39,161 nucleotides of DNA from Elusimicrobiota bacterium (GTDB taxonomy: Bacteria > Elusimicrobiota > Elusimicrobia > UBA1565 > UBA9628): contig JAPLKL010000048.1 in NCBI GenBank assembly GCA_026388095.1, positions 1-39,161 of the forward strand, in the 5' to 3' direction. This document shows positions 1-39,161 of this stretch, one piece after another. How positions within the stretch are numbered: position 1 is the stretch's first letter; every line of letters begins with the position of its first letter. The notes below the pieces were generated by a model. That model saw only the letters and a list, made by a program, of their open reading frames with translations, had not been told where the DNA came from and did not search any database. The position numbers and the translations under genes are program-made.

Positions 1-571
1 TATCCTTGCCGAAGAAGATGAGGAAGTTCCCGACCGAGGCCAGCACGAAGAGCCGGGTCTGCCAGGTCCCGGCCAGAAGCTGGAAGCCGTAGCCGAGCCA
101 GGTCAGCAGCGCCAGCCACTTGACCTTGACCGGGAGGACGAAAAGGATGAGGAACTCGAAATCGGGGTAGAGGAAGGCGAAGGCCAGAAACACGGAGCCT
201 CCGATGAAGACATTGGTCGCGGGCAGTCCCGGCACCAGCAGGGCCGCCGCCACGGTGAGGGCGTAGCCCACAAGGAGGAAGAGATTGTAGCGCCAGGCTC
301 CCCAGTTCCCCTCGAGCGCGCTGCCCATGAGGTAGAAGATATACCAGGCGAAGAAGGCGAAGAACGGGTTGCTCAGCGGCGGGATGAACACGAAGGTCAG
401 GAAGCGCCACCACTGCCCGGCCAGCGCCAGCTCCGGGATGAAGGCGCCGCGCTCGAAGACCGGCACCCCCAGATGCCCGGCCGCATAGAGGAGCACCTGG
501 CCCGCAACGAGGATGAGGGTGAGGTCCGGGACGGCGTAGGGCCGGAGCCTGCGCTCGAGTCTTTCCCACAT
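1..571 (-). CDS. Rhomboid-like polytopic membrane protein (3' end cut by window)
   Basis: The frame runs from an ATG at 571 off the left edge without a stop, giving 190 residues. It has about five hydrophobic segments (roughly 15-35, 68-84, 96-114, 121-148, 152-184). The motif WWRFLTFVF at 54-62 resembles the WR motif of the rhomboid fold. The position matching the rhomboid serine motif GxSG reads GGSV (Ser126), so the second glycine is missing. No histidine is visible in the later segments of the available part. I infer a rhomboid-fold protein that is probably not a protease. It is divergent from the cell-division operon with 166 bp between them. No substrate can be inferred. The missing C-terminus could change the activity call. 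Confidence 0.7.
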   Translation of the reverse strand, partial: MWERLERRLRPYAVPDLTLILVAGQVLLYAAGHLGVPVFERGAFIPELALAGQWWRFLTFVFIPPLSNPFFAFFAWYIFYLMGSALEGNWGAWRYNLFLLVGYALTVAAALLVPGLPATNVFIGGSVFLAFAFLYPDFEFLILFVLPVKVKWLALLTWLGYGFQLLAGTWQTRLFVLASVGNFLIFFGKD

Positions 572-618
572 GGCCCAATCTTACATTTTTATGGTCTGTG
601 CGGGCTTCCGTCGATAAA

Positions 619-647
619 TTGCAACCCCGGGGTAAAGTTGTTATAAT
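619..647 (+). promoter_or_regulatory. Sigma70-type promoter of the fts operon
   Basis: TTGCAA at 619-624 and TATAAT at 642-647 are separated by exactly 17 bases. The predicted transcript start near 654 leaves a leader of about 84 nt before the ftsQ GTG. It is the only strong promoter-like pair in the 166-bp divergent gap and points into the long plus-strand operon. Confidence 0.7.
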
Positions 648-737
648 TCCCGTCAGTTCCGTCGGGAAATGAATCGGTTTCGCGAGTCGCGTCGGACCCT
701 ATAACTTGGCCTCCAACCTGCCGTCCGCTGGTGAACC

Positions 738-1550
738 GTGAAGCACATCCTGGCGCACCACCGCCATCGCGTCGCCCTGCGGCCGAAGGTGCGCCGCCGC
801 CGGCTGAGGCTTACAGCCATCGCGGCCGCGCTGGCGCTTCTGACCGGCGCCGCGGGCCTGACCGTGCGGCATCTCTGGCGCGGCCTGCCGCCTCTTCCGA
901 AGCTTCTGGGCCGTCTGGATCCCCGCGTCGAGAGCGTGACCGTGTCCGGGGCGCCGGCCTTCCTGGCCGGGCCCATGGCTACCTATCTCAACGACCCCGC
1001 CGATTCTTTCGGGGCTCGGTTGGCGGGGTTGCCCAGGCGGTTCCCGGCCGTCAGGACCTGGCAGCTCCGGCGCGACTGGTCGGGACGCAGCGCGCGCTTG
1101 GAGGTGACCCTGCGCCGCGCGGTGGCGGGCATGCGGCGCGCGGGTCAGCCGGCGGGGTTCCTCGACGAGAGCGGGGTGGCCTTCGCGGCGCCGGCGGAAC
1201 TCTATCCCGAGGCTCGGCTGGCCGTCGAGGCCGGCGGCGCCGGGGCCGAGCAGCTCAAGGGACTGCCCGCGATCCTGGAGGCCCTCGCCCGCGACGCGGA
1301 CCTGCCGGCGCCGGCGGCGCAGGTGGCTTTCCGCTCCGCATACGAGGGCTGGGAGGTGCGGCTGCAGGACGGGACTCAGGTCCTCTGGGGGGACCTCCGG
1401 TGGACCCGGGAAAAGCTGTCCCGCCTGCATGAGGTGCTCTCCGACTCCCGGAGCGGCGCCGCCGCGCCCATGCTCGCGGACTTGAGATACTTCGAGGACG
1501 GGCGGGTGCTGCTCAGACCTATGCTGGAAAATCGGATTCCCACGAGGTAA
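738..1550 (+). CDS. ftsQ: Cell-division protein FtsQ/DivIB-like
   Basis: This 270-residue protein has a basic cytoplasmic N-terminus (1-24), one transmembrane helix (about 25-47) and a periplasmic part. The periplasmic part begins with a POTRA-like segment (about 62-110) and ends in a mixed alpha/beta domain, the FtsQ/DivIB layout. FtsQ links early and late divisome proteins at the septal membrane. Sequence conservation is low, as usual for FtsQ, so the call rests on topology and on the position directly before ftsA. The start is a GTG at 738 without an obvious Shine-Dalgarno. The stop TAA shares its last base with the ftsA ATG (TAATG at 1548-1552), indicating translational coupling. No mur or ddl genes lie upstream, unlike many bacteria. 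Confidence 0.82.
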   Translation: MKHILAHHRHRVALRPKVRRRRLRLTAIAAALALLTGAAGLTVRHLWRGLPPLPKLLGRLDPRVESVTVSGAPAFLAGPMATYLNDPADSFGARLAGLPRRFPAVRTWQLRRDWSGRSARLEVTLRRAVAGMRRAGQPAGFLDESGVAFAAPAELYPEARLAVEAGGAGAEQLKGLPAILEALARDADLPAPAAQVAFRSAYEGWEVRLQDGTQVLWGDLRWTREKLSRLHEVLSDSRSGAAAPMLADLRYFEDGRVLLRPMLENRIPTR

Positions 1551-2797
1551 TGGGCATGGCCAAAACGGACGTGATCGCCGGTCTGGATATGGGCAGCGGC
1601 CGAGTGACCTGCCTCATCGGCGCCCCGGAGGCTGAGGGCGCGCGCATGCGCGTGCTGGGCGGCGCCAGCGTCGCCTGCCGCGGCATCAACGGCGGGGTGG
1701 TGGTCAACATCCTCGAGACCAAGAACGCCGTGAGCCAGGCCCTGGAGGAGGCGGAAGCCGCGGCCGGGGTGACGGTCAACGGCGTGTTCCTCGGCGTGCG
1801 CGGCACGCACTTGCAGTCTTTCAACAACAAGGGCGCCTTCAACATCGCCCGCACGGACCGCGAGATCACTGCCGAAGACGTGCACAGCGTGGTGGCCAAC
1901 GCCAAAGCCATCCCCCTTTCCTCGGACCGCGAGATCCTGCACGTGGTCCCCCAGAGCTTCTCTTTGGACCGCCAGCGCGGCGTGCCCAACCCCGTGGGGA
2001 TGGAAGGAGCGCTGCTGGAGGTGGACGTGCACATCGTCACCGCCTCGAACGCCCACATCAACAATGTGATGAAGGCCGTGAGCCAGGCCGGCTTCGAAGT
2101 GCATGAGCTGGTCTACGGCCTTTTGGCCACGGGCGAGCAGCTGGTGACCCCGGAGGAGAAAGACCTGGGCTCGCTCCTGGTCGACCTGGGCGGGCAGTCG
2201 GTCTCGCTGGGGGTCTACTCCGAGGGCAGCATCCGCTACTCCAAGGAGATCGGCATCGGCTCCGATTTCATCACCCGCGACCTGGCCGTGGGCCTGCGCA
2301 CCTCCATGGCCACGGCCGAGCGCTTGAAGATCGCGCACGGCATCGCGCACTCGACGCTCTTGAACGGCGACGAGGACATCGAGTTCAACCGCGTGGACGG
2401 CCGCACCTTGGACAAGGTCAAGACCAGCACCATGATGAGCTACATCCTGCCCCGGGTCGAGGAGATCTTCAGCATCGTGGCCGACGACCTGCAGGGCTCC
2501 TCCTACACGGACTTGGTCACCCCCGGCGGCCTGATCCTGACCGGGGGCGGCAGCCTCATGAAAGGCGTGACCGCGGCCGCCGAGGAGATCCTGGGCCTGC
2601 AGACGCGCGTGGGCATGGCGCATCCCGAGCAGGTGGTCGGCGACGAGAAATGGTTCAGTCCGGTCTACGCCACGGCGCTGGGGCTGATGACCTTCGCCAA
2701 CGGCTCACGCTGGGGCACCGGGGTCGCGCGCCTGACCCCGCGCAAGAAGCCCGCGTGGGTGCGGCGTGTGAGCTCGATCTTCGAGGACCTGGTGTGA
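1550..2797 (+). CDS. ftsA: Cell-division actin-like ATPase FtsA
   Basis: This 415-residue actin-fold protein tethers FtsZ to the inner membrane. The phosphate-1 loop DMGSGRVTCLIG lies at about 13-24, the second nucleotide motif LLVDLGGQS in mid-protein, and the adenosine motif LTGGGSLMKG near 325. The SHS2 (1C) region covers roughly 85-165. The last 17 residues, ending WVRRVSSIFEDLV, form a basic amphipathic helix typical of the FtsA membrane-targeting sequence. The ATG at 1550 overlaps the ftsQ stop; a second in-frame ATG at 1556 is possible. The stop overlaps the ftsZ start by four bases. All hallmark motifs are intact. Confidence 0.96.
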   Translation: MGMAKTDVIAGLDMGSGRVTCLIGAPEAEGARMRVLGGASVACRGINGGVVVNILETKNAVSQALEEAEAAAGVTVNGVFLGVRGTHLQSFNNKGAFNIARTDREITAEDVHSVVANAKAIPLSSDREILHVVPQSFSLDRQRGVPNPVGMEGALLEVDVHIVTASNAHINNVMKAVSQAGFEVHELVYGLLATGEQLVTPEEKDLGSLLVDLGGQSVSLGVYSEGSIRYSKEIGIGSDFITRDLAVGLRTSMATAERLKIAHGIAHSTLLNGDEDIEFNRVDGRTLDKVKTSTMMSYILPRVEEIFSIVADDLQGSSYTDLVTPGGLILTGGGSLMKGVTAAAEEILGLQTRVGMAHPEQVVGDEKWFSPVYATALGLMTFANGSRWGTGVARLTPRKKPAWVRRVSSIFEDLV

Positions 2798-3942
2798 AGA
2801 TCGAGATCTCCGAGGATTTCAAGGACACCCGCGCGGTCATCAAGGTGATCGGCGTGGGCGGCGCCGGGGGCAACGCCGTCAACCGCATGGTCGACGCGGG
2901 CCTGCGGGGAGTGGAGCTCATCGCCGCCAACTCGGACGCGCAGGACCTGCGCCGCAGCCGCGCCGAGGTCCGCATCCAGCTCGGCGAGACCGTGACCAAG
3001 GGCCTGGGCGTGGGCGGCGAACCGGCCAAGGGCCGCGCCGCCGCCCTGGAGTCGGAAGTCCAGCTCCAGGAAGTCCTCACTGGAGCGGACATGGTCTTCG
3101 TGACCGCGGGCATGGGCGGCGGCACCGGCACGGGCGGCGCTCCGATCGTGGCCAAGCTGGCCAAGGCGGCCGGGGCGCTCACCATCGGCGTGGTCACGCG
3201 GCCCTTCCGCTTCGAGGGGATCCTGCGCGCCAACCTGGCCGAGAACGGCATCCAAGAGCTGCGCCAGAGCGTGGACAGCCTGCTGGTCATCCCCAACGAC
3301 CGGCTCTTCGACGTGGTGGAGAGCAGCACCCCTTCCGACGAGGCCTTCCGCCGCGCCGACGACGTGCTGCGCAAAGCGGTGCAGTCCCTCTCCGACGTGA
3401 TCACCACGCCGGGGACCATCAACATGGACCTCAACGACCTGCGCGCCATCATGAAGGACGCCGGCGAGGCCCTCATCGGCCTGGGCGAGGCCGAGGGCGT
3501 CAACCGGGCCCTGCGCGCGGCCAAGGAGGCGGTGACCTCCCCGCTGTTGGAGAACGTGGACATCACCGGAGCCAAGGGCCTCATCGTCAACATCACCGGC
3601 CGCAAATCCACTTTGACCTTGAACGAGCTCGACGATGTGATGAAATTCATCCAGCCCCAGGTGAGCCCCGAAGCCAAGGTCAAGGTGGGGAAGGGCTTCG
3701 ACGAGGCTCTGGGCGGCTGCATCCGCATCACGGTCATCGCCACGGGCTTCCCGGCGCAGCGCGCCGGGCGGCGCTTGACGCGCGCCGGACTGCGGCCGGG
3801 GACGCTGGCCGCGCGCTACCAGGGCCTGGCCCCGGGCGCCCAGGCCGACGCCCGGCAGGCCGCGTCGGGCCCGGAGGACTGGTCGAAGCCCGCCTTCCTG
3901 AGGCTGAAGGCCAGGAAGCTGAAACTACAAGGCGGTTCCTAA
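2794..3942 (+). CDS. ftsZ: Cell-division tubulin homologue FtsZ
   Basis: This 382-residue GTPase forms the Z ring. The GTP-binding T4 loop GGGTGTGGAP and the GVGGAGGNAVN T1 motif near the N-terminus are intact. The T7 synergy loop reads NMDLND, keeping the NxDxxD pattern needed for GTP hydrolysis. After a short variable linker, the C-terminal peptide KPAFLRLKA matches the FtsA-binding tail consensus. I chose the GTG at 2794, which overlaps the ftsA stop (GTGA) with GAGG a few bases upstream. The frame stays open to 2650, but that extension would lie inside ftsA and is not FtsZ-like. The gap to pilT is only 6 bp. Confidence 0.97.
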   Translation: MKIEISEDFKDTRAVIKVIGVGGAGGNAVNRMVDAGLRGVELIAANSDAQDLRRSRAEVRIQLGETVTKGLGVGGEPAKGRAAALESEVQLQEVLTGADMVFVTAGMGGGTGTGGAPIVAKLAKAAGALTIGVVTRPFRFEGILRANLAENGIQELRQSVDSLLVIPNDRLFDVVESSTPSDEAFRRADDVLRKAVQSLSDVITTPGTINMDLNDLRAIMKDAGEALIGLGEAEGVNRALRAAKEAVTSPLLENVDITGAKGLIVNITGRKSTLTLNELDDVMKFIQPQVSPEAKVKVGKGFDEALGGCIRITVIATGFPAQRAGRRLTRAGLRPGTLAARYQGLAPGAQADARQAASGPEDWSKPAFLRLKARKLKLQGGS

Positions 3943-3948
3943 GATCCC

Positions 3949-5028
3949 ATGGACCTACAGACATTGCTCCAGACCATGATCAACAAGCGGGCCAGCGACC
4001 TGCACATCCGCGCCGGGGGCCCGGCCTACATCCGCGTTGACGGCGACCTTGCGCCCGTCGCTCCCGACGCCATCTCCGCGGCCGAGGTGGAAGCGATGCT
4101 CGCGACCGTCATGACCACGCGCAGCAAGAAGCTCTGGCAGGAGCGGGGAGAGGTCGACTTCGGCTTCCAGGCCGGGGATGTGGCGCGCTTCCGCGTCAAC
4201 GCCTTCCACCAGCGCCAGAAGATCGCGGTCGCCATCCGCTTCATCCCGACCACCATGCCGACCTTCCAGGACCTGCGTCTGCCCGTGGCCACCATGAAGA
4301 AGATCGCGGACAACAGCCGGGGCCTGGTCCTGGTCACCGGCATCACGGGCTCGGGCAAGTCCTCGACCCTCTCCGCCATGGTGGACTACATCAACGATAA
4401 CCGGCCCGTGCACATCATCACCATCGAGGACCCCATCGAGTTCGTGCACAAGGACAAGAAGGCCATCGTCAGCCAGCGTGAGATAGGCGAGGACACGCCG
4501 ACCTACGCCGAGGGGCTCAAGATGGCCATGCGCCAGGACCCGGACGTCATCCTGGTCGGCGAGATGCGCGACCTGGAGACGACTTCGGCGGCCCTGACCG
4601 CGGCCCAGACCGGGCACTTGGTCTTCGGCACTCTGCACACCAGCGACTCCATCCAGACCATCTCGCGCATCATCGACCTCTACCCGCCGCACCAGCAGGC
4701 CCTGATGCGCATCCAGCTCGCGGAGAGCCTCAAGGCCGTGGTGAGCCAGCGGCTGCTGCCCTGCATCAAGGGCGGCCGGGTGCCGGCCGTGGAGATCATG
4801 ATCGTGACGCCCCACGTGCGCAAGAACATCGAGGAGAACAATTCCACCGCCATCGGTCAGGCCACGGCCAAGGGGCAGTTCTACGGCATGCAGACGTTCA
4901 ACCAGTCCTTGGTCAAGCTGTTCAAGGACGGGCTGGTGAAGGAAGAGGACGTGATGGACGCCGCCACGAGCCCGGATGACCTCAAGCTCGCGCTGCGCGG
5001 CATCGAGCAGGAGATCAAGTCGGGTTGA
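3949..5028 (+). CDS. pilT: Type IV pilus retraction ATPase PilT
   Basis: This 359-residue hexameric secretion-type ATPase powers pilus retraction from the cytoplasmic face. The N-terminal PAS-like domain spans about 1-100. Walker A GITGSGKSS is at 131-139, the Asp box TIEDPIEF at about 158-165, Walker B ILVGEMRD at 201-208, and the His box HTSD at about 230-233. The C-terminal segment VRKNIEENN sits where PilT normally has the AIRNLIRE retraction motif and is only a partial match. The gene follows ftsZ by 6 bp, so it is probably co-transcribed with the divisome genes. No other pilus genes are in this window, so the machinery is encoded elsewhere. Confidence 0.95.
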   Translation: MDLQTLLQTMINKRASDLHIRAGGPAYIRVDGDLAPVAPDAISAAEVEAMLATVMTTRSKKLWQERGEVDFGFQAGDVARFRVNAFHQRQKIAVAIRFIPTTMPTFQDLRLPVATMKKIADNSRGLVLVTGITGSGKSSTLSAMVDYINDNRPVHIITIEDPIEFVHKDKKAIVSQREIGEDTPTYAEGLKMAMRQDPDVILVGEMRDLETTSAALTAAQTGHLVFGTLHTSDSIQTISRIIDLYPPHQQALMRIQLAESLKAVVSQRLLPCIKGGRVPAVEIMIVTPHVRKNIEENNSTAIGQATAKGQFYGMQTFNQSLVKLFKDGLVKEEDVMDAATSPDDLKLALRGIEQEIKSG

Positions 5029-5066
5029 CTTGCCGTCCGGGATAAATCGCCGAGGAGGATCGTGAC

Positions 5067-5816
5067 ATGTTCGCCGAGGGATACATTGGAATCGCAGGGA
5101 CCATCGGGGTGGGCAAGTCCACCCTGACCACGGATCTGGCAAAGGCGCTCAACTTCGAGGCCATCCTCGAGGAGGTGGACGGCAACCCCTATCTGGAGCA
5201 TTTCTACCACGACATGAAGGGCTACGGGACCATGATGCAGGTCTGGCTCTTGAACCACCGCTTCCGCCAGCACCGCGAGTTCATCACGCGCATCTCCTTG
5301 GGCAAGATCCGAGGCGTGGTCCAGGACCGGACCATCTGGGAAGACACCATCTTCGCGCGCATGCTCAACCATCACCCCGAGAAGATCATCACGGACATGG
5401 ACTACAACACCTATCTCGACCTCTTCGACAATATGGTCCTGCGCGAGCTGGTCTTCCCCCAACTGCTCATCTACCTCGACGTCAATCCGGAGACGGCCAT
5501 GAAGCGCATCCACGCCCGGGGCCGAGTCATGGAGCAGACCATCACCCTCGACTACCTGCGCGCGCTCAAAGAGAACTATGAGGCCTTCGTGGCCGAGATG
5601 GAGCAAGCCGGGGTGCGCATCCTGCGCATCAAGTGGGAGGAGTTCCGGCCGATCTCCGAAGTGGCGCGCCTGGTGCACGAGTATTCCCTCAAGCCTTCCA
5701 GCTTCACCAAGTGGGTCCGGCCCCTGCGCCGCGCGCCCAAGATGGACCCCAAGCCCAAGCTCCTGGAGACCCCCGCGGCGGAGTCCAAGGCGGCGCCGGT
5801 CAATGCGGCCGTCTGA
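5067..5816 (+). CDS. Deoxynucleoside kinase (deoxyadenosine/deoxyguanosine-type)
   Basis: This 249-residue salvage kinase phosphorylates deoxynucleosides to dNMPs using ATP. The P-loop GTIGVGKST is at 11-19, EEVDGNPYL follows at about 35-43, the DRTIWED motif (DRS-like) is at 87-93, and an Arg-rich lid around RIHARGR lies near 150-158. Family members are usually 200-220 residues; the extra C-terminal ~35 residues are Pro/Lys/Ala-rich and probably disordered. An AGGAGG ribosome site sits 8 bases before the ATG, stronger than at most starts in the operon. The exact base preference cannot be read from the sequence. Confidence 0.9.
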   Translation: MFAEGYIGIAGTIGVGKSTLTTDLAKALNFEAILEEVDGNPYLEHFYHDMKGYGTMMQVWLLNHRFRQHREFITRISLGKIRGVVQDRTIWEDTIFARMLNHHPEKIITDMDYNTYLDLFDNMVLRELVFPQLLIYLDVNPETAMKRIHARGRVMEQTITLDYLRALKENYEAFVAEMEQAGVRILRIKWEEFRPISEVARLVHEYSLKPSSFTKWVRPLRRAPKMDPKPKLLETPAAESKAAPVNAAV

Positions 5817-5820
5817 GCTC

Positions 5821-6540
5821 ATGACCTCGGCCCGCGTCTGGACCGAGGAGGCTGGCTTTCTCCGTCATGAGACAGGTGCGGTCAACTGCGGTTTCACCAC
5901 GCGGGCCTGGGGGGATATGCGCTACTCCCGCCTTCGCCAGGAGGCATTGGCCAAGGCCGGGGCTCCGGAGGCCGATGCCCGGCTCCTGCGTCAGGTGCAC
6001 GGCAACCGCATCTCCATCCTCCGTGGCGGCGACGATTCCGGGGTCTTGACCCAGGGGGATGGCTGGCTGACGGACCAGCCGGGCGCTGTCGTCGGCGTAG
6101 TCGTGGCGGATTGCCTGCCGGTCTGGATATGGGCGCGGTCGGGCCAGGCCGCGGGAGTCTTCCATGCCGGGTGGCGCGGCCTGGAGGCGGGCCTCCTCGG
6201 AGCCGCCGTGGCGGAGTTCTCCCGCTCTTTCAACATCCGCCCGGGCGACCTCGGGGCTTCCGTCGGACCGCATGTCGGCGCGTGCTGCTACCGCGTGGGG
6301 GACGACGTGGCGGCTCGGTTCCGCAAAGGGAGCCTGCGGCTGCGCGGCGGCGAGGTCTTCCTGGACCTGGGGGACGAGGCGCGGACTCAACTGCTCGCCG
6401 CCGGGCTGGGGGCGGATGCCGTGGGCATCTGCCCTGACTGCACGGCCTGCCGGGCGGGCTTGTTCTATTCCTATCGACGGGAAGGAGGCCGGGGCCCCCG
6501 AACCGGCCAGATGCTGGCCTTCCTCTGGCTGGCGGCCTGA
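5821..6540 (+). CDS. pgeF: PgeF/YfiH-family protein (Cu-oxidase_4; purine nucleoside phosphorylase-like)
   Basis: This 239-residue protein belongs to the YfiH/YlmD/PgeF family, described variously as laccase-like, a peptidoglycan editing factor, and a metal-dependent purine nucleoside phosphorylase. The metal-site signature is complete: His60 in HGNR, Cys98 in ADCLPV and His115 in HAGWRG. The C-terminal CPDCTAC...FYSYRR segment is also typical. I chose the ATG at 5821; another in-frame ATG at 5803 would overlap the kinase gene. The stop and the hisC ATG overlap (TGATG). Proximity to ftsZ recalls ylmD near ftsZ in Gram-positives, which favours a cell-wall-related role. Confidence 0.9.
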   Translation: MTSARVWTEEAGFLRHETGAVNCGFTTRAWGDMRYSRLRQEALAKAGAPEADARLLRQVHGNRISILRGGDDSGVLTQGDGWLTDQPGAVVGVVVADCLPVWIWARSGQAAGVFHAGWRGLEAGLLGAAVAEFSRSFNIRPGDLGASVGPHVGACCYRVGDDVAARFRKGSLRLRGGEVFLDLGDEARTQLLAAGLGADAVGICPDCTACRAGLFYSYRREGGRGPRTGQMLAFLWLAA

Positions 6541-7643
6541 TGGAAGTCCTGCCCAAGCGCAGCTTGCGGGGGGTGACCCCTTTCGCGCCGGAGCAGCCGA
6601 GCGAGCAGATCCGCCGGGAGCTGGGCATCAAGGAAATCGTGCGCCTGTGCTCCAACGAGAGTCCCTTGGGGCCCTCTCCCAAAGCCCTGGCCGCCTACCG
6701 GGAAGCGGCCGATTCGCTTTCCTGCTATCCGGACGGCGGCAGCCCCGGGCTGTGCGCCGCGCTGGCCCGGCACCACAAGCTCCGCCCGGAGAACGTGCTC
6801 GTGGGCAGCGGCTCCGACGAGCTCATCCGCATGCTCTGCGAGGCCTTCCTCGACCCGGAAGACGAGGTCATCGTCTCCCAGCACGGCTTCGTCCGCTTCC
6901 GCCAGCAGGCGGCCATGATGGGCACGCGCATCATCGAGATCCCGATGACGGACTGGACCCACGACCTGGAGACCATGGCGCGAGCCGCCAACCCCCGCAC
7001 CAAGATCCTCTTCGTGGCCAATCCCAACAACCCGACCGGGACCTACAGCACCGCCGCCGAACTGCGGGACTTCCTGCAGGCCGTCCCGGCCACGGCTCTG
7101 GTGGTCATCGACGAGGCGTTCTATGACTTCGCCGTGGAGAACGACGACTATCCTCGCACCATCCCGATGGGACTGCGCCGGCGGCCCAACCTGGTGGTCC
7201 TGCGCACCTTCTCCCAAGCCTACGGGCTGGCCGGCCTGCGCGTGGGCTACGCGGTCGGCGATCCCGAGGTCCTGGGCTGGCTCGACCGCATCCGCCTGCC
7301 CTTCAACGTGAACCTGCCGGCCCAGCGCGCCTGCTTTGCGGCCTTGGGCGACCAGGCCTTCCTGGAGCGCAGCGTGGAGACGACCATCAGGAGCCGGGAG
7401 AGCCTGGCCGCCGCCCTGCGCGCGCAGGGCTTCGGCGTGCTGGATTCGGCCACGAACTTCCTTTTCGTCCATGCGCGCATCCGGGGCCGGGCCCTGAGCC
7501 GGGCCCTGTTCAAGCGCGGCATCGTCATCCATCCTCTCGACGAGTACGGCCTGACCGAGCACGTGCGCATCTCGGTGGGGACCCCGGAGCAGAACGGGGT
7601 CCTGCTCAAGGCGCTCAAGAGCGTCATGGGGGAGGCGGCGTGA
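6540..7643 (+). CDS. hisC: HisC-family aminotransferase lacking the PLP lysine
   Basis: This 367-residue fold-type I aminotransferase has the length and layout of histidinol-phosphate aminotransferase. Cofactor motifs include SNESPLGPSP (39-48), GSGSDE (89-94), NPNNPTG (161-167) and DEAFYDF (191-197); a substrate Arg follows in HVRISVGT near the C-terminus. The usual FSKAYGLAGLRVGY segment here reads FSQAYGLAGLRVGY. Residue 226, normally the Schiff-base lysine, is glutamine (CAA, 7215-7217), while Arg234 is kept. Without the lysine normal transamination should fail, unless this is a base error (CAA for AAA). The neighbourhood hisC-cmk-plsC-rpsA resembles the aromatic supraoperon, so it may descend from an aromatic aminotransferase. 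Stop and cmk start overlap (GTGA). Confidence 0.9.
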   Translation: MEVLPKRSLRGVTPFAPEQPSEQIRRELGIKEIVRLCSNESPLGPSPKALAAYREAADSLSCYPDGGSPGLCAALARHHKLRPENVLVGSGSDELIRMLCEAFLDPEDEVIVSQHGFVRFRQQAAMMGTRIIEIPMTDWTHDLETMARAANPRTKILFVANPNNPTGTYSTAAELRDFLQAVPATALVVIDEAFYDFAVENDDYPRTIPMGLRRRPNLVVLRTFSQAYGLAGLRVGYAVGDPEVLGWLDRIRLPFNVNLPAQRACFAALGDQAFLERSVETTIRSRESLAAALRAQGFGVLDSATNFLFVHARIRGRALSRALFKRGIVIHPLDEYGLTEHVRISVGTPEQNGVLLKALKSVMGEAA

Positions 7644-8326
7644 AGGCTCCCCAAACGTGTCTGGTCATAGCCATGGACGGCCCCGCGGGCGTGGGCAAGT
7701 CCACGGTGGGGCAGTACGTGGCCAAGCGGCTGGGCTATCACTTCATCAACACCGGCGAGATGTTCCGGGCCTTGACCTGGAAGGCCCTGGAAGAGGGCGT
7801 GGATGTCAACGACCAAGCCGCGGTCGTGCGTCTGGCCAAAGCGCTCAAATGGGAGTTCCGCCCGACGGAGGGCGGCGTCACCCTCAAGACCTTCATCGAC
7901 GGCCAGGGCGTGACCGTGCAGATCCGCGAGGAGCGGGTCAGCGCCAACTCCAGCGCCGTGGCGGCCAACCCCGGGGTGCGGCGCCTGCTCTGCCGCCTGC
8001 AGCGCCGGCTCGGCCGCCGGGGCGGCATCGTCATGGAGGGCCGCGACATCACCACGCACGTGTTCCCGGACGCGGATTTCAAGTTCTACCTGGACGCCTC
8101 GGCCGAGGAGCGGGCGCGCCGGCGCTACCGCCAGCTCAAGGCCTCCGGTTTGCCCGCAGACCTCTCCAAGATCCATGCCGCCATCCTGCAGCGGGACCTC
8201 AACGACCTCAAGCGCAAGATCAACCCCCTCAGCCAGGCTGCGGATGCCGTGGTCATCGATTCCACCCACCTGAGCATGCGGCAGGTGGCGGAGAGGATGC
8301 TGCGCCTCATCCGGGCTAAGGCCTGA
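7640..8326 (+). CDS. cmk: Cytidylate kinase
   Basis: This 228-residue enzyme phosphorylates CMP and dCMP with ATP. The P-loop GPAGVGKST is at 14-22, followed by the YHFINTGEMFRA motif (about 33-44). The nucleotide-binding VMEGRDITTHVFPDA motif lies near 131-145 and the lid is rich in Arg (ERARRRYRQL). The size matches the family. The GTG start overlaps the hisC stop by four bases. The gene order cmk-plsC-rpsA is conserved in many bacteria and supports the call. Confidence 0.95.
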   Translation: MKAPQTCLVIAMDGPAGVGKSTVGQYVAKRLGYHFINTGEMFRALTWKALEEGVDVNDQAAVVRLAKALKWEFRPTEGGVTLKTFIDGQGVTVQIREERVSANSSAVAANPGVRRLLCRLQRRLGRRGGIVMEGRDITTHVFPDADFKFYLDASAEERARRRYRQLKASGLPADLSKIHAAILQRDLNDLKRKINPLSQAADAVVIDSTHLSMRQVAERMLRLIRAKA

Positions 8327-8332
8327 CCCCGC

Positions 8333-8947
8333 ATGGCCGTCGAACTCGACTGGGAGGAGGACGCCCGGCCCCTCATGTACCGCACGGCGGGCCCCTTCGG
8401 CCGCTGGCTCATGATGGCGGTCTGGCGCCTCAAGGTCTCGGGCCTGGAGCATGTCCCGGCGCACGGCGCCGCGCTCATCGCCAGCAACCACGTCTCCTTC
8501 ATCGACCCGCCGTTGGTGGGCTGGGCCGCCCTGCCGGCGCGCAGCCTCCGGTACTTGGCCAAGATGGAACTCTTCCGGATCCCGCTCCTGGGCTGGTTCA
8601 TGCGCAATGTCGGCTGCATCCCTCTGGACCGGGGGCGGGCCGACATCGGCGCGGTGCGCACGGCCTTGGATGTCCTCGGCCGCGGCCGCTGTCTGCTGGT
8701 CTTCCCGGAAGGGACGCGCTCCAAGGACGGCCGGCCCGGCCGACCCCGGGGCGGCGTGGGATTCCTGGCGGGCAAGAGCGGCGCGCCGGTCGTCCCGGCG
8801 CGCGTGGTCAACACGGACCGGCTCTTGAGCCTGCGGCCGCTCGAGGTCCGGTTCGGAGAGCCTTTGCGCTTCTCCGGAGATCCAGCGGACCGGGGCCAGT
8901 GCCAAGCCTTCGCGGAACTGGTGATGGGGCGGATATTTTCACTATAA
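8333..8947 (+). CDS. plsC: 1-acyl-sn-glycerol-3-phosphate acyltransferase (PlsC family)
   Basis: This 204-residue membrane-associated acyltransferase makes phosphatidic acid from lysophosphatidic acid. The HX4D catalytic motif is NHVSFID (His53, Asp58), and the glycerol-phosphate motif FPEGTRS is at 124-130. Hydrophobic stretches near 24-34 and 83-90 are consistent with monotopic membrane binding. The gene begins 6 bp after cmk and ends at 8947. A -10-like TATAAT overlaps its stop codon. A separate PlsY gene (22813-23457) supplies the preceding acylation step. Confidence 0.92.
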   Translation: MAVELDWEEDARPLMYRTAGPFGRWLMMAVWRLKVSGLEHVPAHGAALIASNHVSFIDPPLVGWAALPARSLRYLAKMELFRIPLLGWFMRNVGCIPLDRGRADIGAVRTALDVLGRGRCLLVFPEGTRSKDGRPGRPRGGVGFLAGKSGAPVVPARVVNTDRLLSLRPLEVRFGEPLRFSGDPADRGQCQAFAELVMGRIFSL

Positions 8948-8948
8948 T
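8919..8948 (+). promoter_or_regulatory. Possible internal promoter for rpsA
   Basis: TATAAT at 8943-8948 is a perfect -10 hexamer in otherwise GC-rich DNA, but the best -35 (TGGTGA at 8919-8924, 18-base spacer) is poor. A start near 8955 would give rpsA a leader of about 62 nt. A dedicated promoter would make sense for a highly expressed ribosomal gene inside an operon, but the evidence is one hexamer. Confidence 0.35.
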
Positions 8949-9017
8949 GTGCATGTCGCAGCGGCACCCAGCGCCCGGCGGCCCTGAGCCGGCCCGGCGC
9001 CTTCCAGGAGAACCCTC

Positions 9018-10277
9018 ATGGCAACCGTAGAAGATCGCATCGAGAATCAGCTTCCCACCCCGGCGACGAGCCAGGGCGAGCCGTCCCTGGAGGAGAACCC
9101 TTCTCCTGCCCCTGAAGGGGCGGCGCCTTCGGCAGAAGGGGAGATCTCCATGGAGGCGCTCTTGGCCAGCCAGGACGAGCTCCAGCAGAAGCTCTCCGGC
9201 AAACAGGTGGCCTGGGTCAAGGTCATCTCCACGACCAAGGATTATGTCCTGGTGGATGTGGGGGAGAAGAACGAGGGCTCGATCCCGGTCTCTGAATTCG
9301 ACGGCGAAGGAGATTCCGGCGAGCGCAAGCTGCCGGCCGCCGGCCAGCGCATCCCGGTCCTGCGCGCGGGCCCCGGTCGGCGCGACGGCCACACCATGCT
9401 CTCCTACAAGCGGGCGCGGGCCGAGACCGGCTGGGTGGCGGCGCTCAAAGCCTTCCAAGAGAAGGGCCGGGTGCGCGGCCGGGTCACGGCCGCCATCAAG
9501 GGCGGCTACCTCGTCAACGTCAACGGAGTGACGGCGTTCTTGCCCGCCTCCTTGGCCGATCTGCACCCGGTGCGCACCCCGGCCCGCATGGTCAACACCG
9601 GCGTGCGCTGCTACATCATCGAGGTCAACGAGGCCAAGCGCCAGCTCGTGCTCTCGCGCAAGGCCGTGCTCGAAGAGGAGGCCGCCAAGAGGCGGGCGCA
9701 GCTCATGACCGAACTGCGCGTCGGAGAGGTGCGCATCGGCCGGGTCCTGCACGTCGGCGCCAACGGCGTGACCGTGGACATCGGCGGCGTCGAGGGCACC
9801 GTGCGCATGAGCGACGTCTCTTGGGGCCTGCCCAAGCTGCCGCCCGGCGTGGAGCGCGGCTCCAAGGTGAAGGTCAAGGTGCTCTCCAAGCCCGCAGACG
9901 AGAAGTCCGTTGACCCCGTCCTGCTGGGCATGAAGCAGCTCACCTCCAACCCGGCGGACGCCCTGCGCCGCAAGTTTCCGCCCAAGACCGTGGTCAGGGG
10001 CAAGGTCGCCGAGTCCTCGCCGACGGGCCTGAAGCTCGCCCTGGAGGGTGGGGCGCCCGCCTTCTGCGCGGCCGCGGACTGCGACCCGGTCTCCGGCTAC
10101 AAGGCGGGGGACCCGGTCTCCGCCATCGTCCTGTCCGTCAACACCAACACCTTCGAGGTCATGGTCTCCGTCAATAAGTTCGAGGAGATCAAGGACCGCA
10201 AGCGCATGGCCCAGTACCTCAAGGCGCCTCCGCCGCTGACCCTCGGTCAACTCCTCTCGCCCGAGAAGGACGATTGA
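9018..10277 (+). CDS. rpsA: Ribosomal protein S1 (four S1 domains)
   Basis: This 419-residue RNA-binding protein brings mRNA to the 30S subunit. After an acidic, low-complexity N-terminus (1-45), four OB-fold S1 repeats are recognisable at about 60-130, 148-218, 233-308 and 325-395. The second contains GGYLVNVNGVTAFLP and the third GVEGTVRMSDVSW. E. coli S1 is about 557 residues with six domains, so this is a shorter form. AGGAG precedes the ATG at a good distance. Stop and the next TTG start overlap (TTGA at 10274-10277). Confidence 0.9.
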   Translation: MATVEDRIENQLPTPATSQGEPSLEENPSPAPEGAAPSAEGEISMEALLASQDELQQKLSGKQVAWVKVISTTKDYVLVDVGEKNEGSIPVSEFDGEGDSGERKLPAAGQRIPVLRAGPGRRDGHTMLSYKRARAETGWVAALKAFQEKGRVRGRVTAAIKGGYLVNVNGVTAFLPASLADLHPVRTPARMVNTGVRCYIIEVNEAKRQLVLSRKAVLEEEAAKRRAQLMTELRVGEVRIGRVLHVGANGVTVDIGGVEGTVRMSDVSWGLPKLPPGVERGSKVKVKVLSKPADEKSVDPVLLGMKQLTSNPADALRRKFPPKTVVRGKVAESSPTGLKLALEGGAPAFCAAADCDPVSGYKAGDPVSAIVLSVNTNTFEVMVSVNKFEEIKDRKRMAQYLKAPPPLTLGQLLSPEKDD

Positions 10278-11227
10278 CGGGACAGGCCACTCGCGTCCAA
10301 CCGGCCCGGCCGGTCTGGTCCGTCCTGGCCGGCTGGCTGAGATCGCCGTCGGTTTGGTTCGCGCTCTTGGCGGTCTCGGCCGGCCTCAGCGCGCTGGTCT
10401 ACTTCGGACTCATGCGGCCCTCCGCGGCGCTCCGGCCGCGCGCCGATTTCCCGGTCCGGCCCCAGATCGAGGCGGCCATCGCCGCCGCCCAAGTCCGGCT
10501 GGCGGCCAACCCGCAGGATTTCGCGGCGCTGGTCGAGGTGGGGATGCTGCATTTCGAGAACGGCGCGCAGACCTACCCGGACGCCGTCAATGAGCTTGAG
10601 GAGGCGCGGCGCCTGGGTTCCCTCGACTCCCGCATCTTCTACTGTCTGGGGGTGATGTATCAGGAGCTCGGCCTCTACCCCTTCGCTCTGGAGGAGTACC
10701 AGAAGCACCTGCGCAACTTCCCCGACGACAAGGAGGTGCGCATGCTCGCCGCGAAACTCTGCTATCATCAGGGCGACTATGAGGCCGCGGTCAAGGAGTA
10801 CGAGCGGCTCCGCTACCAGTATCCCAGCGATCCGCTGGTCATCGAGAATCTGGGGCTGAGCCTCTGGGGCGCGAAGCTCACCCAGCGCGCCCTGGAATGC
10901 TTCGCGGCGCTTAAGGCCGCGGGCGGCCTGCCGGCCCGCCGGGCGCAGTTCTACCTGGGGCAGATGGCTTTCGAGGCGGGCCGCTTCCAGGAGGCGCTCG
11001 ACCTCATGCAGAGCAGCCTGCCCGGCGATGACGATCCCGACTTCGGCATCCCCAAGGACCGCATGCACGCGGCCGTGGCCATGGCTTGGCAGAAGCTCAA
11101 CCGTCCGGACGAGGCTCGCGACGCCTGGCAGAGGGTCCTCAAGCTCGCGCCCAACGACGCCAAGGCGCTGGCGGCGCTGCGGGACCTCAACCGCCGCTCC
11201 CCGCAGAAGAGAGCCAAGAAGCGGTAA
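10274..11227 (+). CDS. Membrane-anchored TPR protein
   Basis: This 317-residue protein has a short basic N-terminus, one transmembrane helix at about 28-46 and a long helical domain. About five tetratricopeptide repeats can be traced between 75 and 305, for example AVNELEEARRLG, FALEEYQKHLRNFP, AAVKEYERLRYQYP and ARDAWQRVLKLAP. TPRs usually scaffold protein complexes; no enzymatic motif is present. The start is a TTG overlapping the rpsA stop, with AGAAGG a few bases upstream. The C-terminus is strongly basic (KRAKKR). Partner unknown. Confidence 0.85.
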   Translation: MTGQATRVQPARPVWSVLAGWLRSPSVWFALLAVSAGLSALVYFGLMRPSAALRPRADFPVRPQIEAAIAAAQVRLAANPQDFAALVEVGMLHFENGAQTYPDAVNELEEARRLGSLDSRIFYCLGVMYQELGLYPFALEEYQKHLRNFPDDKEVRMLAAKLCYHQGDYEAAVKEYERLRYQYPSDPLVIENLGLSLWGAKLTQRALECFAALKAAGGLPARRAQFYLGQMAFEAGRFQEALDLMQSSLPGDDDPDFGIPKDRMHAAVAMAWQKLNRPDEARDAWQRVLKLAPNDAKALAALRDLNRRSPQKRAKKR

Positions 11228-12451
11228 ATGCCCAAAGACCTTCGGATCGAGGGGCTGCCCGCCGCGGCGCTGGCCCGCCGCTTCGGCACGCCAGTCTTCG
11301 TCTACTCCCGGGCGGCGATCCTGGCCAGGCTGGAGCGCCTGCGCCGAGCCTTCTCCAGGCCGGGGACGTCGATCTGCTACGCGCTCAAGGCCAACCCGAA
11401 TCGGGCCGTGTGCCGCGTGCTCTCCGCGGCCGGGGCGGGAGCGGAGGTCGTCTCGGGGGGGGAGCTCTTGCGGGCCTTGGCCGCGGGCTTCGCGCCGGGA
11501 CGCATCGTGTTCTCCGGCGTGGGCAAGGCCGCCGAAGAGATGGACCTCGGCCTGCGCCGAGGCATCCTGACCTTCAACGTGGAGTCCGCCGAGGAGCTGA
11601 CCGCCTTGGAGCGCGCCGCCCGCCGGCGGCGGCGGGCCGCCCCTTTCTCGGTGCGCCTCAATCCGGACGTCAAGGCGCGCACGCACCCTCATGTGACCAC
11701 GGGCCGGGCCGAGAACAAGTTCGGGGTGGAGGCCGCCCTGGCCCTGGAGCTGGCGCGGCGCGGCCGCCGCAGCCGCTGGCTGGGCTTCACGGGGCTGCAT
11801 TGCCATATCGGCTCGCAGATCCGGGAGTTGAGGCCGTTTGCGCGGGCGGCGGCGGCCGTGGCCCGCGTTCTGCGGCGTCTGCAGGCCGAGGGCATACCGT
11901 TCTCGCTCGTGGATATGGGAGGCGGCCTGGGGGTCAGCTACGGCGCAGAGCGGGAGCTGGATTGCGCGGAGCTGGCGCGGACCATGGAGCGGGAGTTCTC
12001 GCCCTGGCCGCGCGCGCGCCTGCTCGTCGAGCCGGGGCGCTATCTCGTGGCCGACGCCGGGCTTCTGCTGACCCGCGTGCTCTATCGCAAGGAGACCTCC
12101 CGGCGCCGCTTCGTGATCGTGGACGCGGCCATGAACGACCTGGCCAGGCCGTCCCTCTACGGAGCCTTCCACCCCATCGCCCCGGCCCGGCCGAGGAGAG
12201 GGCCATGTCGGCGGGTGGACGTGGTCGGGCCGATCTGCGAATCCGGGGACTTCCTGGCCCGGCAGAGGCTTTTAGCGCCGGTGGAGCCCGGAGACATACT
12301 CGCCGTGGGCATGGCGGGCGCATACGGCTTCGCCATGAGCTCGCAATACAACTCTCGGCCGCGCGCGGCGGAGGTCCTTGTGTCGGGGGGGCGGGCTCGG
12401 CTGGCGCGCCGGCGGGAGACCGTGGCGGACATCGTGCGCGCCGAGCGCTGA
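11228..12451 (+). CDS. lysA: Diaminopimelate decarboxylase
   Basis: This 407-residue PLP enzyme of the alanine-racemase fold converts meso-diaminopimelate to lysine. The PLP lysine is Lys54 in YALKANPN. The HCHIGSQ motif follows in mid-protein, then MGGGLGVSY (phosphate-binding glycines), EPGRYLVADAG, and the intersubunit ICESGDFLA motif. The C-terminal GAYGFAMSSQYNSRP segment is diagnostic of LysA. The ATG follows the TPR gene stop directly. It is the last intact gene of the plus-strand operon. Confidence 0.95.
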   Translation: MPKDLRIEGLPAAALARRFGTPVFVYSRAAILARLERLRRAFSRPGTSICYALKANPNRAVCRVLSAAGAGAEVVSGGELLRALAAGFAPGRIVFSGVGKAAEEMDLGLRRGILTFNVESAEELTALERAARRRRRAAPFSVRLNPDVKARTHPHVTTGRAENKFGVEAALALELARRGRRSRWLGFTGLHCHIGSQIRELRPFARAAAAVARVLRRLQAEGIPFSLVDMGGGLGVSYGAERELDCAELARTMEREFSPWPRARLLVEPGRYLVADAGLLLTRVLYRKETSRRRFVIVDAAMNDLARPSLYGAFHPIAPARPRRGPCRRVDVVGPICESGDFLARQRLLAPVEPGDILAVGMAGAYGFAMSSQYNSRPRAAEVLVSGGRARLARRRETVADIVRAER

Positions 12452-12458
12452 GATTGCG

Positions 12459-12654
12459 ATGAGCAAGAAGAACGAGGCACCTGGAGGGGGGGGGAAGCCT
12501 CCAAAGACGGCATCTTCCCTCTAGGGATGAGGATCATCGGCGTCGGCGTGGCCGTGATCTTCTCCTGATCCCGGGGGGGTACATCCTTGTGGGTCTGGGC
12601 ATCTTCGCCCCTGAAAAGTTCCCGGCCAGCGATGGTTTTTTCAGGCCGGAATAG
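12459..12654 (+). pseudogene. Broken small membrane-protein gene after lysA
   Basis: An ATG at 12459, 7 bases after lysA, opens MSKKNEAPGGGG and stops at 12524. A run of nine G at 12486-12494 sits in that reading. Adding one G continues into EASKDGIFPLGMRIIGVG and a hydrophobic helix that stops in VIFS. A third frame then gives IPGGYILVGLGIFAPEKF and ends at TAG 12652-12654. The pieces together look like a small two-helix membrane protein (cytoplasmic basic start, helix, helix) with a homopolymer slip and a second lesion, probably an internal deletion. The family is not certain; DUF3098-like small proteins have this shape. Confidence 0.45.
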
Positions 12655-13319
12655 ACCATCAGAGGTCTTCCTGGTTTTTTTAGCGGCGTCGTCTTGATGG
12701 TTTTTCCCCTTGTCTTCCCTCTCCGGGTCCTGACATGGTCTTTTCCAGTCCCCCCGCTTTTCAGGATCCTTGGCTGATTTTGGCGCTTTCTCCTCACATG
12801 GTTTTCTGAAAAGTTGCCTGTTTTTAGGTTCCCTGCTCCTCTTCCCCTTTGTGGTCCGCCGGCGGTTGCCAAGCTTTTTGGGATCTCCCGAGTCTTGGGG
12901 CGGCTTGGACCAGGATAGCTTTCCTGGTCTTTTTGAGGGGTGACTATTTCAGGTTAGGAGCCTGGAAAGTCGGCAACTTTTTGGCTGCTTTCGGATCCTT
13001 CCTTCCCTAGATTTTAGGTCCGGCCGCGACTTCCATGGATTTTGGCAAAAATATTGCCTTCCCTTTGACTGCTAACTTTGAAAATATAAGAGAATGTGTT
13101 AAATAGAGCGATATTGTCTTGCAAATTGCAGTATATTCTCTGATATTATTCTAGTGATTGTAGGTATATATGGTGCCATTACTTTGCTGTTCTACGTAAC
13201 ATAATATATCTTATCGTAAGTAATGTGTTGGGATACAGCCGTTCCCCCATTCTGTCTTTTGAACGGCAATAATTAGATTTTGAGACGAGGCGATTTGGCT
13301 CGCGGTAGCGCGGTATCGG
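12655..13319. other. Long non-coding interval, T-rich then AT-rich
   Basis: No convincing gene is visible. The first ~370 bases are T-rich on the plus strand with six loose copies of TGGTYTTT (starting near 12633, 12672, 12698, 12736, 12799 and 12925). From about 13045 to 13260 the DNA is strongly AT-rich, unlike the surrounding GC-rich genome, suggesting transferred or degenerating DNA. A 112-codon basic open frame on the minus strand (12534-12872) looks accidental. Confidence 0.5.
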
Positions 13320-13838
13320 CTATGCCGGCCCGTTGATGGCGGCGGCCAGCTGATGCGCCAGCAAGAAAGCCTTTATGCGGCCGGGGCCGGTGAGCTCGTA
13401 GCGCCTGGCTCGTCTGGATCCTGACGACAAAAGCTCGCCTTGGGTGATGGCTGTCTGCAGGGCGCGATCCATGCGCTGCACCGGATAGCCGGATACCCTG
13501 AGCCATTTGGCTAGCTGGGCCGCCGTGGGCTTGGGCTGGTGCAAGAGCTTCTGGGAGGCTATCAGGAGCACGAGGCAGGCGTCCTTCAGGGGCCGGTCTC
13601 CGGGCAGCTTGGCCCTCAGGTGGATATCGTGGCCCTTGCGCTCGATCATGGCTTCCCACGGCAGCTCCGGATCCTGGCCGGGCTTGGCCTGGCTTCTAGG
13701 CGTTGAAGACGGGCCTGGCTGCGTCTGGAGGCTGGCGATGAACTCCTGTCTTTCCGCGCGGACGAAGTCCAGCGTGCCTTCGGCCTCGAATTCGGCTCCA
13801 TCCGGCAACTTCAATCGCAGCTTTTGTTGGTGCTCCAT
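13320..13838 (-). CDS. Hypothetical protein with C-terminal winged-helix-like region
   Basis: I do not recognise this 172-residue protein as a named family. Residues 6-36 (KLRLKLPDGAEFEAEG onward) look like a small beta-rich domain. Residues 39-62 are a Pro/Ser/Gln linker. Residues 84-160 are helical, then have a basic hairpin (SSGSRRARRYELT), the pattern of a winged helix-turn-helix. A sensor or adaptor plus DNA-binding arrangement is plausible but unproven. It stands alone in an AT-rich island with its own good promoter, and its GC content is nearer the genome than its flanks. The ATG at 13838 has no clear Shine-Dalgarno and lies about 12 bases from the -10. Confidence 0.65.
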   Translation of the reverse strand: MEHQQKLRLKLPDGAEFEAEGTLDFVRAERQEFIASLQTQPGPSSTPRSQAKPGQDPELPWEAMIERKGHDIHLRAKLPGDRPLKDACLVLLIASQKLLHQPKPTAAQLAKWLRVSGYPVQRMDRALQTAITQGELLSSGSRRARRYELTGPGRIKAFLLAHQLAAAINGPA

Positions 13839-13850
13839 GCTGGAGGCAAT

Positions 13851-13879
13851 ATTATGGCAAAGTCATGGTTATATGTCAA
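13851..13879 (-). promoter_or_regulatory. Sigma70-type promoter of the orphan gene
   Basis: On the minus strand TTGACA (13874-13879) and CATAAT (13851-13856) are separated by exactly 17 bases. The start would fall about 5-7 nt before the ATG at 13838, giving a nearly leaderless transcript. Confidence 0.65.
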
Positions 13880-14047
13880 AGGATTGTGGATATAGTGTGA
13901 ATAGGCGAACGGTGTTGTCTGTGGTGATTATTATATGTCATTAAGTATGGTCTATAAAATTTAAGAAAATAAATTAAGTCAGCGCTAAGACATATGCCTG
14001 TGGATAGACCTGTGCATGGACGCGCTTCTGTGAAGAGATTCAGACGA

Positions 14048-14141
14048 GGCGGCATATGCACATTGCTCACCCTCGGACGAGACTTCACTTCGCAGATTCT
14101 CGAATCGACTCGGATTGGGCGGCTCAAGCGCATATGCCGCC
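14048..14141. repeat. Hairpin-bounded repeat, copy A
   Basis: A 94-bp unit begins with GGCGGCATATGC (14048-14059) and ends with its exact reverse complement GCATATGCCGCC (14130-14141). Both ends are shared with copy B: the first 34 bases match copy B at about 27 positions, and 14111-14143 matches 14565-14597 at 27 of 33. The middle differs. Confidence 0.6.
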
Positions 14142-14289
14142 AGTTTTAATTTCAATGGGATCCCTTTTGTGTTTTTTCCGACGGTGAGCCGGTATGGGCG
14201 GCCCCCCGTCTTCTTCGCCGGCCTTCTGATTTCCTTGACGGCCTCCCGTTTCCCTCACATTTTCAAAAAATTGTTATTTATTTTGCAGC

Positions 14290-14321
14290 GCTATTCGCAT
14301 CGCGCGCGCGATGTGAATAGC
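14290..14321. repeat. Strong palindrome
   Basis: GCTATTCGCATCGCG (14290-14304) pairs with CGCGATGTGAATAGC (14307-14321). The single departure becomes a G-U pair in RNA. The hairpin core is an alternating CG tract. It is not followed directly by a T run, so it is not a standard terminator. Confidence 0.55.
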
Positions 14322-14448
14322 ACCGATATTTCCAGCGTTATTTTTCTAAAAACGTAGGACCATCTGCCCTCGCATGACGCTCGATTGCGCCTCATTCGTA
14401 CTTGCAGGAGAGGCGCTCATCCATCAGACACTTGTCGGACACGACCGG

Positions 14449-14597
14449 CGCGGCACATGCGCATCGATCACCATCGGACCAGGCTTAGTCGTCGAGAAAA
14501 GATGACGGGGACCGTGGTCCGCGCCCTCGGATCGATACCTCTCGCAACGGGCATCGTGAATCCCCGGATTGGGTGACTGAAGTGCATATGCCAGCAG
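14449..14597. repeat. Hairpin-bounded repeat, copy B
   Basis: This diverged copy of the 14048-14141 element has ends that still pair: GGCACATGC at 14452-14460 against GCATATGCC at 14584-14592, with one mismatch. Its middle is about 50 bases longer than copy A and contains its own small palindrome GGACCGTGGTCC near 14509-14520. Confidence 0.55.
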
Positions 14598-14800
14598 ACG
14601 AGCAGCGAGGTTGTCCGGTCGGGGGCGGTCTCCGGGGCTATTTTGGTGCCAGGAAAAACAGTTTAAACGTGCTTTCTGGGGTTTAAAATGAGGCTGTTCT
14701 TATTGGTCTACCCCCCTTCACCGGCCATTCTCCCGAATTACCTGCCAAAGGCGCCTTCTGGGGCATTTTCGGGGCTTCCAGGCCTACGGCAAGGATTGGT

Positions 14801-16219
14801 TTAGAACCGGCCGAAGGCTTCCAAAGTGTACTTCTTGGCCTTGGCGCCGTTGGTCGCGTTCGCTTTTCCGGTGCTGAAGAATGCGGCGGAGAGGGATATC
14901 CCGAAGCGGTCCTGCACGTTGTAGCGCAGGCGGAGGTCCCATTCGCTGCCGAGAGCGTGGCTGTCGTTGGCGGCGCGCTCGCTCTGGAAGACGTAGTAGT
15001 CCACGTCGAGGATGTAGCCTCTGTAGGCGGGCGGCGTGTAGCCGATGCCGACGATCACGATGCCGGAGTTGCCCTGCTGCAGGCCGCTGGCCGTGGTGGT
15101 GGAGCCGTAGTTGCCGCCGAAGGCGCTGTAGGGGGTGGCACCGAAGAAGTCGCCGAAGCCGGAGCGGTCCAGGCCGTTGAACTGGTGTCCGTGGGCCGGG
15201 AAGAAGGCCTCGTCGCGGGTGGGCGTGCCGGGGACGTCGCCGGAACCGCGCGCCACGCTCATGCGCGCGATGCCCTCGCCTAGGCGCGGCAGGGTTTGCT
15301 TCCACTTGGCCCGGGCGACCTGGGCGTTGCCGTTGTAGGTGATGCGGCCTGGGGGCGCGGCCAAGGGATCGCTGGGATTCCCGATGGGGGTGGCTAGGCC
15401 CTTTTCGAAGGCGGCCTCGCCGTCGAATACGATGGGGCCGTAGTTCAGGGCATAGCGCACGCTGGTGAAGCTCTTGAGGGTCTTGGATGCGTAGCAGGCG
15501 TCCGTGGGTGGAAGGAGTCCGCCGGAGCTGGGGTAGGTGCAGCCGTAGACCTGCTGAGTGCCCCGGTCGCGTTCAAAGAGCTGGTTGAGCTGCCAGACGC
15601 CTTCGCTGGGGAGGTCCACGGCGAAGCCGGCGAGGGCCAGCGAATTGTCCCCGTTGCCCTGGGTGGCGATCCGGGAGTCGCGGTCCGAGAAGACGAAGCC
15701 TTCGGCCTTCATGCCCCACCAGGGGAGGTCCCCCCTCACGGTGACGCCGGTGAGGCCGGCCCCGTCGTCATCGAGCAGGAGGCCGGAGCCTAGCCGGTAG
15801 TTCTGGCGGCCGAAGGTGGCCTCCATGGGGTAGCCGAGGAAGCGGTTGACCCGGAGGTAGGCGTTCTCCAGGAAGGGCGTGAAATCCGCGGAGGGGTAGT
15901 TGTTGGCGATGCGGTCGAAGGGCGCCTGCAGGGCCGTGGTGGAGCCGGTGACGCCGAGGGCGCGAAAGACGACGCCGAGGTCCATGGTCATCATCTCGCC
16001 GCCTTTGCGCTCGAGCTCTATGTTGCGCACGGCTATGCCGAGCCTGGCGTCGTTGGAGATGAAGGAATGGTTGTTCTGGGAGGTCTTGTCCCCGGTGAGG
16101 TTGAGGTTCGAATAGGAGATGGCCCGCATCTTGTAGGCGGCGGTGACGTCGAGGTTGGCGGCCCGGGCCGGGAGGGCGGCCGATAGCAGGAGGGCGCAGG
16201 CGCAGAGCCGTCGGTGCAT
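14801..16219 (-). CDS. Outer-membrane beta-barrel (porin-like) protein
   Basis: This 472-residue exported protein starts with a signal peptide (MHRRLCACALLLSAALPARA, cleavage near 20/21). Alternating hydrophobic/polar strands follow along its length, and it ends in an aromatic residue (AFGRF), the usual outer-membrane insertion signal. Segments such as ATFGRQNYRLGSGLLLDDDGAGLTG resemble alginate-export-type porins, but I cannot name a substrate. I chose the ATG at 16219, preceded by TAGGA at good spacing, over an upstream TTG at 16237. One cysteine pair sits in the mid-protein loop (GCTYPSS...DACYAS). Confidence 0.78.
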   Translation of the reverse strand: MHRRLCACALLLSAALPARAANLDVTAAYKMRAISYSNLNLTGDKTSQNNHSFISNDARLGIAVRNIELERKGGEMMTMDLGVVFRALGVTGSTTALQAPFDRIANNYPSADFTPFLENAYLRVNRFLGYPMEATFGRQNYRLGSGLLLDDDGAGLTGVTVRGDLPWWGMKAEGFVFSDRDSRIATQGNGDNSLALAGFAVDLPSEGVWQLNQLFERDRGTQQVYGCTYPSSGGLLPPTDACYASKTLKSFTSVRYALNYGPIVFDGEAAFEKGLATPIGNPSDPLAAPPGRITYNGNAQVARAKWKQTLPRLGEGIARMSVARGSGDVPGTPTRDEAFFPAHGHQFNGLDRSGFGDFFGATPYSAFGGNYGSTTTASGLQQGNSGIVIVGIGYTPPAYRGYILDVDYYVFQSERAANDSHALGSEWDLRLRYNVQDRFGISLSAAFFSTGKANATNGAKAKKYTLEAFGRF

Positions 16220-16267
16220 GCGGGATAATCCTAGCAAATTGGGGGCTTTTCGGGATGCGGGCCGGCG

Positions 16268-16531
16268 CTAGCGGTAGATCTCGCGGCGGTGGCCTATGTC
16301 GAGTACGTAGACCAGCAGGCGCTGCGCGAAGACCGCGTAGATGATCCGGTAGGGGCCCAGCCGGTAGCTGCGTTTGCCGGCCAGTTCCCCCTTGAGAGGC
16401 TTGCCCAGAAAGGGGTCCTGTGCAAGCTCGCGCAGGACTTGGTCTACGCGGTCGAAGAGCCTCCGGTCCCTCTGGTGCAGCCGCTGATAGACGCCGCGGG
16501 CCGCCGGCGAGAGTTCGATTCTATAGAGCAT
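16268..16531 (-). CDS. RelE/ParE-family toxin
   Basis: This 87-residue toxin of a type II toxin-antitoxin pair opens MLYRIELSPAARGVYQRL and carries the RelE-superfamily core (LKGELAGKRSYRLGPYRIIY, about 46-65) and C-terminal HRREIYR. RelE members cleave mRNA in the ribosome; ParE members poison gyrase. The basic residues near 54-62 and 82-87 favour a RelE-like role, but this is not decisive. The start at 16531 has GGGAG just upstream and overlaps the antitoxin gene by 11 bases; an in-frame ATG at 16552 is less likely. Confidence 0.85.
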   Translation of the reverse strand: MLYRIELSPAARGVYQRLHQRDRRLFDRVDQVLRELAQDPFLGKPLKGELAGKRSYRLGPYRIIYAVFAQRLLVYVLDIGHRREIYR

Positions 16532-16793
16532 CGAGCTCCCGGCGTACTTCATCGAGCGAACGGGAACGTCCCGCTCGGAGGTCCGCCTCGGCCTGTTTGA
16601 GGCGTTTGACGGCGGGCTTGTCGGAGAGTATCTCCAGGGTCTCCAGGAGGCCTTCGTAATCGTCTAGGCCCATGATGACGGCCGCGGGCTTGCCGCGCCT
16701 GGTGACGATGAAGCGGTCCATCTTCTGGTCGATGGCTTGCATGACTTGGGGCAGTCTGGGGCGCAGCTCTTTGAGGGTGATGTGGCGGGTCAT
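16521..16793 (-). CDS. Phd/YefM-family antitoxin
   Basis: This 90-residue antitoxin opens MTRHITLKELRPRLPQVMQ and continues through DRFIVTRRGKPAAVIMGLDDYEGL, the Phd/YefM DNA-binding fold. The charged C-terminal part (about 55-90) would wrap and neutralise the toxin. The ATG at 16793 has GGGAGG six bases upstream; an in-frame ATG at 16808 lies on the other side of that site and is rejected. Antitoxin-first order with overlap to the toxin is typical. Autoregulation is likely through the palindrome in its promoter. Confidence 0.88.
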   Translation of the reverse strand: MTRHITLKELRPRLPQVMQAIDQKMDRFIVTRRGKPAAVIMGLDDYEGLLETLEILSDKPAVKRLKQAEADLRAGRSRSLDEVRRELDAL

Positions 16794-16809
16794 TGTGGCC
16801 TCCCGCATT

Positions 16810-16838
16810 AGTATACACCAGGATGTATACTATATCAA
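16810..16838 (-). promoter_or_regulatory. TA promoter with embedded operator palindrome
   Basis: On the minus strand TTGATA (16833-16838) and TATACT (16810-16815) are spaced 17 bases. The perfect inverted repeat AGTATACA-N6-TGTATACT (16810-16831) covers the -10 and most of the spacer. Its position suits an antitoxin operator that blocks polymerase. The antitoxin ATG follows about 10 nt after the predicted start. Confidence 0.75.
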
Positions 16839-16924
16839 GCCCCATCGCGGCCCTGCGTCCCTACTAGATATACGATTTTGGGCGCGAAAAGTCCCCTCTT
16901 GATTCCATGCCGGCAGGAGGGCGG

Positions 16925-16949
16925 ATGTGAAATTTCAAGACCTGACCCC
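16925..16949. repeat. Possible solo repeat end
   Basis: A 25-base string ending CAAGACCTGACCCC, containing the self-complementary GAAATTTC, lies between the toxin-antitoxin promoter and the porin terminator. It resembles ends of dispersed palindromic repeats I have seen in other bacteria. There is only one copy here, so the call is weak. Confidence 0.25.
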
Positions 16950-16955
16950 TACAAA

Positions 16956-16991
16956 ACAAAACCCCCTGCGGCAAGCCGCAGGGGGTTTTGT
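16956..16991 (-). terminator. Strong (bidirectional) intrinsic terminator of the porin gene
   Basis: A perfect 17-bp stem (16956-16972 with 16975-16991) has the core CCCCCTGCGGC/GCCGCAGGGGG flanked by A4 and T4. It lies 16 bases after the porin stop. The symmetric A/T tails let it work in both directions. Confidence 0.85.
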
Positions 16992-17007
16992 GCTGGTTCT
17001 TCTTAGT

Positions 17008-18438
17008 TTAGAACTTGACCGCCACGTCGAACGCGGACATCCAGGCGGAGTTCGTCGTGTTGCCCGGCGTCGCATTGGCAACGAAGCGGATCGCGTCTCC
17101 AGGCTGGAAGTTCCCGACCGTGCCCTTGAGGGACACGTTCTCGGAGTGCTTCCACTCGGCCGTCAGGTCGTACTCTTGGCCGATGGAGCGGTGTCCACCG
17201 GTGAGGGCGCTGATGGTCGTGCCCGCGGGCTTCATGTTGTCGCCGATGTTCTGGAAGCGGAAGGCGTACATCGCCAGGCCCGCGGTCAGCTTGTTGAGGC
17301 CCGCCGGGGTGGCCTTGACGCCGATGGCGTACATGATCTTGTTGGTCAGACCATTGGAGGCCATTGTGCCAGCAGGCATGCCGGTGACGCCATTGCCAAG
17401 GATCACAGCGCCCGCGTTGGCCGCATCGAACCGGCCGTAGATGGCTCCGGGCCGGAAGTCCGTGGCGATGGGCGTGAAGTTCATGTTGTGGTTGTTGGCG
17501 TTGGTGCTGTCGCCATTGCCCGAGCCCCAGCCGAACTGGGCCCAGGGGTTGAACATGCCGATCTGCTCCACATCAGCCTTCATCCCGACATCAGCAAGGA
17601 GGGCCTTGCCGGCGTAGCGTTCGGATACGGCGCCAGCGCGGTTCTCGCCGAAGTTGAGGGCCGCTTCGAGGGAGCCGTAGAGCCCGCCGAGCTTGGCCTT
17701 GACCTTCGCGCCGAGCACGTACAGGTTGTCGTTCTTGGTGGTCAGGCCAGGGGGGGTCGCGACGGAGTTCATCCCGCCATGAGTCGCCTGGTTCCACACA
17801 TACGCCTTGCCGTCGAAGTTCTCATTGCCCTTGTTGCCCGCGATGAAGCCGCGGATGTCCTTGATCCCGACATAGTTGCTGGAACCCAGTCCCGGGTGGC
17901 CGGTCGGCTCGAATACGACCACGGTCGCATAGGCCTTCTCGCCGGTCCAGTCGAAGCGCGCGCCGTCGATGGCCGTCACCTGCAAGCCGTACTGGTCGTA
18001 GGCGGGGCCGTAGTAGGCGATGAGGTCGCCCGGCTCGCCGTAGAACTGGCGGCCGAAGGTCGAGTCCAGGAAGCCGAACACCTTGTCGATCTTGAAGTAT
18101 GCCTGATCCAGGACCACGAAGCCTTGGACCGCAGTCAGACTCTCGGAGGCGGCGTTCCCGTAGACGCGGTTGTTCTTGCGCAGGGTCACCTTCGAGTGGA
18201 CGTCATCAAGCAGGTCCCAGTCCATGTTCAACATGATCCGGGTCTGCGCGGTGCCGACGTGGTCGTTGGGGACGTTGTTGTTGTAGCTCCGCGTTTTGAA
18301 GTTGGAAACATTGCGCGCGGACACAGCATCCATTTCGACCGACCCACCGAACTTGAAGTTCTTCAACAACTCGGCATTCGCCGTTCCGACGCTGACGAAC
18401 AGCGCCAGGGCCAAAGCCGATCCCAGGAGCTTCTTCAT
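17008..18438 (-). CDS. Major porin-like outer-membrane protein
   Basis: This 476-residue exported beta-barrel has a clear signal peptide (MKKLLGSALALALFVSVGTANA, cleavage near 22/23), many amphipathic strands and a C-terminal phenylalanine (FDVAVKF). The segment LDSTFGRQFYGEPGDLIAYYGP parallels the FGRQNY segment of the 14801-16219 barrel, so the two may be distant paralogues. AGGAGG lies 10 bases upstream of the ATG at 18438; a GTG six bases earlier is less likely. It has its own promoter, a structured 5' leader and a strong terminator, the arrangement of an abundant, regulated single-gene transcript. The substrate cannot be inferred. Confidence 0.82.
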   Translation of the reverse strand: MKKLLGSALALALFVSVGTANAELLKNFKFGGSVEMDAVSARNVSNFKTRSYNNNVPNDHVGTAQTRIMLNMDWDLLDDVHSKVTLRKNNRVYGNAASESLTAVQGFVVLDQAYFKIDKVFGFLDSTFGRQFYGEPGDLIAYYGPAYDQYGLQVTAIDGARFDWTGEKAYATVVVFEPTGHPGLGSSNYVGIKDIRGFIAGNKGNENFDGKAYVWNQATHGGMNSVATPPGLTTKNDNLYVLGAKVKAKLGGLYGSLEAALNFGENRAGAVSERYAGKALLADVGMKADVEQIGMFNPWAQFGWGSGNGDSTNANNHNMNFTPIATDFRPGAIYGRFDAANAGAVILGNGVTGMPAGTMASNGLTNKIMYAIGVKATPAGLNKLTAGLAMYAFRFQNIGDNMKPAGTTISALTGGHRSIGQEYDLTAEWKHSENVSLKGTVGNFQPGDAIRFVANATPGNTTNSAWMSAFDVAVKF

Positions 18439-18452
18439 TTGCACTATTCCTC

Positions 18453-18517
18453 CTTACTTTCGTAAGCCCCGCACACGGCGGGGATCTATTTTACCTATTA
18501 ACCCCGCTCTCGCGGGG
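18453..18517 (-). promoter_or_regulatory. Structured 5' leader of the porin mRNA (three hairpins)
   Basis: Read on the minus strand, three stems occur in a row before the start codon. They are CCCCGC-GAGA-GCGGGG (18517-18502), CCCCGC-CGTGT-GCGGGG (18483-18467) and CTTAC-GAAA-GTAAG (18466-18453). Two have GNRA loops. The last stem runs into the AAGGAGG ribosome site, so its folding could affect translation. The two GC stems share the same arm sequence and could pair alternatively. Confidence 0.55.
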
Positions 18518-18611
18518 CCTACGTTTTTCCCTTCTTCAGGAGCGTGCCGTAGGCTTCTGGCCGCGGCCTCGACCTTTGCGGGCCGAGTCTCCTTAATCAC
18601 GAGCGGGTAGG

Positions 18612-18641
18612 ATTCTAACAAAGACTTATTTTTCATGTCAA
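18612..18641 (-). promoter_or_regulatory. Sigma70-type promoter of the porin gene
   Basis: On the minus strand a perfect TTGACA (18636-18641) is followed after 18 bases by TAGAAT (18612-18617). The predicted start near 18605 gives a leader of about 165 nt containing the three hairpins. Confidence 0.7.
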
Positions 18642-18670
18642 TAGCTAAATGTGCCAGGGAGTGTCATGTT

Positions 18671-19339
18671 CTACACCCCCCCGCCCAGGGCCTTCAAGCG
18701 CTCCTGGGCCCAAGCCGCCCAGGAAGTCTCCGGGTACTGCAAGGCTATCTTCTGCAAAGTGGCCTTGGCGGTATCTCTTTGGCCTAATGCCGTCTCGCAG
18801 CGGGCCAAGGAGGCGTGCACCTGAGGCGCCAGGAAATGGTCCGCATAGGCGCCCAGGAACCGCTCCTCGGTCTTCACCGCCTCAGCGCACTGCTCCGCCG
18901 ACTCCTGGGCCAAGGCCAGGCCGCCCAAGGCCAAAGGCTGCAGGACCTGCGGCTGGCCGCGGTCCACCAACTGCTTGTAGTACTTCTCGCTGTCCGCGAA
19001 GCGGTCCCTGTGGAAGAGCAGGTCTGCCGCGAAGAGCAGGCCGTAGCCCGCGGCCGGCGTGCCCGGGTAGGCGGCGCTCATCTCATCGATCTTCTTGACC
19101 GCCGCGTCCGTCTGGCCGGAGTAGGCCAGCGCGTTGGCCAGAGAAAAATCGTCCCAGGCCGCGTTCTGCCTGGCGCGATGACTATAAAGGAAGAGCCCCC
19201 CCAACAGCAGGACCCCCGCGATCGCCGCCGCGCCGATGCCCGCGGTCTGGCGGTTCTCCAGCGTCCAGCGCAGGCCGCGGTCCACCGCTTCCTGCATCTC
19301 GTTCTTCTTGACCTGCGCTCTGACCCACTGTTTGCCCAT
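18671..19339 (-). CDS. Membrane-anchored TPR-like protein (YfgM-type)
   Basis: This 222-residue protein has a cytoplasmic N-terminus, one transmembrane helix at about 33-51 (IGAAAIAGVLLLGGLFLYS) and a periplasmic helical repeat region (about 60-215). The repeats contain TPR-like pairs such as TDAAVKKIDEMSAAYPGTPA and FADSEKYYKQLVDRG. The layout matches YfgM/TPR_21-type proteins, which in E. coli associate with SecYEG and periplasmic chaperones. That role here is only an inference. It is the last gene of the long minus-strand run and follows tRNA-Arg by 23 bp. Confidence 0.75.
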   Translation of the reverse strand: MGKQWVRAQVKKNEMQEAVDRGLRWTLENRQTAGIGAAAIAGVLLLGGLFLYSHRARQNAAWDDFSLANALAYSGQTDAAVKKIDEMSAAYPGTPAAGYGLLFAADLLFHRDRFADSEKYYKQLVDRGQPQVLQPLALGGLALAQESAEQCAEAVKTEERFLGAYADHFLAPQVHASLARCETALGQRDTAKATLQKIALQYPETSWAAWAQERLKALGGGV

Positions 19340-19362
19340 GTTTTAAGCCCCTATAATAAAAA

Positions 19363-19434
19363 TGCCCCGAGAGGGAATCGAACCCCCATCTAACGCTTAG
19401 GACGCGCTAGCTCTATCCATTGAGCTATCGGGGC
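19363..19434 (-). tRNA. tRNA-Arg (anticodon CCU)
   Basis: The minus strand folds as a 72-nt cloverleaf. The acceptor is GCCCCGA/TCGGGGC, the D stem GCTC/GAGC, and the anticodon stem AGCGC/GCGTT with loop GTCCTAA (anticodon CCT, reading AGG). The T arm is GGGGG-TTCGATT-CCCTC and the discriminator A. CCA is not encoded. Its first base directly abuts the apt stop codon, and a T5 tract follows its 3' end. Confidence 0.95.
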
Positions 19435-19965
19435 TTAATATTTGACCAGAGCCCGGACGTCCCGGCCCGCCAGCTTGGCGCGGCCGTTGAGGAAGCCCAA
19501 CTCGATGAGGAAGGAGACGCCGGCCACCTGGCCGCCGATGGCCTCGATGAGCTCGCAGGCCGCCTTGGCGGTGCCGCCCGTGGCCAGCACGTCGTCGACC
19601 AGCAGGACCTTGGCCCCGGCCGGGAAGGCGTCCTCGTGCGCCTCGATGGAATCCTGCCCGTACTCCAGGTCGTAGGAGGCGGACTTGGTCTTGCGCGGGA
19701 GTTTCCCCTTCTTGCGGATAGGAACCAAGCCGGCCCCCAGGCGGCAGGCCAGAGGCGCGGCCAGCAGGAAGCCCCGCGACTCGATGCCGGCCACATAGCG
19801 TATGCCCGCATCCTTGAACGGCTCGGCCATCCGGTCCAGGGCCGCGGTGAACGCGGCCGGGTTGCCCAGCAGGGGCGTGATGTCCTTGAACACGATCCCC
19901 TTCTTGGGGAAGTCCGGCACGTCCTTGATGAAGGCGGACGGGTCGAGGGAAGTGGCGGGCATCAT
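19435..19965 (-). CDS. apt: Adenine phosphoribosyltransferase
   Basis: This 176-residue purine-salvage enzyme makes AMP from adenine and PRPP. The N-terminal DVPDFPKKGIVFKDITPLL motif, the ESRGFLLAAPLA segment and the PRPP-binding VLLVDDVLATGGTA motif are all canonical. The ATG at 19965 overlaps the sigma-factor stop (ATGA). A second ATG at 19962 is better spaced from the AGGAGG upstream, so the true N-terminus may be one residue shorter. The stop codon immediately precedes tRNA-Arg with no spacer. Confidence 0.96.
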   Translation of the reverse strand: MMPATSLDPSAFIKDVPDFPKKGIVFKDITPLLGNPAAFTAALDRMAEPFKDAGIRYVAGIESRGFLLAAPLACRLGAGLVPIRKKGKLPRKTKSASYDLEYGQDSIEAHEDAFPAGAKVLLVDDVLATGGTAKAACELIEAIGGQVAGVSFLIELGFLNGRAKLAGRDVRALVKY

Positions 19966-20993
19966 GTCCTCCTGGTCTTGGCCGCGACGCGGCTGAGGAT
20001 GAGGTTGCGCGGGCGGCGGTGGACGGCGTGCGCCGTGGGCGCGGTGGAGCGGCCCTTCGGGATGGTCTGGCCGAGGATGTCGGTCCTCACCTTCGGGGAG
20101 TACCAGCCCGGCTGCAGGTTGGGCGTGGACGCGGAGCGGCTGTCGCCCACCTCGATGAGGCCCATGCGGTTGGCCACCCGGCGCAGGCGCAGCAGGGCCC
20201 GCTCCTCGATCTGCCGGATCCGCTCCCGGGAGAGCTTCAGGCGCTTGCCCACCTCCTCGAGCGTCATCGGGGTCTGGCCCGTGAGGCCGTGGCGGAACTC
20301 CAGGATCATCCGCTCGCGGTCGCCGATCTCCTTCATGGCCAGGTTGAGCTCGTCATGGAGCTTGAGCACCGAGATGAGGTTCTCCGGGGACTGGTTGTCG
20401 TTCTCGGAGAGCATGTCCTCGACCGTGATGTTGTCGTCCTCGGAATCCACCGGCGCTTCCAAGGAGCCCATGCCGCGCGCCGCCTCCGCCGCGTCGAGCA
20501 CGCCGCGGACCTGGCGGGCCGTCCAGTGCATGGTGCGCGCCATCTCGGCCAAGGACGGGTCGCGGCCCAGCTTGGAGTGGAGCTTCTCCCACATCTTGAG
20601 CCACTTGCGCAGGGCCTCCCAGGCGTGGGGCGGGATGCGGATGGTCTTGGACTGCTCCTCGACCGCGCGGCGTATGGACTGCTCGATCCAGTAGGAGGCG
20701 TAGGTGGAGAAGCGGTAGCCCTTCTTGGGCTCGAACTTGTCGATGGAGTGCATCAGGCCCAGGTTGCCCTCCTCGATCAAGTCCATGAAGTCGATGCCCT
20801 GCCGATGGTACTTGCGGGCGATGGGCACCACCAGGCGCAGATTGGTCTCCATGATGCGCTGCTTGGCCAGGCGGTCGCCCCGTTTGGCCTTCTTCCAGAG
20901 CTTGTGGACCTCTTCGCGGTCTATCGTGGCCAGCCGCTGGATGCCCTTGAAGTACTGGCTGATGGTGTCAGTGCTCGGTGCCTCGTTTGCCAT
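19962..20993 (-). CDS. Sigma-70 family RNA polymerase sigma factor (RpoD/RpoS-like, no region 1.1)
   Basis: This 343-residue sigma factor lacks the long region 1.1 of primary RpoD. A short region 1.2-like segment (8-40) is followed by region 2 (45-120) with DLIEEGNLGLMHSIDKFEP, the -10-reading GYRFSTYASYWIEQSIRR and TIRIPPH. Region 3 is at about 125-195. Region 4 (215-275) has LEEVGKRLKLSRERIRQIEERAL. An unusual ~60-residue basic/proline-rich tail (281-343) follows region 4. The size suggests a secondary or RpoS-like factor, but a compact primary sigma cannot be excluded. It lies between acyP (18 bp) and apt (4-bp overlap). Confidence 0.9.
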   Translation of the reverse strand: MANEAPSTDTISQYFKGIQRLATIDREEVHKLWKKAKRGDRLAKQRIMETNLRLVVPIARKYHRQGIDFMDLIEEGNLGLMHSIDKFEPKKGYRFSTYASYWIEQSIRRAVEEQSKTIRIPPHAWEALRKWLKMWEKLHSKLGRDPSLAEMARTMHWTARQVRGVLDAAEAARGMGSLEAPVDSEDDNITVEDMLSENDNQSPENLISVLKLHDELNLAMKEIGDRERMILEFRHGLTGQTPMTLEEVGKRLKLSRERIRQIEERALLRLRRVANRMGLIEVGDSRSASTPNLQPGWYSPKVRTDILGQTIPKGRSTAPTAHAVHRRPRNLILSRVAAKTRRT

Positions 20994-21011
20994 GACCAGC
21001 TCCCCGGACCT

Positions 21012-21293
21012 CTACAATATGTCGAAGGACGACGGCCCGCCTTCGGGCTTGCGCTCCGTCGCCTCGACTGCGTTCACTTGCGCCCCAGCCGGCCCGGCCC
21101 GCAGGCGCCGCTCGAACTCCGCGACCGCCTGGGCCGGACCTTCCGCCTCGGACGCCACCGACCCGTCCTCCAGGTTGCTCACCCAACCGCGCAGCCCCAG
21201 CCTTTCGGCCCAGCGCTGCGCGAACCAACGGAACCCGACTCCCTGCACGCGCCCGGACACGACGAAACGCCGGCGGGTCAAGGGGTCGGGCAT
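21012..21293 (-). CDS. acyP: Acylphosphatase
   Basis: This 93-residue enzyme hydrolyses acyl-phosphates. The catalytic pair is Arg22 in GRVQGVGFR and Asn40 in RGWVSNLEDGSV, in the standard ferredoxin-like fold. The length is normal. The ATG is 13 bp downstream of tRNA-Pro(CGG), so it must either share that transcript or be made from readthrough past the T6 tract between them. Confidence 0.94.
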   Translation of the reverse strand: MPDPLTRRRFVVSGRVQGVGFRWFAQRWAERLGLRGWVSNLEDGSVASEAEGPAQAVAEFERRLRAGPAGAQVNAVEATERKPEGGPSSFDIL

Positions 21294-21306
21294 GCGCGAA
21301 AAAACT

Positions 21307-21379
21307 TCGGGGTACTCAGGCTTGAACTGAGAACCTCACGGTCCCGAACCGTGCGCTCTACCAATTGAGCTATACCCCG
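21307..21379 (-). tRNA. tRNA-Pro (anticodon CGG)
   Basis: A 73-nt cloverleaf on the minus strand. The acceptor is CGGGGTA/TACCCCG with the C1-G72 pair characteristic of bacterial tRNA-Pro. The D stem is GCTC/GAGC, the anticodon stem CACGG/CCGTG with loop TTCGGGA (anticodon CGG), the T arm CTCAG-TTCAAGC-CTGAG, and the discriminator A. No CCA is encoded. A T6 tract follows shortly. Confidence 0.96.
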
Positions 21380-21433
21380 TCTAATCGCTGATATATTAAG
21401 AAAGAACGACCTGCACGGGCAAGACACCCCTGG

Positions 21434-21505
21434 TCGGGGACCCGGGGATCGAACCCGGAACCTTTCGCACCCCAAGCGAACGCTCTACCATTGAGCCAGT
21501 CCCCG
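21434..21505 (-). tRNA. tRNA-Pro (anticodon GGG)
   Basis: A 72-nt cloverleaf on the minus strand. The acceptor is CGGGGAC/GTCCCCG (C1-G72 again). The anticodon stem is TTCGC/GCGAA with loop TTGGGGT (anticodon GGG, reading CCC and CCU), the T arm CCGGG-TTCGATC-CCCGG, and the discriminator A. It lies 54 bases before the second tRNA-Pro and 43 bases after the MerR gene. Confidence 0.96.
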
Positions 21506-21548
21506 GCCACGAGCGTCTTGCCCGCCTTGCGCGACGGCATAAATCCTA

Positions 21549-21932
21549 TCACTTCGCAAGCTCCGACGCCAGTTCCTGAAGTTCGACCCGGACCTCGCGC
21601 AGCAGCCGCACCGCGGCCGGCGCGGCCGCGGGCTCCCCGGCGTCGGCGCCCATGACGCCCCGGCGGCGTTCCAGCAGGGCCTTGCGCGCCCCGGCCGCGG
21701 TCAGGCGCCGGCCGACGAGCAGGCGCTTGATCTCGAAGATGGTCTCCAGGTCGGCGCGGCCGTAGCGGCGGTGGCCGCTCGAGCGCCGGGCCGGCCGGGG
21801 GAAGCCCAGCCGGGATTCCCAGTAGCGCAGGGTGTGCGGCGCCACTTGGGCGATGCGGCACGCCTCGCCCATGGTGAAGAAGTCCTGGTCCGGGATGACC
21901 GGCCCCGGAAGGGGCGGCGTCCCCGGATTCAC
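21549..21932 (-). CDS. MerR-family transcriptional regulator
   Basis: This 127-residue protein has a MerR winged helix-turn-helix at about 18-85. FTMGEACRIAQVAPHTLRYWE is followed by a wing with SSGHRRYGRADL and the start of the dimer helix. The C-terminal ~40 residues are short and carry no cysteines or ligand domain, as in small HspR/MlrA-like regulators. Its ligand is unknown. The ATG overlaps the HU stop by four bases (ATGA), so the two are translationally coupled. Confidence 0.88.
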   Translation of the reverse strand: MNPGTPPLPGPVIPDQDFFTMGEACRIAQVAPHTLRYWESRLGFPRPARRSSGHRRYGRADLETIFEIKRLLVGRRLTAAGARKALLERRRGVMGADAGEPAAAPAAVRLLREVRVELQELASELAK

Positions 21933-22192
21933 GGCTGCAGGAGGTTCTTCGACGCTTTGAAGCGCACGCCCTTGCGCGGCGGCACCGTCACCTGCTGCCC
22001 CGTCTTCGGGTTTCGTCCCTGGCGCTGCTGGCGGTGCTTGACGCGGAAGGTCCCGAAGTTGGAGATCACGACCTTCTCCTCGCGGCCGAGCGCCGCCCGG
22101 ATGGTCGCGAACGTCGTCTCCACGGCCTGGGCGGCCTCTCCTTTGGTGGTCAGCACCTTGGCTACGGCTTTGATGATGTCTAGTCTATTCAT
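21929..22192 (-). CDS. HU/IHF-family nucleoid DNA-binding protein
   Basis: This 87-residue DNA-bending protein begins MNRLDIIKAVAKVL. It contains the FGTFRVKHRQQRQGRNPKTGQ segment with the conserved GRNP turn of the DNA-binding arm, and VRFKASKNL near the end. HU versus IHF cannot be separated from sequence alone. The start overlaps the upstream BFN gene by 8 bases. Confidence 0.95.
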   Translation of the reverse strand: MNRLDIIKAVAKVLTTKGEAAQAVETTFATIRAALGREEKVVISNFGTFRVKHRQQRQGRNPKTGQQVTVPPRKGVRFKASKNLLQP

Positions 22193-22808
22193 CGTCGCTC
22201 TCTTCCTCGGGCTCGGGGCCTTCGGCCCCGGGCCCGGGAGGCTCTTCCTCCTTGGCGGGCTTCTTCTTGGTCTTGATGTCCTTCTTGAGATCCTTGAAGA
22301 TGTCCTCGGGTTTGAGGTTCTTGAGGTCGGCTTTGAACTTGCTGACCTCGTCCTCGGTTATCGGCTTGCTCAGAGTCTGACAGTTGGCGAAGACCTTCTC
22401 CTCGACGTAGATCGGGCAGCCGGCGCGCACGGCCACGGCGATGGCGTCGGACGGCCGGCTGTCGAGGTCCACGGCTTGGCCGTCCTTGACCACGCGGATG
22501 CGGGCGTAGAATGTGTTGTCCTTGATGTCGCAGACCACCACCTTCTGCACCGAATAGCCCATCTGCGTGATGGCCCCCAGGAGCAGGTCGTGGGTCAGGG
22601 GCCGGGGCAGGACGATGCCGGAGAAGCGGATGGCGATGGCCTGCCCCTCGGTGATGCCGATCCAGATCGGCAGGAGCCGGTTGCCGGAGAGCTCCTCCAG
22701 GAAGATGATGCATTCGTTGGCCGTGGTGGCCAAGGAATAGATGTGGACCTCTTTCTCCACGGAGGGCTGCGCCGGGCCTTGGGAGCCGCCGCTTTCGTTC
22801 TTGGCCAT
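22185..22808 (-). CDS. BFN (bifunctional nuclease, DUF151) domain protein
   Basis: This 207-residue protein has the BFN/DUF151 domain at about 18-150. Typical stretches are LPIWIGITEGQAIAI, RPLTHDLLLGAITQMGY and DSRPSDAIAVAVRAGCPIYV. Family members in bacteria and plants have been described as nucleases; the specific target here is unknown. The C-terminal 55 residues are highly charged, with KKDIKTKKKPAK followed by an acidic Glu/Pro tail, probably disordered. It is 4 bp after plsY. Confidence 0.88.
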   Translation of the reverse strand: MAKNESGGSQGPAQPSVEKEVHIYSLATTANECIIFLEELSGNRLLPIWIGITEGQAIAIRFSGIVLPRPLTHDLLLGAITQMGYSVQKVVVCDIKDNTFYARIRVVKDGQAVDLDSRPSDAIAVAVRAGCPIYVEEKVFANCQTLSKPITEDEVSKFKADLKNLKPEDIFKDLKKDIKTKKKPAKEEEPPGPGAEGPEPEEESDDE

Positions 22809-22812
22809 GGGC

Positions 22813-23457
22813 TCAGCTCCGCTTGCCTGCAGCCGGAGCGCCTGCGGACCGGCTCTCGAGACGGAAGGCGAGGGCGCGCTCCCGGCGCAGGCGCTTGATG
22901 TTCGGGATGTGCTTGTAAACGATGAGCGCAGAGGCGGCCAGAGCCGCGGCGGTGTAGGGCAGGGGCGAACCGAGCACGAGGCAGAGCACCGGCAAGACCG
23001 CGGCGGCGCAGAGCGAGCCCATGGAGATATGCCCGCTGCCCCACATCCCGCAGAGGAAGCACATGAGCGTCAGGGTCATGGGCTGGGGGGTCAGCGCGGC
23101 GAAGACGCCCGCCGAGGTGGCCACGCCCTTGCCGCCCCTGAAACCCAGGAACACGGTCCAGTCGTGCCCGATGATGGCCGCGGTGCCGCAGAGGACGACG
23201 AACCAGGGCTGGTCCGGATAGAGGCGATGAGCGATGAGCACCGGCACGAAGCCCTTGAGCGCGTCGACGAGCAAGGTGACGGCGCCGGCCGGCGCGCCGG
23301 CGACGCGGTAGACGTTGGCCGTGCCCGGATTGCCGGAGCCGCGATCACGGATGTCGATGCCCATGAGCCGGCGCACCACCAGGTAGCCGGTGGGGATTCC
23401 CCCCGCCAGGTAGCTGAGCACGACGAGTCCGGCTTGGGCCCAGAGGTCGGTTCTCAT
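22813..23457 (-). CDS. plsY: Acyl-phosphate:glycerol-3-phosphate acyltransferase
   Basis: This 214-residue integral membrane enzyme makes lysophosphatidic acid from acyl-phosphate and glycerol-3-phosphate. The three conserved cytoplasmic motifs are visible: SGNPGTANVYR, HDWTVFLGFRGGKGVATSAG and, in degenerate form, the SGHISMGSL region. About five hydrophobic helices span the protein. It supplies the substrate for the PlsC encoded at 8333-8947. The gap to hflX upstream is 50 bp. Confidence 0.94.
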   Translation of the reverse strand: MRTDLWAQAGLVVLSYLAGGIPTGYLVVRRLMGIDIRDRGSGNPGTANVYRVAGAPAGAVTLLVDALKGFVPVLIAHRLYPDQPWFVVLCGTAAIIGHDWTVFLGFRGGKGVATSAGVFAALTPQPMTLTLMCFLCGMWGSGHISMGSLCAAAVLPVLCLVLGSPLPYTAAALAASALIVYKHIPNIKRLRRERALAFRLESRSAGAPAAGKRS

Positions 23458-23507
23458 AGGGCGGTCAACGATCAGCGAAGAAGTGTAGCAAAACTGGCCC
23501 GGCTTTT

Positions 23508-24773
23508 CTAGGATTTTCTCTTTGTGGAGGCGAGCTTTTTTTGAAGGCGCCCCCAGTTCTCCTGGGTCAGCCTCAAGCGCATCCGGATGCGGTCGCGGAC
23601 CGCGCTCTGGGAAAGCACCTGGCTCGATTGCCGGACCCAGGATGCCAGGCTGAAAGCCTGGGCCGCGGGCAGCTCAACCTCGCGCAGCAGCCAGCGCCTG
23701 GAGAGGGTCCGTTGGACGGCAACCAAGGCCGCGGAGAGGCCCTCTCCGGTGGCGGCTGAGACGAAGACGGCGCCCGGATGGCGGCCCTCCAGGTCGCGCC
23801 GGCCTGCGGCCTCGAGCAGGTCGACCTTGTTGAAGAGCAGCACCTGCGGCAGGTCCTCGGCGCCCAGCTCGCGCAGGGTCTCGGCCACCGCGGCTTGCTG
23901 CGCCGCGGCCTCCGCCGCGGAGGCGTCCGCCACCACGAGCAGGCAGTCCGCCAGGACGGCTTCCTCCAAAGTGGAGCGGAATGCGGCGATCAAGGTGGTG
24001 GGCAGGCGCCGGATGAAGCCGACCGTGTCCGTCATCACCGCCCAGGAGCCCTCGGGCAGGCGCACCCGCCGCGCCGTGGGGTCGAGGGTGGCGAAGAGCT
24101 TGTCGTCGGCGTAGACCCCGGCCGCGCCGCGCGTGAAGGCGTTGAGCAGCGAGGACTTGCCCACGTTGGTGTAGCCGATGAGCGCCACCTGGGGCACGGG
24201 CACCGCGAGGCGGCGCTCCCGGCGCAGCAGGCGCGCGGAGCGGACGGCCTCGAGTTGGCGGCGCAGGTGCTGGATGCGCAGGGAGATGTGGCGCCGCTCG
24301 TACTCCAGCTTGCGTTCGCCCGGCCCGCGCGTGCCGATGCCGCCGACCTGCTGCGAAAATCCCCGCCAAGAGCCGGTCAGGCGCGGCAGCATGTAGGAGA
24401 GCTGCGCCAACTCGACTTGCAGGCGTCCTTCGCTGGTGCGGGCGCGCTTGGCGAAGATGTCGAGTATGAGGCGCGTGCGGTCGATGATCTTGGCCGGGAT
24501 GGCGGCTTCCAGGCTCTTCTGCTGCGCGGGCGCGATCTCCCGGTCGAACACGACCGTGGCGGCCCGATGGGCGCGCACCGCGGCGGCGATCTCCGCGACC
24601 TTGCCCACGCCGACGAGGGTGCCGGGGTGGTAGCGGGCCAGAGCCTGGGAACACGTGCCCACCACCTCGCCGCCCGCGGTCTCCACCAGCCGGTGCAGCT
24701 CCGCGAGGCTCGCGGCCATGACCGCGGCCTCGGCCTTCAAGCCCACGCCGACGAGGATGACTGGCTCGGCCAT
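23508..24773 (-). CDS. hflX: Ribosome-associated GTPase HflX
   Basis: This 421-residue GTPase acts on stalled or hibernating ribosomes. The N-terminal HflX domain (to about 190) contains TLVGVGKVAEIAA and the diagnostic GGIGTRGPGERKLEYERR (144-161). The G domain starts with GYTNVGKSS (200-208), then the G2 TLDPTARRV segment, DTVGF (G3) and NKVDL (G4). The length is normal. It lies 3 bp after the spermidine-synthase-like gene and downstream of miaA, an association common in bacteria. Confidence 0.96.
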   Translation of the reverse strand: MAEPVILVGVGLKAEAAVMAASLAELHRLVETAGGEVVGTCSQALARYHPGTLVGVGKVAEIAAAVRAHRAATVVFDREIAPAQQKSLEAAIPAKIIDRTRLILDIFAKRARTSEGRLQVELAQLSYMLPRLTGSWRGFSQQVGGIGTRGPGERKLEYERRHISLRIQHLRRQLEAVRSARLLRRERRLAVPVPQVALIGYTNVGKSSLLNAFTRGAAGVYADDKLFATLDPTARRVRLPEGSWAVMTDTVGFIRRLPTTLIAAFRSTLEEAVLADCLLVVADASAAEAAAQQAAVAETLRELGAEDLPQVLLFNKVDLLEAAGRRDLEGRHPGAVFVSAATGEGLSAALVAVQRTLSRRWLLREVELPAAQAFSLASWVRQSSQVLSQSAVRDRIRMRLRLTQENWGRLQKKLASTKRKS

Positions 24774-24776
24774 GGC

Positions 24777-26327
24777 CTAATAGAGCATGACGTCGGGGAT
24801 GCTCCCCTGCAGGCTTCGGCGCCAGAGCGACGCGGTCCTGGCCAGGAGGGACTCCATGGGCGCGAAGTCGTCGCTGAGCAGCGGCGCCCGCGCCAGGTCG
24901 CCGGGCGCGGGGAACAGCTCGCGGGTGAGCATGGCCTGGATGTCGGCTTTGGCGAAGGGCCGCGCCCGCAGCGCGGCTCCCTCATCCGCCAGAGGCGCGT
25001 CCGAGGCGAACAGGAGCACGTTGGCGAGCCCATTGAAGTCGTCGCTGCCCGCGAAGGCGCGGACCTTCGGGAAGACGGTCTTGAGGGTCTTATAGGCCGC
25101 CAGCCAGGCCTCGTCGCCCGGCGGGCGCAGGAGGCTCACGATGTTGAGCGCGACCAGGCCCCGGGGCTCCAGGCGCCGCTTCATGGCCGAGAGGGCCTCG
25201 CGGCTGAAGAGTTGGAACGGAGGAGACTCCGTGGCGAAGGCGTCCAGGGCGATGAGGCCGTAGCTCGGCCCGCCTCGCTCCAGAAAGGTGCGCCCGTCCT
25301 CCACGAAGACCTGCCCGCGGGGCGAGTAGTCGAAATGCCGCCGCGCCGCGGCCACGATGTCGGGGTCGATGTCCACGGCGTCTACGATGAGACCGTGGTG
25401 GAGCTCCCACGCTTTAGGCAGGAGCCCGGCCCCGACGCCGATGACCAGGGCCCGCCGCGCCTGGGGGCGCAGCAGCGGCGCCCATTCCAGGGCGCGGACG
25501 TACTGGGAGTCGCTCTCCATGTCGGGCAGGCGGGCCACGGACTGGCTGGTGCCGTTGACCAGCAGGTAGCGCTTGGACCTGCCCAGGTCCAGGACCTTGA
25601 TCTGTCCGTAGGCCGACTCGCGGTGCAGGAGCACGTTGGTCCGCGGCTCGGGGCGGGGCCAGAAGCCGGCGAGCGCCACGCCTGCGGCCGCGGCCAACGG
25701 GGCCAGAGGCGCGCGGCCTTGGGCCAGGCGTCGTCCCAGGGCCCCCAAGAGCAAGAGCAGGGCGGCGGTCCCGAAGAAGACCTGGCTGATGGGCAGCCGG
25801 GGGATGAGCACGTAGCCCGACAATATCGCGCCCAGCACGCTGCCCACGGTGGACACGGCGTAGACGTTGCCGGCCCTGCGGCCGACCGTGTCGAGCCCGA
25901 GGGCCGTGAGCCGGATGGCGATGGGGCCCAGCATGCTCAGGAGCACCAGCGCGGGAGCCACGAGCACGGCGGCGCTGGCCAAAGCTCCCAGCTGCACGCC
26001 CAGAGGTGCCGCCAGGCGCAGGACCGTGGCCCGCGCGGCGGGGATGGCCGCGACCGCGATTCCGGCCCAGAAGAGCAGGCGCGCCAGCAGCGTCAGGCTC
26101 GCACCCCGGTCCGCGGCCCGCCCGCCGAGACTGTAGCCGGCGGCCAAGGCCACCAAGGTCACGGTGATGAGCGCGGACCAGCAGGCCAGCGAGGAGCCGT
26201 AGAACGGGCTGATCACGCGCGTGCCCACGATCTCCAAGGTCAAGGTGACGGCGCCGGTCACGAACAGCGCCGTCATGACGAAGCGGTCCTGCGCTGGACT
26301 GAGGCCCTTAGCGGCTGGTTGACGCAT
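24777..26327 (-). CDS. Fused multispan membrane / spermidine-synthase-like protein
   Basis: This 516-residue protein has a membrane half (about 20-220, seven or so helices). It is followed by a soluble Rossmann methyltransferase fold like spermidine synthase, with RALVIGVGAGLLP, the acidic VDAVDIDPDIVAAARRHFDY and LIALDAFATESPPFQLFS. The SAM or decarboxylated-SAM pocket looks intact, but polyamine specificity cannot be assigned. I chose the ATG at 26327, giving MRQPAAKGLSPAQDRF and a 20-bp overlap with miaA. The frame is open further upstream only as the antisense-like shadow of miaA. A related gene lies at 29066-31024. Confidence 0.85.
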   Translation of the reverse strand: MRQPAAKGLSPAQDRFVMTALFVTGAVTLTLEIVGTRVISPFYGSSLACWSALITVTLVALAAGYSLGGRAADRGASLTLLARLLFWAGIAVAAIPAARATVLRLAAPLGVQLGALASAAVLVAPALVLLSMLGPIAIRLTALGLDTVGRRAGNVYAVSTVGSVLGAILSGYVLIPRLPISQVFFGTAALLLLLGALGRRLAQGRAPLAPLAAAAGVALAGFWPRPEPRTNVLLHRESAYGQIKVLDLGRSKRYLLVNGTSQSVARLPDMESDSQYVRALEWAPLLRPQARRALVIGVGAGLLPKAWELHHGLIVDAVDIDPDIVAAARRHFDYSPRGQVFVEDGRTFLERGGPSYGLIALDAFATESPPFQLFSREALSAMKRRLEPRGLVALNIVSLLRPPGDEAWLAAYKTLKTVFPKVRAFAGSDDFNGLANVLLFASDAPLADEGAALRARPFAKADIQAMLTRELFPAPGDLARAPLLSDDFAPMESLLARTASLWRRSLQGSIPDVMLY

Positions 26328-27357
26328 GGTGCTCCGGGATGGACCGCAGGGCTTGCCTGCGCATGTCCTCGAGACTTCCGCCTGCCACGGCCTGGGCACC
26401 GAGCTGGTTGCGGAACCAGGTGCGCTGGCGCCGGGCGTACGCGCAGGTGGAGTTGACCAAGCGCGCCAGTCCCTCGTCGGCGGAGAGGCGGCCCTGAGCG
26501 CAGGCCACCGCCTCAGGGTAGCCGAGGCTCCGGAAGCCCGGCTCCTCGCCGCTGAACCGGCGCAGGAGCCCGCGAACTTCTGCGAGCATCCGCGGCCAAA
26601 TGGACTCGGCGCGCGCGGCGATGCGCTGGCGCAGGTCCTCGGGGGGCCAGTCGATGCGGAGGACGGCGGTGGCAGGTCGGCTGGCGCCGACCCGCTCGTT
26701 CTTGTGGTCCTGCCAATGCTGCGAGATGGGCCGGCCGGTGAGCTCAAAGACCTCGAGCGCGCGCACCACGCGCTGGATGTTGTTGGCGGGGATTGCGGCC
26801 GCGGCTTCGGGGTCGACGCGGGCGAGTCGTTCGTGCAGACAGGCCCGGCCGTGGGCGCGCGCTTCCTCCTCCAGCCTGCGCCGCAGGGCCTCGTCGCGGG
26901 GCGGCAGGGCGCAGAGGCCTTCCAGGAGGGCGCGGATGTAGAGCCCGGTGCCGCCGGCGACGATGGGGATGCGGCCCCGGCCCCGAATCTCCGCTATGGA
27001 GGCGCGCGCCAGGACGGCGAAGCGGCCCGCATCGAAGGGCTCGGTGACCGGGACGCAGTCGACCAGATGGTAAGGGATCCCCTCCACGCGGCCTTGGCGG
27101 TCGCGGGCGGGCTTGGCCGTCCCGGCGCACAGCTCGCGATAGACCTGGCGCGAGTCGGCTGAGACGACTTCGCCATGCAAAGAGCGGGCCAGGGCCAGGG
27201 CCAGCTCGGTCTTCCCCGAAGCGGTGGGCCCGACTACGACGACAGGGGCTATTTCTTCGGCCAGAAGGGCATCTTCTGCGGCTTGGCGCAGAGGGCGTGG
27301 AAGGTGCAGGGTTTGACGCAGACCTCGGGGAGCTTCAGGGCGACGCGGGTCTCGCAA
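26308..27357 (-). CDS. miaA: tRNA dimethylallyltransferase MiaA (start uncertain)
   Basis: MiaA adds a dimethylallyl group to A37 of tRNAs reading UNN codons. The P-loop GPTASGKT, the VSADSRQVYRELCAGTAKP segment, GGTGLYIRALLEGL and the C-terminal YARRQRTWFRNQ are all canonical. The only standard in-frame start upstream is a TTG at 27357, about 105 nt inside the PilZ gene, which would add an un-MiaA-like extension. An AUA at 27252-27250, overlapping the PilZ stop as ATAG, would give the expected N-terminus (xAPVVVVGPTASGKT). I list the outer frame, but favour initiation near 27252. MiaB, the next enzyme on the same tRNA position, is encoded two genes upstream. Confidence 0.93.
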   Translation of the reverse strand: MRDPRRPEAPRGLRQTLHLPRPLRQAAEDALLAEEIAPVVVVGPTASGKTELALALARSLHGEVVSADSRQVYRELCAGTAKPARDRQGRVEGIPYHLVDCVPVTEPFDAGRFAVLARASIAEIRGRGRIPIVAGGTGLYIRALLEGLCALPPRDEALRRRLEEEARAHGRACLHERLARVDPEAAAAIPANNIQRVVRALEVFELTGRPISQHWQDHKNERVGASRPATAVLRIDWPPEDLRQRIAARAESIWPRMLAEVRGLLRRFSGEEPGFRSLGYPEAVACAQGRLSADEGLARLVNSTCAYARRQRTWFRNQLGAQAVAGGSLEDMRRQALRSIPEHHASTSR

Positions 27358-27746
27358 TCGCCGTGGTCCTCCGCCATCTTGCTGATCTGGTCCTGATGCT
27401 TCTTGCTGATCTGCGTGAAGGAGATGCCCACGTTGTAGGTGGGCCCCCTTTGGTGGACGCGAACGACCCGGCCCGCGATGGGCACGCGGTCCAGGCCCGG
27501 GATGCTGAGCACCATGTCCAGGCGCCGGGCATGGGGCGGTTCGAGGAACATGAGCAAGGACATCCCCCCCGCGGAGAGGTTGGTGAGGATGGCCGGCTGG
27601 CCGAGGGCGGCGGCCGGGGCGCTCTGCCCTTCGCCCGGACCGAACTGGACGGTGATCGGCTCGATCATCCCTTCCACCACGGGCAAACGCACGTGGGCGC
27701 GTCTTTCCGTGCCGACCTTCTCGTGCTTATGGGTTGTGTGGCTCAT
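27249..27746 (-). CDS. PilZ-domain protein with four-cysteine tail
   Basis: This 165-residue protein carries the cyclic-di-GMP-binding PilZ signature: RRAHVR near 15-20 (RxxxR) and NLSAGGMS at 56-63 (in place of DxSxxG, with Asn for Asp). Beyond the PilZ barrel, Cys131, Cys143, Cys147 and Cys153 form a C-x11-C-x3-C-x5-C pattern in the last 35 residues, suggesting metal or Fe-S binding. It overlaps miaB by 20 bp and touches miaA, so it is locked into a tRNA-modification operon. Whether it still binds c-di-GMP is unclear given the Asn substitution. Confidence 0.8.
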   Translation of the reverse strand: MSHTTHKHEKVGTERRAHVRLPVVEGMIEPITVQFGPGEGQSAPAAALGQPAILTNLSAGGMSLLMFLEPPHARRLDMVLSIPGLDRVPIAGRVVRVHQRGPTYNVGISFTQISKKHQDQISKMAEDHGDCETRVALKLPEVCVKPCTFHALCAKPQKMPFWPKK

Positions 27747-29019
27747 GGATATCTCCTAGCAAAGTGCGGCGCGTCGCGGCGTCCACGCGTATCGACACGA
27801 GGTCGCCGGCCGCGACCGGACTGCGCCATCTCGCCTTGAAGCCCGTCCTCGTCCGGCCGAAGGTCGGGGTCTCGGCCAAGACCTCGACGCTGCTGCCGAC
27901 CTGCGCATGCAAAGCCTGCGTCGTAAGACGCTCGACTGCGGCATTGACGGCGGCGAGTCGCCCCTCCTTCACCGGCGCGGGCACGTCGTCGGCAAGCGCC
28001 GCGGCCGCCGTCCCCTCCCGCGCGGAGTACTTGAAGCAGAAAGCGCTCGCGGGGCGGAGCTCCTCGATCAGCGTCAGAGTCTGGGCGAAATCCGTATCCG
28101 TCTCCGAAGGAAATCCTACTATAATGTCGGTGGAAACCACAACGCCGGGGAGCGTCTGGCGCAGACGGTCGGCCGTGCGCAGGAACTGCTCCCGGCTGTA
28201 GCCGCGTCGCATCAGCCCGAGGAGCCGGTCGCAGCCGGACTGCGCCGGCAGGTGGACCCACTCGCACACCGTGCGGCACTCGCGGACGGCGGACGAGAAC
28301 CGGTCGTCGCAGAGGGCGGGATGCGGGCTCATGAAGCGCAGGCGCCGCAGGCCCGGCAAGGCGTCGAGCGCGCGCAGCAGGTCGGGGAAGTCCGCGGCCC
28401 CACTGCGGTACGCGTTGACGCGCTGGCCCAGCAGGATCAGCTCGCGGGCGCCGTCCTCGATGCGGGCGCGGGCCTCGCCGAGTATCTCCTCGGCGGGGCG
28501 GCAGGATTCCGGGCCGCGGACCGTGGGCACGATGCAGTAGGAGCAGGAGCAGGAGCAGCCGCGCATGATGGTGAGGTGTTGAACGGGCTTGCCCCCCGAC
28601 GGAACGGCCGCCCCCCGCGGGGGGGCGGCCGGATTCCGAATCGCCTGCGGCGATTCGGAATTTCGAACGGCAACGGCTTGCGCGACGATATCGGCGTAGC
28701 TGCCCGCCCTCTTGGAGCCCACGACCAGGTCCACGTGGGGGAAGCGCCGGGCCAGGCGCTCGCCCAGCCGTTCGGCCACGCAACCGGCTACGACCAGGAA
28801 CCGGCTGGGGTCCTGCGCCTTCCACTCGCGCAGCCGCCCGATGAGCGAGAGGGCGCGCTGTTCGGCGTGGCGGCGCACCGAGCATGTGGTCAGGAATATC
28901 GTGTCGGCTGGCGCCGGGACCGCGGCGGCCTGCCAGCCTCGGCGGCCGAGGTCGGCCGCGGTTTCGGCCCCGTCGGCGGCGGACATCTGACAGCCGAGCG
29001 TGATGACGTGGAGCTTCAT
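27727..29019 (-). CDS. miaB: tRNA methylthiotransferase MiaB (radical SAM)
   Basis: This 430-residue enzyme converts i6A37 to ms2i6A37 in tRNA. The N-terminal UPF0004 cluster cysteines are Cys10 (LGCQM), Cys46 (TTCSVR) and Cys80 (AGCVAER). The radical-SAM motif is Cys155-x3-Cys159-x2-Cys162, with an extra Cys157. A TRAM domain ends the protein (about 365-425). LGCQM favours MiaB over MtaB (GCKVN) or RimO. Two perfect DNA palindromes (28606-28661) lie in the linker between the domains. A TATAAT sits 8 bases before the ATG with no room for a leader. Confidence 0.93.
   Translation of the reverse strand: MKLHVITLGCQMSAADGAETAADLGRRGWQAAAVPAPADTIFLTTCSVRRHAEQRALSLIGRLREWKAQDPSRFLVVAGCVAERLGERLARRFPHVDLVVGSKRAGSYADIVAQAVAVRNSESPQAIRNPAAPPRGAAVPSGGKPVQHLTIMRGCSCSCSYCIVPTVRGPESCRPAEEILGEARARIEDGARELILLGQRVNAYRSGAADFPDLLRALDALPGLRRLRFMSPHPALCDDRFSSAVRECRTVCEWVHLPAQSGCDRLLGLMRRGYSREQFLRTADRLRQTLPGVVVSTDIIVGFPSETDTDFAQTLTLIEELRPASAFCFKYSAREGTAAAALADDVPAPVKEGRLAAVNAAVERLTTQALHAQVGSSVEVLAETPTFGRTRTGFKARWRSPVAAGDLVSIRVDAATRRTLLGDIHEPHNP
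28606..28661. repeat. Two adjacent palindromes inside miaB
   Basis: GGCCGCCCCCC (28606-28616) pairs with 28620-28630 around a three-base loop. ATTCCGAATCGCC (28633-28645) pairs with GGCGATTCGGAAT (28649-28661) around TGC, a perfect 13-bp stem. Both lie in frame within the interdomain linker (about residues 120-138). Confidence 0.65.
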
Positions 29020-29027
29020 CTCATTCC

Positions 29028-29033
29028 ATTATA
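29028..29033 (-). promoter_or_regulatory. -10 element, probably leaderless miaB transcript
   Basis: TATAAT on the minus strand ends exactly 8 bases before the miaB ATG at 29019. No good -35 is visible at 16-18 bases. The predicted start would fall at or beside the ATG. It heads the ~10 kb minus-strand gene run. Confidence 0.4.
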
Positions 29034-29065
29034 GCATTGGGTGCCGGGCTCGGCAGGGCAGCGGG

Positions 29066-31024
29066 CTACCGTCCCCGCTCGCCGGAGGCCTCGGCCGCGC
29101 TGTGGGCGAGGATGAGCCCGCCGGCCAGGGCCGGAAGCGGGAAGAAGCCGGAGGGCCGGTCGTCGGTGTCCGGCCTCAAGGCGGCCAATTCCGGCGGCAT
29201 GTCGGAGAAATCGTCCCAACGCAGCCGCGGCAGGTCTTCTTCCAGCTGGAGGTCGTCGGCCTGGACGTAGACGTTGCTCCGGGCCAGCAGCGCGGCGGGC
29301 TGGGACGCCAGGGGCTGGTCGGAGCATGCCAAGAGGTAGCCTCCCGGCAGCTCGAAGCCTCCGACATGGGCGAAGACGCTGCGCGCGGTGCGCAGGGTCT
29401 GCGCCAGGCTGAGCGGCGGATACGGCGCGGGCAGGCGCAGGGCCGCCAAGCCCGCCGGGTTGAGACGGCCGCGCAGCTCTCGGAACGCCTCCCGCGTGGT
29501 GAGGCGCGCCCATTCGGGCGTGGTCGCCGGGAACGGGAGTTCTTCGATGATCACGTCGAAGGAGGGCCCGGCGGCGCGCAGATAGCGGCGCGGGTCCGCC
29601 CGGGTCCAGCTCAGGGTGGCGCCGTTGACCGACGGCGACGGCGGCGGCCAGGGCGTCGGGGCCTGGGCGCGCAGGATGAGCCCGGCTTCGGGGTGGGAGT
29701 CCACGGCCCGCACCTCCACCCCATGGGCCATGGCGGAGATCAGCGTCAAGGGATTGCGCACGCCCAGCATGAGGACGCGGCGCGGGGAGCCTTGCAGCAG
29801 GAGCGGCAGATGGGCCTCGCGCTTGGCCTCGGCCGGGGCCTCGACCCAGGCGGCGCCGTCGCGCAGGAGCACGGGGACTCCGGAAGAGAACCGGTAGACG
29901 GCCAGCAGCTCCCGTCCGTCCTCGGCCAGGGCGAGATACCGGCCGCCGGCCCAGGCCGCGTTGAGGCGGTTGAGCCAGACGTCGGCAAAGAGCTCGCGGC
30001 AGTGCCAGCCCATGACCAAGGCGAGGGCCAGTCCCGCGAGCGCGACCCGGGCGAGGACCGGCTTGCGCAGGAGGGGCTGGCGGTCGGCGGCGAGGCTCAG
30101 CGCGGCCAGGGCCAGATGGCAGACCGCAGCGGTCTCGGCCGCGCCCAGGCGGGGGATGAGGGCCCAGGCGGCCAGGGGACCGGCCGCGGCCAGCAGCGCG
30201 CCGGAGGCGCGCGCCGGCAGCGAGGGCGTCCCCGCGGCGTTGGCGACGTCCTCCGCGGGCGCCGGCCAGGCCATGGCCAGCAGGGCGCTCCAGAACGCCA
30301 GGGCCAAAGTGGACTGGCCGACGATGAACGACAGGTCTCCCGGCCCCCGCAGCCCGGCGAAGAGGTATTCTGCGGCGCCGGCGTTGATGCCGATGAAGCG
30401 CAGCCAACATAGGCCCAGCAGGCCGGCCAGCGCCGATACGAAGACGAAGAGGCGGCGCGGCAGCCCGGCGGCGTCGAGGGCCGGGGCGCAGCGTCCTTTC
30501 AGCCAGAGGCCGAAGGCGGTCCCGGCGCCGGCTCCGACCAAGAGGCCGCAGAAGGCATAGAAGGAATGTCCCCAGAGCAGGCCCAGGCAGCGCGCCCAAG
30601 CCACGGCCGCGGCGCCGGCCGGAGCCAGCAGCCAGGCCGGCGGCGCCGGCCGTAAGGAAATCCGTCCGGCCGGCACCTGCGGAACTTCCGATACCGCAGG
30701 CGGCGCCGCCGGCCCGCGGCTTTTGACCCAGCCGGCCAAGCCCAAGGCCGCGCCGGCCAGACCCACGGCGCGCAGACCCAAAAGGGGCAGCAGGAGCGCC
30801 GCGCAGAACAGGGCTGTCGCGGGCGCGGCTAGAGCCGGCAGCGGCCGGCGCGGGAGATCGGCCACGAAGCGGCAGCCCCCGCCCAGAGCCGCCATGAAGA
30901 CTGCGCTTAGGAGAGCCGCGCAGACGGTGACCCCTCCTCCCTGCCGCAGGACGAAGACGGCGGCGGCCGGGCCCAGCATTCCCAATCCGGCCCACATCAG
31001 GACGAGAGCGTAGGAGGGCGCCAT
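29066..31024 (-). CDS. Large polytopic membrane protein with degenerate spermidine-synthase-like domain
   Basis: This 652-residue protein has about ten hydrophobic helices in residues 5-345, then a soluble domain. RRVLMLGVRNPLTLISAMAH, VEVRAVDSHPEAG and FDVIIEELPFP recall the Rossmann motifs of spermidine synthases, but the glycine-rich loop is degenerate (GVRNP for GxGxG). It has the same architecture as 24777-26327, and the two may be paralogues of which this one has lost catalytic residues. The function is unknown; a membrane-linked aminopropyl- or methyltransferase-derived role is possible. The ATG at 31024 has no strong ribosome site. Confidence 0.75.
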   Translation of the reverse strand: MAPSYALVLMWAGLGMLGPAAAVFVLRQGGGVTVCAALLSAVFMAALGGGCRFVADLPRRPLPALAAPATALFCAALLLPLLGLRAVGLAGAALGLAGWVKSRGPAAPPAVSEVPQVPAGRISLRPAPPAWLLAPAGAAAVAWARCLGLLWGHSFYAFCGLLVGAGAGTAFGLWLKGRCAPALDAAGLPRRLFVFVSALAGLLGLCWLRFIGINAGAAEYLFAGLRGPGDLSFIVGQSTLALAFWSALLAMAWPAPAEDVANAAGTPSLPARASGALLAAAGPLAAWALIPRLGAAETAAVCHLALAALSLAADRQPLLRKPVLARVALAGLALALVMGWHCRELFADVWLNRLNAAWAGGRYLALAEDGRELLAVYRFSSGVPVLLRDGAAWVEAPAEAKREAHLPLLLQGSPRRVLMLGVRNPLTLISAMAHGVEVRAVDSHPEAGLILRAQAPTPWPPPSPSVNGATLSWTRADPRRYLRAAGPSFDVIIEELPFPATTPEWARLTTREAFRELRGRLNPAGLAALRLPAPYPPLSLAQTLRTARSVFAHVGGFELPGGYLLACSDQPLASQPAALLARSNVYVQADDLQLEEDLPRLRWDDFSDMPPELAALRPDTDDRPSGFFPLPALAGGLILAHSAAEASGERGR

Positions 31025-31115
31025 GAAACCGTGGGGATTCTAACATTTTTCTCCCGGGGCCGGACGCCGCGCCCGGCCCCCGCCGCGTCGAAATGTTTTC
31101 GTAGCATGAAATCGG

Positions 31116-31121
31116 TATAAT
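31116..31121 (+). promoter_or_regulatory. -10 element, probably leaderless transcript
   Basis: TATAAT ends exactly 8 bases before the ATG at 31130, the same geometry as at miaB. The -35 region (around 31093-31099, TGTTTT-like) is weak. No Shine-Dalgarno lies between. Confidence 0.45.
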
Positions 31122-31129
31122 CTCCGCAC

Positions 31130-31765
31130 ATGCTTTGGCTGATGCTGTCGTTGCTTCTCTGGGTCTGTCCCGCGCGGGGCCAGGAAACCGATGGGTCCGC
31201 GTCCGAGGAGCAGCCCGCCGCAGAGAAATCGGCGGCGCCGGCCGCGGATACGGAGCAGCCCGCCGCGGAGGAATCGGCGCAGCCGGCCGCGGGGGCTGAG
31301 CAGCCCGCCGCAGAGGAACCGGCGCAGCCGGCCGCGGAAGCGGAGCAGCCCGCCGCAGAGGAAACGGCGCAGCCGGCTGCGGAAGGGGAGCAACCCGCCG
31401 AGGCGTCCCCGTCGGACGCGGAAGCTGCCCCAGCGGGCGGCGACACCTACTCGGCCGATGAGCTGACCGCCCCTGCGGGCGAGGCGGAAAGCGCGGCTGC
31501 GGCCCAGCCGGCCGTCAAGGCCAAGACCGCCGCCGCCAAGCCGGCCGGCGGGAAGAAGGCGCTGTCCGCAGGCAAGGCGAAGGCCAAAGCCAAGAAGAAG
31601 CTAGCGGGGAAGCGCAAACCGGCGGCCAAGAAGGGTTCTGCGGCTTCAGCGAAAAAGGGAGCGGCCGCCGCCGCCGGCAGTGTGGCGTTACTCAGCCCAA
31701 AGCCTGCCGCTCCTGCGCCCCCCCCGCCCGTGCCGGCCACACCGGTGGAGCCGTACAACCCTTAG
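31130..31765 (+). CDS. Secreted Ala/Pro/Lys-rich repeat protein
   Basis: This 211-residue protein has a signal peptide (MLWLMLSLLLWVCPARG, cleavage near 17/18). Four 15-residue repeats of the type EQPAAEExAQPAAxx (residues 27-86) follow, then a short acidic stretch. A basic Lys/Ala-rich block (about 126-178, KAKAKAKKKLAGKRKPAAKKG) resembles histone H1 tails, and the C-terminus is proline-rich. The acidic first half and basic second half make it strongly bipolar. No enzymatic fold is expected; it may bind envelope polymers or nucleic acid outside the inner membrane. Its stop overlaps that of the converging batE gene (TTAG at 31762-31765). Confidence 0.6.
   Translation: MLWLMLSLLLWVCPARGQETDGSASEEQPAAEKSAAPAADTEQPAAEESAQPAAGAEQPAAEEPAQPAAEAEQPAAEETAQPAAEGEQPAEASPSDAEAAPAGGDTYSADELTAPAGEAESAAAAQPAVKAKTAAAKPAGGKKALSAGKAKAKAKKKLAGKRKPAAKKGSAASAKKGAAAAAGSVALLSPKPAAPAPPPPVPATPVEPYNP
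31208..31387 (+). repeat. Four 45-bp tandem coding repeats
   Basis: In-frame units begin at 31208, 31253, 31298 and 31343, each starting GAGCAGCCCGCCGC, followed by a partial fifth unit at 31388. Units two to four are the most alike, so the array probably grew by duplication. Confidence 0.8.
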
Positions 31766-32558
31766 AGTTCTTCGACTGCCGCAGCCGGGAGCCAGCCCTT
31801 CACCCCTTCCTTCAAGACCCCCAGTTCCACCCAGGCCCCGTCGGACCCCAGGATCTGCACCCTCCTGCCCTCGGGGACGGTGAAGCTGACGTTGAAATTC
31901 TCGCCCGGCCCGCTGCGCAGCTCCGCAGCCGGGGTCACGATGACCCCGCGCCGCTGCGGAGCGACTCCCCGGACGGCCAGCCACCAGCCGGAGCGACTCC
32001 CCGGACGGCCAGCCACCAGCCGCCCAGGCCGAGCCAGAGGGCCGCGGCGGCCGCCGTCCAGGGCAGCAGGCTCGGGCGCAGGGCCGGCCGCCAGAGGCAC
32101 AGGCCCGCGAGCCCGAGCAGCAGCCAGCACGCCAGCCATTGCAGGCCGGCCAGCTCCCGTTCGCTGCAGAGATGGAAGGCCAGGAACAGGAGCGGCGGCA
32201 CGCCGGTCGGCGTCAGCTCTTCGCCGGCCCGCCTGAGCGCGTAGTCCAGGTTCTGGCGGATGTCCGCGTCCCGCGGCCGGATGAGGAAGGCCCGTTCATA
32301 GGCCGCGATGGCCCGCCCGGTCTTGCCGCTCTTGAAAAGGGAGTTGCCCAGGTCGTAATGCAGGCCCGCATTGCGGGGCTCGGCGCGGACGGCTTGGAGG
32401 TACCAGTCGGCCGCGCCTTGATAATCGCCGAGGTCGTAAAGGCGCTGGCCCTCGGAGCGGGGCGGGGATTCGGGGGACGCCGGCCCGCCGGGTGCGGCGG
32501 GCGCGGCGGCCCAGAGCGGCGCGGCCAGCACGGCCGCGGCGAGGAGCAGGGAAGTCAT
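31762..32558 (-). pseudogene. batE: BatE-like TPR/SH3 protein, frameshifted by a 32-bp duplication
   Basis: The ATG at 32558 starts a signal-peptide-like segment, TPRs (about 36-110) and two or three membrane helices (about 117-185). The frame then runs into an exact 32-bp tandem duplication and stops early at 31935. Removing one copy restores a single 254-residue frame that continues through VIVTPAAELRSGPGENFNVSF and a bacterial SH3 domain ending at 31762. TPR plus SH3 is the BatE layout, and the gene is last in the Bat operon, overlapping batD by 4 bases. It is either recently inactivated, translated as a truncated TPR/membrane form, or affected by an assembly error. Confidence 0.8.
31959..32022. 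repeat. Exact 32-bp tandem duplication in batE
   Basis: 31959-31990 and 31991-32022 are identical, each beginning GAGCGACTCCCCGGACGG. Since 32 is not a multiple of three it shifts the reading frame of batE. Confidence 0.95.
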
Positions 32559-34429
32559 CGTTTGAGCTCCTTCTCCAGGCTGTGGAGCAGATCGGTCAGC
32601 TCCTGGCGCACGGCCGCGCCATCCCCCGCGGAGCCCGCCGCCGGAGGGGCGAAGCGCCGCGAATCGAGGTCTTCCCAGAGCGAGCGGATGCGCTCGACCT
32701 CCTGCGCAGGGAGTTGGGGCTGGCGCATCTGCAGCAGCTCTGCGACACGGCGCATGGTCAGGCCCGAGGCCGGCTCGCTGAGCTTGTCGGCGAGGAAGCC
32801 CGTCAAGGCCTCGGTCAGGAGGCCGGCCGCCTCCCGGGAATCGAGCGCGTGCTGGGCCGCCTTGGACCGGATCATGGCGGTCTTCCAGGCGCCCCGGAAC
32901 CGGGCGCCCTTGGGGTCGGAGGCCAAGCGCTCCCTGAAGAAGGCCAAGCCCAGGGCCCAGAAGAAGAAGAGCAGCGGCACGGCGTGGATCGGGCCGGCCG
33001 AGGCTACGGATTCCAAGGCCCGCGTGAAGGGCGGCGGCTGCGTCCGGGTCTGGAGGTAGGAGATGTCCTCGTTGACTCGGGTGAGGCCCGGGGCCGCGGC
33101 GGCGGACGGGGCCACGTAACCCACGGCCGGAGTCGCGTTGGGCTCTCCCGGAGCGACGGAGACGGTCAGGGGCGGGCTCTTGAGCGTGATGTACTCCCGG
33201 CGCGCCGGGTCGAAATAGGAGAACTGGATCGGCGGGATGGTCTGGTCTCCGGAGACGCGCGGGACCAGGACGGTGCGGATGACCTTGGAGCCCTGCACCA
33301 GGTCGCCCTTCTTCTCCTGGTTGACCGAGGTCACCGGGTCGAAGACCCGCCAGGAGGCCAGGCTGGGCAGAGCCGGCTCTCCGATGGCTTTGAGGTTCCC
33401 GGTCCCTTGCACGGTGACGGCGAGGTTGACGGCATCACCCACCTTGGAGCGGCGCTTGTCGACGCTCGCGGCCAAAGAGAAGCGGCCCACGGCGCCTGCG
33501 AAATCGGCCGGTCTGCCGGCCGCGGGCAGCGGGGCCACTTCCAGGACCAGGGGCTGGGAGGCGATGGTCCGGCTCTGCGGGGCCGCGACCCCCTGGGAGA
33601 AGAACCTCTCGAAGAAATCGGGAGAGAAGGGGTCGGCGTTGAAGTCCTGCTGGACCTGGCAGCGCACCACGGCATTGCCGATCTTGAGCCGTCCGGCCTG
33701 CAGGGGGAACAGCGCGGTCTTGATCTCGGTCACATCATAGGCCCGGCCTTTGAGCACCACGTTGTAGTGCCGCAGCGGCGGCAGGTCCTCGCTCAGGAAG
33801 CCTTCCAGCTTCGGCGGCACGTACTCCGGATTGCCCATCAAGGGGACCGCGGCGTGGAACTTCACGGAGAGCGTCACCTGCTCGTTGACCGAGGCTTTGG
33901 CCTTATCGAGTTCGGCGGTCACCAGGACGTCGGGGGCCCCTCCGGCTGCGGCGCCCGAGGGCCGCGGCCGGGCGGCCGGGCGGCCCGGACCCGGCCCGGC
34001 CTGAGCTTGGCCGGGCTGGGCCGCCGGCGCCGGCGCAGCCGGGACGGCGTTGGACGGAGGCAAGACCTGGATCTCGATAGGGTCGGTGTGCGCTGTCGCG
34101 CCCTGGGCGGACACCGTGATAGGGAGGATCAGGCCCTTGCCCACGGCCCGCGGGACCAGGACGAAGGTGTGGGTGACGGAGCTGGAGACCCGGCCGTTGA
34201 CGAAGGAGATGTTCTGGCTGCGGCCGGAGGAATACACGCTGAAGTTCGCCAGGGGCGGCAGCTGCGGGTCCGGCAGCGAGGCTTGGCCGCCTGATATGGT
34301 GACGGCCAGGACCAGTTGGTCGTCGAGGGCGACCTGGGTCTTGTTGACCTCGGCGGTGATGGAGAGCTGCCCCAGGGCGCGGGATGCCGGGCAGAGCGCC
34401 AAGGCCAGGCCGAGCCAGAGCTTCACCAA
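32555..34429 (-). CDS. batD: BatD-like periplasmic/membrane protein
   Basis: This 624-residue protein has a signal peptide (about 1-20, cleaved after ASRALG), several immunoglobulin-like beta domains (21-460) and one transmembrane helix near 477-495 (VPLLFFFWALGLAFF). A cytoplasmic helical tail follows. The start of the mature part (LSITAEVNKTQVALDDQLVLAVTISG) and the GTGNLKAIGEPALP segment are typical of BatD. A proline/alanine linker lies near 124-160. Bat proteins are linked to aerotolerance and envelope stress with MoxR ATPases; the biochemical role is not settled. It overlaps batC by 7 bases and batE by 4. Confidence 0.9.
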   Translation of the reverse strand: MVKLWLGLALALCPASRALGQLSITAEVNKTQVALDDQLVLAVTISGGQASLPDPQLPPLANFSVYSSGRSQNISFVNGRVSSSVTHTFVLVPRAVGKGLILPITVSAQGATAHTDPIEIQVLPPSNAVPAAPAPAAQPGQAQAGPGPGRPAARPRPSGAAAGGAPDVLVTAELDKAKASVNEQVTLSVKFHAAVPLMGNPEYVPPKLEGFLSEDLPPLRHYNVVLKGRAYDVTEIKTALFPLQAGRLKIGNAVVRCQVQQDFNADPFSPDFFERFFSQGVAAPQSRTIASQPLVLEVAPLPAAGRPADFAGAVGRFSLAASVDKRRSKVGDAVNLAVTVQGTGNLKAIGEPALPSLASWRVFDPVTSVNQEKKGDLVQGSKVIRTVLVPRVSGDQTIPPIQFSYFDPARREYITLKSPPLTVSVAPGEPNATPAVGYVAPSAAAAPGLTRVNEDISYLQTRTQPPPFTRALESVASAGPIHAVPLLFFFWALGLAFFRERLASDPKGARFRGAWKTAMIRSKAAQHALDSREAAGLLTEALTGFLADKLSEPASGLTMRRVAELLQMRQPQLPAQEVERIRSLWEDLDSRRFAPPAAGSAGDGAAVRQELTDLLHSLEKELKR

Positions 34430-36099
34430 TCCTCCTCGGGCGGAGGCCGCTTCTGAGGGGAGATCTGCTGCAACCGGCTCTTGGCGGCCTTCTCCTTCTC
34501 CGCGACGGAGCGCATGATCCCCTGCGCGTCGTCCTTGGACATCTGGTCCTGGGGCCGGGGCGCCGGGGGCGGCGGCTGGGAGTCATTCTTCCCCTTATCC
34601 TTCTTGTCCTGCTGGTCCTTCTGGTCGTCCTTCTTCGGATTAGGTTTGTCGCACTTCTTCTGGGGCGGCGGCGGGTGCTTGAGCAGGCGCAAGGCCACGG
34701 CGAGGTTCTCCTTGGAGTCCCGGTCCTGGGGCGCCAGGACGACGGCCTTGCGGAAAGCGGCCACGGCGCCGGCATAGTCCTGCTTGCGCACCAGCACGTC
34801 TCCCAGGTTGTAGTAGGCCGCGGCCCGCGCTTCCCGCGCTGCCTTGGGGTCTTCCGCCAGGCGTTTGAACTTCTGGGAGGCGGTGTCAAAATCCTCGAGC
34901 CGGTAAAGGGCGTCTCCGGCGTTGAATTCCGGCCGAGGGTCCCCCGCTCGCTGCGCCGCGCGGTAGCGTCCCAGGGCCTCCTGAAATTCCCGCTTCTGGT
35001 AGAGCCGGTTGCCGGCGCGCAGGTCGGATTCGCTGCCGGCCGCGTGCGCGGAGGCGGGAAGCAGGCACAGCAGCAGGAGCGCCGTCGACTTTCCCGCCGC
35101 GGGCATCCGCCGGAGAGGGACCAGGAGTTCGGCCAAGAGGAGCAGGAAGCCCGCGGCCAGAGGGAAGAGGAAGCGGTTGCGGTAGTGCTGGGAAGCGCCG
35201 GAGACCCCTTGCGACTTCTCCAGGTCCGCGATGCGGCGAGCGATATCAGCGACCTCGTCCTCGGCCGGGCTGGCGCGGTAATAGGCGCCCCCGGTGCGCG
35301 CCGCCATGTCGACCAAGGTCTTTTCACCGAGGCGGCTGATGACGGTCGCTCCCTTGCGGTCCTTCTTGTAGCCGGTGAGCGCCCCGCTGCCTTCCTCTTT
35401 GATGGGTAGAGGATTGCCTTCGGCCGTGCCTATGCCGATGGCGTAGATCCTGACGCCCGCGGCCGCCGCCTCGGCCGCGGCGCCCGAGGGGTCGGTGTTG
35501 TGGTCCTCACCGTCGGTCAGCAGGACCAGGGCCTTGCCGCCGGGATAGCGCTGCAGGACGCCCGCACCCAGGCGCACCGCGGTCCCGATGGCGGTGCCCG
35601 GGACCGGGATGGATCCCACCGATATCCCGGAGAGGATCTGCTTGGCCGCCTCCACGTCCGTGGTCAGCGGGCAGAATATGCCGGCCTCGCCCGCGAAGGC
35701 GATGACCCCGACGCGGTCTCCCTGGAGCGCGGCCAAGAGCTGCGCCAATTCCCGTTTGGCCTTCTCCAGGCGGTTGGGCGAGACGTCTTCGGCGGTCATG
35801 GACAGGGAGGTGTCCACGGCGATGAAGACCTGCCGCGCGTCCGAGCGTGTGGTGACCAACTCCACCCCCCATTGCGGCCCGGCCAGGGCCACAAACAGAA
35901 AGGCCAGGCCAGAGAGCAGCAGGACGCCCTGGAGCCGCCGCCGGGCCGCGGTCTCGGCAGGGATCAGCCGCGATAGCAACCCCGGGTCGCCCAGGGCTTG
36001 GGCTATCGCCCGGCGGCGGGCCGCGGCCCAGAAGTGCAGCGCCGCCGCGGCTCCTACCGCCAGCGCCATCCAAAGCAGATACAGCGGGTTTCTCAACAT
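34423..36099 (-). CDS. BatB-BatC fusion: VWA protein with TPR tail
   Basis: This 558-residue fusion begins with BatB: two N-terminal helices (5-25, 57-75) and a von Willebrand A domain (about 89-290) with MIDAS residues Asp96-x-Ser98-x-Ser100 and the TDGEDHN loop. Helix three is at 311-328. A second hydrophobic stretch (336-353, STALLLLCLLPASAHAAG) preceded by Met332 looks like a former signal peptide. It leads into TPRs (about 357-475), the BatC part. The tail (476-558) is Pro/Lys/Asp-rich and low complexity. The extra helix would return the TPRs to the periplasm. In many bacteria BatB and BatC are separate genes. Confidence 0.9.
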   Translation of the reverse strand: MLRNPLYLLWMALAVGAAAALHFWAAARRRAIAQALGDPGLLSRLIPAETAARRRLQGVLLLSGLAFLFVALAGPQWGVELVTTRSDARQVFIAVDTSLSMTAEDVSPNRLEKAKRELAQLLAALQGDRVGVIAFAGEAGIFCPLTTDVEAAKQILSGISVGSIPVPGTAIGTAVRLGAGVLQRYPGGKALVLLTDGEDHNTDPSGAAAEAAAAGVRIYAIGIGTAEGNPLPIKEEGSGALTGYKKDRKGATVISRLGEKTLVDMAARTGGAYYRASPAEDEVADIARRIADLEKSQGVSGASQHYRNRFLFPLAAGFLLLLAELLVPLRRMPAAGKSTALLLLCLLPASAHAAGSESDLRAGNRLYQKREFQEALGRYRAAQRAGDPRPEFNAGDALYRLEDFDTASQKFKRLAEDPKAAREARAAAYYNLGDVLVRKQDYAGAVAAFRKAVVLAPQDRDSKENLAVALRLLKHPPPPQKKCDKPNPKKDDQKDQQDKKDKGKNDSQPPPPAPRPQDQMSKDDAQGIMRSVAEKEKAAKSRLQQISPQKRPPPEEDW

Positions 36100-36106
36100 G
36101 GATGCT

Positions 36107-36173
36107 AGGTGCCGGGCTTTGACTTTTGTTCTATTGAACTTTCCTTAGAGATAAAAGTCAAAGCCTGGCACCT
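36107..36173. repeat. Palindromic element 1 of the Bat operon
   Basis: The 21-bp arm at 36107-36127 (AGGTGCC, then GGGCTTTGACTTTT) pairs with 36153-36173 with one G-U-compatible mismatch. The element is 67 bp and lies between batA and the batB-C gene. It shares AGGTGCC-N3-CTTTGACTTTT with the element at 39001-39068. Confidence 0.85.
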
Positions 36174-36208
36174 GTTCGAAAATCTCCCACGCCGGTCTCT
36201 TGCCGGAT

Positions 36209-37201
36209 TCACGGCCACCTCAGGAGCAGGCCTTGCGACAAGGCGGCTTCAAGCAGGAGGAGCAGGGCCGCGGCCAGCACCGGCAGGCCGTAGAGGTCCG
36301 CTCGGGAGACGATCTCGGGCAGCTTGACCTTGGTCTTCTCCAGCCTGTCGATCTCGGAGTAGATGGAGCGCAGTTCGGAGAGGCTTGTGGCGCGCCAGTA
36401 TTTCCCGCCGCTGAGTCGCGCCACCTCGAGCAGGCCTTCTTCGTCGAGGTCGTCGCTGATGCGGACCATGACCCGGCCGAGGTTCGGGTCGTCTACGGGC
36501 ATGAGGCTTTCCCCCCGCTTGGCCGTGCCGATGGCGTAGATCTTGACGCCCAGCGCCGCCGCGGTCTTGGCCGCGGTCACCGCGTCGAGGCCCACGTTGC
36601 CGCGGCCGTCGGTCAGCAGTATGATGATCTTGGTCTTGGCCTTGCCGGCCTTGAGGTGGTTGAGCGCGGAGATGATGCCTTCGCCGAGGGCCGTGCCATC
36701 CGCGCCGGTCATCCCGGCGCTGAGGCCCTGGATGCGCTCGATGAGGGCATCGTAATCGAGCGTCAGGGGACAGGCCAGCATGGGGGCGCCGCCGAAGACC
36801 ACCATCCCGATGCGGTCCTCGACGCGGCCGCGCACGAAGCGCGCGGCCGTGTCCTTGGCCGCTTCGACCCGGCTCAGCGGCTGGAAGTCGAGCGCATTCA
36901 TGGAGAGCGAGGTGTCCAGGGCGAGCATCATGTCGATGCCTTCGCCCCACCCTTGCAACTGGCGGGTCACCTTCTGGGGCCTGGCGAGGCCCACGCAGAC
37001 CAGGAGCAAGGCCAGCAGGCGCAGGCCCAGGGGCAGCCAGCGCGCCAGCAGCGGCCGCAGCGACGGCTCCGCCGCGAAGGCTCCGAGCGCCGGGTAGGGG
37101 AGCGTGGGCCGGTTGTCGGGCTCCAGGCGCGCCGCCGCCCACCAGGCCGCGGCCAGGGCCGGGAGGACGCCCAGCAGCATCCAGGGATGGGCGAACCTCA
37201 T
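36209..37201 (-). CDS. batA: BatA-like VWA-domain membrane protein
   Basis: This 330-residue protein has a first helix at about 5-24, a second at 57-73, and a von Willebrand A domain (about 88-285) with MIDAS Asp96-x-Ser98-x-Ser100 (DTSLSM) and LLTDGRGN. A C-terminal helix (about 305-325) follows. The layout is BatA, the partner of BatB. I chose the ATG at 37201 (MRFAHPWMLL), which overlaps the upstream stop as ATGA; the frame is open further but without BatA-like sequence. The C-terminal VKLPEIVSRADLYGLPVLAAALLLLLEA segment is typical. Confidence 0.93.
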   Translation of the reverse strand: MRFAHPWMLLGVLPALAAAWWAAARLEPDNRPTLPYPALGAFAAEPSLRPLLARWLPLGLRLLALLLVCVGLARPQKVTRQLQGWGEGIDMMLALDTSLSMNALDFQPLSRVEAAKDTAARFVRGRVEDRIGMVVFGGAPMLACPLTLDYDALIERIQGLSAGMTGADGTALGEGIISALNHLKAGKAKTKIIILLTDGRGNVGLDAVTAAKTAAALGVKIYAIGTAKRGESLMPVDDPNLGRVMVRISDDLDEEGLLEVARLSGGKYWRATSLSELRSIYSEIDRLEKTKVKLPEIVSRADLYGLPVLAAALLLLLEAALSQGLLLRWP

Positions 37202-38108
37202 GGTCGGCCGCCGGCCGCCGCGGTCACATCTTTTGGCGATGTCTCGCGCACCAGACGCCGCGCCGCCGTCAGATCGGAGCCCCCCCAGCGGGCCTGCGCC
37301 GGGATCTTCGCGAACTTGACCAGGTCGGCCCGGTCGAAGAGGTCCTTGAACACGGTCAGAAGCCGGCGGTCGAGCTCCAGCTGCCGCAGCCGGCGGTGGA
37401 TCTCGGTCGTGGTCTCCCGCGTCGCCGCGAAGGCAAAACGCCGCTCCAGATACCGCCGGAGGATCTCCGTCAAGGCGCCGTAGAATTCCTTGTGCCGGCC
37501 TTCCGCCCACATGTGGGATGCATCCAAAGCGGCCAATTCGCTCTCCGCGATCTCTTCAGGGGGACGGGTGTCGGGCGGCGGGCCGGCCGCCGACTGCGCC
37601 CGCCGGCGCAGCTCGGCGCGCCGTTTGTACCAGTACCAGAGCCCCGCCAGGGCGGCGGCGAGCAGCAGCCAGGGCCACAACAGCGGCCGCGCGCGGCGGG
37701 GAGGCTTGATGTCCTTGACGTCCTGGGACTTGGCGGCTTCGGGAGGCTCACGGACATCGAGACGCAGTTCGCTCGACAGCGAGCGAGCGGGCCCCGCGCC
37801 GGCCAAAGTCCAAAACAGGGTGAAGGCGCGCTGGCCCACGTCCAGGGGGATGAGCTGGATCTCGAAGCGGCGTCCCGCCGGGAGCTCCCGGACGGCGGTG
37901 ATGGCGAAGCTGTCGGTCGTGGAGCGCTCCAGGTCGAGGGAGAGAGAGGCTCCGGCTTCCAGCGTCGCGGTCGCCTGGATGGTGATGGGCTCGCCCAGCA
38001 CGACCGAAGAGCTGGGCGCTGCGAGCTCCACGCTCCCCCCTCCCGCCGCGGGAGCGGGCCCCGCCGCCCAGGAGCAGACAGCGGCCAGGCTCAGCGCGGC
38101 CAGGATGT

Positions 38109-38112
<4 letters not shown>
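37198..38112 (-). CDS. DUF4381-like Bat-operon protein
   Basis: This 304-residue protein has a signal peptide (MNILAALSLAAVCSWAAGPAPA), a periplasmic beta domain (about 25-130), a transmembrane helix (about 148-166, LLWPWLLLAAALAGLWYWY) and a cytoplasmic helical domain. The latter contains EFYGALTEILRRYLERRFAF and ARWGGSDLTAARRLV, features of the DUF4381/BatD-like protein between DUF58 and batA in Bat operons. It probably contacts the MoxR/DUF58 pair. The ATG at 38112 overlaps the DUF58 stop (ATGA). A longer open frame to 38205 is not supported. Confidence 0.82.
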
Positions 38113-38929
<817 letters not shown>

Positions 38930-38933
<4 letters not shown>

Positions 38934-38992
38934 AGGCGCCCGGTCATGATCTCGATGCGCCGGACCTGGGCGAGGAGTTCGGGTGATATCAT
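38930..38992 (-). pseudogene. Displaced N-terminal piece of the DUF58 gene
   Basis: The ATG at 38992 encodes 20 residues, MISPELLAQVRRIEI and so on, ending GRL before a TGA at 38932-38930. This matches the expected DUF58 N-terminus. The junction reads CTGTGACC; one extra G (CTGGTGACC) would join it in frame to the downstream reading. The stop overlaps the downstream GTG as GTGA. Confidence 0.7.
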
Positions 38993-39000
38993 CGAAGAAT

Positions 39001-39068
39001 AGGTGCCACTCTTTGACTTTTGACTTTTAGGGAAATTCCACAAGGTCAAAAGTCAAAGAGTGGCACCT
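39001..39068. repeat. Palindromic element 2 of the Bat operon
   Basis: A perfect 24-bp inverted repeat (39001-39024 with 39045-39068) flanks a 20-base loop, total 68 bp. Outer arm AGGTGCCACTC is followed by TTTGACTTTTGAC. The right arm overlaps two bases of the moxR stop codon. The element is closely related to 36107-36173. Confidence 0.9.
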
Positions 39069-39161
39069 AGGGGACTTCGACGCTCTCGAAGAGGGTCCGG
39101 ATGATCTCTTCGGAGGCGATGTTCTCGGCTTCGGCCTCGTAGCTCACGCGAATGCGGTGGC
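39067..39161 (-). CDS. MoxR-family AAA ATPase (C-terminal end only)
   Basis: The last 30 residues before a TAG at 39069-39067 read HRIRVSYEAEAENIASEEI and end in ESVEVP. This fits the C-terminal tail of MoxR AAA+ ATPases (lid domain end). The position just upstream of DUF58 in a Bat operon supports it. The stop codon lies at the edge of the palindromic element, suggesting insertion there. The catalytic part is outside the window. Confidence 0.8.
   Translation of the reverse strand, partial: HRIRVSYEAEAENIASEEIIRTLFESVEVP

Follow-up and report, generated by a model that had tools for sequence, protein, structure and literature searches.

A MITE-like transposon in an Elusimicrobiota genome carries a 116-bp palindrome of a dispersed family, a candidate site of an HNH nuclease

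Two related hairpins in a genome of the Elusimicrobiota are the two ends of one transposable element. They lie in the window (the whole stretch of DNA analysed here, 39,161 nucleotides long), and the element that they bound, called Y, is a non-autonomous MITE-like transposon whose cargo is a 116-bp palindrome belonging to a dispersed family. The kind of transposon is ordinary and the cargo is unusual. The explanation that best accounts for these observations jointly, and which we hold with good confidence, is that Y is a MITE-like element moved by a transposase acting in trans and that its palindromic cargo is a site of an HNH nuclease. The parts of the element are as follows.

14049 to 14594, plus strand: element Y, a 546-bp non-coding MITE-like transposon, equal in length at C48, C34 and C67, with copies found by blastn
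14041 to 14048, no strand: left target-site duplication CAGACGAG, the same 8-mer as at 14595-14602
14595 to 14602, no strand: right target-site duplication CAGACGAG, pairing with 14041-14048
14051 to 14072, plus strand: left terminal inverted repeat (TIR) GGCATATGCACATTGCTCACCC, 82% complementary to 14571-14592 over 22 nt
14571 to 14592, minus strand: right terminal inverted repeat GGCATATGCACTTCAGTCACCC, 22 nt, partner of 14051-14072
14048 to 14141, no strand: hairpin A, the left subterminal hairpin, made of the outer TIR and an inverted inner copy
14449 to 14597, no strand: hairpin B, the right subterminal hairpin, made of the TIR and an inverted inner copy
14249 to 14364, no strand: 116-bp dyad-symmetric palindrome (core type) with centre TTCGCATCGCGCGCGCGATGTGAA, matching model R1, with one dyad axis and compensatory change

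Five copies of Y were found in the genome by blastn: three full ones, in the window (C48) and at C34 and C67, and two truncated ones at C76 and C43. All three full copies measure 546 bp, and the window interval 14048-14597 is matched at C34 with 95.3% identity over 551 nt and at C67 with 91.0% over 555 nt. At C76 the A side is retained and B is missing, and the copy at C43 has lost its left end and keeps the B side without A. Used as separate probes, A found four genomic places (itself included) and B also found four. The copies are flanked by direct repeats, CAGACGAG/CAGACGAG at C48 (8/8), CAGCGCTG/CAGCGCTG at C34 (8/8) and TGGCGCTG/CAGCGCTG at C67 (6/8), and the combined score for TIR and target-site duplication (TSD) of the window copy was 19, against a maximum of 16 among 20 shuffled sequences. 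The ends of Y read GGCATATGCAC; at zero to one mismatch this pattern is confined in the draft genome to the Y copies and one chance-looking match at C43. A scan with the same end pattern saw no transposase between Y ends in the 79 contigs of the draft genome, Y1_Tnp being the transposase family looked for in the genomes. The single open reading frame (ORF) of at least 80 aa that lies mainly within Y (14115-14357, with a TTG start) has counterparts at C34 and C43, and none was called at C67 or C76. Plasmids and phages gave no match to Y, viral contigs no exact match to its end pattern, and 37 relatives no match to the A probe alone. Each end would fold into a hairpin, because the terminal inverted repeat is followed by an inverted inner copy of the end motif, and a transposase supplied in trans, which we infer, would recognize these ends and insert Y by an 8-bp staggered cut.

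The preliminary description of this region had placed A and B correctly: their right ends are 82% identical over 33 nt and their left ends about equally so, their middles are unrelated and unequal in length, and their inverted closing ends still pair, with a perfect 12-bp GGCGGCATATGC/GCATATGCCGCC in A and one mismatch in that motif in B. Its phrase "AT-rich island" is fair, the two 1-kb blocks of the window at Y having 52-56% GC and the remaining blocks 60-75%. The refuting outcome that it named, an absence of additional copies, is answered by four further copies of Y. What has to be revised is the unit. The similarity of A and B goes beyond chance because the entire interval 14048-14597 recurs as one unit; the two are thus similar without being independent copies of a repeat, and the suggested small mobile element is A, middle and B together (546 bp, with inverted ends, 8-bp duplications and paralogous empty sites). 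Likewise, conserved ends around a variable core describe A against B and not Y as a whole, for across species the common module is the middle of Y, 14249-14364, and the ends vary between carriers. The suggestion of a recombination site finds no support at A or B. That A and B are instead two independent small MITEs, jointly mobilizing the segment between them in the style of a composite transposon, would suit the closure of each by inverted TIR motifs and their being direct, diverged copies with different middles; it is nevertheless improbable, given that no solitary A or B was found, that the A-only copy at C76 and the B-only copy at C43 both retain the central segment, and that the target duplications lie outside A plus B.

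The insertion points of Y bear on its choice of target. The copy at C34 sits within another repeat, Z:

C8, 28200 to 28630, of the window's genome (G000) and other places (L371-L392): element Z, MITE-like, with 22 end matches in the genome

The ends of Z read CAATGCCGGTCACTTA and its lengths are 384-432 bp. Its duplications are of about 10 bp, mostly around CTAG (among four copies free of Y, two are identical over 10 and two match at 9/10), and its cargo is a palindrome of the CAGCGCTG type. All ten other aligned Z copies lack Y and have a single central CAGCGCTG, and when the two flanks at C34 are put together with Y removed, the resulting 371 bp align with four full Z copies at 89-99%, in one or two pieces. 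The Z copies are therefore a direct, paralogous empty site for Y at C34, and they place the insertion at the midpoint of the palindrome. Ungapped symmetry scoring of C34 alone was not significant (p 0.16-0.30), the arms having small indels, so the evidence for this copy is that of the paralogous empty sites. Joining the flanks at C67 yields a palindrome that was equalled by none of 2000 shuffles. The left flank at C76 resembles the left arm of a CAGCGCTG-type palindrome 5' of an HNH gene in the window's genome, the right half of the palindrome being gone at this insertion. The joined flanks of the window copy are non-palindromic (p 0.78-0.90). Insertion at three of the four readable points thus looks like insertion at a palindrome midpoint, which is proven at C34 and probable for the two others, with the window copy as the exception. 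Y would prefer the midpoints of palindromes centred on CAGCGCTG or similar.

The cargo of Y, alone among its parts, occurs beyond the window's genome. When the whole element was searched in the 55 other genomes of the order, the core alone matched, in five of them. Model R1, built from 18 copies, found the core palindrome in 14 of the 56 genomes of the order and at 14 places in the window's genome. From these searches 62 sites were collected, with two contig-end matches in G042 (C162 and C187) left out, and 49 of the 62 are exactly 116 bp long. These 49 sites have one dyad axis, and along it complementarity reaches 0.88 (centre), 0.42 (middle arms) and 0.74 (outer arms). Elsewhere the centre and middle drop to background, and the A/T-rich outer arms reach at most 0.51 on near axes. 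Among 47 equal-length sites (the distant G025 sites L154 and L156 dropped), 42 of 53 pairs have changes on both sides, and the covariation score was 0.257 against a shuffled mean of 0.157, a value reached in none of 500 shuffles. The shuffle test is inflated by kinship among the sites; slid partners, a control that preserves kinship, scored at most 0.112. Mismatches in the centre were G.T 32 times and A.C 16 times, and in the outer arms G.T 38 and A.C 51 times, a distribution that does not point consistently to an RNA strand. By a crude ORF caller, 13 of the 62 sites share over 40 bp with a called ORF and the other 49 do not. Their neighbours are divergent at 17 sites, tandem at 32, convergent at 10 and undetermined at 3, so that the sites have no common transcription context. 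No neighbouring gene is common to all of them, the recurrent ones being an HNH gene cluster and a few orthologous loci. Viral contigs gave no exact match to one version of the core centre. Two other readings of these palindromes were set aside: that of terminators, against which stand the 17 divergent contexts, and that of integron attC sites, with which their single, dispersed occurrence does not agree.

The core palindrome is an independent module. It is carried between different ends by Y, by a family of about 349 bp in the window's genome (L120-L123), with duplications of 8/8 at L120, 7/8 at L121 and weaker at L122 and L123, and by a family of about 299 bp in G042. The duplication of the last was first read as 8 bp; this was replaced by a 10-bp reading, GGCCTAAACC, with Z as guide. 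In an automatic scan for TIR plus TSD at the 62 core sites, the score exceeded the best of 20 shuffles at eight (the window, L010, L120, L121, L079, L131, L133 and L137), where about three of 62 are expected by chance; the offsets of the L010 match differ from the true ends, and the matches at L131, L133 and L137 have no confirming further copies. Core palindromes also occur bare. For instance, in genus g9 one stands 5' of a HIT-family gene in G040, G041, G050, G051 and G053 and is absent from that locus in G049 and G048, where the upstream gene is retained (9 of the 16 aligned loci differ upstream and are uninformative). The bare palindrome was thus gained or lost at this locus as a unit. No offset stands out as a target duplication of bare palindromes (best 3/49). 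The gene names rsmE, HIT, era and hemW used for such loci are presumed assignments of ours from the protein sequences. As a separate observation, the core palindromes at L083 and L085 (G020) are each surrounded by a copy of a 253-bp repeat with 92% identity, possibly a further carrier.

The window has other features outside Y. Related hairpins at 36107-36173 and 39000-39069, with ends (T)AGGTGCC...TTTGACTTTT and AAAGTCAAA...GGCACCT, appear to be a further dispersed palindrome family. At 31207-31400 long ORFs overlap a tandem repeat whose unit recurs about every 45 bp. A 36-bp GC-rich inverted repeat with a terminal T-run (16956-16991) is a possible intrinsic terminator, and a gene for a Phd/YefM-type antitoxin (Pfam E 7e-16) lies on the minus strand at 16521-16808. 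Rfam found three tRNAs in the window.

The link between the palindromes and an HNH nuclease comes from gene neighbourhoods. An HNH gene cluster adjoins 8 of the 62 core sites, with the palindrome 5' of the gene in all eight (one of the eight neighbours being an 86-aa remnant), and G048 adds a ninth linked site by coordinates (9/62). Six of the nine (L082, L130, L134, L136, L151 and L152) have the same pair of gene clusters as neighbours and therefore represent one orthologous locus in six genomes; the remaining three are those of G025, of a different family, which makes about four independent loci overall. At the four HNH loci examined in the window's genome, which has six HNH matches, no core-type palindrome was found. 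The HNH family occurs in 44 of the 56 genomes of the order, and 57 of the 80 HNH loci kept in a wider scan are titled Elusimicrobia or Elusimicrobiota; the family is thus found mainly in Elusimicrobiota. Palindromes with arms of at least 9 bp lie upstream of 30 of 77 HNH genes and downstream of 9, and 2 of 77 were counted after base shuffling (one shuffle each); the 77 are those of the 80 named loci that remain when L212, L242 and L265, near contig starts, are left out. At L175, L176, L179, L193 and L248 the palindromes preceding HNH genes are framed by TTATCCAC...GTGGATAA, a frame that we take to resemble DnaA boxes.

A second palindrome family, with centre CAGCGCTG or similar and a length of about 125 bp, was modelled from ten HNH-linked copies and is found in 14 of the 56 genomes. 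The window's genome has at least 19 sites, and G005 has 57 matches over both strands, or about 29 sites, of which 20 were fetched alongside 19 for the window's genome. Among the matches listed, at least 13 second-family sites in at least 11 genomes lie just 5' of an HNH gene; the genomes G024, G027 and G029, which have such sites, stand outside the model, and G004 is inside it (as L231). In the genomes with HNH-linked core-type sites (19 sites, four genomes), centre matching within the own genome scored 21.21 against 18.38 of 26, with 8 of 720 permutations as good and L086, L133 and L135 as exceptions. In some related genomes, then, the core palindrome immediately precedes an HNH gene on its 5' side, and the centres found in one genome tend to agree with that of its HNH-linked copy; on these two grounds, a chromosomal HNH endonuclease that has a ParB-like DNA-binding domain would recognize the palindrome family as its site. 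The HNH protein probably binds these palindromes as its cognate sites.

The HNH protein itself combines a predicted DNA-binding part with a nuclease domain. An AlphaFold2 model of family member L215 (pLDDT 89.3, pTM 0.68) has a helical N-terminal domain, a strand-helix-helix segment at 183-229 that looks like a ribbon-helix-helix motif, and a C-terminal HNH domain. Of 76 usable HNH ORFs, 48 entered the structure alignment. When the L215 model was compared with known folds in a second-look alignment, the six highest-ranked rows were Noc, ParB and Spo0J over residues about 20-134, with Z 9.1-8.2; the modelled N-terminal domain resembles that of ParB, with the qualification that helical domains may score so by common arrangement. 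Foldseek with the L215 model gave no match at E 0.001 or better, the Pfam ParB model no match at E 0.1 in four HNH proteins, and a search of solved structures by sequence none for the HNH protein. Pfam assigned HNH to three of four proteins, two of them above the cut-off, and a weak DUF222 to two of four, and the invariant residues of the HNH domain are kept in the family. Named phage-family matches were all to HNH or endonuclease VII and fell in the C-terminal part; defence models gave one weak match (E 0.0035). An RNA-guided HNH element of the IscB/HEARO type was considered and rejected: six HNH-bearing loci had no Rfam match at the gathering score, and the IscB protein family reached 22.1 and 18.3 bits in two proteins (cut-off 175) and did not match a third.

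A more specific reading can be put forward as a tentative one, perhaps one chance in a few: that, in a system like REP/RAYT but with another enzyme, the ParB-like HNH protein recognizes long rigid palindromes, cuts or nicks them at the midpoint and so spreads or maintains them, with Y and Z riding along. Y (8-bp duplications) and Z (about 10-bp duplications) are, on that account, unrelated miniature transposons that both carry palindromes, and Y would additionally insert at palindrome midpoints.

Other explanations of the palindromes fare worse. It is unlikely that they are the operators of a regulon, with the HNH protein as an autoregulated transcription factor and Y spreading the operators. 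The palindrome does lie near a recurrent promoter-like motif before HNH genes, GAAC or CAAC 14-20 bases ahead of CGTA (CGTC for the CAAC variant), which was counted at 54 of 77 genes, at least one of them spurious, in a count without a control. Motifs of this GAAC/CAAC-N-CGTA/C form are typical of ECF sigma promoters. The core sites overall, however, have no preference for gene starts and few shared neighbours outside orthologous loci, and the protein retains the invariant residues of a nuclease domain. Ordinary REP elements spread by RAYT-like Y1 transposases are a decidedly unlikely identity for the palindromes. Y1_Tnp genes are common, in 44 of the 56 genomes and twice in the window's genome, and one of them, at G030 C92, the single such locus noticed, is no more than 1 kb away from a second-family palindrome; yet G042 (91% complete) and G044 (72% complete), both with several core palindromes, have no Y1_Tnp match, and neither Y1_Tnp gene of the window's genome is within 25 kb of any listed site. 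Very unlikely indeed is a structured RNA gene or multi-copy regulatory RNA, including the RNA with a closing stem that had been proposed for A and B: the core arms covary and folding energies fall under those of shuffled sequences for A (z -3.9 and -4.8 on the two strands), B (z -2.6 and -2.7) and the core copies folded, but a DNA palindrome would be expected to covary just as much, the core mismatches have no consistent strand bias, neighbour orientations are mixed, and Rfam has no match in Y or at six HNH-bearing loci.

Known systems offer partial parallels to the preferred explanation, a MITE-like Y with an HNH-nuclease site as cargo. Like bacterial MITEs, Y is short and non-coding, has inverted ends, target duplications and several copies, and is without its own transposase; TIRs, 8-bp duplications (8/8, 8/8 and 6/8), five copies and an empty site were all found. 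It differs from them in the outer and inner end repeats that would make a hairpin of each end, in its conserved palindromic cargo and in seemingly favouring the midpoints of palindromes as targets. For the palindromes, the closest analogue is the REP/RAYT system. REP and REPIN palindromes are described as tied to RAYT transposases (PMC3116915), and REP palindromes as 20-40 bp long (PMC3733652). Like them, the core palindromes are dispersed and mostly extragenic, keep their structure through compensatory change and have an enzyme gene beside a palindrome of the same family. They differ in length, 116 bp for the core and about 125 bp for the second family against 20-40 bp, and have one rigid dyad; an HNH nuclease replaces the Y1 transposase; and a positive genome has from 1 to about 29 sites. 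The target choice of Y has precedent in insertion sequences whose known targets are REP palindromes (PMC1525189). Y resembles these as a transposon favouring extragenic palindromes, and differs in that its target is the midpoint of palindromes related to the HNH-linked ones and that the inserter is non-coding and itself bears a palindrome. The ParB and Noc proteins with parS likewise have palindromic sites scattered on the chromosome, and the predicted N-terminal fold of the HNH protein may be like theirs; the differences are the C-terminal HNH nuclease domain and sites that are much longer and partly borne by transposons. Listings and abstract openings of the open-access PMC literature yielded no published HNH-palindrome system of this kind. 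Y alone would be one more MITE, and its cargo would matter more. The REP-like pattern of an enzyme gene with an upstream palindrome, copies throughout the genome and compensatory change is tied here to an HNH nuclease family; the system thereby offers a directly testable pair of protein and site, and its long, covarying palindromes form a natural collection from which to learn what a nuclease of this type reads.
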